Below are positions 1-46,449 of a stretch of DNA of 46,449 nt, piece after piece (the first letter of the stretch is position 1; every line of letters begins with the position of its first letter). The stretch is from a candidate division WOR-3 bacterium. GTDB taxonomy: Bacteria > Hydrothermota > Tepidihabitantia > SM23-42 > JAOAFX01. The notes below the pieces were generated by a model. It was not told the origin of the DNA. It ran no database searches and saw only the letters and a list, made by a program, of their open reading frames with translations. Location of the stretch: positions 1 through 46,449 of the forward strand of contig JBDRWD010000014.1 in assembly GCA_039802205.1 (NCBI GenBank), written 5' to 3'. A program made the translations under genes and the position numbers.

Positions 1-23
1 TTCATTGCAATGGTAAGCAGTAG

Positions 24-51
24 TTGACATGAGAAAAGAATTAAATATCAT
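24..51 (+). promoter_or_regulatory. candidate orphan promoter (TTGACA-N16-TATCAT)
   Basis: TTGACA at 24-29 and TATCAT at 46-51 are separated by exactly 16 bp, the spacing seen at the gene promoters in this window. No reading frame of note follows on this strand. It would transcribe into the TAAGGGGACAT repeats and then antisense into livF. It may belong to a mobile-element end or a small RNA, or be chance. Confidence 0.3.
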
Positions 52-85
52 AAGGGGACATCTCGCTTTGAAATTAAGGGGACAT
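51..85 (+). repeat. pair of 11-bp direct repeats TAAGGGGACAT
   Basis: TAAGGGGACAT occurs at 51-61 and again at 75-85, and a degenerate form (TTAAGGCACAT) follows near 125. GGGGACAT tracts of this kind are common at the edges of transposase genes in environmental bacteria, so an element may end just outside the window; that link is from memory, not a search. The rest of 1-262 shows no gene. Confidence 0.4.
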
Positions 86-262
86 TTTACCTTTGGAATA
101 ACAGAAAAAAATGCAGGGTACAATTAAGGCACATGGAACGAAGCTTTATCCTTATTTATGTGCACTTTCCCCTGATTGATGATTCAGATTAATTTGCTCA
201 AATTTTTGGATAAATGAGGTTATCACACTAATTCGCACCTAAATAAGTGCGGAAAGTTTATT

Positions 263-985
263 TTATCCGCCAAGGTATGCTTCCTTTACTCGGGGATTCT
301 CATGTAGTGATTTTCCAGTACCTTCCATTATAACTCTCCCCGTCTCTAAAACATATGCATAGTGACTAATCGATAACGCCTTGTGGGCATTTTGTTCCAC
401 GAGTAATATGCTTGTGCCTTGAGCATTTATTTCCTTTATGATGTTAAAAATTTCATTTACTAAAATGGGCGATAAACCCATAGATGGTTCATCAAGCATC
501 AAAAGTTTAGGACGGGACATTAAAGCGCGGGCAATCGCCAGCATCTGAAGTTCTCCTCCCGAAAGCGTCCCGGCAGATTGTGAAAGTCTTTCCTTCAGCC
601 GGGGAAAGGAATTAAATATTCTTTCCATTGTATTTCGGATGATTTGGGAATCATTTATTAAATAGGCGCCCAAGCGTAAATTTTCATAGACAGTCAAATT
701 TGCAAAAGGTTTTCTTCCCTCAGGAACATGAGCAATCCCCAATCTAGCAATCTTGTGTCCGGGGAGATAATGGATGGGTTTATTTTCAAATATGATCACT
801 CCGGATTTGGGCTTTAACAATCCGGAAATCGTTCTTAAGGTAGTACTTTTACCAGCACCGTTGGCACCAATCAATGCTACAATCTCACCCTGGCATACTT
901 TGAAGGAAACATCGTGCAAGGCTTGTATTTCACCATAAAATACATTTAAATTCCTTATTTCTAAAATTGGTTTAGTCCGCTCCAT
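263..985 (-). CDS. livF: branched-chain amino acid ABC transporter ATP-binding protein LivF
   Basis: This is the second ATPase of a Liv-type (HAAT) importer and powers uptake of leucine, isoleucine, valine or related amides at the inner face of the membrane. The 240-residue length is normal for LivF. Walker A (GANGAGKST) lies at about residues 40-48, the LSGGE signature at 141-145 and Walker B (LLMLDEP) at 161-167; the VPEGR stretch near 88-92 is typical of LivF rather than LivG. A GGAG Shine-Dalgarno precedes the ATG. It follows livG by two bases and is the last gene of livHMGF. Confidence 0.95.
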   Translation of the reverse strand: MERTKPILEIRNLNVFYGEIQALHDVSFKVCQGEIVALIGANGAGKSTTLRTISGLLKPKSGVIIFENKPIHYLPGHKIARLGIAHVPEGRKPFANLTVYENLRLGAYLINDSQIIRNTMERIFNSFPRLKERLSQSAGTLSGGELQMLAIARALMSRPKLLMLDEPSMGLSPILVNEIFNIIKEINAQGTSILLVEQNAHKALSISHYAYVLETGRVIMEGTGKSLHENPRVKEAYLGG

Positions 986-987
986 GA

Positions 988-1767
988 TTACTCCTTACCA
1001 AGATAGGCTTCAATCACCCTCGGATCATGCTGGATTTCTTGCGGTGTTCCTTCAGCAATCTTTTCGCCATAATCCATCACATTCACTCTTTGGCATATTG
1101 ACATTACGACCCGCATCTGATGTTCAATCAACAGAATAGTCAGGTTGAATCGTTCATGGACGAAATTAATCAGTTCCATAAGTTTTATGGTTTCCTGGGG
1201 GTTCATCCCAGCAGCAGGTTCATCAAGAAGAAGCAATTCTGGATTTGTGGCTAAAGCCCGCACTATCTCTAATTTTCTTTGCTCTCCGTAGGGCAAATTT
1301 TTTGCCAATTCATGGGCTTTTTTTGTCAAACCAAAGATGTCAAGAATCGCGTAGGCTTTATCTTCAATTTCCTTTTCTTGCTCTTTAAATCTTCGATCCC
1401 TTAATAGAGCTGAGAAAAGACCATACCTAACATCTTTATGACAGGCAATTTTAACGTTCTCAATGACCGTCAAATTATTAAATAACCGGATATTCTGGAA
1501 AGTCCGGGCAATGCCCAATCGCACGATCTGATAGGGTCTTAAACCATTAATCTTTAAACCCTTGAACCTAATCGTGCCAGCATCAGGAATATAAAGCCCA
1601 GTTATAAGGTTGAAGACCGTGGTCTTGCCAGCACCGTTAGGACCAATCAATCCTACAAGTTCATTTCTTCTTACTATTAAGTTCAAATTGGAAACTGCCT
1701 TCAAACCTCCAAAGTATTTGGTCAATCCATCAAGGACCAATAATGAGTTATCTTTCTCTTTTATCAT
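988..1767 (-). CDS. livG: branched-chain amino acid ABC transporter ATP-binding protein LivG
   Basis: First ATPase of the Liv importer, pairing with LivF under the LivH/LivM channel. Walker A (GPNGAGKT) is at about 42-49, and the signature reads LPYGEQRKLEIVRAL, the LivG variant of LSGGQ; ARTFQNIRLF contains the Q-loop and is characteristic of LivG. Its start lies inside the end of livM (20-base overlap) and is preceded by AAGGACTT, so translation is probably coupled. Length of 259 residues is normal. Confidence 0.95.
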   Translation of the reverse strand: MIKEKDNSLLVLDGLTKYFGGLKAVSNLNLIVRRNELVGLIGPNGAGKTTVFNLITGLYIPDAGTIRFKGLKINGLRPYQIVRLGIARTFQNIRLFNNLTVIENVKIACHKDVRYGLFSALLRDRRFKEQEKEIEDKAYAILDIFGLTKKAHELAKNLPYGEQRKLEIVRALATNPELLLLDEPAAGMNPQETIKLMELINFVHERFNLTILLIEHQMRVVMSICQRVNVMDYGEKIAEGTPQEIQHDPRVIEAYLGKE

Positions 1768-2713
1768 TTGAAGTCCTTAAAAATTTAAATTCCATGCCGC
1801 TTCCTAATCCCATGGGCCTTAAAACCATAATGATTATCAAAAGAAGCGGATAGATCACCAATCGCCAATCAAGAATCTGCGGTGGAAGGACCACCCTCAA
1901 TCCCTCAAGAAGAAATGTCCAGATTATCGCCGCAATGACTGTCCCAGAAATGCTTCCTAATCCACCTAAAACAACAATCAAAAGAACATCAATTGATTTC
2001 AAAAAATCAAAATTAGAAGGATGCAAAAAAGAGTAGAGATGGGCATAAAGAACACCTGCAACACCAGCGAAGACCGATCCAAAAACAAATCCCAGTGTTT
2101 TGTATTTGGTGGTGTTGACTCCGACGCAATCCGCCGCAATATCATCTTCTCTAATTGAAATACATGCCCTACCAACATTAGAAAAAACAAAATTTCGTAT
2201 CACAATGATTGCGATAACAAAAAATAGATAGGTCAACGGAAAACTCGTAAACTTGGGTATGCCCAACATACCTCGAGAACCGCCGAGGGGTGGAATTAGG
2301 GCGTCAGCGTTGTCCAACAAGACCTTCACGATAATCCCAAATCCGAGCGTTGCAATGCCCAAATAATCAGATTTCAACCTCAGAATAGGGAGCCCGATCA
2401 AAAATGAAACCACTACCACAAGACTTATCGCAGACAGAAGACCAATAATAAAAGAGAAATATCCCCAATGAAGATTTTTTGTGATAAAAGCGGAGCAATA
2501 AGCACCTAATCCATAAAATGCAGCATGTCCCAGGGAAAATTGACCTGTATATCCGTAAATAAGATTCAAACCAAGGGACGAGATTGTAATAATCAAAGCA
2601 AATTGTATTATCTGAGTCCAGTAGGGATTGAGAATACCCAATGAGATAAGCACCATTATGACTGCAAAAGGTCCCAATATTAATCCCATAAGATGATAAT
2701 TTTTTTTATCCAT
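1748..2713 (-). CDS. livM: branched-chain amino acid ABC transporter permease LivM
   Basis: One of the two membrane channel subunits of the Liv importer. The protein is almost entirely hydrophobic helices and has the LivM hallmarks: the NLIYGYTGQFSLGHAAFYG motif near residues 50-68 and the conserved loop around GIATLGFG and GGSRG. The ATG immediately abuts the livH TAA, with AAAAGGT upstream. Length of 321 residues is typical. Confidence 0.95.
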   Translation of the reverse strand: MDKKNYHLMGLILGPFAVIMVLISLGILNPYWTQIIQFALIITISSLGLNLIYGYTGQFSLGHAAFYGLGAYCSAFITKNLHWGYFSFIIGLLSAISLVVVVSFLIGLPILRLKSDYLGIATLGFGIIVKVLLDNADALIPPLGGSRGMLGIPKFTSFPLTYLFFVIAIIVIRNFVFSNVGRACISIREDDIAADCVGVNTTKYKTLGFVFGSVFAGVAGVLYAHLYSFLHPSNFDFLKSIDVLLIVVLGGLGSISGTVIAAIIWTFLLEGLRVVLPPQILDWRLVIYPLLLIIIMVLRPMGLGSGMEFKFLRTSNDKRER

Positions 2714-3598
2714 TTATACCTTTTCCACTTCCCTTTTTCCCAATAAACCACTGGGTTTTACCAATAACACCACAATCAAAATTGCAAAAGCAAAGGCATC
2801 ACGCATTGTGGAAGAAATATATGCCGAACACATCGTCTCTATGATACCCATGATTACCGCACCCAGCATCGCTCCTGGAATTGAACCAATGCCGCCCAAA
2901 ACTGCAGCAACAAATGCCTTTAAACCAGGCATGATGCCCATGAAGGGATGAATTTGAGGATAGGCGATGCCATAAAGGATACCACCTGCACCCGCCAGTG
3001 CCGAGCCGATGCCAAATGTGATAGAAATAATGTAATCTACATTTATCCCCATCAATTTTGCGGTATCCTTGTCATAGGAGACTGCCCTCATCGCCATCCC
3101 TGTTTTTGTCTTTTTGACAATAAGCTGCAAAAACAATAACAAAAAGAGTGCAACACCTATGACCAAAATTTGAATATTGGAAATACATACCGATCCCAAT
3201 TGATAAATGCACACTTCAAAAGGCCGGGGATAGGCAAGATAATTAGGCCCAAAGACAAATTTTAAACTGGAAAAATATTCCAGGAAGAGGGAAACACCAA
3301 TCGCGGTTATCAAAGCGGAAATGCGAGGTGCATTTCTCAAGGGTCGATAAGCAAGCCTTTCAATTATCACACCCAGTAATGCGCAACCGGCCATGGCGAA
3401 TAGAATCGCTAAGGGGAAAGGGTAATGATAAACTGCCAGTGCAAAAAAGCCGAGATATGCACCTACCATAAAGACATCGCCATGAGCAAAATTAATTAAT
3501 CGGACAATTCCATAAACCATCGTATAACCCAGCGCAATCAAAGCATAGACAAAGCCCAATTGCAAACCGTTGAGCAATTGTTGCAGGAAGTAAACCAT
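2714..3598 (-). CDS. livH: branched-chain amino acid ABC transporter permease LivH
   Basis: Second channel subunit of the Liv importer and first gene of the operon. The YGIVRLINFAHGDVFMVGAY motif near the N-terminus and multiple membrane helices identify LivH. The ATG lies only six bases after a perfect TATAAT (3605-3610) and there is no Shine-Dalgarno, so the mRNA is predicted to be leaderless. No gene for the periplasmic binding protein (LivJ/LivK) lies upstream, where glmU is divergent, so that subunit must come from another locus. Confidence 0.95.
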   Translation of the reverse strand: MVYFLQQLLNGLQLGFVYALIALGYTMVYGIVRLINFAHGDVFMVGAYLGFFALAVYHYPFPLAILFAMAGCALLGVIIERLAYRPLRNAPRISALITAIGVSLFLEYFSSLKFVFGPNYLAYPRPFEVCIYQLGSVCISNIQILVIGVALFLLLFLQLIVKKTKTGMAMRAVSYDKDTAKLMGINVDYIISITFGIGSALAGAGGILYGIAYPQIHPFMGIMPGLKAFVAAVLGGIGSIPGAMLGAVIMGIIETMCSAYISSTMRDAFAFAILIVVLLVKPSGLLGKREVEKV

Positions 3599-3604
3599 AG
3601 GGAT

Positions 3605-3632
3605 ATTATATAGAAAAAAGCATTTTAATCAA
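3605..3632 (-). promoter_or_regulatory. livH promoter, leaderless type
   Basis: The -35 TTGATT (3627-3632) and -10 TATAAT (3605-3610) are 16 bp apart. Only six bases separate the -10 from the livH ATG at 3598, placing transcription start at or next to the start codon. Confidence 0.75.
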
Positions 3633-3645
3633 TATTCTCCTTAAC

Positions 3646-3673
3646 TTGACAATTTTAAAATTTTGGATATATT
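3646..3673 (+). promoter_or_regulatory. glmU-like gene promoter, leaderless type
   Basis: TTGACA (3646-3651), 16 bp ending in TTTTGGA, and TATATT (3668-3673). The in-frame GTG at 3679 is five bases downstream. The promoter is divergent from that of livH, with the two -35 boxes 13 bp apart. A TTG start at 3646 would lie inside this -35 box and is not credible. Confidence 0.75.
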
Positions 3674-3678
3674 TAGGT

Positions 3679-4629
3679 GTGATAATAAAAACTGATTTCA
3701 ATCACTTTTCCACGATTATCCTTGCCGCCGGCATAAGCAAGAGAATGCATAGTACGATCCCCAAGGTGTTATATAAAATCTTGGGCAAACCTATGATTCA
3801 ATATGTTGTTGAAATTGCGCAGGGGCTAAATTGCGAAGAAATAATTGTTGTTGCCGGTAAGAATTTAAAAGAGATGAAACAAGTATTAGGCGATAAAATT
3901 AAATATGCAATTCAAGAAATTCCCAGAGGGACCGGTGATGCAGCTAAAAAAGGTATCATCTTTGCGCAAAAACCGAATCTACTTATTCTCTATGGTGATG
4001 TTCCATTATTAAACAAGACAACGGTGCGTGAAATGATAATAAACCACTACCGTCAAGGGGCGGATTTATCTGTACTTACCTGCGAAGTTAATAATCCTGT
4101 TGGATATGGACGAATCGTAAGAAATAAAAGCGGTAAAATATTAAAAATCGTCGAACATATAGATGCCCATGCGGAAGAGTTGAAAATAAAAGAGATAAAT
4201 AGTGGTATTTATTTTGGAAATCGAGAGCTTATTGACGAAGCGCTTAACCATGTCCGCACCAATAACAAACAAAAAGAGTTTTATTTAACCGATATTGTTC
4301 ACTATTTGATTAGCAAAAAGAAAAAGGTTGTTAGTTTCAAAATCAAAAACGAAGAGGAAATTTTGGGTGTAAATACCAAATCTGACCTTGCGCGGGTCCG
4401 TGAGATAATTAAAAAGCGCTGGTTTGAAGAATTGATGTTAAGGGGTGTCTATATTGAAGACCCCAATTCCACCACCATCGATGTCACGGTTCAGATCGGT
4501 TATAATGTGCAGATAAGACCCTATACTCTGATTGAAGGGAATACGATAATTGAGGACAATGCAGTTGTGGGACCATTTGTTTGGATCAAAGATGGTAAGA
4601 AAAAAAGCTTGCTCTATGAAGACAGGTAA
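3679..4629 (+). CDS. glmU: UDP-GlcNAc pyrophosphorylase-type nucleotidyltransferase (GlmU N-domain, shortened C-terminus)
   Basis: Predicted to form UDP-GlcNAc from GlcNAc-1-phosphate and UTP for cell-wall precursors. The N-terminal TIILAAGISKRM is a variant of the GlmU LAAGxGTRM loop; PKVLYKILGKPM, EIPRGTGDA, LLILYGDVPLL and EFYLTD follow in the GlmU order. After about residue 250 only the first coils of the left-handed beta-helix are present and the protein ends at 316 residues, against about 450 for bifunctional GlmU, so the acetyltransferase half is missing. GTG 3679 is chosen because the promoter predicts transcription starting there. The last 14 bases overlap the next gene. Another sugar nucleotidyltransferase role is possible. 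Confidence 0.8.
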   Translation: MIIKTDFNHFSTIILAAGISKRMHSTIPKVLYKILGKPMIQYVVEIAQGLNCEEIIVVAGKNLKEMKQVLGDKIKYAIQEIPRGTGDAAKKGIIFAQKPNLLILYGDVPLLNKTTVREMIINHYRQGADLSVLTCEVNNPVGYGRIVRNKSGKILKIVEHIDAHAEELKIKEINSGIYFGNRELIDEALNHVRTNNKQKEFYLTDIVHYLISKKKKVVSFKIKNEEEILGVNTKSDLARVREIIKKRWFEELMLRGVYIEDPNSTTIDVTVQIGYNVQIRPYTLIEGNTIIEDNAVVGPFVWIKDGKKKSLLYEDR

Positions 4630-5032
4630 GGTTGGATTGATAATTCTAATATTGTTATTATTTCTGTTTGGCGTATCAATTATCTACATGTCCACACGGG
4701 AGGATCCGGAAGAAATATATAAAAAAAATAGCAATCTCCGGATCGAAGTTCTTAATGGCTGTGGAGTGAATCGTTTGGCTATAAGGGTAAGCGATATCTT
4801 GCGCGAAAAAGGGTTTAATGTAGTAAAAATTGGTGACGCAAGAAATTATTATCGTGAAAGCGTGGTTATTGAACGGTCTGACGAAAATATGGCCAATGGG
4901 AAATACTTTGCCCGAAGGATTAATTGCAAAAATATTGGCAAGGATGTAGATCCGGACCTCTATGTTGATGTTACATTGATTATTGGAGAGGATTATAAAA
5001 AGTTGTTCCCGGATGTCGAAAAAAGATTCTAA
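4616..5032 (+). CDS. membrane-anchored LytR C-terminal (LytR_C) domain protein
   Basis: A 138-residue protein with one N-terminal membrane segment (about 6-25) followed by an exported LytR_C domain, recognised from LRIEVLNGCGVNRLAIRVSD and the later VTLIIGEDY. In LytR-CpsA-Psr proteins this domain follows the catalytic part; here it stands alone. The ATG at 4616 overlaps the upstream gene by 14 bases and the protein overlaps rsfS by 20. A lone LytR_C gene next to rsfS is a recurring bacterial arrangement. Its exact role in envelope assembly is unknown. Confidence 0.75.
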   Translation: MKTGKVGLIILILLLFLFGVSIIYMSTREDPEEIYKKNSNLRIEVLNGCGVNRLAIRVSDILREKGFNVVKIGDARNYYRESVVIERSDENMANGKYFARRINCKNIGKDVDPDLYVDVTLIIGEDYKKLFPDVEKRF

Positions 5033-5357
5033 CTTAACTCCCCTCCGCTTAGCCAAAGAACTTGCCCGCATAATTGAGGATAAGAAGGGCGAAGATATAA
5101 TTATCTTTGATCTACGCGATATTTCCCCCATCACTGATTTCTTTGTCATCGCAACCGGTCTTTCGGATATACATAACCGGACAATTGCGGAATACTTAAG
5201 CGATTTTGCCGCTCCCGATCATATTGAAGGTTTAGAAGGAGGAGGTTGGATTCTTCTTGATTACATTGATGTCATCGTCCATCTTTTTTCCAAAGAAGCC
5301 CGTGAATTCTACGGGTTGGAAAGACTCTGGGGAGATGCTCCCCGGATAAAACTCTGA
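5013..5357 (+). CDS. rsfS: ribosomal silencing factor RsfS
   Basis: RsfS binds L14 on the 50S subunit and blocks subunit joining when nutrients are short. The 114-residue protein shows the family pattern: DIIIFDLRDISPITDFFVI, then IHNRTIAEYL, then a C-terminal WILLDYIDVIVHLF block and REFYGLERLWGDAP. The ATG at 5013 lies inside the preceding gene, giving a start that matches the family N-terminus. argS begins one base after its TGA. Confidence 0.95.
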   Translation: MSKKDSNLTPLRLAKELARIIEDKKGEDIIIFDLRDISPITDFFVIATGLSDIHNRTIAEYLSDFAAPDHIEGLEGGGWILLDYIDVIVHLFSKEAREFYGLERLWGDAPRIKL

Positions 5358-5358
5358 A

Positions 5359-6930
5359 ATGATCCGCACCGAAATTAAAAATCTTCTCCAGGCACTGTAT
5401 CCCGAAGAAACCATCATTATTGACAATGTCCCACCCGACAAAGAAGGTGATTATTCCACAAATCTCGCAATGCGGATTGGAGCGAAGCGAGCACTCCCTC
5501 CATTAAAGATTGCCGAAGAAATTGCCGGCAAAATAAAATCTTCAATTATTAGTAAAACGGTGATTTATCCTCCAGGGTTTGTAAATTTCATACTTGATCC
5601 TGCCTATGTGAAAGAAAAATTCAAAAAGACCGAAAAGTATAATATTGGTAATGGGCTTAGAGTAAATGTGGAATTTGTTAGCGTCAACCCTACCGGACCC
5701 ATTAATATTGTCAATGGTCGAGCCGCGGCTTTCGGCGACGCTTTGGTGCATTTATTGAACTACGCTGGCTACCACGCGGATGCAGAATACTATGTGAATG
5801 ACTGTGGGCGTCAGATTGACCTTTTGGCAGAAAGCATTATACAGAGGATGAATCAACTTGCAGGAAAGGAATATCATATTCCAGAGGACGGATACCACGG
5901 CACATACCTCATCCCGCTTGCTCAAAAGTTTCTTGACGCGAATATCGTTGACCCTGAAACTATCAAGACGGAAGCTGTAAATTACTTTTTACACCAACAT
6001 CAGGAAATGCTTGCTCAGTTTAGGGTCAAATTCAAGAATTGGATACGGGAATCTGAAGTACGCAAAAAAGGTTATGTGGACAGGGTGATGACGACCTTTA
6101 AAGAAAAAAATCTTACTTTTGAACAAGATGGGGCGTTATATCTTAAAACCACCTCCTTCGGCGATACCCGTGACCGGGTCATAATTACCAGTGACGGTCG
6201 GTATACCTATTTATTGCCCGATATTGCCTACCACCTTTATAAAATTGAACGTGACTATCAATTTTTAATCACCATCCTTGGTCCCGACCACCTCGGTCAA
6301 GTCCGCAGTCTATATGCTGGCTTAAAAGCCCTTGACTATTCAGAAAATATGCTTAAAATTATTATTGTGCAGGAAGTAAAGTTAAAAAAAGATGACCAAT
6401 ATATATCCATGTCAAAACGTGCAGGTACCTTCATTACCCTTGACGACCTACTCTGTGAAATACCGGTAGATGTATGCAGATTTTTCTTCCTGATGCGTTC
6501 GAGCTCGCAACACCTTGATTTTGACCTCACTCTCGCCCGTAATGTCTCTGAAGAAAACCCAGTCTACTATGTGCAGTATGCCTATGCCCGAATTATGAGC
6601 ATAATAAAATTCGCCCGGGAACAAAACATCGTTTTGACACCTGATGCGAATTTGGATTTACTAAACGAGAAAGAAGAACTGGCTTTGATGAAATACGTCT
6701 TGCGCTTTGATGAGACTGTGGAAGACGCAGTAAAAAACTTTGAGCCTTTTATACTAACATATTACTTAATTGGTTTAGCCCGAATCTTTCATCATTTTTA
6801 TCAAAAACATCGTGTAGTCACCGAGAATAAAGATTTGACTAAGGCGCGGCTGTTTTTAATCAACCGGACCGCACAGGTCTTAAGAACCGGTATGGAACTG
6901 ATTGGTTGTTCCTGCCCTGAGAAGATGTAA
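5359..6930 (+). CDS. argS: arginyl-tRNA synthetase
   Basis: Charges tRNA-Arg with arginine. The 523 residues show an N-terminal Arg_S domain, a class I catalytic core and a C-terminal DALR anticodon-binding domain. The KMSKS loop reads MSKRAG at 351-356, and YYVND (144-148) matches the family. The HIGH signature is unusual: the usual H-[IL/V]-G-H in NPTGPLHVGHGR is N-I-V-N (116-119), while the flanking NPTGP and GRAAAFGDAL are intact. The protein is otherwise complete and sits among housekeeping genes, so it is probably functional. Confidence 0.95.
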   Translation: MIRTEIKNLLQALYPEETIIIDNVPPDKEGDYSTNLAMRIGAKRALPPLKIAEEIAGKIKSSIISKTVIYPPGFVNFILDPAYVKEKFKKTEKYNIGNGLRVNVEFVSVNPTGPINIVNGRAAAFGDALVHLLNYAGYHADAEYYVNDCGRQIDLLAESIIQRMNQLAGKEYHIPEDGYHGTYLIPLAQKFLDANIVDPETIKTEAVNYFLHQHQEMLAQFRVKFKNWIRESEVRKKGYVDRVMTTFKEKNLTFEQDGALYLKTTSFGDTRDRVIITSDGRYTYLLPDIAYHLYKIERDYQFLITILGPDHLGQVRSLYAGLKALDYSENMLKIIIVQEVKLKKDDQYISMSKRAGTFITLDDLLCEIPVDVCRFFFLMRSSSQHLDFDLTLARNVSEENPVYYVQYAYARIMSIIKFAREQNIVLTPDANLDLLNEKEELALMKYVLRFDETVEDAVKNFEPFILTYYLIGLARIFHHFYQKHRVVTENKDLTKARLFLINRTAQVLRTGMELIGCSCPEKM

Positions 6931-6948
6931 AAAATTTAAGGAGGTTAA

Positions 6949-7416
6949 ATGAACCTTGCAAGTCTTTTATCCCGAGAGCGAATAAATTTGGAATTAAAAT
7001 CGACAAAAAAAGAGGAAGTATTGCGAGATTTGGTATATATGATAAAAAGTAAGACCGATGCTGAATTGATCTACAACACCCTCTTAAAACGGGAAGAACT
7101 GGGTTCCACCGGCATCGGGAAGGGCATTGCTATTCCCCATTGTCGCTCGTTAGCGGTAAGTAAGTTAGAAATTGCTGTGGGACGAACTCTGAAGCCCATC
7201 AATTTTAATGCGATTGATAAAAAACCCGTTTCATTGTTCTTTCTAATCATTGCCCCACCCCAAGATCCAGGAAATCAATATCTGATTACTTTGGGTAAAA
7301 TCGTCCAGATTTGCCGTGAATTAAGCAAGGGAAACTTAATAAACAAACCTCAAACACCGGATGAATTTATTGCCCTGATAAATGAAATAGAGAAAAAATT
7401 GACAAAAAAGAGGTAA
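6949..7416 (+). CDS. PTS EIIA domain protein, PtsN/fructose-IIA family
   Basis: A 155-residue PTS EIIA type-2 domain. The phosphorylatable histidine is H64 in GIGKGIAIPHCRS. Stand-alone EIIA of the PtsN type usually acts in regulation rather than sugar uptake. A strong AAGGAGG Shine-Dalgarno precedes the ATG. No EIIB, EIIC, HPr or EI gene is in the window, so the phosphate donor is unknown. It is probably co-transcribed with argS (18-base gap). Confidence 0.9.
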   Translation: MNLASLLSRERINLELKSTKKEEVLRDLVYMIKSKTDAELIYNTLLKREELGSTGIGKGIAIPHCRSLAVSKLEIAVGRTLKPINFNAIDKKPVSLFFLIIAPPQDPGNQYLITLGKIVQICRELSKGNLINKPQTPDEFIALINEIEKKLTKKR

Positions 7417-7419
7417 TTT

Positions 7420-7764
7420 ATGAAAAAAGAGATAGACATAATGCGATTATTAAAGCGACTTTTTGATCTTGATAATTTAATTGCCGACAAAGAAGCAGAT
7501 AAAAAGATCGGTTTCAAAATTGATGAAGAAGTGGGGCTATTGAGTCTCAAAAGAGAACGGGCCAACCTTCTAAAAGAAATTCCTAAAGAGTATGCCGATA
7601 CTTACGAACGGGTGAAAAAACGTTACACTTTAGCCCTTGCTGAAGTAAAAAATGGATTTTGCTTTGGCTGTTTTCAACAGTTACCTACCGAGATGCTTGT
7701 GCGGAGCAATGAAATTGTAACCTGCCCTAATTGTGGGAGAATTCTATTTTGGCGTGAAGAATAA
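7420..7764 (+). CDS. short C4-type zinc-ribbon protein
   Basis: A 114-residue protein with an N-terminal charged helical region (about 1-75) and a C-terminal zinc ribbon with C81, C84, C102 and C105 (CFGC and CPNC). It resembles the C-terminal half of the C4-type zinc-ribbon (PF02591-like) proteins, which are usually about 240 residues and begin with a long coiled coil; here the coil is short. It follows the ptsN-like gene after three bases. Its function is unknown, perhaps nucleic-acid or ribosome associated. Confidence 0.7.
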   Translation: MKKEIDIMRLLKRLFDLDNLIADKEADKKIGFKIDEEVGLLSLKRERANLLKEIPKEYADTYERVKKRYTLALAEVKNGFCFGCFQQLPTEMLVRSNEIVTCPNCGRILFWREE

Positions 7765-7800
7765 AGTTTAATTCCCTATTAAATTTTTTTGTGCCTCAAT

Positions 7801-9276
7801 ATGAAAAAATACCATGTACTTATTTATTTGGTCATCACATTCTTTTGGGTTTTAAACTTTGCAAATTTAAAAAAACTACATCTCATTGATTGGGATGAGG
7901 GGGTCTTTGCCCTTCAGGCAAAATGGCTGGCAACAATGGGCGCCAATGGTAAACCTTTCAATTTCCAGACGCCGCCACTATTTCAAGGCTTAATTGCGTT
8001 ATCCTTTTTGCTTGGAGGCAGTAAACCCTGGATTTTACCTATGCTCTCAGTTATCTTTTCGGGCTTGAGTATATATGTGCTTTTTCACCTAGCGCGGAAT
8101 TTGTATAATGAAAAAGTTGGCTTTATTGCAGTGCTTCTTTTCGCGACTTCAGAATTTTTCCTTTTTTTCTCCAAATCTGGTCTTAGTGATGCAACTTTTG
8201 TTTTCTTCTTTTTAAGTGCAATATATTTTTTTCACCAAAGTCTCACTCATGAAAGTAGCATTAATTATTTGGGTTGCAGTTTCTTTACTTTTCTTGCTTG
8301 TTATACCAAATACACAGGTCCAATCTTATTTCTGATTTATCTCCTTGTTAGTCTTTGGTATCGAAGAAAAAAAAAGTTCAACTTTTATTTCTTAATAATT
8401 GTTCTTCCCCTGCTGTTGCTTATCCCGTATTATTTCATTTTTTTAAAATTTATTTCAATGCAAAATATTTTCCAGCGCCATGGGCACCTTCTGGGTATCA
8501 ACCACTTAAAATTTCTATATTATCTATTCCGGTTTGCACCAACGATTTTTCTTACTAGTCTCTTTTACCCCCTAAAAGAAAAACACGATTATTTTATTTT
8601 GATTATTCTTACAACATTTTTTGTGCCTTTAGGGTTTTATTATCCTTACTTCCGACTTGCCTATCCTTTAATACCAATTCTCACAATAATATCCAGCCGC
8701 TTTATCTATCAATTTAAAAAATCACAATTTCTTTTAACGGCGATGGTTGTTATATTTAATCTGTTTTTAGGCTGGAATACAATTCTTTTCCATTCTGACT
8801 TCCCAGTTTTTCTTACACACCGCATTGACAAAATCTGCGAATCCTACGGTGTTAATTATGTAATAGCCGCTGTCCCTCCCAACATTCTGTTTTACATTCC
8901 CGGCAATATTATTTTAATTGAAGAAAATCTCCCTAAAATAGCACAAAATAGTCAAAAATTTGGTTTGAGCAAAAGAAGGATAATAAAAAGAGAAGAAAAT
9001 TTCCTTCAAAATGAAGAGTCAGTTCTATTCCTCCATTCTTCGATTTTTGACGAGATAGAAAAAGAACTAAAAAGTCTAAAAAATCCCCCGAAATTAGAAG
9101 AGGCATACGAATTTATTGATGCGCCAGTTTACTATAAAGACATTTTCAATAAATTAAAAGAAGTAAAACAAATTTATAAAATCTCTCTATTTACCCTTTC
9201 AACCTTGCCACAGGCTGAGCGTAAAATTTTAGAAAAAATAGCTTTTAAGTCCGGCGTTACCGTGATTCAGAGATGA
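7801..9276 (+). CDS. GT39/PMT-type membrane glycosyltransferase
   Basis: A polytopic protein of 491 residues resembling the PMT_2/ArnT-like superfamily, which moves a sugar from a polyprenyl-phosphate carrier to an acceptor outside the membrane. The acidic first loop LIDWDEGVFALQA (D30, D32, E33) is the catalytic hallmark. About ten hydrophobic segments follow, then a soluble C-terminal domain from about residue 340. ATG 7801 is chosen over an earlier TTG because the protein then starts directly with a membrane segment. The acceptor, lipid or protein, cannot be told. It converges on mnmE with one base between the stop codons. Confidence 0.8.
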   Translation: MKKYHVLIYLVITFFWVLNFANLKKLHLIDWDEGVFALQAKWLATMGANGKPFNFQTPPLFQGLIALSFLLGGSKPWILPMLSVIFSGLSIYVLFHLARNLYNEKVGFIAVLLFATSEFFLFFSKSGLSDATFVFFFLSAIYFFHQSLTHESSINYLGCSFFTFLACYTKYTGPILFLIYLLVSLWYRRKKKFNFYFLIIVLPLLLLIPYYFIFLKFISMQNIFQRHGHLLGINHLKFLYYLFRFAPTIFLTSLFYPLKEKHDYFILIILTTFFVPLGFYYPYFRLAYPLIPILTIISSRFIYQFKKSQFLLTAMVVIFNLFLGWNTILFHSDFPVFLTHRIDKICESYGVNYVIAAVPPNILFYIPGNIILIEENLPKIAQNSQKFGLSKRRIIKREENFLQNEESVLFLHSSIFDEIEKELKSLKNPPKLEEAYEFIDAPVYYKDIFNKLKEVKQIYKISLFTLSTLPQAERKILEKIAFKSGVTVIQR

Positions 9277-9277
9277 A

Positions 9278-10618
9278 CTATTTCCCGATGCAAAATTCTT
9301 CAAATATTCTGTCCAATATATCTGCCCGCAGAACCTTACCGGTCAGTTCACCAATTATCTCCAAAGCATTATGTAACTCATACGCGATTAATTCAGGTGT
9401 GGTGTTTTTCTGGACCGCCTCCAGGCAAGAAGAAAATCTCTTTAATGCATCAATTTGTCGTTGTCTGAGGATAAGTTTATCTTCGGATACCGTGTAAGAA
9501 AGGAGACGTTTTTTAATAACTTGTTTCAACAATTCGATATTTTCACCATGTTTTGCCGAAATTTTTACGGCGTCTGATAATATATTACTTTCTTTCAAAA
9601 CCAAGTTAAGGTCAATTTTGTTTATTACATATATCTTATTTAAATTTTGGGTTAATCGAAAAAGTAAAGTATCCTGGGAATTCATCGGTTCTGAACCATC
9701 AAAAATTAGCAAAACCAGGTCTGCACTATTTAAAATCTCTCGACTTCTTTGACTGGTAAGGCGTTCAAGTTCACCATTTGAGGAACAAATGCCGGCAGTG
9801 TCAACCAATCTGATCAAAATGCCGTCCAGTTCTATTTTCTCTTCAATGAAATCACGTGTTGTCCCTGGTGTTTCATGAACAAGTGCCCGATCGTAACCAA
9901 GGAGCCGATTAAAAAGCGTGGACTTGCCTACATTAGGTCGTCCCGCAATAACCACTAAATAACCCTGTTTAATCTTTATTCCTTGCTCAGCGTTTTTTAA
10001 TATCTCCAAAACTTCCCGATGCATCTCTGCAACCTCATTCACTATTTTTTCATAGTCTACGACACTTTCTTCCTCTTCTGGAAAATCGATTGTCAGTTCT
10101 AACTTGGTTAAAAGGTCAATAATCTTTTCCCTTTTTGCCTCAAGATATTTTGAAAGTCTGCCTTCCAGGTGATAGAGAGCAGTGCGGCGTGCCAAATCGC
10201 AGGATGCATAGATTGTTTCCAAGACGGCTTCTGCTTGTAGGAGATCATATTTGTTGTTTAAAAAAGCGCGTTTTGTAAACTCGCCTGGTTGAGCCAGACG
10301 GGCACCTAAATGTGTTAAGATTTTAATTATTCTGTCAACGATTAAAGGATTTCCATGGCAGGAAATTTCCACCACATCTTCGCCTGTATAAGAATTGGGG
10401 GCAAAATAAACCGTCGCCACCACATAGTCAATTGTTTCTTGGGTCTGTGGTTCAATGATTTTGCCGTAATACGCATGACTTGTTTGAAAGATCGATATGT
10501 TTTGGGCAGAAATAAATATTTTTCTAAAAAGGTCAATTGCCTCGTCGCCGCTCACACGAATTACGGCAATACTTGAATAACCTACGGGTGTGGCACAGGC
10601 AACGATAGTTTCACTCAC
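9278..10618 (-). CDS. mnmE: tRNA uridine-5-carboxymethylaminomethyl modification GTPase MnmE
   Basis: With MnmG, MnmE modifies the wobble uridine (U34) of certain tRNAs. The 446-residue protein has an N-terminal folate-binding TrmE domain, a helical domain and an inserted G domain: G1 GRPNVGKST at 226-234, then ETPGTTRD, VDTAG, NKID and SAKHGE. It ends in FCIGK, the invariant C-terminal motif. GTG 10618 gives the family start SETIVACATPVG; a longer frame would add residues overlapping jag. The stop is TAG, which shows that TAG terminates translation in this genome. Confidence 0.95.
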   Translation of the reverse strand: MSETIVACATPVGYSSIAVIRVSGDEAIDLFRKIFISAQNISIFQTSHAYYGKIIEPQTQETIDYVVATVYFAPNSYTGEDVVEISCHGNPLIVDRIIKILTHLGARLAQPGEFTKRAFLNNKYDLLQAEAVLETIYASCDLARRTALYHLEGRLSKYLEAKREKIIDLLTKLELTIDFPEEEESVVDYEKIVNEVAEMHREVLEILKNAEQGIKIKQGYLVVIAGRPNVGKSTLFNRLLGYDRALVHETPGTTRDFIEEKIELDGILIRLVDTAGICSSNGELERLTSQRSREILNSADLVLLIFDGSEPMNSQDTLLFRLTQNLNKIYVINKIDLNLVLKESNILSDAVKISAKHGENIELLKQVIKKRLLSYTVSEDKLILRQRQIDALKRFSSCLEAVQKNTTPELIAYELHNALEIIGELTGKVLRADILDRIFEEFCIGK

Positions 10619-10622
10619 ATTT

Positions 10623-11237
10623 TTATTCCCCTTTTTCCGAAGTTTCTTCGGTAGCCGGGGCAATTATGACTGTCCGGCTACTACCGCGACCAATGGTATA
10701 TAATTTAACACCCTTTAATTCGTTTATACGATTGGCAACAATCCTTTCCTCCCGAGGTGTAAGAGGATCAAGTGCCATTTCTCTGCCGGTTTGAATAACA
10801 ATGCGAGCAATGGCTTCAGCTTTTTTACGTAAAAGGTTAGTCCGTCGCTGGCGGTAACCGTTGACATCAACGAGTAATTTTATATTAGAGTAAAACCGCT
10901 TAACAAGGCGGGAAATTAAATATTGGAGAGCCCACAAATTTTCTCCGTTTTTTCCTATAAGGAGTGTATCGCCGTGACGGGTTTTGATGTTGATCGTGTA
11001 ACCCTGTTCATCCTTATTGACGCTGACATTAACCTTGAAACCCATATTGGTTAAAATATAATTGGTGAGAATCTGGAGATATTGACGAGGCTCTTTAATT
11101 GATATTTTGACCTTGGTTTCAGTTTCAGTCTGAGCAAGAATTTCATAGGTTACCTCATCCAGGGTAACCCCTAAAGTTTTTATTCCCTGCGTGAGCGCAT
11201 CATTCAGGTCTTTTCCTGTAGCCTCAATCATCTTCAT
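10623..11237 (-). CDS. jag: Jag/KhpB RNA-binding protein (SpoIIIJ-associated)
   Basis: A 204-residue protein with the Jag_N domain (about 1-55), a KH domain with the IGKNGENLWALQYL loop (about 90-110) and a C-terminal R3H domain ending in GRGSSRTVIIAP. Jag/KhpB proteins bind RNA and are linked to cell division and elongation in firmicutes. It lies between yidC and mnmE, the classical position. The Shine-Dalgarno is GAGGAGG before the ATG. Confidence 0.92.
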   Translation of the reverse strand: MKMIEATGKDLNDALTQGIKTLGVTLDEVTYEILAQTETETKVKISIKEPRQYLQILTNYILTNMGFKVNVSVNKDEQGYTINIKTRHGDTLLIGKNGENLWALQYLISRLVKRFYSNIKLLVDVNGYRQRRTNLLRKKAEAIARIVIQTGREMALDPLTPREERIVANRINELKGVKLYTIGRGSSRTVIIAPATEETSEKGE

Positions 11238-11306
11238 TTATGCCTCCTCTTTTTTCATTTTTTTAATTCATCTGACTCCCATCGGATAACCCGAGGGTCT
11301 TAATAT

Positions 11307-12791
11307 CTAACCCAAAACTTTTCTCTTTATCAAAAAATTTTCTAACAGTGAAAGAAGGTTATAGCCAAACCAATATAACTGCAATCCAGAAGGAAAATTT
11401 AGAAAAATAATTATCATTATCAAGGGCATCATAATCACCATAAACCGTTGTCGGGGATCAACAGTTGTTATTAGTGATTGCAAAAGCATTAAAACCCCCA
11501 TTGCGATGGGTAGAACATAATAGGGATCCTTAATTGATAGATCACTAATCCAAAGGATAAAAGGTGCCCGGCGAAATTCAATCGCCGTGGTCAAAACTTG
11601 ATAAAGAGCAATAAAAATTGGAAACTGGATGAGCAAAGGTAGACAACCGGAAAAGGGATTAACCCGATAGACCTTGTAAAGGTGCATCATCTCACGATTC
11701 AATGTCTGGGGATCGTTCTTAAACTTCTCCTGGAGCTTTTTCAGTTCCGGTTGGAGCAGCTGCATCTGTCGCTGGGAAATTATCATCTGCCGCGAAAGGG
11801 GGAAGAAAATTATCTTAAGAAGGAAAGCAAAGATAACTATTGCCCATCCATAGTTTTTAACGAATGAATAAAAAACATTTAGAATCAAGATAATCAGACG
11901 TGCAATCGGTCCCCAAATTCCGCCGTGCTCAATCTGTTCGTACCCCTTTTGATACTTGGCAAGAATGCTAAATTTTATCGGTAACACTAATACTGAAACA
12001 CAAAAAGAAGAGTTGGCTAAAACTTCAATACCGTAGCGATTAACATTGCCGCCAGCTGCGCAACTCACGAATGCACTATAGATTTCACTATTTAATTTGG
12101 TAAGGCGGTAAAAATCAGCTGACCCGGCGTTTGCCAAGTTATTTACAATCAGCACAAAGTATTTGGTGCGCAGAGCAATCCACTTCCAATCGGAAGACAA
12201 TCGATATTGGTTTTGGATTTCTCCAACAATGCTCCGGAACTTTTTGTCTTGCACATAAACATTAAAATATTTCAGGTCGTCCCGCTGATTTTTTTCTTCG
12301 GTTATTTTTAATCCCGCTTTCAAACTAAGAATATGGTGTATGGTATCAGGAAAGTTGACTTTAAGTACAAAACCATCTTCATGGAAGTAATAAACCTTCT
12401 CATATTTTTTGCCTCTTACATACGTCCAAAATATAAGGGAATCACCAAGTAGTGAATATTCAAAGAATGTCTTGATATCGCCAATTTTAGTATCAAATAA
12501 TAAACATCTTTCCGGCACCAACTCCGCCTCGTAACGCTTTATGTAAAGGCTTTTTATACCCCCCCCTTTGGTGGTAAATGTCAAGCGATAATTATCGCGT
12601 TCAATAAGAATTGTATCACCTGCTGATAGTTCATCAGTAGTATTAGAAACAGTTTCCTTTAGAGAATCCTTTGCCTTCGCTTTTTGCATTTCAACATTAG
12701 AACCTCGCGGGCTGGTAACAAAACTCCAGAACAGAAGAATTATTATTATCAAAATAAAAGCCACAATTAATCGCTGCTGCTCATTCTCCAT
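11307..12791 (-). CDS. yidC: membrane protein insertase YidC
   Basis: YidC inserts proteins into the inner membrane, alone or with Sec. At 494 residues it is the long, gram-negative form: an N-terminal membrane anchor (about 8-25), a large periplasmic beta domain (about 50-300) and the conserved C-terminal five-helix core with [18 protein letters not shown] and [20 protein letters not shown]. The start at 12791 ([12 protein letters not shown]) has GGGAG upstream and overlaps yidD by 11 bases. The long form suggests a diderm envelope. Confidence 0.95.
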
Positions 12792-13038
12792 CTCTTTCTC
12801 CCTTTTCAAAAAAGAGAACTGGATCATAACCACCGGGGCAGAAAGGATTACACCTAATTATCCGATAGAGGCTCAATAAACCACCTTTCAAGATTCCAAA
12901 TCTTTTTATTGCTTCGATCGCATAATGCGAGCAAGAGGGTGTAAATCTGCAAGAAATAGGTAGCAAAATTCCTAGTGTCCTTTGGTAGAGTTTTATTAAC
13001 CAAATAAAAAGTTCATTAAGGTACTCGCTAAATTTCAT
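12781..13038 (-). CDS. yidD: membrane protein insertion efficiency factor YidD
   Basis: An 85-residue protein with the YidD signature [19 protein letters not shown] (about 30-48) and [11 protein letters not shown] near the end. YidD aids membrane insertion next to YidC. The start at 13038 overlaps rnpA by 11 bases and the end overlaps yidC, consistent with coupled translation within rpmH-rnpA-yidD-yidC. Confidence 0.93.
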
Positions 13039-13375
13039 GGTCGTGCCGTTCCTTTTTAAAAGCTTTGAATGCATCTAAAATACGCTTGGTGTCAAGCAAT
13101 CCTTTGGCATAAAAAATAACCGTTAAACCCATAAAAATCTCCTTATTCATTCGATACGCCTCCCTTAGCAGCCTCTTCATCCGATTCCGATTAACCGCGC
13201 CTTTGATTTTCCCGGAGGCGAAAAAGCCGATTTTCGACTGCGGACTGGGTTTATATATAATCACTAAATCATCAAACAAAAATCTTTTGCCCGTCAAAAA
13301 AAGTTCATCTATTTCTCTCTTATGCCGAATAATCGCATTTTTATTTATTCCAAATTTAGCTTCAATTTTCGGCAA
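13028..13375 (-). CDS. rnpA: ribonuclease P protein component
   Basis: RnpA is the protein subunit of RNase P, which matures tRNA 5' ends. The 115-residue protein carries the RNR signature [17 protein letters not shown] (about 59-75). The start is a TTG at 13375, 13 bases after the rpmH stop: it gives LPK near the N-terminus, as in the family, and no ATG or GTG fits. No good Shine-Dalgarno is visible. Confidence 0.9.
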
Positions 13376-13388
13376 TCTTCTAATTTAT

Positions 13389-13523
13389 TTAAACCACCAG
13401 ACGTTTCCGGCCCTTCTTTCTTCTTCGACTTAAAACCTTTCTGCCGGCTTTGGTTTTCATACGCGCACGGAAACCGTGTGTTTTTTTTCTTTTTCTGCGA
13501 CTGGGCTGATATGTTCGCTTCAT
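13389..13523 (-). CDS. rpmH: 50S ribosomal protein L34
   Basis: A 44-residue protein beginning [20 protein letters not shown] and ending in a basic tail, with the L34 core [17 protein letters not shown]. Its position directly before rnpA is universal. The ATG is six bases after a perfect TATAAT and has no Shine-Dalgarno, so the transcript is predicted to be leaderless. Confidence 0.97.
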
Positions 13524-13529
13524 AAGGTT

Positions 13530-13557
13530 ATTATATGCAAATTTATCAAAAAGTCAA
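13530..13557 (-). promoter_or_regulatory. rpmH operon promoter, leaderless type
   Basis: TTGACT (13552-13557), 16 bp, TATAAT (13530-13535), then six bases to the rpmH ATG at 13523. This is the cleanest example of the shared architecture and drives the ribosome/membrane-insertion operon. Confidence 0.8.
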
Positions 13558-13579
13558 GAGAGCCTTAAATCTTTAAATA

Positions 13580-13607
13580 TTGACTTTTCTCACAATTTGA
13601 TTATAAT
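13580..13607 (+). promoter_or_regulatory. promoter of the GIY-YIG/radical SAM cassette, leaderless type
   Basis: TTGACT (13580-13585), 16 bp, TATAAT (13602-13607), then six bases to the ATG at 13614. It is divergent from the rpmH promoter. Confidence 0.8.
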
Positions 13608-13613
13608 CCTATT

Positions 13614-13922
13614 ATGCCGATTGATAGTGGTTGGCGAAGATTAATTCCCGAACAACTGAAAAATGCCCCGGATTATCCCGGGGTGTTTGAACTTTCCGAT
13701 ATCCTACAAGATATTGTTTACATAGGCTATACACAAAGTCTGGCACAAACTATCCAGTTAATATATGAGCGACGCGACCCCGATTTTAATGTTGCAGCAT
13801 TTTTTAGATTTCAGACTACTGATGAACCCGAAATTATGTATCGGAAACTCATTGAAGAATTTAAACAAAAATATAATAAACTGCCTCCAATAAATCAAAA
13901 AAAATCTCCCGGGGATGGATAA
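13614..13922 (+). CDS. small GIY-YIG-like domain protein
   Basis: A 102-residue protein. PGVFELSD followed by [11 protein letters not shown] resembles the two strands of the GIY-YIG nuclease fold: GVF in place of GIY, then an intact YIG. The rest ([20 protein letters not shown]) matches the helical end of small GIY-YIG-like proteins. The catalytic Arg and Glu cannot be assigned with confidence, so activity is doubtful. It is the first gene of a four-gene, overlapping cassette and starts six bases after its -10 box. Confidence 0.5.
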
Positions 13923-14259
13923 AGAAAATTATTTCACTTCTAAAAACATTTGTATTAAATCAAAAAAATTCTTACAAAAACTTAAAGCATTTTACCGGTT
14001 TCCCAGAATACGATTTAGCCCCGATGCCTCTGCCTTGCTCATTATTGATATGCAGCGTTATTTTCTGGAGAAAGATTCCCATGCATTTTTACCAGCGGCG
14101 CTGGCCATAATCCCCAATATTAAAAAACTTATCTCTATTTTTAGTAAAAAAAAAGACCGATTATTTTTACACAGCATATCAATACAAGAAGAAACGCCGG
14201 AATGCTTAAAAAATGGTGGAATGATATCATCACCCGGGATAATAAGAATTACCAATTAA
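13915..14259 (+). CDS. isochorismatase-like cysteine hydrolase, N-terminal fragment (frameshifted gene)
   Basis: The first half of an isochorismatase-family hydrolase. [10 protein letters not shown] carries the catalytic aspartate D45 and DSHAFLPAA follows in the family order. Family similarity stops at an A9 run (14146-14154). After it this frame reads unrelated residues to a stop at 14257-14259, while the -1 frame continues the family sequence without a break. The start overlaps the upstream gene by eight bases. It is either a pseudogene, an assembly error in the homopolymer, or a gene expressed by -1 slippage. Confidence 0.75.
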
Positions 14260-14576
14260 GCCCAGCCTTGTATGTTTCCGGGGCACCCGTAATCATAAAA
14301 ACGCAATACGATGCATTTTATAAAACAAACTTAGCAAAGCTTTTAGAAACACAAAAGATAAAACAACTGGTGATAACCGGGGTGATGACTAACCTCTGTT
14401 GTGAGACAACGGCACGGAATGCTTTTGTTCGTGGTTTTGAAATATTTTTTGTTGTTGATGGGACCGCTACGCAGAATGAACTGATGCATTGGGCAACCCT
14501 TGTCAACCTTAGCTATGGTTTTGCTATTCCAGTTCTTACTGAAGAAATAATAAATTGTTTCAAAAGAAAATGTTAA
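14202..14576 (+). CDS. isochorismatase-like cysteine hydrolase, C-terminal fragment (frameshifted gene)
   Basis: The second half of the hydrolase. Homology in this frame begins directly after the A9 run near 14148 with RPIIFTQHI...NAGMLKKWW, the usual isochorismatase linker; the ATG at 14202 is internal to the original protein. Downstream come the catalytic lysine (KTQYDAFYKTNL) and the nucleophile in VITGVMTNLCCETTAR, then ARNAFVRGFEIFFVVDGTAT, all intact. Joined to the first half it makes a full-length enzyme of about 220 residues. The substrate is unknown; this family includes isochorismatases, nicotinamidases and other amidases. Confidence 0.8.
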   Translation: MLKKWWNDIITRDNKNYQLSPALYVSGAPVIIKTQYDAFYKTNLAKLLETQKIKQLVITGVMTNLCCETTARNAFVRGFEIFFVVDGTATQNELMHWATLVNLSYGFAIPVLTEEIINCFKRKC

Positions 14577-15436
14577 AAACCCGCGTCGCTATCATCGGTG
14601 CTGGCCCGGCGGGAATTGCCTGTGCAATACAGCTGAAGAGAAGCAAAATTGCCTTTTTGATATTTGAAAGAGAAAAACCAGGAGGACTGTTGCGCAATGC
14701 CAATTTCGTTGAAAACTATCCAGGATTTCCAGATGGCATAAAAGGTGAAAAACTCGTCGCTCTTTTCCAACAGCAGTTGCAAAATAATAAAATAAATATC
14801 ATCAAGGAAAGTGTGGAAAGAGTAAAGTATGAAAAGACTTTTCTAATTGAGACCTCAAAAAATATTTACCAATCAGAATTTTTGGTTGTAGCCTCAGGGA
14901 CTAAGCCACGCATGTTAGACCTTGAGATCCCCCAGGCAGCAAACTTCCGAATATTCTATGAAATAATCAAGATTAAAAAATTGAAGAATTCCCGTATTGC
15001 GATCATTGGGGCTGGGGATGCAGGTTTTGATTATGCCCTCAGCCTTAGCAAAAAAAACAAAGTCTGGATTTTAGACCGTGCAGAGAAACCAAAATGCTTA
15101 CCATCATTGTTTGATAAATGTATGAAAAACCAAAGAATAGTTTATCTTAAGAATTTTGCAGTGACTGGAGTTCGATTTATTGACAACAATCTTATTTTAT
15201 CGTCTGATAACAGAACCTTGAGTGTCGATTATATGGTAGTAGCTATCGGCCGCGAGCCGAATCTTGATTTTCTCGAGCAGTATACAATTAAAAGTTTAGA
15301 AGGAAATAAAAAGCTTTATATGATCGGCGATGTAAAAAATGGACCATTTCGTCAGACAGCCATCGCTGTTGGAGATGGAATTAAAGCTGCTATGGAAATA
15401 AGCAGAATGTCTTTAAATTATGAAGGTAATCAGTAA
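14570..15436 (+). CDS. thioredoxin-reductase-like FAD/NAD(P) oxidoreductase lacking CxxC
   Basis: A 288-residue two-dinucleotide-binding flavoprotein. The FAD-binding IGAGPAGIACAI lies near the N-terminus, followed by GGLLRNANFVENYPGFPDGI, an ATG-like VVASGTKPR, a second Rossmann loop IAIIGAGDAGFDYAL and a C-terminal GDVKNGPFRQTAIAVGDG. The order matches TrxB, but the redox CxxC between the NADPH-domain strands is absent, so it is not a classical thioredoxin reductase. ATG 14570 overlaps the preceding stop by seven bases, and its end overlaps the radical SAM gene by 17. It may supply electrons to a cassette partner. Confidence 0.8.
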   Translation: MLKTRVAIIGAGPAGIACAIQLKRSKIAFLIFEREKPGGLLRNANFVENYPGFPDGIKGEKLVALFQQQLQNNKINIIKESVERVKYEKTFLIETSKNIYQSEFLVVASGTKPRMLDLEIPQAANFRIFYEIIKIKKLKNSRIAIIGAGDAGFDYALSLSKKNKVWILDRAEKPKCLPSLFDKCMKNQRIVYLKNFAVTGVRFIDNNLILSSDNRTLSVDYMVVAIGREPNLDFLEQYTIKSLEGNKKLYMIGDVKNGPFRQTAIAVGDGIKAAMEISRMSLNYEGNQ

Positions 15437-16355
15437 GATAGGCCGCGAAGATATCGCAATCGTTTACATTGCACAAACCATCAGAGGAATACCAACGGAA
15501 TTTGTTGAATCAGTCCAACCACCCCTCCCGCGCACCGATAAGTGGGTTTTGATTGTATCCACCCTTTACGGTTGTCCAGTAAGGTGCAAAATTTGCGATG
15601 CTGGAGGATTCTATAAAGGTAAATTATCAACTCAGGAAATAATAGACCAGATTGATTTCATGGTAAGAAACCGCTTTCCTGACCGAAAAGTTCCAGTCAA
15701 AAAATTCAAGATTCAGTTCGCCCGCATTGGTGAACCGGCTTTTAACGATTCGGTTCTTGAAGTCCTTGAACTACTACCTACACTATATGATGCCCCTGGA
15801 CTCATGGTCTGTATCTCTACCATCGCTCCGTTGGGCAAAGAAAGATTTTTTAAGGATATGTTGAAAATAAAAAAGGACCAATATTTTGGCAGGTTTCAAT
15901 TACAATTCTCTATCCACACTACCAATGAACAATTGAGAGATTGGCTTATTCCTACAAAGAAGTGGAATTTCAAGCAAATAGCCGATTATGGTGAAGTATT
16001 TTATCAAGATGGTGAAAGAAAGATTGTGTTAAATTTTGCCCTTGCCAAAGGTATGGTAGTGGATGAAAATATCCTTTTGAGATATTTTAATCCTGAGAAA
16101 TTTATCATAAAAATTACACCGGTAAATCCTACCATTAATGCCCGTAAAAATAATATCTTATCCCAGATTATCACGGAAGACGAAAAAAATGAAACCATTG
16201 ATCGCCTAAGAACAGCCGGATATGAAGTTGTTTTAAGTATAGGAGAACTAGAGGAAAATAAAATCGGTTCAAATTGTGGGCAGCATATTTTAAAATTCTT
16301 AAACGAAAGACCAACGATGATTGAGAGTTATACCTATCCTGTGAGAATCGTGTGA
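15420..16355 (+). CDS. compact RlmN/Cfr-like radical SAM protein
   Basis: A 311-residue radical SAM enzyme with the [4Fe-4S] motif C52, C56, C59 (GCPVRCKICDAGG). It aligns by eye to RlmN/Cfr methyltransferases: QLQFSIHTTNEQLRDWLIP matches SLHAPNDELR...LMP, LNFALAKGMVVDE matches the YVLLKGVND block, and IGSNCGQH places C286 at the methyl-carrying cysteine (Cys355 of E. coli RlmN). Two things differ: the N-terminal RNA-binding domain of RlmN is missing, and Ile45 stands where RlmN has its second essential cysteine (Cys118), seven residues before C52. The substrate is therefore uncertain. Confidence 0.8.
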   Translation: MKVISKIGREDIAIVYIAQTIRGIPTEFVESVQPPLPRTDKWVLIVSTLYGCPVRCKICDAGGFYKGKLSTQEIIDQIDFMVRNRFPDRKVPVKKFKIQFARIGEPAFNDSVLEVLELLPTLYDAPGLMVCISTIAPLGKERFFKDMLKIKKDQYFGRFQLQFSIHTTNEQLRDWLIPTKKWNFKQIADYGEVFYQDGERKIVLNFALAKGMVVDENILLRYFNPEKFIIKITPVNPTINARKNNILSQIITEDEKNETIDRLRTAGYEVVLSIGELEENKIGSNCGQHILKFLNERPTMIESYTYPVRIV

Positions 16356-16380
16356 TTGCCTTATCCCTATCCCCTTAAAA

Positions 16381-16412
16381 AAGAAAAGGGTACTTTTAAG
16401 CACCCTTTTCTT
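16381..16412. terminator. bidirectional intrinsic terminator
   Basis: An 11-bp perfect inverted repeat, AAGAAAAGGGT (16381-16391) and ACCCTTTTCTT (16402-16412), with a 10-base loop lies between two convergent genes. On the minus strand a T-rich run follows the stem, so it mainly terminates the 16432-18498 gene; it can also serve the radical SAM cassette. Confidence 0.8.
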
Positions 16413-16431
16413 CAAAATGAACTAATTCACT

Positions 16432-18498
16432 CTATCTTAAGAGAACGGCCTTCCTGGTGAAGCTACCCTGTTTTGAATCTATCTTTAGGAAGTAAACACC
16501 AACAGGTACAGGTTCATTATTCCGATCTTTTCCATTCCAAATCAGCTTGCCATCAGCTGTACTTTCGAGTTCGTTTATCTTCTTGCCGAGAACATCGTAT
16601 ATTTCAAGATGTAATACTTTTTCTAAAACCAGAGGTGCCCTTATTGGATTCTGTATGCGGATGTTAATAAAATTATCCGTTTTGGTCTCTTTCACCGGTA
16701 CTCCCAGTGTGCTTAAAATCATGACTCCATAATACTCAGGATTATCCCATTGAGAGGAAGGCATGGTCGTAGGCCAGATACCATAATAATTATCACCAGG
16801 CTGGTCTAAAACATATACATAAAAGGCAACTGTATCTGCAGTCGGGGATACTGTGTAATACCATTGGAGAGCCCCCTTCTGCACCCAAGCTTCAAATTGC
16901 ATATGTCCTGATACCGTACTGGAGCGAGAAAAACCGTTACCTGATGCCCATCTCGTCCAATAGCTTGGTATTGCACGATAAATAGTAGAATCGACATTAG
17001 AAACCACAGCAAACCAATGATTACCTTCTGATGAATCACCAGCCCATGCCCGATCAAAGTTTTCATCCACATAGAAACCAACCTGGTCATAATCGGTTCT
17101 TGCCGACGCCGGAGGTATATCAACTGCATAGTAGACATATTGAGAATCGTGTTTGCAGTAGAGAATTGCACTCCCTGCTGGTCTGGGAACCCCATATTGT
17201 CCGAGAACATCCGAAATATCCCAGACTAATGCATCACTCCATTCTGCTGCTTGGATATTACCATCAATCGTTGGTACTGTCTGACGCCAGGGCACGATCA
17301 ATGTGTCCTTAAGATTAAAGGAAATTGTAGTTTGACTTGTTGTATCATTTGCCCGGTTGTTATCATTTGGTAGATTTGTGAACATCTTTATCCGATAGTT
17401 GGTACCTACTGGTCCAACTATCCAGTCTGGACTAAATGTGACCAGTGCTGTATCATTTCCGGGTAACGGACCTTGATAGGTGAATGATTGTTCATAAACA
17501 CGAACACCAGCAGAGTCAATCCAGCAGTGCACTGGAATATTGGAAATTGGGGTGGTACTGAAATTCCTGATGCGTGCAACAGGTGCCAATGAAGAGCCAG
17601 GATTTACTGCGCGGTCGGGTGTGCGAATCGCATCCACACCTACATCGTTAGGAGGAAAGTAAAGTCGGATACAAACAACCTCGTCCGGCGTTCCCTGATT
17701 GAGATAAAGTAAGAAAGTATCCCGCCACATTTCACAACCACCGGCTACCCCGGTGATTTCTGGTATCACCTGCTCATCGAGTTTTACCAATCCAGGATAA
17801 CTGAATTTTGCAATCTTGCCCTGCTGGGCACCTGTTTGAACCGACATCCATACAAATCCATTTGCGTCGTAAGCGAGACCGTATGAGGTATCGATATTTG
17901 CTATTGATCTTGCCCCGTAGGGCGTTGTCTTATAAAATTGCCATATTGCACTGGCAAAATTCGCTGAATAAAGTGAATCACCCGGATTCCACGCCAATGC
18001 CCGGTGTGGATTCAAACCTGTCCCTGGAGCAAAAGAACGTACTACAGTCCGACTGGGCCAATGAATAACACGGACATTTGCATCATAGGAAGCAAACACC
18101 GTATCGCCCCGGGAGGTCATATCACGCCAGCCCCAGTTATTCGCAGGTACCCCGGGTTGATTGAAAGAATCTATAAGTGCAAGAGTTCTCAAGTCATAGA
18201 CATAAATTTCCGCAGGATCACCAGTGGAAAATCCACCCTCGGAAACCCATAGAAGTGTATCACCTACCGGGGTTAAACCAACATGATAAGTATCAGGTAG
18301 CGAAATACGCCATTCAATTGAGTAAGGAATAGAAAGTGTAAACGGAAGCCTCTTTAGATTTCCTTTGGTTTCCAACGGGGTATCAGTTATCTGAAGAATC
18401 TGTGAATTCGTGGTTGGTGTTAAGGCTGGACCGGTTTCAGTGCCGAAGAGTGGAAGCAACAATGCTATCACTCCCCCAAGAACTATTTTGTACTTCAT
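16432..18498 (-). CDS. secreted CBM9-like protein with type IX-type sorting tail
   Basis: A 688-residue exported protein. It begins with a signal peptide (MKYKIVLGGVIALLLPLFG). An N-terminal propeller-like region follows, then a CARDB-like domain (near VGVDAIRTPDRAVNPGS), then a CBM9/DOMON-like beta-sandwich starting PTIDGNIQAAEW (roughly 410-590). The last 70 residues (YDVLGKKINELES...NNEPVPVGVYFLKI, ending RKAVLLR) form a FlgD/Por-type sorting tail. AGGGGGTG lies before the chosen ATG; a longer frame would bury the signal peptide. It probably binds sugars at the cell surface. Confidence 0.8.
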   Translation of the reverse strand: MKYKIVLGGVIALLLPLFGTETGPALTPTTNSQILQITDTPLETKGNLKRLPFTLSIPYSIEWRISLPDTYHVGLTPVGDTLLWVSEGGFSTGDPAEIYVYDLRTLALIDSFNQPGVPANNWGWRDMTSRGDTVFASYDANVRVIHWPSRTVVRSFAPGTGLNPHRALAWNPGDSLYSANFASAIWQFYKTTPYGARSIANIDTSYGLAYDANGFVWMSVQTGAQQGKIAKFSYPGLVKLDEQVIPEITGVAGGCEMWRDTFLLYLNQGTPDEVVCIRLYFPPNDVGVDAIRTPDRAVNPGSSLAPVARIRNFSTTPISNIPVHCWIDSAGVRVYEQSFTYQGPLPGNDTALVTFSPDWIVGPVGTNYRIKMFTNLPNDNNRANDTTSQTTISFNLKDTLIVPWRQTVPTIDGNIQAAEWSDALVWDISDVLGQYGVPRPAGSAILYCKHDSQYVYYAVDIPPASARTDYDQVGFYVDENFDRAWAGDSSEGNHWFAVVSNVDSTIYRAIPSYWTRWASGNGFSRSSTVSGHMQFEAWVQKGALQWYYTVSPTADTVAFYVYVLDQPGDNYYGIWPTTMPSSQWDNPEYYGVMILSTLGVPVKETKTDNFINIRIQNPIRAPLVLEKVLHLEIYDVLGKKINELESTADGKLIWNGKDRNNEPVPVGVYFLKIDSKQGSFTRKAVLLR

Positions 18499-18547
18499 AT
18501 CACACCCCCTTTTGGTTATATTTATAATGATACCTAGACTATGGTTA

Positions 18548-18575
18548 ATTATATATAAAAATAATAAATTGTCCA
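18548..18575 (-). promoter_or_regulatory. promoter of the secreted CBM9-like gene
   Basis: TGGACA (18570-18575), 16 bp, TATAAT (18548-18553). The leader to the ATG at 18498 is about 40 bases and contains a Shine-Dalgarno, so this is the leadered form of the same promoter type. Confidence 0.6.
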
Positions 18576-18584
18576 TCAATTATT

Positions 18585-19319
18585 TTACTCCCGGATTTTC
18601 CCCTGCATAGGAACAAATCGCACTGGAATAAGTTCTTGTTTTTCTAATTTATTTTTCTCTTTTCGGTAAAGAACGAGCATCTGCCACTCGTCACCCTCTG
18701 GCACGACGAGCCGGCCTCCTGGAGCAAGTTGCTCAATTAAGGGTTCAGGAACCCGAGGAGCAGCACAAGTTATTATTATCGCATCAAATGGTGCTTTTTC
18801 AGGCCAGCCTAAAAAACCATCACCGCATTTTACATGGATGTTCTTATAACCGAGCCTTTCCAAACGATTTCTTGCAGAATTCGCCAATTCCGGAATGATT
18901 TCGATTGTATAAACCTCTCTCGCAATTAGGGCAAGGACTGCTGCCTGATAACCTGAACCGGTGCCAATTTCGAGTACCCGTTCATTACCCTTTAATTCCA
19001 AGACTTCCGTCATTAATGCCACAATATAAGGCTGAGAGATGGTTTGACCTTCACCAATCGGTAATGGACCATCCGAATAGGCATATTTTTCATATTCCTT
19101 AGGGACAAATTTATGGCGCTCAACCTTTAGTAAGGCATTTATCACATTGGAATCTTTAATTCCCCGTGCAACTATTTGTTCTTCAACCATTTGGCGTCGT
19201 GCCTGCTCATCCCACCCAACACCTTTGTGAGTATTTTGGTGGCAATTAACGACGAAAAGAATTATAAAAAATATCCTCAGAAAATTTGAAATCTTGTTAT
19301 TCAATTGCTCAATGACCAT
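18585..19319 (-). CDS. pcm: exported protein-L-isoaspartate O-methyltransferase
   Basis: PCMT methylates isoaspartyl residues in aged proteins to start their repair. The 244-residue protein has the family core: RHKFVPKEYEKYAYSDGPLPIGEGQTISQPYIVA is represented by its PIGEGQTISQPY motif, and SAM motif I is VLEIGTGSGYQAA. It also has an N-terminal hydrophobic segment (about 12-25) ending in VVNC at C26, a possible lipoprotein signal with an unusual Asn at -1. It is therefore predicted to act outside the cytoplasm. It lies 46 bases after the Roadblock gene and may be the last gene of the chemosensory operon. Confidence 0.9.
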   Translation of the reverse strand: MVIEQLNNKISNFLRIFFIILFVVNCHQNTHKGVGWDEQARRQMVEEQIVARGIKDSNVINALLKVERHKFVPKEYEKYAYSDGPLPIGEGQTISQPYIVALMTEVLELKGNERVLEIGTGSGYQAAVLALIAREVYTIEIIPELANSARNRLERLGYKNIHVKCGDGFLGWPEKAPFDAIIITCAAPRVPEPLIEQLAPGGRLVVPEGDEWQMLVLYRKEKNKLEKQELIPVRFVPMQGKIRE

Positions 19320-19365
19320 GAACCTAAAGTTTTAATCCTTAGATTTCATGTGATTGACTGTAATT

Positions 19366-19665
19366 TTAAATTTTTTCAAACTTTATTTTGATCAATCCTA
19401 AATTGGCGTCTTTTTCGGCAATTAGGAAAAGAACACCTTCTTCCTTTGCCCGGAGGAGAAAAACGATGCTGTCGGTATAAAAAATTACTGAAGATTTTTC
19501 CGCTTTAAAACTCTTTTTCAGCTGGTTGACAATTTTTGCTGCCATTGCACCAAATTTTTCTGGATCATAGCCATGAATAAATTGGCTGTTAACGATAAAT
19601 CCATCAAAAGTCGCCAGACCAGCGCCCAGAACTTTAGGAATTTTAGTCAGCTGTCCCAAATCCAT
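19366..19665 (-). CDS. stand-alone Roadblock/LC7 domain protein
   Basis: A 99-residue protein made of one Roadblock/LC7 domain, recognised by the N-terminal helix (LGQLTKIPKVLGAGLATFDGFIVNS) and the strand-helix ending VLFLIAEKDANLGLIKIKF. Family members such as MglB are dimeric regulators of small Ras-like GTPases. No MglA-like GTPase is in the window. It starts two bases after the TPR-Roadblock gene, whose C-terminal domain is of the same type, so the two could form a heterodimer. Confidence 0.75.
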   Translation of the reverse strand: MDLGQLTKIPKVLGAGLATFDGFIVNSQFIHGYDPEKFGAMAAKIVNQLKKSFKAEKSSVIFYTDSIVFLLRAKEEGVLFLIAEKDANLGLIKIKFEKI

Positions 19666-19667
19666 AA

Positions 19668-20723
19668 TTACCCCAATATCTTGCGTATTTCTTCAATAAT
19701 GCGGCGGGCATAAACAAAGATTAATCCTGGTTTTGCTTCTGGTTGGGTGATTATACCTAATAATGATTCACCCGCTGTGACCACACATATCGTCTCATCA
19801 CTCTTCTCGAGAATAAATCTATCTAAATGTCCAACTTTCAGAAATTGAAAAGCATTTTCAGCTTCATTAAAAATACCTGCAAGGAGTGCTGAGATTTCTT
19901 CGATGTCTTCTCTTCCCTCGTAGTAATTTTGAACGAGTAATCCATCGCGGGCGAGGATAAACGCCCCCTTAACTGTTTTTATGCCGAGCAATTTTTTCAT
20001 TGGTTCGTTAAGAGAGTCAAGCGGGCTTATCTTTTCTACTACCTTCTCTTCCAAAACCGGTTCGAATCCAATTTCCGGAAGAACCGAGGTGGTTTCTAAT
20101 TCTGTACGCATGACGATTTCTTTAGGCGGGGTTATCTCCTCAGATTTCGCCGGTTCTACAACTTCAAGTTTGGATTCGGGTTGGATTTCGGTCTCTACAA
20201 CAGTTTGTGGTTCAATTTTCTCTATCAATTCTTCAATAGGGAGCCGTGGCTTAATTTCTTCCTGAGGCACCGCCACCATTTCCGGGATTATTTTACTCGT
20301 CTCCTCTAAAACCCCAGGTGTCTCTTTTGTACTTTCCACAAGACTTGGTTTTGGTCGGAGCAATTCCAATTCTTGCTTTGCCTCTTTATTTTCAGGATTT
20401 ATCTTTAAGGTAGCTTCATAAAATTTGATGGCCTTTTCATAATCACCGAGACGCTTGTAAATATGGCCGAGATAAAGATTTTCGTTTTCGCTTTCCTTCG
20501 CTTGTTCGTATATTTCTTCCAAAATTTTTTGTGCCTGTTCAATATCACCTTTTAGATAATATGCCCGGCCCAAGATAATTTTGCCTAAGGTATAATTAGG
20601 ATTTCGACTCAAACCATCTTTAAGAATGGAGATTGCTTCATCAATCATTCCCGATGTTAGATAGACATCAGCCAGGGTCGCAAATATCAATGCCTTGGAA
20701 TCCATTGCTAATTCATCGGCCAT
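19668..20723 (-). CDS. TPR protein with C-terminal Roadblock/LC7 domain
   Basis: A 351-residue protein. Residues 1-130 hold about three to four TPR motifs (for example YEKAIKFYEATLKINPENKEA). Residues 130-230 are an acidic, Pro/Glu/Val-rich linker. Residues 235-351 are a Roadblock-like domain (LLGIKTVKGAFILARDGLLVQNYY onwards). It sits 14 bases after the large TPR gene and two before the lone Roadblock gene. The architecture suggests a scaffold joining protein contacts to a Roadblock dimer. The function is not established. Confidence 0.75.
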   Translation of the reverse strand: MADELAMDSKALIFATLADVYLTSGMIDEAISILKDGLSRNPNYTLGKIILGRAYYLKGDIEQAQKILEEIYEQAKESENENLYLGHIYKRLGDYEKAIKFYEATLKINPENKEAKQELELLRPKPSLVESTKETPGVLEETSKIIPEMVAVPQEEIKPRLPIEELIEKIEPQTVVETEIQPESKLEVVEPAKSEEITPPKEIVMRTELETTSVLPEIGFEPVLEEKVVEKISPLDSLNEPMKKLLGIKTVKGAFILARDGLLVQNYYEGREDIEEISALLAGIFNEAENAFQFLKVGHLDRFILEKSDETICVVTAGESLLGIITQPEAKPGLIFVYARRIIEEIRKILG

Positions 20724-20737
20724 TGGCTATTCTCCCT

Positions 20738-23134
20738 TCAAACTTGCGATTTTAAAAATTCCATCATCTCCATAGTTATATTAAGGCAGTGAGTGATCTT
20801 GCTCGCCAATTCTTCATCGGGACTTAAAAGCATCGCTTTTTTCCAGTAGCTGCACGCCTCTTCAAATTTACCTTCTTGCACAGCAATAATACCCAAATGG
20901 TAATGGGCTAGTGGTTTAGCAGGTTCAAGCTCAATTGCCCGTTCAAAATAGCTGCGGGCTTGCTGCCGCTCATTTTTTTCCAGATGATATATACCGGCGA
21001 CCTCATAAAAATCATATAGCTCAGGCTTTTCTTGTTCAAGGAGATTCAAATACTTTGCCGCAGCCTCTAGGTCTTTCTTTTTTACCATAATTTTTGCCAA
21101 ACCTAAGTTTACATTAATATCAGCAGGATTTCGTTGATACAATTCTTGATATATCTTTGCAGCCTCATCAAGTTCATTCAATTCTAAACTTAAGTTAGCA
21201 ATTTCGCGCAGATAATCCGGATTGTCCTTCTGAATTTGCAAAAGATTTTGGTATTTTCTTTTTGCTTCCTTCAAACGTCCTAAAGATTTGAGCAAATTGG
21301 CAAGATATAATGTTGAATCAATATCATCAGGATGGCGTTGTGTGTAATTCTCCAGCTGATTCAAAGCGTCATCGATATTCCCAGCTTGGAAAAGAATGCG
21401 TGATTTCAAGACCACTGCCTCGCTCATCTCCGGCACCAATTTCAATGCCTCATCAACCATGTTCAATGCTTTGTCAAATTCATTTTTCTTTAAAAAATTT
21501 TCGGCTTCCTGAATGTAATCCTGAGGAGTTGGTATTTCTAATGTCGGAAAGAATTCTTCTACTTCTTCTGCAATTTTTTCCTTCACCTGTTCCTCAATCT
21601 TTGCCGGGGTGTAATACAAATTATGTTCATATAATTCCGGAGCCAAGGCAATACGGTATTTTTCTTTCTCGTAATTAGGTTCAATTTCCATCCCCTTACG
21701 GATATGTGAAAGACCTTCTTCAAACTGTCCGGTCTTCATCAGCAGAAAACCTAAATTATAATATCCCCCTGCATATCCGGGGGCCGCATTAATTACACTC
21801 CGGAACGCATTAACCGCTTCCTCGTCGCGACCCAGTTCGGCATAAACCAAACCCTTAAAGAAGTTGCCATCCACCGATTCATCTTTGAAAAGTTTTAAAA
21901 CCTGTTCGTAATCACCTTTCTTATATAGATACATCCCTAAATTATACCTTGCCTCTTCACTTCCCTGAGCTATAGCGTCTTTTAGAATATTTACTCCTTC
22001 TTCGATTTGATTAGTAAGATAGAGGGCCAAACCAAGATTTGCCCGCGCGGGTAAATATTTATTATCAACAGCGAGTGCCTTCTCAAAATAACTCTTTGCT
22101 TGAGAGAAATTGTGTTTCTTGAAATAAACAACACCCAGACCATTGAGTCCTTTAATAGAAAGTGAATCGAGCTCCAGACATTTTGAGAAGTTATTTAATG
22201 CCTCATCTATTTTGTTAAGAAAAAGATGCACTTCGCCGAGCGCGGCATGGAGTTCGGCGTCTTCGCTATTCAGTTTCAACGCTTCTTCAAATTCCCGTTT
22301 TGCTTCGGTAAATAATCCTTTGTTTCGGTAGGTCATACCTAAATTAAAATGCACCTGATATTCATTAACCGAACTCTTGGGAATTCCTAATTGTTCTTTC
22401 AAAAATTCAAGATATCCCCGGTGCTCTTTAAGTTCAATAGGTAAATTGGGTTCAAACTGGGCAAGGGCAGGATTGAGTTGAATTGCTTTTTTGATTTCTT
22501 CCCGACCTTCTTTGTGCAAGCCCTTTTCACCCAGCGCAAAGCCCAAAAAGAAATGGGCCTCCGCCGAAGAGGGGTCAAGCGTAATTGCTTCCTGAAAATT
22601 CTTTATCGCTAAATCAATAATTCCTTTGTTGAAATATATCTCACCGAGCAGACGATAGCCTTCTGGAGAAATTTTAATCTCCAAACTCTTTTTTATCTCC
22701 TCTAAGGCGTCGTCATATTTTCCCAAATTTTTCAGGGTGATACCTAATCCAAAATGTGCCTCATAAGAACCAGGATTGAAATCAAGAATTTTGCGGTAAT
22801 AAATGATCGCCTGTGAATAACGATTTAATTTTCGATAAGTGTCGGCGAGCTCCAAGGTTTTGCGCTCGTCAAATGGTTCCACTTCAATATGATGGGCAAG
22901 TTCTTTGACTTTGCTTTCAAGCTTTCCTGACTTCTTCAAGATTATTTCCAAGTTATTCCGTGCCAGGGTAAAATTGGGGTCAATGCTTAGAGCCTTCTCC
23001 AGTTCCTGAATTGCCTCTTCATAAAGCCCTTTATTATAATATACCACCGCAAGATTATTGTGGGCTCCCGGATCGTTGTCCGGGATGCGCTCTGCAAAAC
23101 TTTTTAAAACTTTATACTCCTCAGGAGATATCAT
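20738..23134 (-). CDS. large TPR repeat protein
   Basis: A 798-residue protein built almost wholly of tetratricopeptide repeats, seen as recurring A-x3-Y/F...ALxLxP-x-(A)-x-AHxxLG patterns such as YEEAIQELEKALSIDPNFTLARNNL and FERAIELEPAKPLAHYHLG. There is no signal peptide or membrane segment, so it is cytoplasmic. Two solenoids are separated by a less regular segment around residues 500-540. It lies four bases after cheC and is clearly in its operon, so it probably scaffolds the chemosensory output. Confidence 0.85.
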   Translation of the reverse strand: MISPEEYKVLKSFAERIPDNDPGAHNNLAVVYYNKGLYEEAIQELEKALSIDPNFTLARNNLEIILKKSGKLESKVKELAHHIEVEPFDERKTLELADTYRKLNRYSQAIIYYRKILDFNPGSYEAHFGLGITLKNLGKYDDALEEIKKSLEIKISPEGYRLLGEIYFNKGIIDLAIKNFQEAITLDPSSAEAHFFLGFALGEKGLHKEGREEIKKAIQLNPALAQFEPNLPIELKEHRGYLEFLKEQLGIPKSSVNEYQVHFNLGMTYRNKGLFTEAKREFEEALKLNSEDAELHAALGEVHLFLNKIDEALNNFSKCLELDSLSIKGLNGLGVVYFKKHNFSQAKSYFEKALAVDNKYLPARANLGLALYLTNQIEEGVNILKDAIAQGSEEARYNLGMYLYKKGDYEQVLKLFKDESVDGNFFKGLVYAELGRDEEAVNAFRSVINAAPGYAGGYYNLGFLLMKTGQFEEGLSHIRKGMEIEPNYEKEKYRIALAPELYEHNLYYTPAKIEEQVKEKIAEEVEEFFPTLEIPTPQDYIQEAENFLKKNEFDKALNMVDEALKLVPEMSEAVVLKSRILFQAGNIDDALNQLENYTQRHPDDIDSTLYLANLLKSLGRLKEAKRKYQNLLQIQKDNPDYLREIANLSLELNELDEAAKIYQELYQRNPADINVNLGLAKIMVKKKDLEAAAKYLNLLEQEKPELYDFYEVAGIYHLEKNERQQARSYFERAIELEPAKPLAHYHLGIIAVQEGKFEEACSYWKKAMLLSPDEELASKITHCLNITMEMMEFLKSQV

Positions 23135-23138
23135 AACC

Positions 23139-23750
23139 CTATATTAAATTTAGTTTCTTCAACATTATTTCTAAGCTAGAATTATCGGGTAATAAAAGAA
23201 AATATGCGGAAAGAGGTTTATTGAAATCACCGAAATCGAATTGTGTTTCAATGCAGAAAATAAAATCTTTTTCGTTGCCAAATTCCACAATAACGCTTGA
23301 AAGGACCGCACCTACCATATCAATGATCATCCCGGGTACTGAGGGGAGTATCAAAAGTCCCAACAGTTCACCAAGTGCATTCATATATGAACAAGAAAGA
23401 ATATTGGATACTTCCTTGAGAAGCGATTCCTGTAATTCAATTGTGCTTTCTTGCCCCTCGGGCATCAATAAACGTGTCAGTTCTTGAGCATCCTCATAGG
23501 GATATAAAAGCAGTGTCCTCCCAGTCAAATCGCCAAGAAAATACAAAAGAACCGATGCCACGATATCATTTGGGTCGGCAATTTTTAAAATAACATCTTC
23601 CAGTTGTCCGGTATAGAGTTTTGGAACCCTTATCATAACCTTTTTGCCGAGTAGTTGAGAAAGCGAAGTGGCAGCATGCCCACCTCCAATATTGGCTACC
23701 TCTGTAAGGGCATCAATCTGTTTTGTCGTGAGATTTTTAGCATCAATCAT
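23139..23750 (-). CDS. cheC: CheC-type CheY-P phosphatase
   Basis: CheC removes phosphate from CheY-P. The 203-residue protein has both phosphatase signatures: E17-x2-N20 in LTEVANIGGGHAATSLS and E113-x2-N116 in LLKEVSNILSCSY. That makes it of the two-site CheC class rather than CheX. The start overlaps the end of cheA by eight bases. In firmicutes CheC often pairs with the deamidase CheD, which is not seen here. Confidence 0.9.
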   Translation of the reverse strand: MIDAKNLTTKQIDALTEVANIGGGHAATSLSQLLGKKVMIRVPKLYTGQLEDVILKIADPNDIVASVLLYFLGDLTGRTLLLYPYEDAQELTRLLMPEGQESTIELQESLLKEVSNILSCSYMNALGELLGLLILPSVPGMIIDMVGAVLSSVIVEFGNEKDFIFCIETQFDFGDFNKPLSAYFLLLPDNSSLEIMLKKLNLI

Positions 23751-25254
23751 TTAACCCCCTGGGATCGAGAATCAAAATTGGTTTACCATCCCCATAAATA
23801 GCACATCCTGAATACAGCGTTGCCGGAAGCAATTTATCAATTTTTTTAACCACCATCTCTTCCTCCCCTAAGATTTCATCAACAATAAAGCCGCGTCTTT
23901 TACCCTCATATTCCACCACAACCACTGATTTCCTCCCTGGTTTTGAAAAACCCCCCAATTTTTCATTCACTCGGACTAAGGGAAGAATACTATTCCTCAA
24001 TTTGATAAGTTCATGTCCATGGACCGTTTGAATATTGCGGTCATCAATGTAGAAAGTTTCCCGGACATAGCTTAAGGGTAAGGCAAACCGCTGTCCATCT
24101 AAGCGCAGGATAAAGGTCCGGAGCACGGCCAGGCTGATGGGAAGTTCCATGATAAACTCTGAACCTTTCCCCTTTTGGGATTTTATCTCAAGTCGACCAC
24201 CCAGCTCTTTAACGCAAGAATTAACAATGTCAAGCCCCACTCCCCGGCCGGAAACGGCCGAAACTTCTCTTTTTGTGGAGAAATCACTCCTTAGTAAGAA
24301 TTTATAAACCTCCTCAGTGGTCAACTTTCGAGCGGCATCTTCATCTACTAACCCCTTCTCCACCGCAATTTTTCTTATCTCATCAGGATCAATTCCTCGG
24401 CCGGTATCTGCTACAATTATTTTTATTTGCTGCCTCTCCCGGTAAGCCTCTAACATTATCTTACCTTTTTGTTCAATACCGTGGTCAAGGGCATTACGCA
24501 GTAAATGGAGTATGGGCTCACGTAAAACATCAATAATTGAGCGGTCCACCTCCAGTTCAGCTCCTTTTACCACGAACTCCACTTCTTTATTCTGTTTTTT
24601 AGCCTCGTCCCTTAACCAGCGCGGGAAAAAGTCAAAAACTGTAGATAGCGGGAGCATCCGCAGACGCATGACCTCATCCTGAAGGGCAGTGATAAACCTT
24701 CCCATACTTTCGATCAGAAACTGAAGTTCCCTGTTGGCTATTTCCGAACTCAATTTTAAAAGCCTTGATTTTAAAATGAGCAATTCATTGGTGAGATTAA
24801 ACAAACTATCTATCTTCGCCATTTTTATCTTAATTTCGCCCGTCTCAAACCTCAACATGGAGGGACGTTCAAACTCCACTCTCTTGCCTTCTTTAATATC
24901 CTCACAAATTTTACATAATTCATCAGCCGAAGGTAGTTTATCATTATCTTTTAGTGCCCTTAAAAATTTAGTGAAATAATCAACAACGCTGAAAAGAAAT
25001 TCAATAAGTTGCTTTTCAATTTCCCCCTTTCTTTTCGGTTCGGAGAGCAAATCCTCAGCCAGGTGGCTCAATCGACCCAACTCCTCAAAACCCATCGTCT
25101 GCGCCATGCCCTTAATAGTATGTAGAATCCGAAAAACCTCCAAAATTGCATTGCGATTTTGGGGTTCCTTTTCGAGATTTAACAACTCACTCTCCAGTTG
25201 CCTTATGAATGACTCGGTTTCACTAATAAAAAGTGGTAAATATTCCTCAAGCAT
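23743..25254 (-). CDS. cheA: chemotaxis histidine kinase CheA, without P2
   Basis: A 503-residue CheA. The Hpt domain carries the phosphorylated H45 in ILHTIKGMAQTMGF. After a linker of about 30 residues comes the P3 dimerisation domain, then the HATPase with HLLRNALDHGIE, DTGRGIDP and GRGVGLDIV, and a C-terminal CheW-like P5 domain ending GDGKPILILDPRGL. There is no room for a P2 CheY-binding domain, so CheY must dock directly. Start at 25254, six bases after cheY. Confidence 0.95.
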   Translation of the reverse strand: MLEEYLPLFISETESFIRQLESELLNLEKEPQNRNAILEVFRILHTIKGMAQTMGFEELGRLSHLAEDLLSEPKRKGEIEKQLIEFLFSVVDYFTKFLRALKDNDKLPSADELCKICEDIKEGKRVEFERPSMLRFETGEIKIKMAKIDSLFNLTNELLILKSRLLKLSSEIANRELQFLIESMGRFITALQDEVMRLRMLPLSTVFDFFPRWLRDEAKKQNKEVEFVVKGAELEVDRSIIDVLREPILHLLRNALDHGIEQKGKIMLEAYRERQQIKIIVADTGRGIDPDEIRKIAVEKGLVDEDAARKLTTEEVYKFLLRSDFSTKREVSAVSGRGVGLDIVNSCVKELGGRLEIKSQKGKGSEFIMELPISLAVLRTFILRLDGQRFALPLSYVRETFYIDDRNIQTVHGHELIKLRNSILPLVRVNEKLGGFSKPGRKSVVVVEYEGKRRGFIVDEILGEEEMVVKKIDKLLPATLYSGCAIYGDGKPILILDPRGLND

Positions 25255-25260
25255 CTTGGT

Positions 25261-25620
25261 TTACTTCTTCATGATTCTTTCTATAGACTCCAACACCCGA
25301 GAAGGTTGGAATGGCTTCACAACATAGTCAATTGCCCCGGCTTGAACTGCCTCCAGGACAAGTGCCTGTTGACCCATAGCTGAAACCATCAAAATCTTTG
25401 CCTTGGGATCGATTTTTTTGATTTCTTTAACCGCCTCAATACCACTCATATCCGGCATGATGATATCCATTGTTACCAGGTCTGGTTTTAGTTCCTTATA
25501 CCTTTCCACTGCTTCCTTACCTGTGGCTGCTTCTCCACAAACTGTATGCCCACCCTTTTCTAAAATATCGGTGAGCATTCGACGCATGAACATTGCGTCG
25601 TCAACCACCAGAATTCTCAT
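25261..25620 (-). CDS. cheY: CheY-type single-domain response regulator
   Basis: A 119-residue receiver domain with the acidic pair D7/D8, the phosphoacceptor D52 in TMDIIMPDMSG, S80 at the switch Thr/Ser position and K102 in VVKPF. There is no output domain. A strong AAGGAGG precedes the ATG. It is the first gene after an internal promoter, so cheY-cheA-cheC and the TPR/Roadblock genes can be expressed apart from the receptor and CheW. With no flagellar gene in view, its target is unknown. Confidence 0.95.
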   Translation of the reverse strand: MRILVVDDAMFMRRMLTDILEKGGHTVCGEAATGKEAVERYKELKPDLVTMDIIMPDMSGIEAVKEIKKIDPKAKILMVSAMGQQALVLEAVQAGAIDYVVKPFQPSRVLESIERIMKK

Positions 25621-25676
25621 TTAACCTCCTTTTTCCCTAATCCCCAATGAGCGGAAACGTATTCCATAGTAAATTA

Positions 25677-25704
25677 ATTTTATCTTAATTTTTAAAAAAG
25701 TCAA
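25677..25704 (-). promoter_or_regulatory. internal promoter before cheY
   Basis: TTGACT (25699-25704), 16 bp, TAAAAT (25677-25682), in the 88-base gap between cheW and cheY. The leader of about 50 bases carries an AAGGAGG Shine-Dalgarno. Confidence 0.6.
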
Positions 25705-25708
25705 TACT

Positions 25709-26128
25709 CTATTCTTCCCTGGCGATAACCCGGGAGAGGTTTAGAATCAAAATCGGCTTTTCCTCACCTTCATACGCACCAACGAAAAAATCTCTTTCCT
25801 TTCGGGTGACAAGCAACTCTGAATTCCGATTAATCAAATGGCTATCTATCTTTTTGGTACCCCACAGTCCATCCACCCTCAGACCGGCAATCCGCTCTCC
25901 TTCCTCAATCACCAGAATCATATTCGATTGTTCTTCACCTGTAATTCCTAGACGTTGACGTAGCGAAATAATCGGAACAATTTCCCCCCTGATGTTTGCC
26001 AATCCCAGAATAAAGTTAGGAGCATGAGGGACAGGAACAAACGGGGGTAGTTCCGTTACTTCACGGACTTTTCTGATATCTATCCCCACTAATTCATCAC
26101 CAATCTTAAAAATTATCAATGTTTCCAT
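25709..26128 (-). CDS. cheW: CheW-type coupling protein
   Basis: CheW links receptors to CheA. The 139-residue protein matches the family: LIIFKIGDELVGIDIRKVREV at the start, ILGLANIRGEIVPIISLRQRLG in the middle, and the repeated GVDGLWG-type strand later. It starts two bases after the receptor-fusion gene, so the two are co-expressed. The stop is TAG. Confidence 0.95.
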   Translation of the reverse strand: METLIIFKIGDELVGIDIRKVREVTELPPFVPVPHAPNFILGLANIRGEIVPIISLRQRLGITGEEQSNMILVIEEGERIAGLRVDGLWGTKKIDSHLINRNSELLVTRKERDFFVGAYEGEEKPILILNLSRVIAREE

Positions 26129-26130
26129 AG

Positions 26131-29100
26131 TTATATGCCTACAAGGTTTCTAAAACGGACCAATCCAAAAGGGTCAACGACAAACCCCTTTATATTCTTC
26201 TGCACCGCATAACAATCAACACCATGGGATATGAAAACCCAGAGCGCATTATCAACAATAAAATTTTCTATCTTCTGGTAAAGCTCCAGCCGCCGGCGTA
26301 AATTCTGTTCTGATCTTGCTGCTTCAATCATTTGGTCGAGTTCCTCGTTGGCATAAAAGGAAGTATTGCCGCTTGCTCCAAAATTTTTGGAATGAAAAAG
26401 CGTATAAACGAAGTTATCAGGATCACCGTTATCTGAAACCCATCCCCTCAGACTCATAAGGCTGTTCCCACTGTAAGTCTTATTTAGAAACTCCTCCCAT
26501 GGTAATGCATTTATCTTTAGCTTGATACCGATTTTCGCGAAAGATTCTTTAATAAACTCGGCTCGTTTGATCGTCTCGGAACCTGCCCTTATATCAAGGA
26601 TAAATTCCTCGTGGATACCATTAACAAAACCTGCCTCTCGCATCAATTCCCGGGCTTTTTTAAGATCATATGGGTAGCCGGCCAATTTGCTATTGTACCC
26701 GGGTAAACCCGGGGGATAAACACCATGGGCGGGTATTGCTTTGCCTCTGAGTAATGAGCGACAATAATATTCCCGATCAAGTGCATAATTCATTGCCTTT
26801 CGCACATTTAAATCAAAAAAGGGCGAAATTCGGGAAAAATTAATAGCAAGATAGTGGGTAGATAGTACTGGTCCAGCATAAATTTCCTCCGGAGAAAACT
26901 CTTGTAGCATATCAACCGTCAAATTCAAAATTGATAATTCGCCACTTTTAAATAATTCCAGGGCCTCTCTGTCATCGGGAACAATTTTTATGATGCATTC
27001 AGAAATTGGTGGTCGACCGTCAAAAAAATCATCAAAGGCTTCAAAAATTATTTCTTTCTGCCGTTCATAATGTACCAGCTTATAAGGTCCACAACCTACC
27101 GGCTTATCCGGGTTAAAGTTTGATGGCACTATATCACAGACGCCACAAGCCAGGTTAGCAAGAAAAGGAATATAAGAGAATTTCAACACAAACCGGACAT
27201 GATATGGGTCTACTATTATCATATCGGAAAGATACTCAATGAAATTGGCGTTAGGACCCTTTTTTACTCGATTCAACGAAAAAATAACATCCTGGGCTTG
27301 AACCTCCTGCCCATCATGAAATTTAACTCCCTTTTTTAGATAAAAATCCCAAACCCTACCATCTTCCGATACCGAAAATGAATAAGCCACTGCCGGAATG
27401 ATATGATTTAGTGAATCAAAAGTGTAAAGGCCGGTAAAAACTTGTTCAATCACCTGATGGCTGGTGGTGTCGGTTTTAATCGCCGGGTCAAAAGTGATGG
27501 GATCTTCAGTGGTCCGCAAGACGATACGTTTTTTTTCGGTGGTAATCACCGATACCTCTTTCTTGAAATCTTCAATAAGCCCTCTAATTTCATGTGCGAG
27601 TTTCTCTCCAGATTGGATAATCGTATCATAAGAAGAAAAATATTCATTTATCTTCTGGTATTCTTTTTCAAAGTTACGATAATATTCACCCAGCATGCCA
27701 CATTTGGTAATCATTTCTGAAGTTGTAGAAAACATCTCCTGGGATAAGGTGGCAAGGTTATCAAGAGTGCTGTTACTCTCATTAATTGCTTCGGTCGCAA
27801 TCCCCAAAGCATTGAAACCAAGTTCCACATCACTTGCAGTTTTTATAAAAAATGTTATAAGATAATTGATATCTTTTTCCAATTGTGCCAAAACACTATC
27901 AATACTCTGAACAAATTCAGAGGACTGATGGGAAAGCGTTTTTATTTCCCCAGTCACTACCCCGAGAGTTTCGGCATATTTGCCACTCCGTGCACTCTCA
28001 ATACTCGCGTATAAACCTAAGAGGCGAGCCCGATCCGTTACATGTTTCAATTCAGTGAGTGGTTTATCGACTTTATTTACAATACTTTTCAGTCGGCTGG
28101 ACTTATTTGTTAACAAACCAAGTAATTCGCTCACGTCCTGGTAAAAAACTTTGGCTCGCGCTAATGTTTCGTGTGCAAAATTATGAGTCTTACGCCATGA
28201 CTTCATCTTTTCTCCGATCATGTTAATTGTTTCGTTAAGATGTTTCGCCTCCGAAACAAATTGTAATATCAATCTCTCTGAAAAGTGCAGGTCAAATGTT
28301 TTTAGCGTTCTACCCAGCAGGCGTTCCGTGCCCTCCATTCTCGGTTCATACAATAGAATATTTCTTAAGATGAAAAAAAGCGAGGCAAAATTCTGGTCGT
28401 TGTCACTGGAAATTAACAAATTTTTTGTGTTATTGAGATGTTGAAAAAATGCACCCAATGACAATTCAGTAACCGAGGCAGTCCGAATAATTTGGTAAAT
28501 GTCTTCAAGATAACCAGGTAACCTTTCACTCTCTTTCTGTAAACCGATTTGCAGTTCCTTTTGTATTGCGGCACTATTAGAAACATCTCTAATTGCGTTT
28601 TCCAGATAAGGAATGAAGGTTAATAATTCATTATTGATATTTAAAAATTTGTCTGCGATTTCTTTCAAGTATAAAATTAAACTTTGAATTTTTTGAATGT
28701 CCTGGTTTAATTCACCGATATTCTTTAGTAACTCACTGGAGATCTCTGGAATAAGTTGCATAGGCAGATGAGCATTACGGACTAAATCGGTCATCTCGCG
28801 AGCGATAACCTCGAATCCTCTTCCTTCTTGTCCTGCATGAAAAGCAGTTATCCCGGCATTCCTTGAGGTAACCTCAATAGTTTCAGAAATGAGGTTTATG
28901 TTTTGAATAATTTCCACCAGGTGACCTATTCGTTCCTGAATTTTATTTAAAGTGAAGATAATATTATTCAGATCAAGATTAATTTTTTCCGATACTGTAA
29001 CCGATTCCTTAAAATTTTCTATACTCCTTTTTAAAAGGTCATTCATTTTTTTGATTTCGGAGTCAAAAACATCCACTCCCTCGATCACCAATTCAATCGT

Positions 29101-29271
29101 TGCCGAGAGATTGTTAAACTTCTGTTTTATCTCGGTCAACAACTCGGAATTGGTCTGAAGGCTATTTTCGATCTGCTGCCCAGTAGTGAGAAAATTTTGA
29201 AAATAAGTATCATACTGCACGAATAAAGGTTTTAGGCGTTCGATTATTGTATCTCTCAACATGCTCGCCAT
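26131..29271 (-). CDS. cytosolic receptor-like protein: two degenerate MCP hairpins fused to a peptide-binding (SBP_bac_5) domain
   Basis: A 1046-residue protein. Residues 1-575 are long helices with two stretches resembling the tip of MCP signalling domains: about 124-165 (ISETIEVTSRNAGITAFHAG, then GRGFEVIAREM) and about 408-450 (TDRARLLGLYASIESARSG, then VVTGEIKTLSHQS). Both are clearly divergent from the canonical sequence. Residues 583-1046 are a complete extracytoplasmic-type solute-binding domain of the Opp/Dpp/NikA family (LTFDPA-like start, KKGVKFHDGQEVQAQDVIFSLNRV, GCGPYKL, RKAMNYALDR). No signal peptide or membrane segment is seen, so the binding domain is predicted to be cytoplasmic. 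It is first in the chemosensory operon and directly before cheW. Confidence 0.85.
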   Translation of the reverse strand: MASMLRDTIIERLKPLFVQYDTYFQNFLTTGQQIENSLQTNSELLTEIKQKFNNLSATIELVIEGVDVFDSEIKKMNDLLKRSIENFKESVTVSEKINLDLNNIIFTLNKIQERIGHLVEIIQNINLISETIEVTSRNAGITAFHAGQEGRGFEVIAREMTDLVRNAHLPMQLIPEISSELLKNIGELNQDIQKIQSLILYLKEIADKFLNINNELLTFIPYLENAIRDVSNSAAIQKELQIGLQKESERLPGYLEDIYQIIRTASVTELSLGAFFQHLNNTKNLLISSDNDQNFASLFFILRNILLYEPRMEGTERLLGRTLKTFDLHFSERLILQFVSEAKHLNETINMIGEKMKSWRKTHNFAHETLARAKVFYQDVSELLGLLTNKSSRLKSIVNKVDKPLTELKHVTDRARLLGLYASIESARSGKYAETLGVVTGEIKTLSHQSSEFVQSIDSVLAQLEKDINYLITFFIKTASDVELGFNALGIATEAINESNSTLDNLATLSQEMFSTTSEMITKCGMLGEYYRNFEKEYQKINEYFSSYDTIIQSGEKLAHEIRGLIEDFKKEVSVITTEKKRIVLRTTEDPITFDPAIKTDTTSHQVIEQVFTGLYTFDSLNHIIPAVAYSFSVSEDGRVWDFYLKKGVKFHDGQEVQAQDVIFSLNRVKKGPNANFIEYLSDMIIVDPYHVRFVLKFSYIPFLANLACGVCDIVPSNFNPDKPVGCGPYKLVHYERQKEIIFEAFDDFFDGRPPISECIIKIVPDDREALELFKSGELSILNLTVDMLQEFSPEEIYAGPVLSTHYLAINFSRISPFFDLNVRKAMNYALDREYYCRSLLRGKAIPAHGVYPPGLPGYNSKLAGYPYDLKKARELMREAGFVNGIHEEFILDIRAGSETIKRAEFIKESFAKIGIKLKINALPWEEFLNKTYSGNSLMSLRGWVSDNGDPDNFVYTLFHSKNFGASGNTSFYANEELDQMIEAARSEQNLRRRLELYQKIENFIVDNALWVFISHGVDCYAVQKNIKGFVVDPFGLVRFRNLVGI

Positions 29272-29281
29272 ATCTCATAAT

Positions 29282-29309
29282 ATTTTATCAAAATTTTTTC
29301 AATTGTCAA
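29282..29309 (-). promoter_or_regulatory. promoter of the receptor-fusion/cheW unit
   Basis: TTGACA (29304-29309), 16 bp, TAAAAT (29282-29287), with ten bases to the ATG at 29271. The mRNA would have a leader of only a few bases and no Shine-Dalgarno. Confidence 0.65.
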
Positions 29310-29317
29310 TTAAAAAA

Positions 29318-30214
29318 CTACTTGATAAAAATTAAACCCACCCCCAAAATAGCAATTAGTGTTCCGATTACATTAGTGCGAGTAATTCTCTCCTTAAATA
29401 TCCAATAAGAAAGGGGGATTAAAATTATCGGTGGTAAGGCCATCAAAGTTGAAGCAATCCCGATGTAAGCGTGCTGAATAGCAACAAGCGAAAGCCAAAC
29501 CCCTAAAAATGGACCAAAAAATGCACCAGCCAACATTAAACAGATTGCGTTATTATTTTTTGCTCCCTGAATCGTTTCAATCAATTTGCCTTGAAATAAT
29601 GCTACCACCCAGATAAAAAGAGTGCCGGCTGTCACCCTGATCAAATTACCCGCGAGCGGTTGCAAATTATTGCATAAAAGTCCTTTTTTTGATAAAAAAT
29701 ATCCTAGGGATTGACATAGTGCAGCTGCTAAACCACATAATATGCCGCGCAAATAACTTTTTATTTTAACATCAGAATTCTTCTTAGCATAAAGAACAAT
29801 GCCAATGCCCAAAATAGTGACAATAATACCAACCACGTCCTTAAGTGTCAAAACCTCACCCAATGCTAACCAACCCAATAACATTCCAAATACAGGTGCC
29901 AGTGACATTAACAACATCGTCAGGCGTGGGCCAATTAAAACATAGCCCTGAAACAAAAATGTATCCCCGATGGCAAAACCAATTATTCCTGAGAGACCAA
30001 ACCAAACCCAATGACAATGCATAGCATTTTGAGGAATTAAATTTCCCGAAAGTACCCAATGAGTTAACAGCAAAAATAGCATACCTAATAAAAGTCGTAT
30101 CCGGTTAACAGTATTGGCACCGCTGAGCCGTGAGGCTAAGGTAAAGAATATTGAACCAAATGACCAACAAAAAGATGTACCTATGGCAGCAATTTCCCCG
30201 TAATATTTCGACAT
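29318..30214 (-). CDS. EamA/DMT-family permease
   Basis: A 298-residue integral membrane protein with about ten helices in two EamA repeats; the conserved endings are LALGEVLTLKDVVGIIVTILGIGIVL in the first repeat and IFKERITRTNVIGTLIAILGVGLIF in the second. Family members export amino acids or metabolites; the substrate cannot be told. It begins 19 bases after the tRNA-Phe 3' end and is probably read from the tRNA promoter. Confidence 0.85.
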   Translation of the reverse strand: MSKYYGEIAAIGTSFCWSFGSIFFTLASRLSGANTVNRIRLLLGMLFLLLTHWVLSGNLIPQNAMHCHWVWFGLSGIIGFAIGDTFLFQGYVLIGPRLTMLLMSLAPVFGMLLGWLALGEVLTLKDVVGIIVTILGIGIVLYAKKNSDVKIKSYLRGILCGLAAALCQSLGYFLSKKGLLCNNLQPLAGNLIRVTAGTLFIWVVALFQGKLIETIQGAKNNNAICLMLAGAFFGPFLGVWLSLVAIQHAYIGIASTLMALPPIILIPLSYWIFKERITRTNVIGTLIAILGVGLIFIK

Positions 30215-30233
30215 TTACCCGATAGATTAAAAA

Positions 30234-30306
30234 TGCCAGGGCGCAGAATCGAACTGCGGACACCCGGATTTTCAGTCCGGTGCTCTACCAACTGAGCTAC
30301 CCTGGC
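30234..30306 (-). tRNA. tRNA-Phe (GAA)
   Basis: A 73-base cloverleaf on the minus strand: acceptor GCCAGGG/CCCTGGC with discriminator A, D arm GCTCAGTTGGTAGAGC, anticodon stem CCGGA/TCCGG with loop CTGAAAA giving anticodon GAA, and T arm with GTTCGATTC. The 3' CCA is not encoded. Confidence 0.97.
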
Positions 30307-30317
30307 AAATTATGTAA

Positions 30318-30345
30318 ATTATATCCAATTTTTGCTAAAAGTCAA
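30318..30345 (-). promoter_or_regulatory. tRNA-Phe promoter
   Basis: TTGACT (30340-30345), 16 bp ending in TTGGA, TATAAT (30318-30323), with 11 bases to the tRNA 5' end. It probably also drives the EamA permease. Confidence 0.75.
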
Positions 30346-30387
30346 CAAAAAATTACAAAACCCTAATAGGTGTGAAATTTGTAGTTG

Positions 30388-30415
30388 TTGACTAAATTAA
30401 AAATTTGGATAATAT
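30388..30415 (+). promoter_or_regulatory. promoter of the TGS GTPase gene, leaderless type
   Basis: TTGACT (30388-30393), 16 bp ending in TTTGGA, TAATAT (30410-30415), then five bases to the ATG at 30421. It lies back to back with the tRNA-Phe promoter. Confidence 0.7.
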
Positions 30416-30420
30416 TTTAT

Positions 30421-31383
30421 ATGCCCGCAAATTTACCACCTCAATACTTTGAAGTTGAGAAGAAATATCGGGAGGCAAAAACTCTACAGGAGAAACTTTT
30501 TTATCTTCAAGAATTACTAGCCATAATTCCCAAACACAAAGGTACCGAGAAACTCCAAGGGGAATTAAGAGCAAAAATCTCCAAAACTAGGGAGTTGATG
30601 GAAAAAAGCAAGAAATCCACAGGTACTACCGCTTGGTACCAAGTAGAAAGACAGGGTGCAGGGCAGGTTTTGCTGGTCGGACTGCCTAATTCTGGTAAAT
30701 CAGCACTTTTAAACCTTCTTGCCCGGACTAATGTTGAAGTGGCACCCTATCCATTTACCACCACCACCTTTCAGGTAGGCATGATGGAATACGAAGATAT
30801 CAAAATTCAAATCGTGGATTCTCCCCCAGTTTCCGAAAATGCGCCAGCCTGGTTATACGCTGCATTCCGATTTGCAGATTTGCTTTTGATAATTCTCGAT
30901 GCTGCTGATGATAATCTTTTAGAGCAGATGGAAATCATAAAAAGAGAACTGGAAGTTAGAAACATTTACATAGAAAAAGAAAATCCAGATGCTAAAAAGT
31001 GTTTAATTTTATTAAACAAAATAGATATAAACAAAGCGGAAGGAAATAGCGAAATCTTTCTGGAGTTTTATGGCAATAAATTTAATATTCTCAAGATTTC
31101 AACAAAAACGGGGTTAAATATCGAAACCTTAAAACAGCAGATATTTAGAAATTTAAATATCATTCGCGTTTATACCAAGAAAATTGGTCAGCCTCCAGTT
31201 AAAAAAGATCCAATTGTTCTAAAAATTGGTGCGACGGTGATTGATGCTGCTGAATACATTCATAAAGATTTCAAAAAAAATTTAAAGTTCACCCGATTAT
31301 GGAATGACCGTGGTTTTAACGGGCAACGCGTTGAGAAAAATTATATCCTCCAAGATGGTGATATCGTGGAATTTCATGTATAA
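30421..31383 (+). CDS. Obg/DRG-like GTPase with TGS domain
   Basis: A 320-residue GTPase. The N-terminal helical block (PPQYFEVEKKYREAKT, HKGTEKLQGELRAKI) matches bacterial DRG-like proteins. The G domain follows with G1 GLPNSGKSALLN, NVEVAPYPFTTTTFQVG as the switch, an altered G3 (VDSPP in place of DTPG) and G4 LNKID. The C-terminus is a TGS domain (FTRLWNDRGFNGQRV...LQDGDIVEFHV). Such proteins are thought to act on ribosomes or RNA. ATG 30421 is chosen because it is five bases after the -10 box. Confidence 0.85.
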   Translation: MPANLPPQYFEVEKKYREAKTLQEKLFYLQELLAIIPKHKGTEKLQGELRAKISKTRELMEKSKKSTGTTAWYQVERQGAGQVLLVGLPNSGKSALLNLLARTNVEVAPYPFTTTTFQVGMMEYEDIKIQIVDSPPVSENAPAWLYAAFRFADLLLIILDAADDNLLEQMEIIKRELEVRNIYIEKENPDAKKCLILLNKIDINKAEGNSEIFLEFYGNKFNILKISTKTGLNIETLKQQIFRNLNIIRVYTKKIGQPPVKKDPIVLKIGATVIDAAEYIHKDFKKNLKFTRLWNDRGFNGQRVEKNYILQDGDIVEFHV

Positions 31384-31480
31384 AATTTTGAATCTCCAAA
31401 TTTCAATCTTGTTATTCAAGCATACTTTGATTGTTAAAAATCCCTTCGCAAAATCTATTTTTTAATATTCCAGAAGTATC

Positions 31481-32401
31481 ATGGCGGAAATTGAAATAAT
31501 CAAATATCTACGCAGCAAATTTCCTAAAAAAAATAAGGAGATCCGTGTGGGTATTGGTGATGACGGGATGATAATGAAAAATAATACGGTAATTTCCACC
31601 GACTCTTTTGCCCAAGGTATTCATTTTGATTTAAAATACTTTTCAATGTTCGCATTGGGTTGCCGGACCATGGGGGCAAGCCTTTCGGATCTTGCAGCAA
31701 TGGCGGCGGAACCAATTTGTGCTTTAATTAGTCTCGGACTTCCTCGAAGCACTAAAACTTTACAAATAAAAGAATTATACCGAGGTTTCGCTTATGTCTG
31801 TAATCAATTCCACTGCGATATCTCAGGGGGGGATATAATAGAAAGTCCCATTTTGACCATCACAATCACCGTGGTCGGAAAAACTCGAAGTCCCTTGATG
31901 CGATCGGGTGCCAAGCCTGGTGATTACCTTTACACCACCGGTTATCTGGGTCTTGCTGAAGTTGGAAGAATAGTTCTTAAAGAAGGATATCGCCGAAATC
32001 AATTTCCCGAAGCAGTAAAAAAGCATCTTTACCCTGAACCCCGAATTTATGAAGCACAAAGATTACGAAAATATCTGAGTGCGGGCATCGATACTTCGGA
32101 TGGTCTATCAACCGATGCCCACCACCTTGCTGAGGAAAGTTGTGTCCGGGTTCTAATTGAAGAGATCCCTATCCACCCCGAAGTGGCATTGTTATGTTCA
32201 TTTAAAAAAATCTCACCCATAAAATTTGTCCTTTCCGCGGGAGAGGATTTTGAACTATTGGTCGCCGGCAAGATCCTATATAACCTGCGCAATATAAAAC
32301 TTTTTAAAATCGGAAGAATCCTCGAAGGAAAAGGCGTTTATCTTTTGCGAAATAAAACATTAAAAAGAATTTATCCTACCGGTTATGAACATCTCCGCTA
32401 A
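31481..32401 (+). CDS. thiL: thiamine-monophosphate kinase
   Basis: ThiL phosphorylates thiamine monophosphate to thiamine diphosphate. The 306 residues carry the family blocks GIGDDG, STDSFAQGIHFDLKYF, GASLSDLAAMAAEPICALISLGLP, CDISGGDI, and GIDTSDGLSTD near the C-terminal half. GIGDDG followed by MIMK differs slightly from the usual GIGDDAAVI. The end overlaps the MFS gene by 17 bases. No other thiamine gene or TPP riboswitch is visible. Confidence 0.93.
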   Translation: MAEIEIIKYLRSKFPKKNKEIRVGIGDDGMIMKNNTVISTDSFAQGIHFDLKYFSMFALGCRTMGASLSDLAAMAAEPICALISLGLPRSTKTLQIKELYRGFAYVCNQFHCDISGGDIIESPILTITITVVGKTRSPLMRSGAKPGDYLYTTGYLGLAEVGRIVLKEGYRRNQFPEAVKKHLYPEPRIYEAQRLRKYLSAGIDTSDGLSTDAHHLAEESCVRVLIEEIPIHPEVALLCSFKKISPIKFVLSAGEDFELLVAGKILYNLRNIKLFKIGRILEGKGVYLLRNKTLKRIYPTGYEHLR

Positions 32402-33791
32402 TAAAACAATAATCCAAACAAACCGGAGAAATATTGTGCTGTTTGTAACTACCTTGGGTTCTTTTTTAACCCCTTTTATGGGCTCGGCGCTAAATGTGGC
32501 TTTACCGGCGATCGGCAGAGAATTCAATATCAATGCCCTCCTGCTAAGCTGGATCCCTACTTCTTACCTCCTAGCTGCCGCAATGACTCTTGTTCCCATC
32601 GGACGAATTGCAGATATGATCGGACGGGTAAAGGTGTTTTTCGGCGGGGTTATTATCTTCAGCATTTTCTCATTGCTATGTGGAGTGACTAATAATATTG
32701 CATTCTTCCTCGTCTGGAGAGCAATTCAGGGATTGGGAGGTGCAATGATCTTCGGAACTTCCGTAGCAATATTAACAACCAAGTTTCCGGTTCATGACCG
32801 AGGTCGGATTTTGGGGATCAATGTCGCGGGTGTTTATCTGGGACTTTCCTTAGGACCATTTATCGGCGGATTTTTTACCCAACATTTTGGCTGGCGTAGC
32901 ATATTTTACCTCAATGCCCTTTTCGGCGCTGTGATGTTACTCTTAATGGGTTTATTCATCAGATTTGAAAAATTAGAAAAGCGCGCTGAACCTTTTGATT
33001 ATCTGGGGATTTTAATCTATAGTCCTGCTCTATTCTTTCTTATGTATGGCTTTTCGCTTCTACCCCAGGTATTGGGATTTATCCTATTATTAATCGGAGT
33101 GGTTTTTATTTATTTTTTTGTCAAATGGGAATCGAAAGTTATCATGCCGTTATTAAATATTAATCTCTTTAAAAATAATCCTGTTTTCTTTTTTTCCAAC
33201 CTGGCTGCGCTCATCAATTATAGTGCAACGAGTGCCGTCGCATTTCTTCTCAGTCTTTATCTTCAATATTTAAAAGATTTTTCCCCGCAAAAAGCCGGCA
33301 TGATTCTCATTGCCCAGCCTCTTACGATGACCTTCTTCTCCCCGTTTGCCGGTAGACTTTCCGATAGAATCCAGCCTCGAATAATTGCCTCTGCCGGTAT
33401 GGGGTTAACAAGTGTGGGGTTAATATTATTATCTTTCATAGGTAAAAATACAGGAATTTATTTAATAGTAATCTACTTGTTAATCTTGGGATTGGGTTTC
33501 GCCTTTTTTTCTTCGCCCAATACAAATGCTGTGATGAGTTCGGTGATAAGCGAATATTATGGTGTTGCTTCCAGCACCCTCGCAACTATGAGATTACTGG
33601 GGCAGATGTCTAGCATGGGCTTTGTAATGCTGATATTTTCAATTACTATAGGAAAGGCAAAGATTACTCCACAGATTTATCCCTCTTTTCTGCAGACCCT
33701 TAAAATTGCTTTTTACTTATTTACCGGGCTATGTATCTTTGGCGTCTTTGCTTCATTGAAGAGAGGAAGACTTACAAGAAAATCAGATTAA
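32385..33791 (+). CDS. MFS drug-efflux transporter, DHA2 (EmrB/QacA) family
   Basis: A 468-residue membrane protein with about 14 helices. TTLGSFLTPFMGSALNVALPAI opens it, LLSWIPTSYLL and GRIADMIGRVKVF (motif A) follow, and GVYLGLSLGPFIGGFFTQHFGWR contains motif C of proton-coupled exporters. The start lies inside thiL, so it is translationally linked to it. The substrate is unknown. Confidence 0.9.
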   Translation: MNISANKTIIQTNRRNIVLFVTTLGSFLTPFMGSALNVALPAIGREFNINALLLSWIPTSYLLAAAMTLVPIGRIADMIGRVKVFFGGVIIFSIFSLLCGVTNNIAFFLVWRAIQGLGGAMIFGTSVAILTTKFPVHDRGRILGINVAGVYLGLSLGPFIGGFFTQHFGWRSIFYLNALFGAVMLLLMGLFIRFEKLEKRAEPFDYLGILIYSPALFFLMYGFSLLPQVLGFILLLIGVVFIYFFVKWESKVIMPLLNINLFKNNPVFFFSNLAALINYSATSAVAFLLSLYLQYLKDFSPQKAGMILIAQPLTMTFFSPFAGRLSDRIQPRIIASAGMGLTSVGLILLSFIGKNTGIYLIVIYLLILGLGFAFFSSPNTNAVMSSVISEYYGVASSTLATMRLLGQMSSMGFVMLIFSITIGKAKITPQIYPSFLQTLKIAFYLFTGLCIFGVFASLKRGRLTRKSD

Positions 33792-33818
33792 AATCACTGT
33801 CTTGAAAATACAAGGTCT

Positions 33819-34364
33819 TTAGACTTTTGTCCGCTCTGAGGATTTCATAAAATAGTTACCACCACAATGATAAATCAACCTCACCTTTGCGGTATCCCAG
33901 ACATCATCTTTGAATAAATCTTCTTCTGCCTCAGCGTATAAAACTTCGCCAAAAAATACAATATGGTCGCCAATTTCTATTGAATCAATTACTGAACATT
34001 CTATTGAACCAATACATTCTTTTATCTTTGGTGTATTAATTAACTTTTCTGCCTTTTCCGGCGTTAGTTTGGTCTCTTTGAATTTATCAACATCTCTACC
34101 CGAATGTGTACCACAATATAGCATCTGCTCAACCAAGTTCCAATCTGGAATATTAACAATAAACTCACCGGATTTTCTAATCAGTTCTAAAGAAAACCGT
34201 TCTTTGCCAATTGATATTGCTAATGCGGGAGGTTTTATTGAGACTGGTGTTTGCCATGCAACCGTGATGATGTTTGATTTGTCTTTGTAATGCGATGTTA
34301 TAAGAACGACATTACCAGAATTTATCAACCTATTCGCCTTTGAGCGTGGTACTTCTATTTTCAT
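33819..34364 (-). CDS. flavin reductase-like FMN-binding protein
   Basis: A 181-residue flavoprotein of the flavin reductase domain family (DIM6/NTAB-like). VVLITSHYKDKSNIITVAWQTPVS is the typical opening, followed by PPALAISIGKERFSLELI and GEFIVNIPD. It likely binds FMN and acts as a reductase or electron carrier. A strong AAGGAGAG precedes the ATG. It follows the biotin-carrier gene at a distance of 108 AT-rich bases and may not share its promoter. Confidence 0.85.
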   Translation of the reverse strand: MKIEVPRSKANRLINSGNVVLITSHYKDKSNIITVAWQTPVSIKPPALAISIGKERFSLELIRKSGEFIVNIPDWNLVEQMLYCGTHSGRDVDKFKETKLTPEKAEKLINTPKIKECIGSIECSVIDSIEIGDHIVFFGEVLYAEAEEDLFKDDVWDTAKVRLIYHCGGNYFMKSSERTKV

Positions 34365-34472
34365 GGGTCTCTCCTTTCACAGAAACACCAAGAAAAAAAG
34401 CTGTCTCAACCCAAACAAATAATTTAAAAATTTATTTAGGTATTTAAATATTTTTAAACTCAAGGCAGTTGG

Positions 34473-34964
34473 TTAGGCTTCTAACTCCACTATCGGCACA
34501 AACGCATCAACCTGCTCACCTTCTTTATAATTTATCTTTTTGACTACCCCATCTTTTGGAGCCCTCAATTCATTCTGCATCTTCATTGCCTCAACGATTG
34601 CTAATGTTGTACCCGCGCTCACCTTGTCACCAACTTTCACCGGCACTTTCACCAGTAAGCCCGGCATTGGCGAAACAACAGCGTTAGACTTTTCAGCAGC
34701 AGTAACTCCGCCCTTCACCTTCTCCTGTTTTTCTATTTCAAACGCATAATATTCACCATCTATTGCAACATATAATCTATCTTTTTCTTCTGCAACGAAA
34801 ATATTGAAAGATTCATTATTAAGTTTGAACTGGAGAGTATTTGGGAGGGCATTTATATCACTAATTTTATATGCCTTGCCGTTGATAACAAAATTGTAGA
34901 AATTATCGCCCTTTTCTAATTCTATAGTATAGACATTATCCAGATATCTTAATCTAATTTCCAT
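34473..34964 (-). CDS. biotin carboxyl carrier protein/subunit
   Basis: A protein of 163 residues. The C-terminal biotinyl domain (about 95-163) carries the biotinylated lysine K128 in VEAMKMQNEL, and SPMPGLLVKV opens the domain. The N-terminal 80 residues resemble the linker domain of propionyl/methylcrotonyl-type carboxylases rather than AccB. The start is uncertain: ATG 34964 gives a clean N-terminus, ATG 34985 adds seven hydrophobic residues, and neither has a Shine-Dalgarno. It goes with the biotin carboxylase just upstream. Confidence 0.85.
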   Translation of the reverse strand: MEIRLRYLDNVYTIELEKGDNFYNFVINGKAYKISDINALPNTLQFKLNNESFNIFVAEEKDRLYVAIDGEYYAFEIEKQEKVKGGVTAAEKSNAVVSPMPGLLVKVPVKVGDKVSAGTTLAIVEAMKMQNELRAPKDGVVKKINYKEGEQVDAFVPIVELEA

Positions 34965-35069
34965 AAACAAAAAAAGTCTGCACATGAATTGTGCAACGAA
35001 TCACCCCGCTACATTTCTGTAATTTAACCAGATAAACTCGGGCTAAAATAGGAATGCTTTTTAAGCATT

Positions 35070-36566
35070 TTACATTTGACATATCTCCCACCTTCCTATT
35101 TCAAGCCAGGGATTGGATTCTGAGACAACCTTTTGGGCGTAATTAAGATGAACCTGTTTCTTGTTCAAGGAATTCAATGCCGCAGCAATTAACGCAATAT
35201 CAATCTTTTCATGCCTTGGCAAAAGCGATTGTAGATTATCATCAATAAAATGGGTATGCAGTTCACCGTTTATAAATTGCTCCGTCTCAACTATCCTTTT
35301 CAAAAATGGAATGTTGGTCTTAATTCCTAATATTATATAATTTTTTAGTGCCTGTATCGTGCGAGCTATTGAATCGCCTCTCGTTTCTCCCCAGACAATG
35401 AGTTTTGAAAGAATCGGGTCATAATGGGGTGGGACGACCCAACCTGAATAAATTCCTGAGTCCACCCTTATTCCTGGCCCCTGTGGTTCCTGAACAAATA
35501 GAATTTTGCCTGGCGAAGGCATAAAATTGTTATCCGGGTCTTCAGCATAGATTCTTGATTCAATTGCATGCCCGCGCTGTTTTACATCTTCCTGTTTTAT
35601 ATCAAGTTTTTCTCCAGCGGCAATCATTATCTGTCTTTTTACAATATCATAGCCTGTAACCATCTCGGTTATTGGATGCTCAACCTGAACACGGGCATTC
35701 ACTTCAAGGAAATAGAAATTTCTATTCTGATCAAGCAAAAATTCTACGGTTCCAGCATTAACATATTCAGCAGCGGCTATTATTCTCTTTGCGGTCTCCC
35801 CCATCTTTTCCCTTAACTCTGGTGTCAATGCGGGCGAAGGAGTTTCTTCAATGATTTTCTGATGTCTTCTTTGAATTGAACATTCCCTTTCACATAAATG
35901 CACAACATTTCCATATTTATCACGCAAAACCTGGAACTCAATATGCCTTGGCTTCTCAATATATTTCTCAATATATACACTCTCATCACCGAATGCACTC
36001 TTTGCTTCACGTTTACTAAGTTCAAGATTTTCTTTTAATTCCTTTTCGTTATGGGCTATATGCATTCCCTTTCCACCGCCTCCGAGAGCGGCTTTGACAA
36101 TCACCGGATAACCAACCTGCTGGGCAATTTTTAGATATTCATCAATATCCGCACCTGAGACTTCCATTCCAGGAATGATCGGTGCATTTATTTTCTTTGC
36201 GGTGATTCGAGATGCTACTTTATCACCGACAAGCGCAAGCGCCTTTGAAGATGGTCCGATAAACACAATTCCATTATCTTCACATGCCCTGGCAAAGGCT
36301 GGATTTTCTGCCAAAAATCCATAGCCTGGATGGATTGCCTCGGTACCAGTTTTCTTTGCTGATTCAATAATAACCGGTATATTCAAATAACTTGCAAGGG
36401 GAGCAGGTTCACCAATACAGATTGTTTCATCACAATATTGTAAATGGAGAGATTGCCTGTCCGCAGTAGAGTATACACCTACAGTCTTTATACCCATCTC
36501 TCTACAGGCTCGGGCAACCCTTATCGCAATCTCACCGCGGTTGGCAATTAGAATTTTCTTAAACAT
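35070..36566 (-). CDS. biotin carboxylase subunit (AccC/MccA/PccA-like)
   Basis: A 498-residue biotin carboxylase that loads CO2 onto biotin using ATP and bicarbonate. It has the canonical N-terminus KKILIANRGEIAIRVARACRE, AIHPGYGFLAEN, the glycine-rich ATP lid GGGGKGMHIA, the catalytic ERECSIQRRHQKIIEE block and FLEVNARVQVEHPITEM. Without fused carrier domain it resembles AccC, but its neighbours (LiuC-like hydratase, acyl-CoA-carboxylase-type carrier) point to an acyl-CoA carboxylase. No carboxyltransferase gene is in the window. Confidence 0.93.
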   Translation of the reverse strand: MFKKILIANRGEIAIRVARACREMGIKTVGVYSTADRQSLHLQYCDETICIGEPAPLASYLNIPVIIESAKKTGTEAIHPGYGFLAENPAFARACEDNGIVFIGPSSKALALVGDKVASRITAKKINAPIIPGMEVSGADIDEYLKIAQQVGYPVIVKAALGGGGKGMHIAHNEKELKENLELSKREAKSAFGDESVYIEKYIEKPRHIEFQVLRDKYGNVVHLCERECSIQRRHQKIIEETPSPALTPELREKMGETAKRIIAAAEYVNAGTVEFLLDQNRNFYFLEVNARVQVEHPITEMVTGYDIVKRQIMIAAGEKLDIKQEDVKQRGHAIESRIYAEDPDNNFMPSPGKILFVQEPQGPGIRVDSGIYSGWVVPPHYDPILSKLIVWGETRGDSIARTIQALKNYIILGIKTNIPFLKRIVETEQFINGELHTHFIDDNLQSLLPRHEKIDIALIAAALNSLNKKQVHLNYAQKVVSESNPWLEIGRWEICQM

Positions 36567-36599
36567 TTCTGCTTCACGAAAATATATTCAACATAAATC

Positions 36600-37382
36600 T
36601 TAAACCCATCTGGGTTTTCTCTTTTCTAAAAATGCGGACATCCCCTCCTGTGCCTCATCAGAAATCCGCATTTTTGCAATCACTTCGGCAGTATATCTTT
36701 TGAACTCATCCACCGACATCTGTGGAACCGTTCTCAAAAGTTCTTTGCATTTCTTTATTGCCTCGGGTCCACTTGAGAGCAATTGATTTACAAGCCCTTC
36801 AACTGCCTTATCAAGACAATCTGGCGGGACTATAATATTTACAAGCCCGGCATTTAAAGCCTTTTCCGCGGACATCCGCTCACCGGTTAAAAAGAACTCT
36901 CTACACCTTCCTTCGCCACACTTCTTTACTACATATGGAGATATACAGGCAGGGATCAATCCTAATTTTACTTCGCTAAAACTGAATTTGGCATCGGTAG
37001 CTGCAACCGCAATGTCGCAGACTGCGACGAGACCTGTTCCACCACCAATTGCATATCCCTGGACTTTTGCAATTGTTGGTTTTGAACAGGAATAAATTTT
37101 GTAAAGCATATCCGCAAGGGCAAGGGATTCTTTTAAATTCTCTTCGTAAGAATAATCCTTTACCCTCCTCATCCAGTTCAAATCTGCGCCAGCACAGAAC
37201 GATTTTCCTTCACCAGATAAAATAACCACCCTTACTTCATTTGACTTTTCAATCTCATCAAAAACCATACTCAATTCCTCAATCATTTTATCGTTAAATG
37301 CGTTATGAACATCAGGCCGATTTAGGATAACATTACCAACATTATTGGAAATTTTCAAGATTAATGTCTCAAATTTTGTCAT
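36600..37382 (-). CDS. enoyl-CoA hydratase family protein, methylglutaconyl-CoA hydratase (LiuC)-like
   Basis: A 260-residue crotonase. AGADLNWM, GGGTGLVAVCDIAVA (oxyanion hole), FSFSEVKLGLIPACISPYVV and FFLTGERMSA match LiuC-type methylglutaconyl-CoA hydratases of leucine breakdown better than generic enoyl-CoA hydratases; the assignment is by motif only. It is the first gene of the unit, starting eight bases after a -10 box. With the biotin carboxylase and carrier downstream it suggests a leucine or related acyl-CoA pathway that lacks its carboxyltransferase here. Confidence 0.85.
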   Translation of the reverse strand: MTKFETLILKISNNVGNVILNRPDVHNAFNDKMIEELSMVFDEIEKSNEVRVVILSGEGKSFCAGADLNWMRRVKDYSYEENLKESLALADMLYKIYSCSKPTIAKVQGYAIGGGTGLVAVCDIAVAATDAKFSFSEVKLGLIPACISPYVVKKCGEGRCREFFLTGERMSAEKALNAGLVNIIVPPDCLDKAVEGLVNQLLSSGPEAIKKCKELLRTVPQMSVDEFKRYTAEVIAKMRISDEAQEGMSAFLEKRKPRWV

Positions 37383-37390
37383 TCTGATAT

Positions 37391-37418
37391 ATTATATCCA
37401 GATGCGAGAAAAATTCAA
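37391..37418 (-). promoter_or_regulatory. promoter of the hydratase/biotin carboxylase unit
   Basis: TTGAAT (37413-37418), 16 bp ending in TGGA, TATAAT (37391-37396), and eight bases to the ATG at 37382. The mRNA would have almost no leader. Confidence 0.7.
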
Positions 37419-37534
37419 GTCTGATTTAATTCTGACTCGTATCCACATTTAAGATGATTGAACATTCCACAAAATTTTCTTAAGGGTAAAACCCGAGGGT
37501 CTACCTCAAATTTGATTAACAATAAAAATGTAGG

Positions 37535-37552
37535 GCGAGGCTTTAGCCTTGC
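37535..37552 (-). terminator. hairpin downstream of the propeller gene
   Basis: GCGAGGC (37535-37541) and GCCTTGC (37546-37552) form a 7-bp stem with one G-U pair and a TTTA loop. On the minus strand a short T run follows after a few bases. It may be a weak terminator or a dispersed palindromic repeat. Confidence 0.4.
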
Positions 37553-37572
37553 AATAAGTATTTTTATTTCTA

Positions 37573-38589
37573 CTATTTTAACTTAACGATTTTGCAAATC
37601 TGATTATCAACGGTTCGCAAAATATAGATGCCGCTACTGTAACAGGTAAAATCAAAATATCCATTTTTGACATTACCGATGAATTTTCCAGTGGCATCAT
37701 ATATTGCACCGCAAATGGTTTTATCTACTCTAAGTTCATTGCCCACGATGTATGAAGTTAATGTATGATTTTGAAGTTTCTGAACATTTTCTTCAATCCC
37801 AACGCTTACATCAAGATTTCCATAAATATCGTAATCCGTTCGGTATTCCTGCCATACGGTAAGGAACTTATTATTTGCTCCTAAATAATGGTCGCAGTTA
37901 TAACAACTATAGTTTATATTGGAAATATTAAAGTAAGGTCCAAGTGGAGCTCCTGAAGTGCTATAAAAACGTCCACATATCTGGTTATAAGAACCCACTA
38001 TCTTTGAGAAAGTTACAAGATAGTTAACACCCGAATGTCTAACCGCAAGTGAACTGTAATCAACAGTATCAGCAATAGTAAAAATTGAACCAATCGGAGT
38101 CCCACTTGAAGAAAGCATGCAGCCTTTCACTGTATAAGTATAGCCAACTGGTTGATATTCAATCCAGCATAAGAGATAATTTGAACCACTCCAGGCAATC
38201 CGTGTTGTATAGGCAGATTGAGACAATGTCAACACATCAAATATATTACTTCCGTATGAACCGTCCGTGTTTATGAACCGTCCCATGATTTTGTAGGACG
38301 AAAAGGAAGGGCTCGACCATATTACGAAGTAATTAGTTCCATTATAGACCACTGATGGATAATAGAAATAAGGCTGGGATCCGGTGCCAATCTGGATTCC
38401 ATTGGGTTCAAGGACCGTTCCGGTTGTTGATACACGGGCACCATATACTTCTTGGTAGCTATTACGTCTATCAATCCAAACTGCGAAATAATATCCACCG
38501 CCAAAACAGACATCCGGAGATTCCTGGACGCCAGGGGCATTAGAAATAAAAAATGAATTTATTGAATCACAGGTGGAGGTGACACGCAC
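37573..38589 (-). CDS. secreted propeller-like protein, C-terminal fragment with sorting tail
   Basis: About 338 residues of repeated beta-sheet units with the recurring pattern YGARVS..G.VLEPNG and NYFVIWSS/NYLLCWIE, typical of a surface propeller. The last 60 residues (TICGAIYDATGKFIGNVKNG...GIYILRTVDNQICKIVKLK) are a Por-type sorting tail. It is in the same frame as the 38611-38916 segment and separated from it only by one TGA, so the two are almost certainly one gene. The start given here is an internal GTG. The final stop is TAG. Confidence 0.7.
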   Translation of the reverse strand: MRVTSTCDSINSFFISNAPGVQESPDVCFGGGYYFAVWIDRRNSYQEVYGARVSTTGTVLEPNGIQIGTGSQPYFYYPSVVYNGTNYFVIWSSPSFSSYKIMGRFINTDGSYGSNIFDVLTLSQSAYTTRIAWSGSNYLLCWIEYQPVGYTYTVKGCMLSSSGTPIGSIFTIADTVDYSSLAVRHSGVNYLVTFSKIVGSYNQICGRFYSTSGAPLGPYFNISNINYSCYNCDHYLGANNKFLTVWQEYRTDYDIYGNLDVSVGIEENVQKLQNHTLTSYIVGNELRVDKTICGAIYDATGKFIGNVKNGYFDFTCYSSGIYILRTVDNQICKIVKLK

Positions 38590-38610
38590 CCCGACAATAT
38601 TACCCGCACT

Positions 38611-38916
38611 TCAACAACTGTCCCTTAGCGCAACCAATAAATTTATTCCGTCATAGGCAACCTTCGGCGGATATGCTGCCTGGCGGTTAAATAATAACTT
38701 GCCATTGGGATCAAGAACACTACCGCTGTTGGTCACGCGTGCGCCATACAAGGCATAACTACCCAGAGAACTATAATACCGCAAATCACTCCAGAAAACA
38801 TAAAACTGATTGTTCCCGTAGATAACGCAAGGCGCCTGCTGGTTGGCAGTATAATTACAAATGACAAAATTCGCACCAAGGATAAGATTAAGATAAAATC
38901 CGAGGCTTAAACCCAT
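38611..38916 (-). CDS. secreted propeller-like protein, N-terminal fragment (ends at an in-frame TGA)
   Basis: The first 101 residues of the propeller gene. QFYVFWSDLRYY and YALYGARVTNSGSVLDPNG are copies of the repeat seen after the stop. The ATG has an AAAGGAG Shine-Dalgarno and a promoter, so it is a real start, but no clean signal peptide is visible: the first residues read as part of a repeat, as if the 5' end of a longer ancestor were lost. The reading frame is closed by TGA at 38611-38613 and continues in frame after it. Confidence 0.65.
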   Translation of the reverse strand: MGLSLGFYLNLILGANFVICNYTANQQAPCVIYGNNQFYVFWSDLRYYSSLGSYALYGARVTNSGSVLDPNGKLLFNRQAAYPPKVAYDGINLLVALRDSC

Positions 38917-38933
38917 ATTTCTCCTTTCGCCCT

Positions 38934-38961
38934 ATTCTATCCAAAAATAAAGTTTTGTCAA
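38934..38961 (-). promoter_or_regulatory. promoter of the propeller gene
   Basis: TTGACA (38956-38961), 16 bp ending in TTTGGA, TAGAAT (38934-38939). A short leader with AAAGGAG leads to the ATG at 38916. Confidence 0.65.
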
Positions 38962-38969
38962 TAAAAACT

Positions 38970-40058
38970 TTATTTCCTTGTTGCAACCCAGGCGTCGGCA
39001 TCAAAACGATCATATTTTGTTCCTTCAGGATTTTCATAAACGACAACGAAGTAAAGGTCACCTTGAGACGTTAATGTCGGTTCACCAACCCCTGCGGTAT
39101 TTCCTGCAGAAATAACCAATTCTGCCGTTCCCCAGTCGTCCCAATTGCCGTAAGTTTTCTGTTTTCTTCTAAATATTGCCAGTTTGCCATCGGTATGTTC
39201 GGCTGAATAATATAGCCACCAATCTGTACCATCAAAATATAAATGAGGTTGATGTTCTTTTTGAGAAGTATTCACAGTAGTTACCGGGAGTGGCGTTGAC
39301 CAATTTACTCCATTATCCGTACTGACTGAATACCAGATGTCATGCCCGCCTTCGCCGCCCGGTCGGTCTTCACTATCAAAGAACAAAACCAGTGTGGTAT
39401 CATCAATCAACTCAATATGGGGATTATCCTCAGTATAAGCCGTATTTATGAATTGTGTCCCAAAACTATCAATCGGTGTAAGTAAACCACCTATTCCCGA
39501 AGGATTAGGAGTGGTATTTCTAATACACTTTATGTTCGTATTCGCTGTATAAACATCATTGCTGGTAAAAACACAAATTGAAATAGTTGAAGAATCAGCA
39601 AAAATTGAACAGAAGCCGCCTTCGCTATAGATACTCCGTTTCATATTGGAAGTAGTCCAGGCTCCAAATTCTTCGGTAATTGAACTACGCGTCGCAAATA
39701 TAATATCGCTATGATACCAGAGAAAAGTTCCGACGGGATTACTCTTTAAATCCATATCATAATGGGGACCACGGTCATATTTAACAAGGTTTTCTACTTT
39801 ATCACCGTTTAAGACAAATGATAAAAAATCGGCAGGCATATAAGTCGCATACAAATGCAATCCATCACGGCTTACATACAATCCGTCTTCCCAACCCATG
39901 GTATTATTATTCAACATTTGGGGTGTATTAAATTCATTGGGCAGATGACATTCCACATAAGCATTTTCTTTTATTTGCTGCCAATTGGTAACCTTTTTTT
40001 CACAATTTAAAATGCTTAGGATAATGCAACAAAAAATGCTAATTTTAGATATTTTCAT
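38970..40058 (-). CDS. predicted lipoprotein with sialidase/BNR-like propeller
   Basis: A 362-residue exported protein. The signal (KISIFCCIILSILNC) ends in a lipobox with the modified cysteine at C19. The rest holds BNR-like blades such as DIWYSVSTDNGVNWSTPLPV and GTDWWLYYSAEHTDGKLAIF, so it probably folds as a six-bladed propeller and may bind or cut glycans; no catalytic residues can be assigned. ATG 40058 overlaps the uvdE stop by four bases (ATGA) and has GGAG upstream, which puts it in the DNA-repair operon. Confidence 0.75.
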   Translation of the reverse strand: MKISKISIFCCIILSILNCEKKVTNWQQIKENAYVECHLPNEFNTPQMLNNNTMGWEDGLYVSRDGLHLYATYMPADFLSFVLNGDKVENLVKYDRGPHYDMDLKSNPVGTFLWYHSDIIFATRSSITEEFGAWTTSNMKRSIYSEGGFCSIFADSSTISICVFTSNDVYTANTNIKCIRNTTPNPSGIGGLLTPIDSFGTQFINTAYTEDNPHIELIDDTTLVLFFDSEDRPGGEGGHDIWYSVSTDNGVNWSTPLPVTTVNTSQKEHQPHLYFDGTDWWLYYSAEHTDGKLAIFRRKQKTYGNWDDWGTAELVISAGNTAGVGEPTLTSQGDLYFVVVYENPEGTKYDRFDADAWVATRK

Positions 40059-40942
40059 TGTGTCCTCCATTTATTTATGACCTTTAATGCCTTTAAGGCA
40101 CTTCTTTCTTTATCTTTAATCTCCAGCATAATATCAAAATCAAGTTCAAGTGTGGTTTTTATGTAATTTTCAAAATCCTTAAGATTTATATGATGCGTAT
40201 GGGTTCCTATTCTTGCCCCTCTTTTCTGAGTACTATAATCCGTCATCAACAACCCATCTTTTTTATGCCAGGTCTTTATTGCCAATTTTAGTGCATCCAA
40301 ATAAGATTCACCGTTATTTAAACAAAAGTGATGGAAATAATCAAATAAAACAGGAATACCTGTTTCTTGAGAGATGAGCAAACAATCACTAAGTGAATAT
40401 AGCCGTTCATCATTTTCAATCACCAGTCTATCTTTAACCATTATGGGTAATTGCTGATAATTTCTTATAAATCGCTCAATTGATTTTTTCTTATCATCAT
40501 AAATACCACCGATATGAATTTGCACCTTGGCGGTTTTGTCCAGTCCCATTAAATCAAGTATTTCGCAATGATAAATTAGTTCTCTAACGCTATTTCTTAC
40601 AATTCCTTTGTCTGGCGAATTAATTAAAACAAACTGGTCTGGATGCATTGAGATTCTGAAGTTGTGTTCTTTTATATACTTCCCAATTTCTGCAAAACGA
40701 TTTTCAAAATACTTTTGCCATTTGAATTTATTTATGGAGTGGCTTGCAAAAGGAACAATATCAGAACTGATTCTAAAAAATAAAAGATTATGGTGAACAT
40801 TAAATTCAAGAATTTTTTGGAGACAATCAAGATTATTAGTTATTTTCTCAATGAGATTTTTCTCTGAATAGTTTTTTAATCTGAATGTTGAATTTGTCGT
40901 ACAACCAATGGATAGATTTATGCACGGATAGCCAATTTTCAT
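40055..40942 (-). CDS. uvsE: UV damage endonuclease UvdE/UvsE
   Basis: A 295-residue UVDE. It cuts DNA 5' of UV photoproducts, an alternative to UvrABC. It is a TIM barrel with the family pattern: GYPCINLSIG at the start, LLFFRISSDIVPFASH, FRISMHPDQFVLINSP, IHIGGIYDDK, VIENDERLYS, and GTHTHHINLKDF near the end, which hold the metal-binding His, Glu and Asp residues. It overlaps the udg gene by four bases (ATGA) and the lipoprotein gene by four. Confidence 0.93.
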   Translation of the reverse strand: MKIGYPCINLSIGCTTNSTFRLKNYSEKNLIEKITNNLDCLQKILEFNVHHNLLFFRISSDIVPFASHSINKFKWQKYFENRFAEIGKYIKEHNFRISMHPDQFVLINSPDKGIVRNSVRELIYHCEILDLMGLDKTAKVQIHIGGIYDDKKKSIERFIRNYQQLPIMVKDRLVIENDERLYSLSDCLLISQETGIPVLFDYFHHFCLNNGESYLDALKLAIKTWHKKDGLLMTDYSTQKRGARIGTHTHHINLKDFENYIKTTLELDFDIMLEIKDKERSALKALKVINKWRTQ

Positions 40943-41526
40943 ATTTCACTGATATGTTTAAATTCTTCTAAAATTTTAAAATCTCTTTCCAAAACTTTTT
41001 TCATATTGATATTATAAACTGCCACTGCGGGATGATACAATGGAATTATTTTTATATTCCCATATGAACTATCTGTTTCAAAAATCTTACCGTGAATTCT
41101 GCTTATCCCTTGAATTTTATCCTTTAATCCAAATTTCTCAAGGATAAATGCAGTCGCATAATTTCCGAGTGTGCAGATAATCTTCGGCTTAATAATTTCT
41201 ATCTGTCTTTCTAAAAACGGTGTGCACGCTTTTATTTCATCGGGTTTCGGGTCGCGATTGTCGGGCGGTCTGCATTTCAGAATGTTGCCAATAAAGACTT
41301 CTTCGCGCTTGAGATTTGCGATAGCAAGCAATTCATCAAGAATTCTTCCCGCATCTCCACAGAATGGTCTTCCGGTCCTATCTTCATTCGCACCTGGTGC
41401 CTCACCGATGAACATAATCTTTGCCGAAGGATTCCCCTCACCATGCACAGGATTTGTCCTTGTTCTGTGTAATGGGCATTTATTACATACAACAATTTCG
41501 GCTATGATTTTTTCAAGACTATCCAT
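40939..41526 (-). CDS. uracil-DNA glycosylase, family 4 (Fe-S)
   Basis: A 195-residue type-4 uracil-DNA glycosylase, which removes uracil from DNA. C14, C17, C85 and C101 fit the four [4Fe-4S] cysteines; the active-site GEAPGANED is at 41-49, FCGDAGRILD follows, and LYHPAVAVYN near the end is the second uracil-binding motif. It starts the udg-uvsE-lipoprotein operon. Confidence 0.95.
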   Translation of the reverse strand: MDSLEKIIAEIVVCNKCPLHRTRTNPVHGEGNPSAKIMFIGEAPGANEDRTGRPFCGDAGRILDELLAIANLKREEVFIGNILKCRPPDNRDPKPDEIKACTPFLERQIEIIKPKIICTLGNYATAFILEKFGLKDKIQGISRIHGKIFETDSSYGNIKIIPLYHPAVAVYNINMKKVLERDFKILEEFKHISEI

Positions 41527-41542
41527 TGTTTACCAAGATACA

Positions 41543-41560
41543 TCAGGGGAGTTCCCCTGA
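41543..41560. promoter_or_regulatory. inverted repeat upstream of the DNA-repair operon
   Basis: TCAGGGGA (41543-41550), two bases, TCCCCTGA (41553-41560): an 8-bp perfect inverted repeat ending 17 bases before the udg ATG. A possible -10 (TATCTT, 41535-41540) lies between it and the gene, and the -35 position is poor. It may be an operator or a leader hairpin. Confidence 0.4.
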
Positions 41561-41689
41561 AACCCCCAGATTCTTCGGGCACTCCAAGCCCTCAGAATAG
41601 CGGATTGTTCTGTCATTCTGACCTTGACCCTGAGCAAAGCGAAGAGGAAGGTGAAAAACCAAATCTATTTGTTGGGGTAATGTATTTTT

Positions 41690-41709
41690 GCCGAAATCAG
41701 TAATTCGGC
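41690..41709. repeat. hairpin between the udg operon and the next secreted-protein gene
   Basis: GCCGAA (41690-41695) and TTCGGC (41704-41709) pair with an eight-base loop. No T run follows on the minus strand, so it is not a convincing terminator. The rest of 41561-41728 holds no gene. Confidence 0.3.
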
Positions 41710-41728
41710 TGAGCGCGCGAGTATCTCT

Positions 41729-43141
41729 TTATTTCACAATTAATAATTTTTCTGCCTCTGCTTCTTTTTTACCCTCAAGGATTAAGAAATAGACACGAGA
41801 ACTGAAGTCGGATGAATTCAATCGGTAAGAGTAAAAACCAGACTTAACAATTCCTTGAGCAATCGTCTTAACCTTCCTGCCAAGAATATCGTAGAGGTCT
41901 AAACTGATTCGCTGCCTTTCAGGAATGGTGTATTGAATTTTAGCATTATCCCTGACCACACTCGGCAAAACCACCAGTTTCAACCCTTCACCTTCCACCT
42001 TCAACCTTTCACCCTCTTCAATCCCTACTATTGTGCCATAGATGTAATGGATTTCACGATAGGTATAATCGTCATTGGTAGCAAGCCTTGCAATATGAAT
42101 CGTACCATCTTTTCCAATCCGCAGTGAACCTTCAAAGCCTTTTGTAACTGATGGTGGAAGAGGCAATCTCTCTTTATGCCATCCTGTAGTATTTCTGTAG
42201 GCAAACCAAGATTTTTCATCACTTCGCGAATAGATAAAACAGGGCTCTCCAAGTGAATCTATATCTATAGATTTCTGTGTACCAATCCAGCCTGAAAAGT
42301 CAACGATATCAATCCACCAAACTAAACCATCATAGTAAGCATATTTTAGTTGATAAGTGGTAGGATCTGTGTAAGCAATGCCTGGCAAATCATTTGGGCC
42401 AATAGCAATTGATGTTGTTGTTTGACTGATATTATGTGCGCTATCTATTTCTTCAATACACCAAATACCACTTTCCTTATATGCATATGAAAGATTATCG
42501 TGTGGTCCTCCAGTATCCCAAAGACAATGAAAATAGCTAATATGGGGTGTATTTTGGGAATCCAGGCAAATTGAGCAATGATAACAACCAACAGGAACTG
42601 TGTCAATCATTTCTTTTTGCCAGATTGTATCTTCTAATAAATAGGCATAAAATCCGTATCTCCATCCATCTATCATATGCTCATAGGCAATGTGAGGAAC
42701 ACCCATAGCATCCGTAGCTATTGATTGTTCATTAAAATCGTAAGTGTTATTTGGAATTGCAACTTCGACCGTATCTTTTTTCCAGTCTGACGAATCTTTT
42801 CGGGAAACGATTAGATAGTCAGTATTATTAAGGTCATCAAAAGCAGAATAGACGCACCAGATACGATTAAACCGGTCAATTGCTAAATCGTAATGGTGTG
42901 TAAAAGGGACTTGGTCGGCATTTAACTCAAGAGTATCGACAGCCCATATACCAGCAGTCTTTGAATATAAAAAAAGATAGTATAATGAACGATTGGCCCC
43001 TACAATTCTCTTTTTGGAGACAAGGAGGTAAGGATTTCCAGAAGAATCTAAGGCAATAATAGGCAGACTAAAGGATGCGGTGTCAGCAGCTACAACCTCT
43101 ATAGTCCAGGCTGATAATGAAAAGAACATCAGCATAAGCAT
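41729..43141 (-). CDS. secreted propeller-like protein with sorting tail
   Basis: A 470-residue exported protein. A short hydrophobic N-terminus (MLMLMFFSLSAWTIEVVAA) is a signal peptide and GGGAGG lies before this ATG. The body has repeated blades (DSQNTPHISYFHC, DSLGEPCFIYSR, KDGTIHIARLA) of a BNR/YwtD-like propeller. The last 80 residues (YTIPERQRISLDLYDILGRKVKTIAQGI...RVYFLILEGKKEAEAEKLLIVK) form a Por-type sorting tail, similar to the tail of the neighbouring C25 peptidase. No catalytic role can be assigned. Confidence 0.75.
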   Translation of the reverse strand: MLMLMFFSLSAWTIEVVAADTASFSLPIIALDSSGNPYLLVSKKRIVGANRSLYYLFLYSKTAGIWAVDTLELNADQVPFTHHYDLAIDRFNRIWCVYSAFDDLNNTDYLIVSRKDSSDWKKDTVEVAIPNNTYDFNEQSIATDAMGVPHIAYEHMIDGWRYGFYAYLLEDTIWQKEMIDTVPVGCYHCSICLDSQNTPHISYFHCLWDTGGPHDNLSYAYKESGIWCIEEIDSAHNISQTTTSIAIGPNDLPGIAYTDPTTYQLKYAYYDGLVWWIDIVDFSGWIGTQKSIDIDSLGEPCFIYSRSDEKSWFAYRNTTGWHKERLPLPPSVTKGFEGSLRIGKDGTIHIARLATNDDYTYREIHYIYGTIVGIEEGERLKVEGEGLKLVVLPSVVRDNAKIQYTIPERQRISLDLYDILGRKVKTIAQGIVKSGFYSYRLNSSDFSSRVYFLILEGKKEAEAEKLLIVK

Positions 43142-43195
43142 TTCAACCTCCCTTGTGGGATGCACAGACATTGAGAAAATCTACATCCCAATTCG

Positions 43196-43678
43196 TTATT
43201 TCACAATCAACATTTTCTCGCATTTGATTTCTTTTTCACCAGTTAGCATGAGGAAGTAGATACCGGCACTAAGATGGTTTACATTCAAGCTAGTTATATA
43301 GACTCCGGGTTCAGTTATTTCTTCAAGAATGATTGCGACCTTGCGACCAATAACATCGTAGAGATTGAGCGTTATATGTTGCTTTGTGGGAATAGAATAT
43401 TGCAATTGGGCATTACAGCTAAGAATATTGGGCAGAATTTTGAGACCGAATTCACGATTTAGTGGCGTACTCGTAACCGCTTGTGGACCCCCACCTTCTT
43501 CTTCAAATTCATAGAGATTCCCTTTGTGGCACATCGCAAATTCACCACGGATTTTTGTTATTCTCATAACAATTTCACCATCGTTCATATAACTCGCTGG
43601 AGGAACAGGAAGTTCAACAGTCTTTGGAACACCAGCGTCATATTTTATCAGATGCTGGGCAGTATTGTCAATCTTCAC
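43196..43678 (-). CDS. C25 peptidase gene, 3' fragment: sorting tail
   Basis: The last 160 residues of the C25 gene, starting at an internal ATG. The end (YSIPTKQHITLNLYDVIGRKVAIILEEI...AGIYFLMLTGEKEIKCEKMLIVK) is a Por-type secretion tail. The frame is open without a break from here back to the TAG at 43994-43996, so this is not a separate gene; the stretch between holds a beta-sandwich region (YRLDITAYHE, ending at NTAQHLIKYDAG). Confidence 0.6.
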   Translation of the reverse strand: MKIDNTAQHLIKYDAGVPKTVELPVPPASYMNDGEIVMRITKIRGEFAMCHKGNLYEFEEEGGGPQAVTSTPLNREFGLKILPNILSCNAQLQYSIPTKQHITLNLYDVIGRKVAIILEEITEPGVYITSLNVNHLSAGIYFLMLTGEKEIKCEKMLIVK

Positions 43679-43993
43679 CCATTGCCGCCATTCACCTTCG
43701 CTTTCATGATAGGCGGTAATATCAAGCCGATACTTTAAATCAGGATTTAAGCCAGTGAATTTGTAGATAAGTTCTGTCGTATCATAATCAACTGGATAAT
43801 TCTCATAGGAAATGTAGCCATCGCGCTGAACTAAATAAGGTGACGGCGTTTCTGAACCCGCATAGATTGTGTAAAGAGGAATTGGAATATACTGTAAACT
43901 CTTCTGTAGTGTTTTAATCCCGAAGATATAAGGATTATCTTCGGATTCGTATTCTTCGGTGAATGCACTGTAAAGATAGATACCCGTAAGTAT

Positions 43994-45985
43994 CTATCTC
44001 CAATCACAGGATGCCCACACCGATTGAGTATAGGGTGTATTGCTCAGATTACCATCACCATAAAGGTCAGAATGATAAAGCACTTCCCAATTCTGCTTGC
44101 CGTCAATAAATTGATGCTCATTCCAGACCAGAATATTATTATTCGCGGTAATCACTGGCCAATCAGAGCATTGATTTGGTGTCTCTATCTCTTTCCATTT
44201 TGTCCAATTTTGTGGTGGTTGATTCAAAAACCGTTCAGCTTTGTAGATTTCCCGGCTCTGGGTATTACCAGGTGTTTCTTCTTCACTCCAGACAACAATT
44301 GCCTTTTCATTGGTGAGATAAATGAACGGATGCAAGGATGGTTTGTTATAAGAATTTGAAATATTTATCGGGTCAGTCCAACCGGTCTCGGTTAAGCATT
44401 TATACCAGATTTCAGCAGCAGGCTCACCGGCTTCAGGCGGAAAGTCATAGACAATGTGGGGATAGCCATATTGCAAATCAATACTCGGTGAAGAAGGCTC
44501 CCAATCTTCAGGCACAGTAGCAGAATCTATAATTATTGTTTCGGTTCCGGGATTGAAGACATCAAATCGTTTGTAAACCACATAGGCCTTGCCTGGAGCA
44601 TAGAGGACACCACTATATACCATATGACAGATATTATTTGCATCAATGCGAATTGCAGGTGGGGATACCCTTGGCTGGAATGGCGGGGGACCATAAGGAT
44701 AAGAATCAACCATTACGACTGTCCAGTTTGGTTCATCATAACGGGCAAAGTAAATGACTGCAGGCGGATGGATTTGCCATACTTCATATGAATTGCGAAA
44801 GGCAAGGCAGGGGCGGGGATTCGGTTCGGTTGTCAATCCAATGCTTGGATTATAGGTAAATTGGGCAACATTTTGAGTCTGTGCCCAGGATGAACCACCG
44901 TCCGTAGATAATGAATAAGCACTCCAGGCATCGGGACCATTAACCCCCGGAAATTCAAGGGTTGTAAAGGATAAATTCAGATTTTCGGTATTTGGCTGTC
45001 GCACTAACTTTCTGCCTTCAGTATATTGGGTATGCGAAGTTGGAATATCAACATCAAACTCAAAGATCTGGACATCACCCTGATAGGGGATATAGTTATG
45101 TTTGGTAACGGTCACTTTCATTACACCGGTAGAAGGCACATTAAGGCTAAAATACGCTATTCCATCAGCATTTGTCATTTCTGATTCATAGACTTCAGGA
45201 AGGGTTGCACCTGGTTTGTAAAGAGTCACCAAGGCATTGGGCAATGGTGGATATGGGTCAGGCTGAGGACCATATTCACAGACCTTTACTACAAAATTAA
45301 CCTGCGTATTTGCTGGTATTGCATCAGGATGCTCAACAATCATATCCTTTGGATTTTCGGTCCAGACCGGCATTTCGGGAGAGCCGAAGAGATTGTTAAT
45401 AAAAGTTTGGTACCAGCCTATCCATCCATAGGAATATTTGGATTTAGCCTCTGCAATTCCAATTATATATCCTACAGGATTCTGAAACAAATTCTTAATA
45501 AAACCTTCATGCGTAAATTGTGATTCACTCCAATATGCATCTCTCGTATTTCCTATGTAAGCAACAGCACCGATAGCCGGTCTCTCGTCTGGTGGCATAC
45601 TTAAACGGTAGAAAGAAGTAAACGCCTCCGCAAAACATGGCAATGGATCTGTAGGATCCCAGCAACTCCATCCATGAGGCCCAAGATTATCGAAATCTGC
45701 GGTCGCACAACCAGCAGAATAGAAAACATAGTATTTATTGACATTATCTAACTCATCAAGTGATGGCCAATTGTCATGTTCAAAACTCTCAACGAGATAC
45801 TTTTGAGCATTGTAACCCACCGTTCTCGTCCTTATACCATCGGGTGCACCATGACCATAATGCGAACCTATACCATAGCCTTTACTAAGCGTATCTATCA
45901 ATCCATGGTCTTGCGGAGTGCTTGGAAAATCCACTATTTGGTGTTGAACAAAATAATTTGGAAAATATTGCTTGACTTCTTCCAT
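43994..45985 (-). CDS. gingipain-type (C25) peptidase, central fragment between two in-frame TAG codons
   Basis: 663 residues holding the catalytic His in IGSHYGHGAPDG (H45) and the catalytic Cys in YYVFYSAGCATADFD (C93). Both match the C25 cysteine peptidases, secreted enzymes that cut after Arg or Lys in gingipains. GAVAYIGNTRDAYW and FGSPEMPVW are also typical. A beta-sandwich and propeller region follow. The segment begins and ends at TAG codons, and the frame is the same as that of the flanking pieces. The given ATG is internal. Confidence 0.75.
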   Translation of the reverse strand: MEEVKQYFPNYFVQHQIVDFPSTPQDHGLIDTLSKGYGIGSHYGHGAPDGIRTRTVGYNAQKYLVESFEHDNWPSLDELDNVNKYYVFYSAGCATADFDNLGPHGWSCWDPTDPLPCFAEAFTSFYRLSMPPDERPAIGAVAYIGNTRDAYWSESQFTHEGFIKNLFQNPVGYIIGIAEAKSKYSYGWIGWYQTFINNLFGSPEMPVWTENPKDMIVEHPDAIPANTQVNFVVKVCEYGPQPDPYPPLPNALVTLYKPGATLPEVYESEMTNADGIAYFSLNVPSTGVMKVTVTKHNYIPYQGDVQIFEFDVDIPTSHTQYTEGRKLVRQPNTENLNLSFTTLEFPGVNGPDAWSAYSLSTDGGSSWAQTQNVAQFTYNPSIGLTTEPNPRPCLAFRNSYEVWQIHPPAVIYFARYDEPNWTVVMVDSYPYGPPPFQPRVSPPAIRIDANNICHMVYSGVLYAPGKAYVVYKRFDVFNPGTETIIIDSATVPEDWEPSSPSIDLQYGYPHIVYDFPPEAGEPAAEIWYKCLTETGWTDPINISNSYNKPSLHPFIYLTNEKAIVVWSEEETPGNTQSREIYKAERFLNQPPQNWTKWKEIETPNQCSDWPVITANNNILVWNEHQFIDGKQNWEVLYHSDLYGDGNLSNTPYTQSVWASCDWR

Positions 45986-46018
45986 TCGCTCTTCGAAATC
46001 ATATCCACCATAGCTCGC

Positions 46019-46449
46019 CTAACAAATCCATAGCGAATGGACCATAAGATTTTTGTTTACTGGAGATTTTTCATAGGTTAATCGCTTTTCAACCCAGGAA
46101 AGTACTTGGTCATAATTCCACGCTGGAACACGCCCAATCCAAATTTCTTCATGATAGTCGGGATTATTCATCCATTCACCAGTGAAATCCTGAAAATAAA
46201 GATCGCCCGGAGCTCCTCCCCAGTCATATCTACAAGGAAAGTAATTTTCTGGAAAAATAAATTGAGGGGCGCCACCTAAAATAGCAAAAGCAGTTCCACA
46301 TTCAAGATACATCTTTCTTAAATATTCTTTTATTTTTGCCGCATCATCACCAATATACTCTCCAGGATAACCAGGTATGGGGTCCCATATTCCGTCGTAA
46401 TTGAGATATATCCAATCCGTAGCAACTATAGCGGTGAACATTCCTTTTT
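46019..46449 (-). CDS. gingipain-type (C25) peptidase, upstream fragment, cut by the window end
   Basis: The N-terminal part of the C25 catalytic domain: KGMFTAIVATDWIY, then AAKIKEYLRKMYLECGTAFAILGGAPQFI, GDLYFQDFTGEW and EIWIGRVPAW, all in the family order. Reading is open to the window edge and KG precedes the first Met, so the true start (signal and propeptide) lies outside. The frame closes at TAG 46019-46021 and continues in the same frame with YGGYDFEERMEEVKQYF. Confidence 0.75.
   Translation of the reverse strand, partial: KGMFTAIVATDWIYLNYDGIWDPIPGYPGEYIGDDAAKIKEYLRKMYLECGTAFAILGGAPQFIFPENYFPCRYDWGGAPGDLYFQDFTGEWMNNPDYHEEIWIGRVPAWNYDQVLSWVEKRLTYEKSPVNKNLMVHSLWIC

Follow-up and report, generated by a model that had tools for sequence, protein, structure and literature searches.

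We found that a candidate division WOR-3 bacterium encodes a chemoreceptor that appears to be wholly intracellular, in which a doubled, single-chain chemotaxis signalling rod is joined to a peptide-catching domain of a kind normally found outside the cell. Its gene (26131-29271, minus strand; 1046 aa) lies in a stretch of 46,449 nucleotides (contig JBDRWD010000014.1), all of which was analysed and is called the window here. In our best reading, the product is a cytosolic peptide or amine sensor that would drive a CheA pathway. The first 575 residues would form two methyl-accepting chemotaxis protein (MCP) hairpins, derived by internal duplication and packed within one chain as a pseudo-dimer that mimics the four-helix bundle of two-subunit chemoreceptors and has its two tips at one end. 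A DppA-like domain at the base would close around a ligand inside the cell that has a free amino group, a short peptide or related solute being the most likely candidate. This closure would travel along the bundle to the tips, and these would engage the CheW and CheA that the operon encodes. CheA would phosphorylate CheY and CheC would dephosphorylate it; the output would probably be type IV pilus motility or polarity through an MglA/Roadblock module, as in the Frz pathway. We give this model as a whole a probability of roughly 0.6.

The sensor frame has no internal stops, and both of its domain types score above the Pfam cut-offs, as an earlier sequence-only reading of this DNA had expected. 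MCPsignal matches in two stretches (82.7 bits against a cut-off of 34.6, best at residues 398–520), and SBP_bac_5 matches almost completely at residues 624–964 (276.6 bits). Two congeneric genomes and one from the same family carry the same undivided, stop-free frame (77%, 71% and 48% identity; 1049–1056 aa), so the sensor is a true single gene and not a pair joined by the assembly. With equivalent frames in congeners and in 46 genomes, the frame or assembly error that the earlier reading had itself raised as a danger can be ruled out.

The same reading had placed the protein in the cytosol for want of a signal peptide or membrane helix, and hydropathy bears this out. The highest 19-residue Kyte-Doolittle mean is 1.57 and falls within the fold of the solute-binding protein (SBP) domain; in the helical half it is 1.03. 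Residues 1–60 reach only 0.34, compared with 1.5–2.65 in most secreted SBP controls. Neither a signal peptide nor a membrane helix was detected in the sensor by hydropathy, and none of 40 homologues has a convincing membrane segment, so that a hidden one was rejected. Cysteine content, compared as an indicator of cytosolic location, gave p = 0.15 for the fusions of the window's phylum and p = 0.009 for those of the Bacillota (here the phylum of a Lachnospiraceae-like genome), the latter value being suggestive of a cytosolic location. Lacking both transmembrane helix and signal peptide, the protein belongs with the cytosolic chemoreceptors. Its C-terminal half has the Pfam domain and the fold of the SBP_bac_5 family, but no export signal as an extracytoplasmic ABC-transporter component would have, and no Opp/Dpp transporter gene adjoins it. 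Domains, intact frame, hydropathy, predicted structure and a conserved operon together give good support to the proposal of a cytosolic Che-pathway receptor that has an SBP domain for its ligand.

The sensor is the first gene of that operon, all of it on the minus strand. CheW (25709-26128; Pfam CheW, 105.7 bits) begins 2 bp downstream, which agrees with the earlier remark that it follows directly. Next come CheY (25261-25620), a single Response_reg receiver with MD..MP and KPF motifs, and CheA (23743-25254), with Hpt (HTIKG at residue 45), dimerisation, HATPase and CheW-like domains and no receiver domain. They are followed by a CheC-type phosphatase (23139-23750; Pfam CheC; NCBIfam CheC_Thtogales, 160 bits) with two intact D/S-x3-E-x2-N-x22-P motifs, a TPR protein of 798 aa (20738-23134) and a TPR protein with a Roadblock/LC7 domain (19668-20723; Robl_LC7 at residues 243–326). 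The catalytic motifs of CheA, CheY and CheC are intact. This gene order, including the two TPR genes, is kept in at least nine families, several of which add a DUF4388 gene and separate Roadblock genes. From the adjacent cheW, cheY, cheA and cheC we infer that the sensor controls CheA through CheW. The gene for an EamA-type permease (29318-30214), also on the minus strand, is found 46 bp upstream of the sensor, a position that it retains in three related genomes (L044, L045, L047). Elsewhere in the window, an isochorismatase-like gene (13915-14576, plus strand) consists of two overlapping frames of 114 and 124 aa and looks frameshifted.

What the pathway controls has to be read from other loci. 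In the window's own genome, the sensor operon does not adjoin pilT, mglA or cheR; CheR, CheD and CheB are encoded in a separate cluster together with DUF4388/TPR, DnaA-like and Roadblock genes. The same genome encodes canonical MCPs, one of them with a HAMP domain (L083:7801-9369, minus strand; L084:8449-10038, plus strand), so the sensor is not its only chemoreceptor. A flagellar output was rejected, as the carriers of the sensor gave no clear FliG match and only two weak ones. PilT is encoded in all 46 carrier genomes, and an MglA-like GTPase and CheR in 45 each, counts that are confounded by shared ancestry; the association of PilT with the sensor has p = 3e-5 by a statistic that ignores this ancestry. 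In family f16, the sensor gene stands in divergent orientation beside a biotin-carrier gene, pilT and accC at three loci, one of which (L082) also has genes for an MglA-like GTPase, a DnaA-like protein, a DUF4388/TPR protein and CheR as neighbours. Other families have pilT, mglA and cheR within one cluster.

The closest functional parallel is the Frz system of Myxococcus xanthus, where a pathway that controls MglA/MglB polarity takes its input from a cytosolic receptor. Like FrzCD, the sensor is a cytosolic chemoreceptor with a Che pathway in genomes that also encode MglA, Roadblock proteins and type IV pili. FrzCD differs in having a DNA-binding region, a di-HAMP and one signalling domain, and no SBP domain. 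In Frz-type systems the kinase FrzE is a CheA-CheY fusion, whereas CheY is a separate single receiver in the window's operon. For the pathway, a role outside motility as an alternative cellular function system, for example in transcription or metabolism with an output through Roadblock, TPR, DUF4388 and DnaA-like proteins, is clearly less probable than pilus control. The absence of flagellar genes, the DnaA-type ATPases that adjoin CheR or Roadblock genes and the many genomes that have PilT without the sensor would all fit such a role. The position of the sensor next to pilT in f16 and the pilT/mglA/cheR clusters of several families argue against it, as does, in the window's own genome, a Roadblock protein encoded close to CheR that matches an MglB model, albeit below its cut-off. 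On the reading as a regulator of pili, the sensor probably allows bacteria that crawl on surfaces to orient themselves by a nutrient signal from within. DnaA-type AAA+ ATPase genes beside CheR, Roadblock or MglA-like genes were seen at L085:11473-13362 (minus strand), L059:157-1914 (minus strand) and L082:9504-11441 (plus strand).

Structure prediction, which the sequence-only reading had recommended for both halves, yielded helical hairpins followed by an SBP fold. The AF2 model (mean pLDDT 88.7; input alignment of 38 homologues) has helices at residues 5–145, 147–288, 329–427 (with a break at 400–401) and 430–574 and turns at 146, 289–328 and 428; a run on the N-terminal half alone gave the same helices and turns. 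Hairpin 1 thus comprises residues 5–288 (28408-29259, minus strand) with its turn at 146 and contains one MCPsignal stretch. Hairpin 2 comprises residues 329–574 (27550-28287, minus strand), with helices 329–399, 402–427 and 430–574, a turn at 428–429 and the MCPsignal match at 398–520. Foldseek matched the helical half to the MCP cytoplasmic domains 2ch7 and 3g67, among other coiled coils; the match to 2ch7 chain B spans 302 columns at target TM 0.72. The two hairpins align with each other at zero offset over 156 columns (97.9% probability), the in-register alignment that is expected of an internal duplication.

The tips of these hairpins had been described as degenerate. Two MCP-type hairpins are indeed present, but their tips are conserved in two distinct, complementary forms. 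Residue numbers follow E. coli Tsr, and counts refer to the 28 sequences left after removal of ten of the orphan paralogue type. Hairpin 1 has the tip motif R-N-A-x-I-(K/T)-A-(F/Y)-(H/Q)-A-G-x-x-G-(R/K)-G-F and keeps N381, G393, R/K394, G395 and F396 in 28 of 28 sequences; it always has R at 380 (28/28) and mostly H at 388, while position 385 is K or T and never E (0/28). Hairpin 2, with the motif L-x-L-Y-A-x-I-E-x-A-R, keeps L380 and E385 in all 28 sequences and R388 in 27, has Y at 381 throughout (28/28) and has mostly lost positions 393–396. The tips have diverged in complementary ways, each losing what the other retained. When the paralogues are counted as well, all 38 aligned sequences share the N and two glycines of tip 1 and the E of tip 2 without exception. 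Neither hairpin alone carries the canonical CheW/CheA and trimer contacts, but both together cover most of them; the single hairpins of the Bacillota fusions mostly have both residue sets. A search of the window protein for the strict methylation site (A/G/S/T-A/G/S/T-x-E/Q-E/Q-x-x-A/G/S/T-A/G/S/T) found none.

Chemoreceptors are generally considered to signal as trimers of symmetric homodimers. In the sensor, all four hairpin arms are about 140 residues long or somewhat shorter. Judged from these lengths and the turns, in a single-chain prediction that is biased toward intrachain contacts, the chain most likely folds back on itself into a pseudo-dimer that has a single ligand domain at the base. 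The tip pattern looks like that of two copies that divided the work and, together with the arm lengths, points to such intrachain pairing. We see about an even chance for the full picture, in which the two subfunctionalised hairpins of one polypeptide make up the whole four-helix signalling bundle and the chain reads one intracellular peptide-binding domain; with a single chain reading a single domain, sensing would be monovalent and asymmetric. We know of no characterised chemoreceptor that works as a single-chain pseudo-dimer with monovalent sensing, and a literature search for pseudo-dimeric receptors returned nothing relevant. A natural receptor with complementary half-tips would reveal in which half of a dimer a given tip residue has to act, for which engineered mutants are the usual approach.

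Two signalling domains in one cytosolic chain are also found in DosM of the Vibrio cholerae F9 system, where they lie at opposite ends of a rod that spans two baseplates (PMC7534058, where an SBP domain is not mentioned), and cytosolic chemoreceptor arrays are sandwiched between two baseplates (PMC3964821). By analogy, the sensor could be a rod that bridges a pair of CheA/CheW baseplates and whose second hairpin carries the SBP domain as an appendage, but we consider this unlikely. The similar arm lengths and the predicted break at 289–328 point to both tips lying at one end, the tips are complementary halves instead of two complete tips and so fit pairing at one end better, and the distance from tip to SBP domain equals that in single-hairpin relatives.

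The SBP_bac_5 domain (residues 580–1046; 26131-27534, minus strand) is DppA-like, and the claim of a full Opp/Dpp-type binding domain at the C-terminus holds. DppA (1dpp) aligns to residues 588–1043, and Foldseek returned 3m8u, 1dpp and 5u4o at target TM 0.83–0.86, DppA, GbpA and related proteins being the matches. DppA, which is one of the nearest solved structures in both sequence and fold, differs in being secreted and free-standing. The NCBIfam SgrR model also matches this half (5.6e-15). SgrR is a regulator with a cytosolic SBP_bac_5 sensor domain, in this respect like the sensor, but its output is an N-terminal DNA-binding domain and not chemoreceptor hairpins.

The suggestion of a peptide ligand stands in part. 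Asp947 of the sensor aligns with Asp408 of DppA, to which the amino group of the peptide is anchored; 36 of 38 homologues keep it, which is compatible with a peptide or an amine. No conserved equivalent of DppA Arg355, the other ligand anchor, was present among the aligned homologues, so that a dipeptide is not required as ligand. From these residues, a short peptide or another solute that bears an amine is a plausible candidate. That the domain has ceased to bind ligands and is now a structural or protein-docking module is quite improbable: the missing Arg355 equivalent and the altered pocket motifs of some relatives (L079, L056) would fit, but the pocket appears to be under selection, given the full-length SBP fold predicted at high confidence and a loop motif in the pocket, GW-x-x-D-(N/T)-x-D/E-P, that is nearly invariant. 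If the domain does bind, a type of domain familiar from peptide uptake on the outside of the cell now works on the inside, suggesting that some bacteria steer by solutes they have already imported.

The survey across genomes proposed earlier found the same architecture in 46 of 147 genomes from the phylum, spread over 13 families, with frames of about 1000 aa or longer (one, cut by a contig end, has 905 aa). Many genomes have a second, orphan copy; that of the window's own genome (C47; L043:7808-11047, plus strand) has no che neighbours and strongly degenerate tips. Forty genomes from the phylum to which a Calditrichaceae genome belongs showed no such fusion, nor did a scan of named genomes reveal one. 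Among 299 Bacillota genomes, we found frames of about 800–870 aa that join a single-hairpin MCP to SBP_bac_5, present in 11 of 15 genomes surveyed from one class. They share with the sensor the domain order, the tip-to-SBP distance of about 160 residues and, mostly, the lack of a predicted signal peptide, but have one canonical hairpin per chain and no hairpin duplication; hence they are presumably ordinary homodimers with two SBP domains.

The idea that the layout is without precedent therefore has to be narrowed. We found no characterised protein of the exact layout in the open literature, where a search for SBP_bac_5 with MCPsignal gave nothing relevant, and cytosolic chemoreceptors, SBPs as sensors and chains with two signalling domains are known kinds that we did not find described in combination. 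Uniqueness of the MCP-SBP_bac_5 fusion as such is rejected by the Bacillota proteins, themselves uncharacterised, and SgrR and DosM share parts of the design. In a tree of SBP domains both fusion kinds fall in one clade (98/96), with the secreted SBPs L100 and L102 as nearest sampled neighbours. It follows that the fusion is old, while the hairpin duplication, seen only in the window's phylum, seems specific to it. A single fusion event for both kinds is likely rather than proven, because outgroup sampling in the tree is thin. The single-hairpin relatives offer a ready comparison for the putative pseudo-dimer. One Bacillota locus (L110:4572-9394 and 11977-16001, both plus strand) has two such genes in tandem, a few kb from pilB-, pilT- and pilC-type genes.
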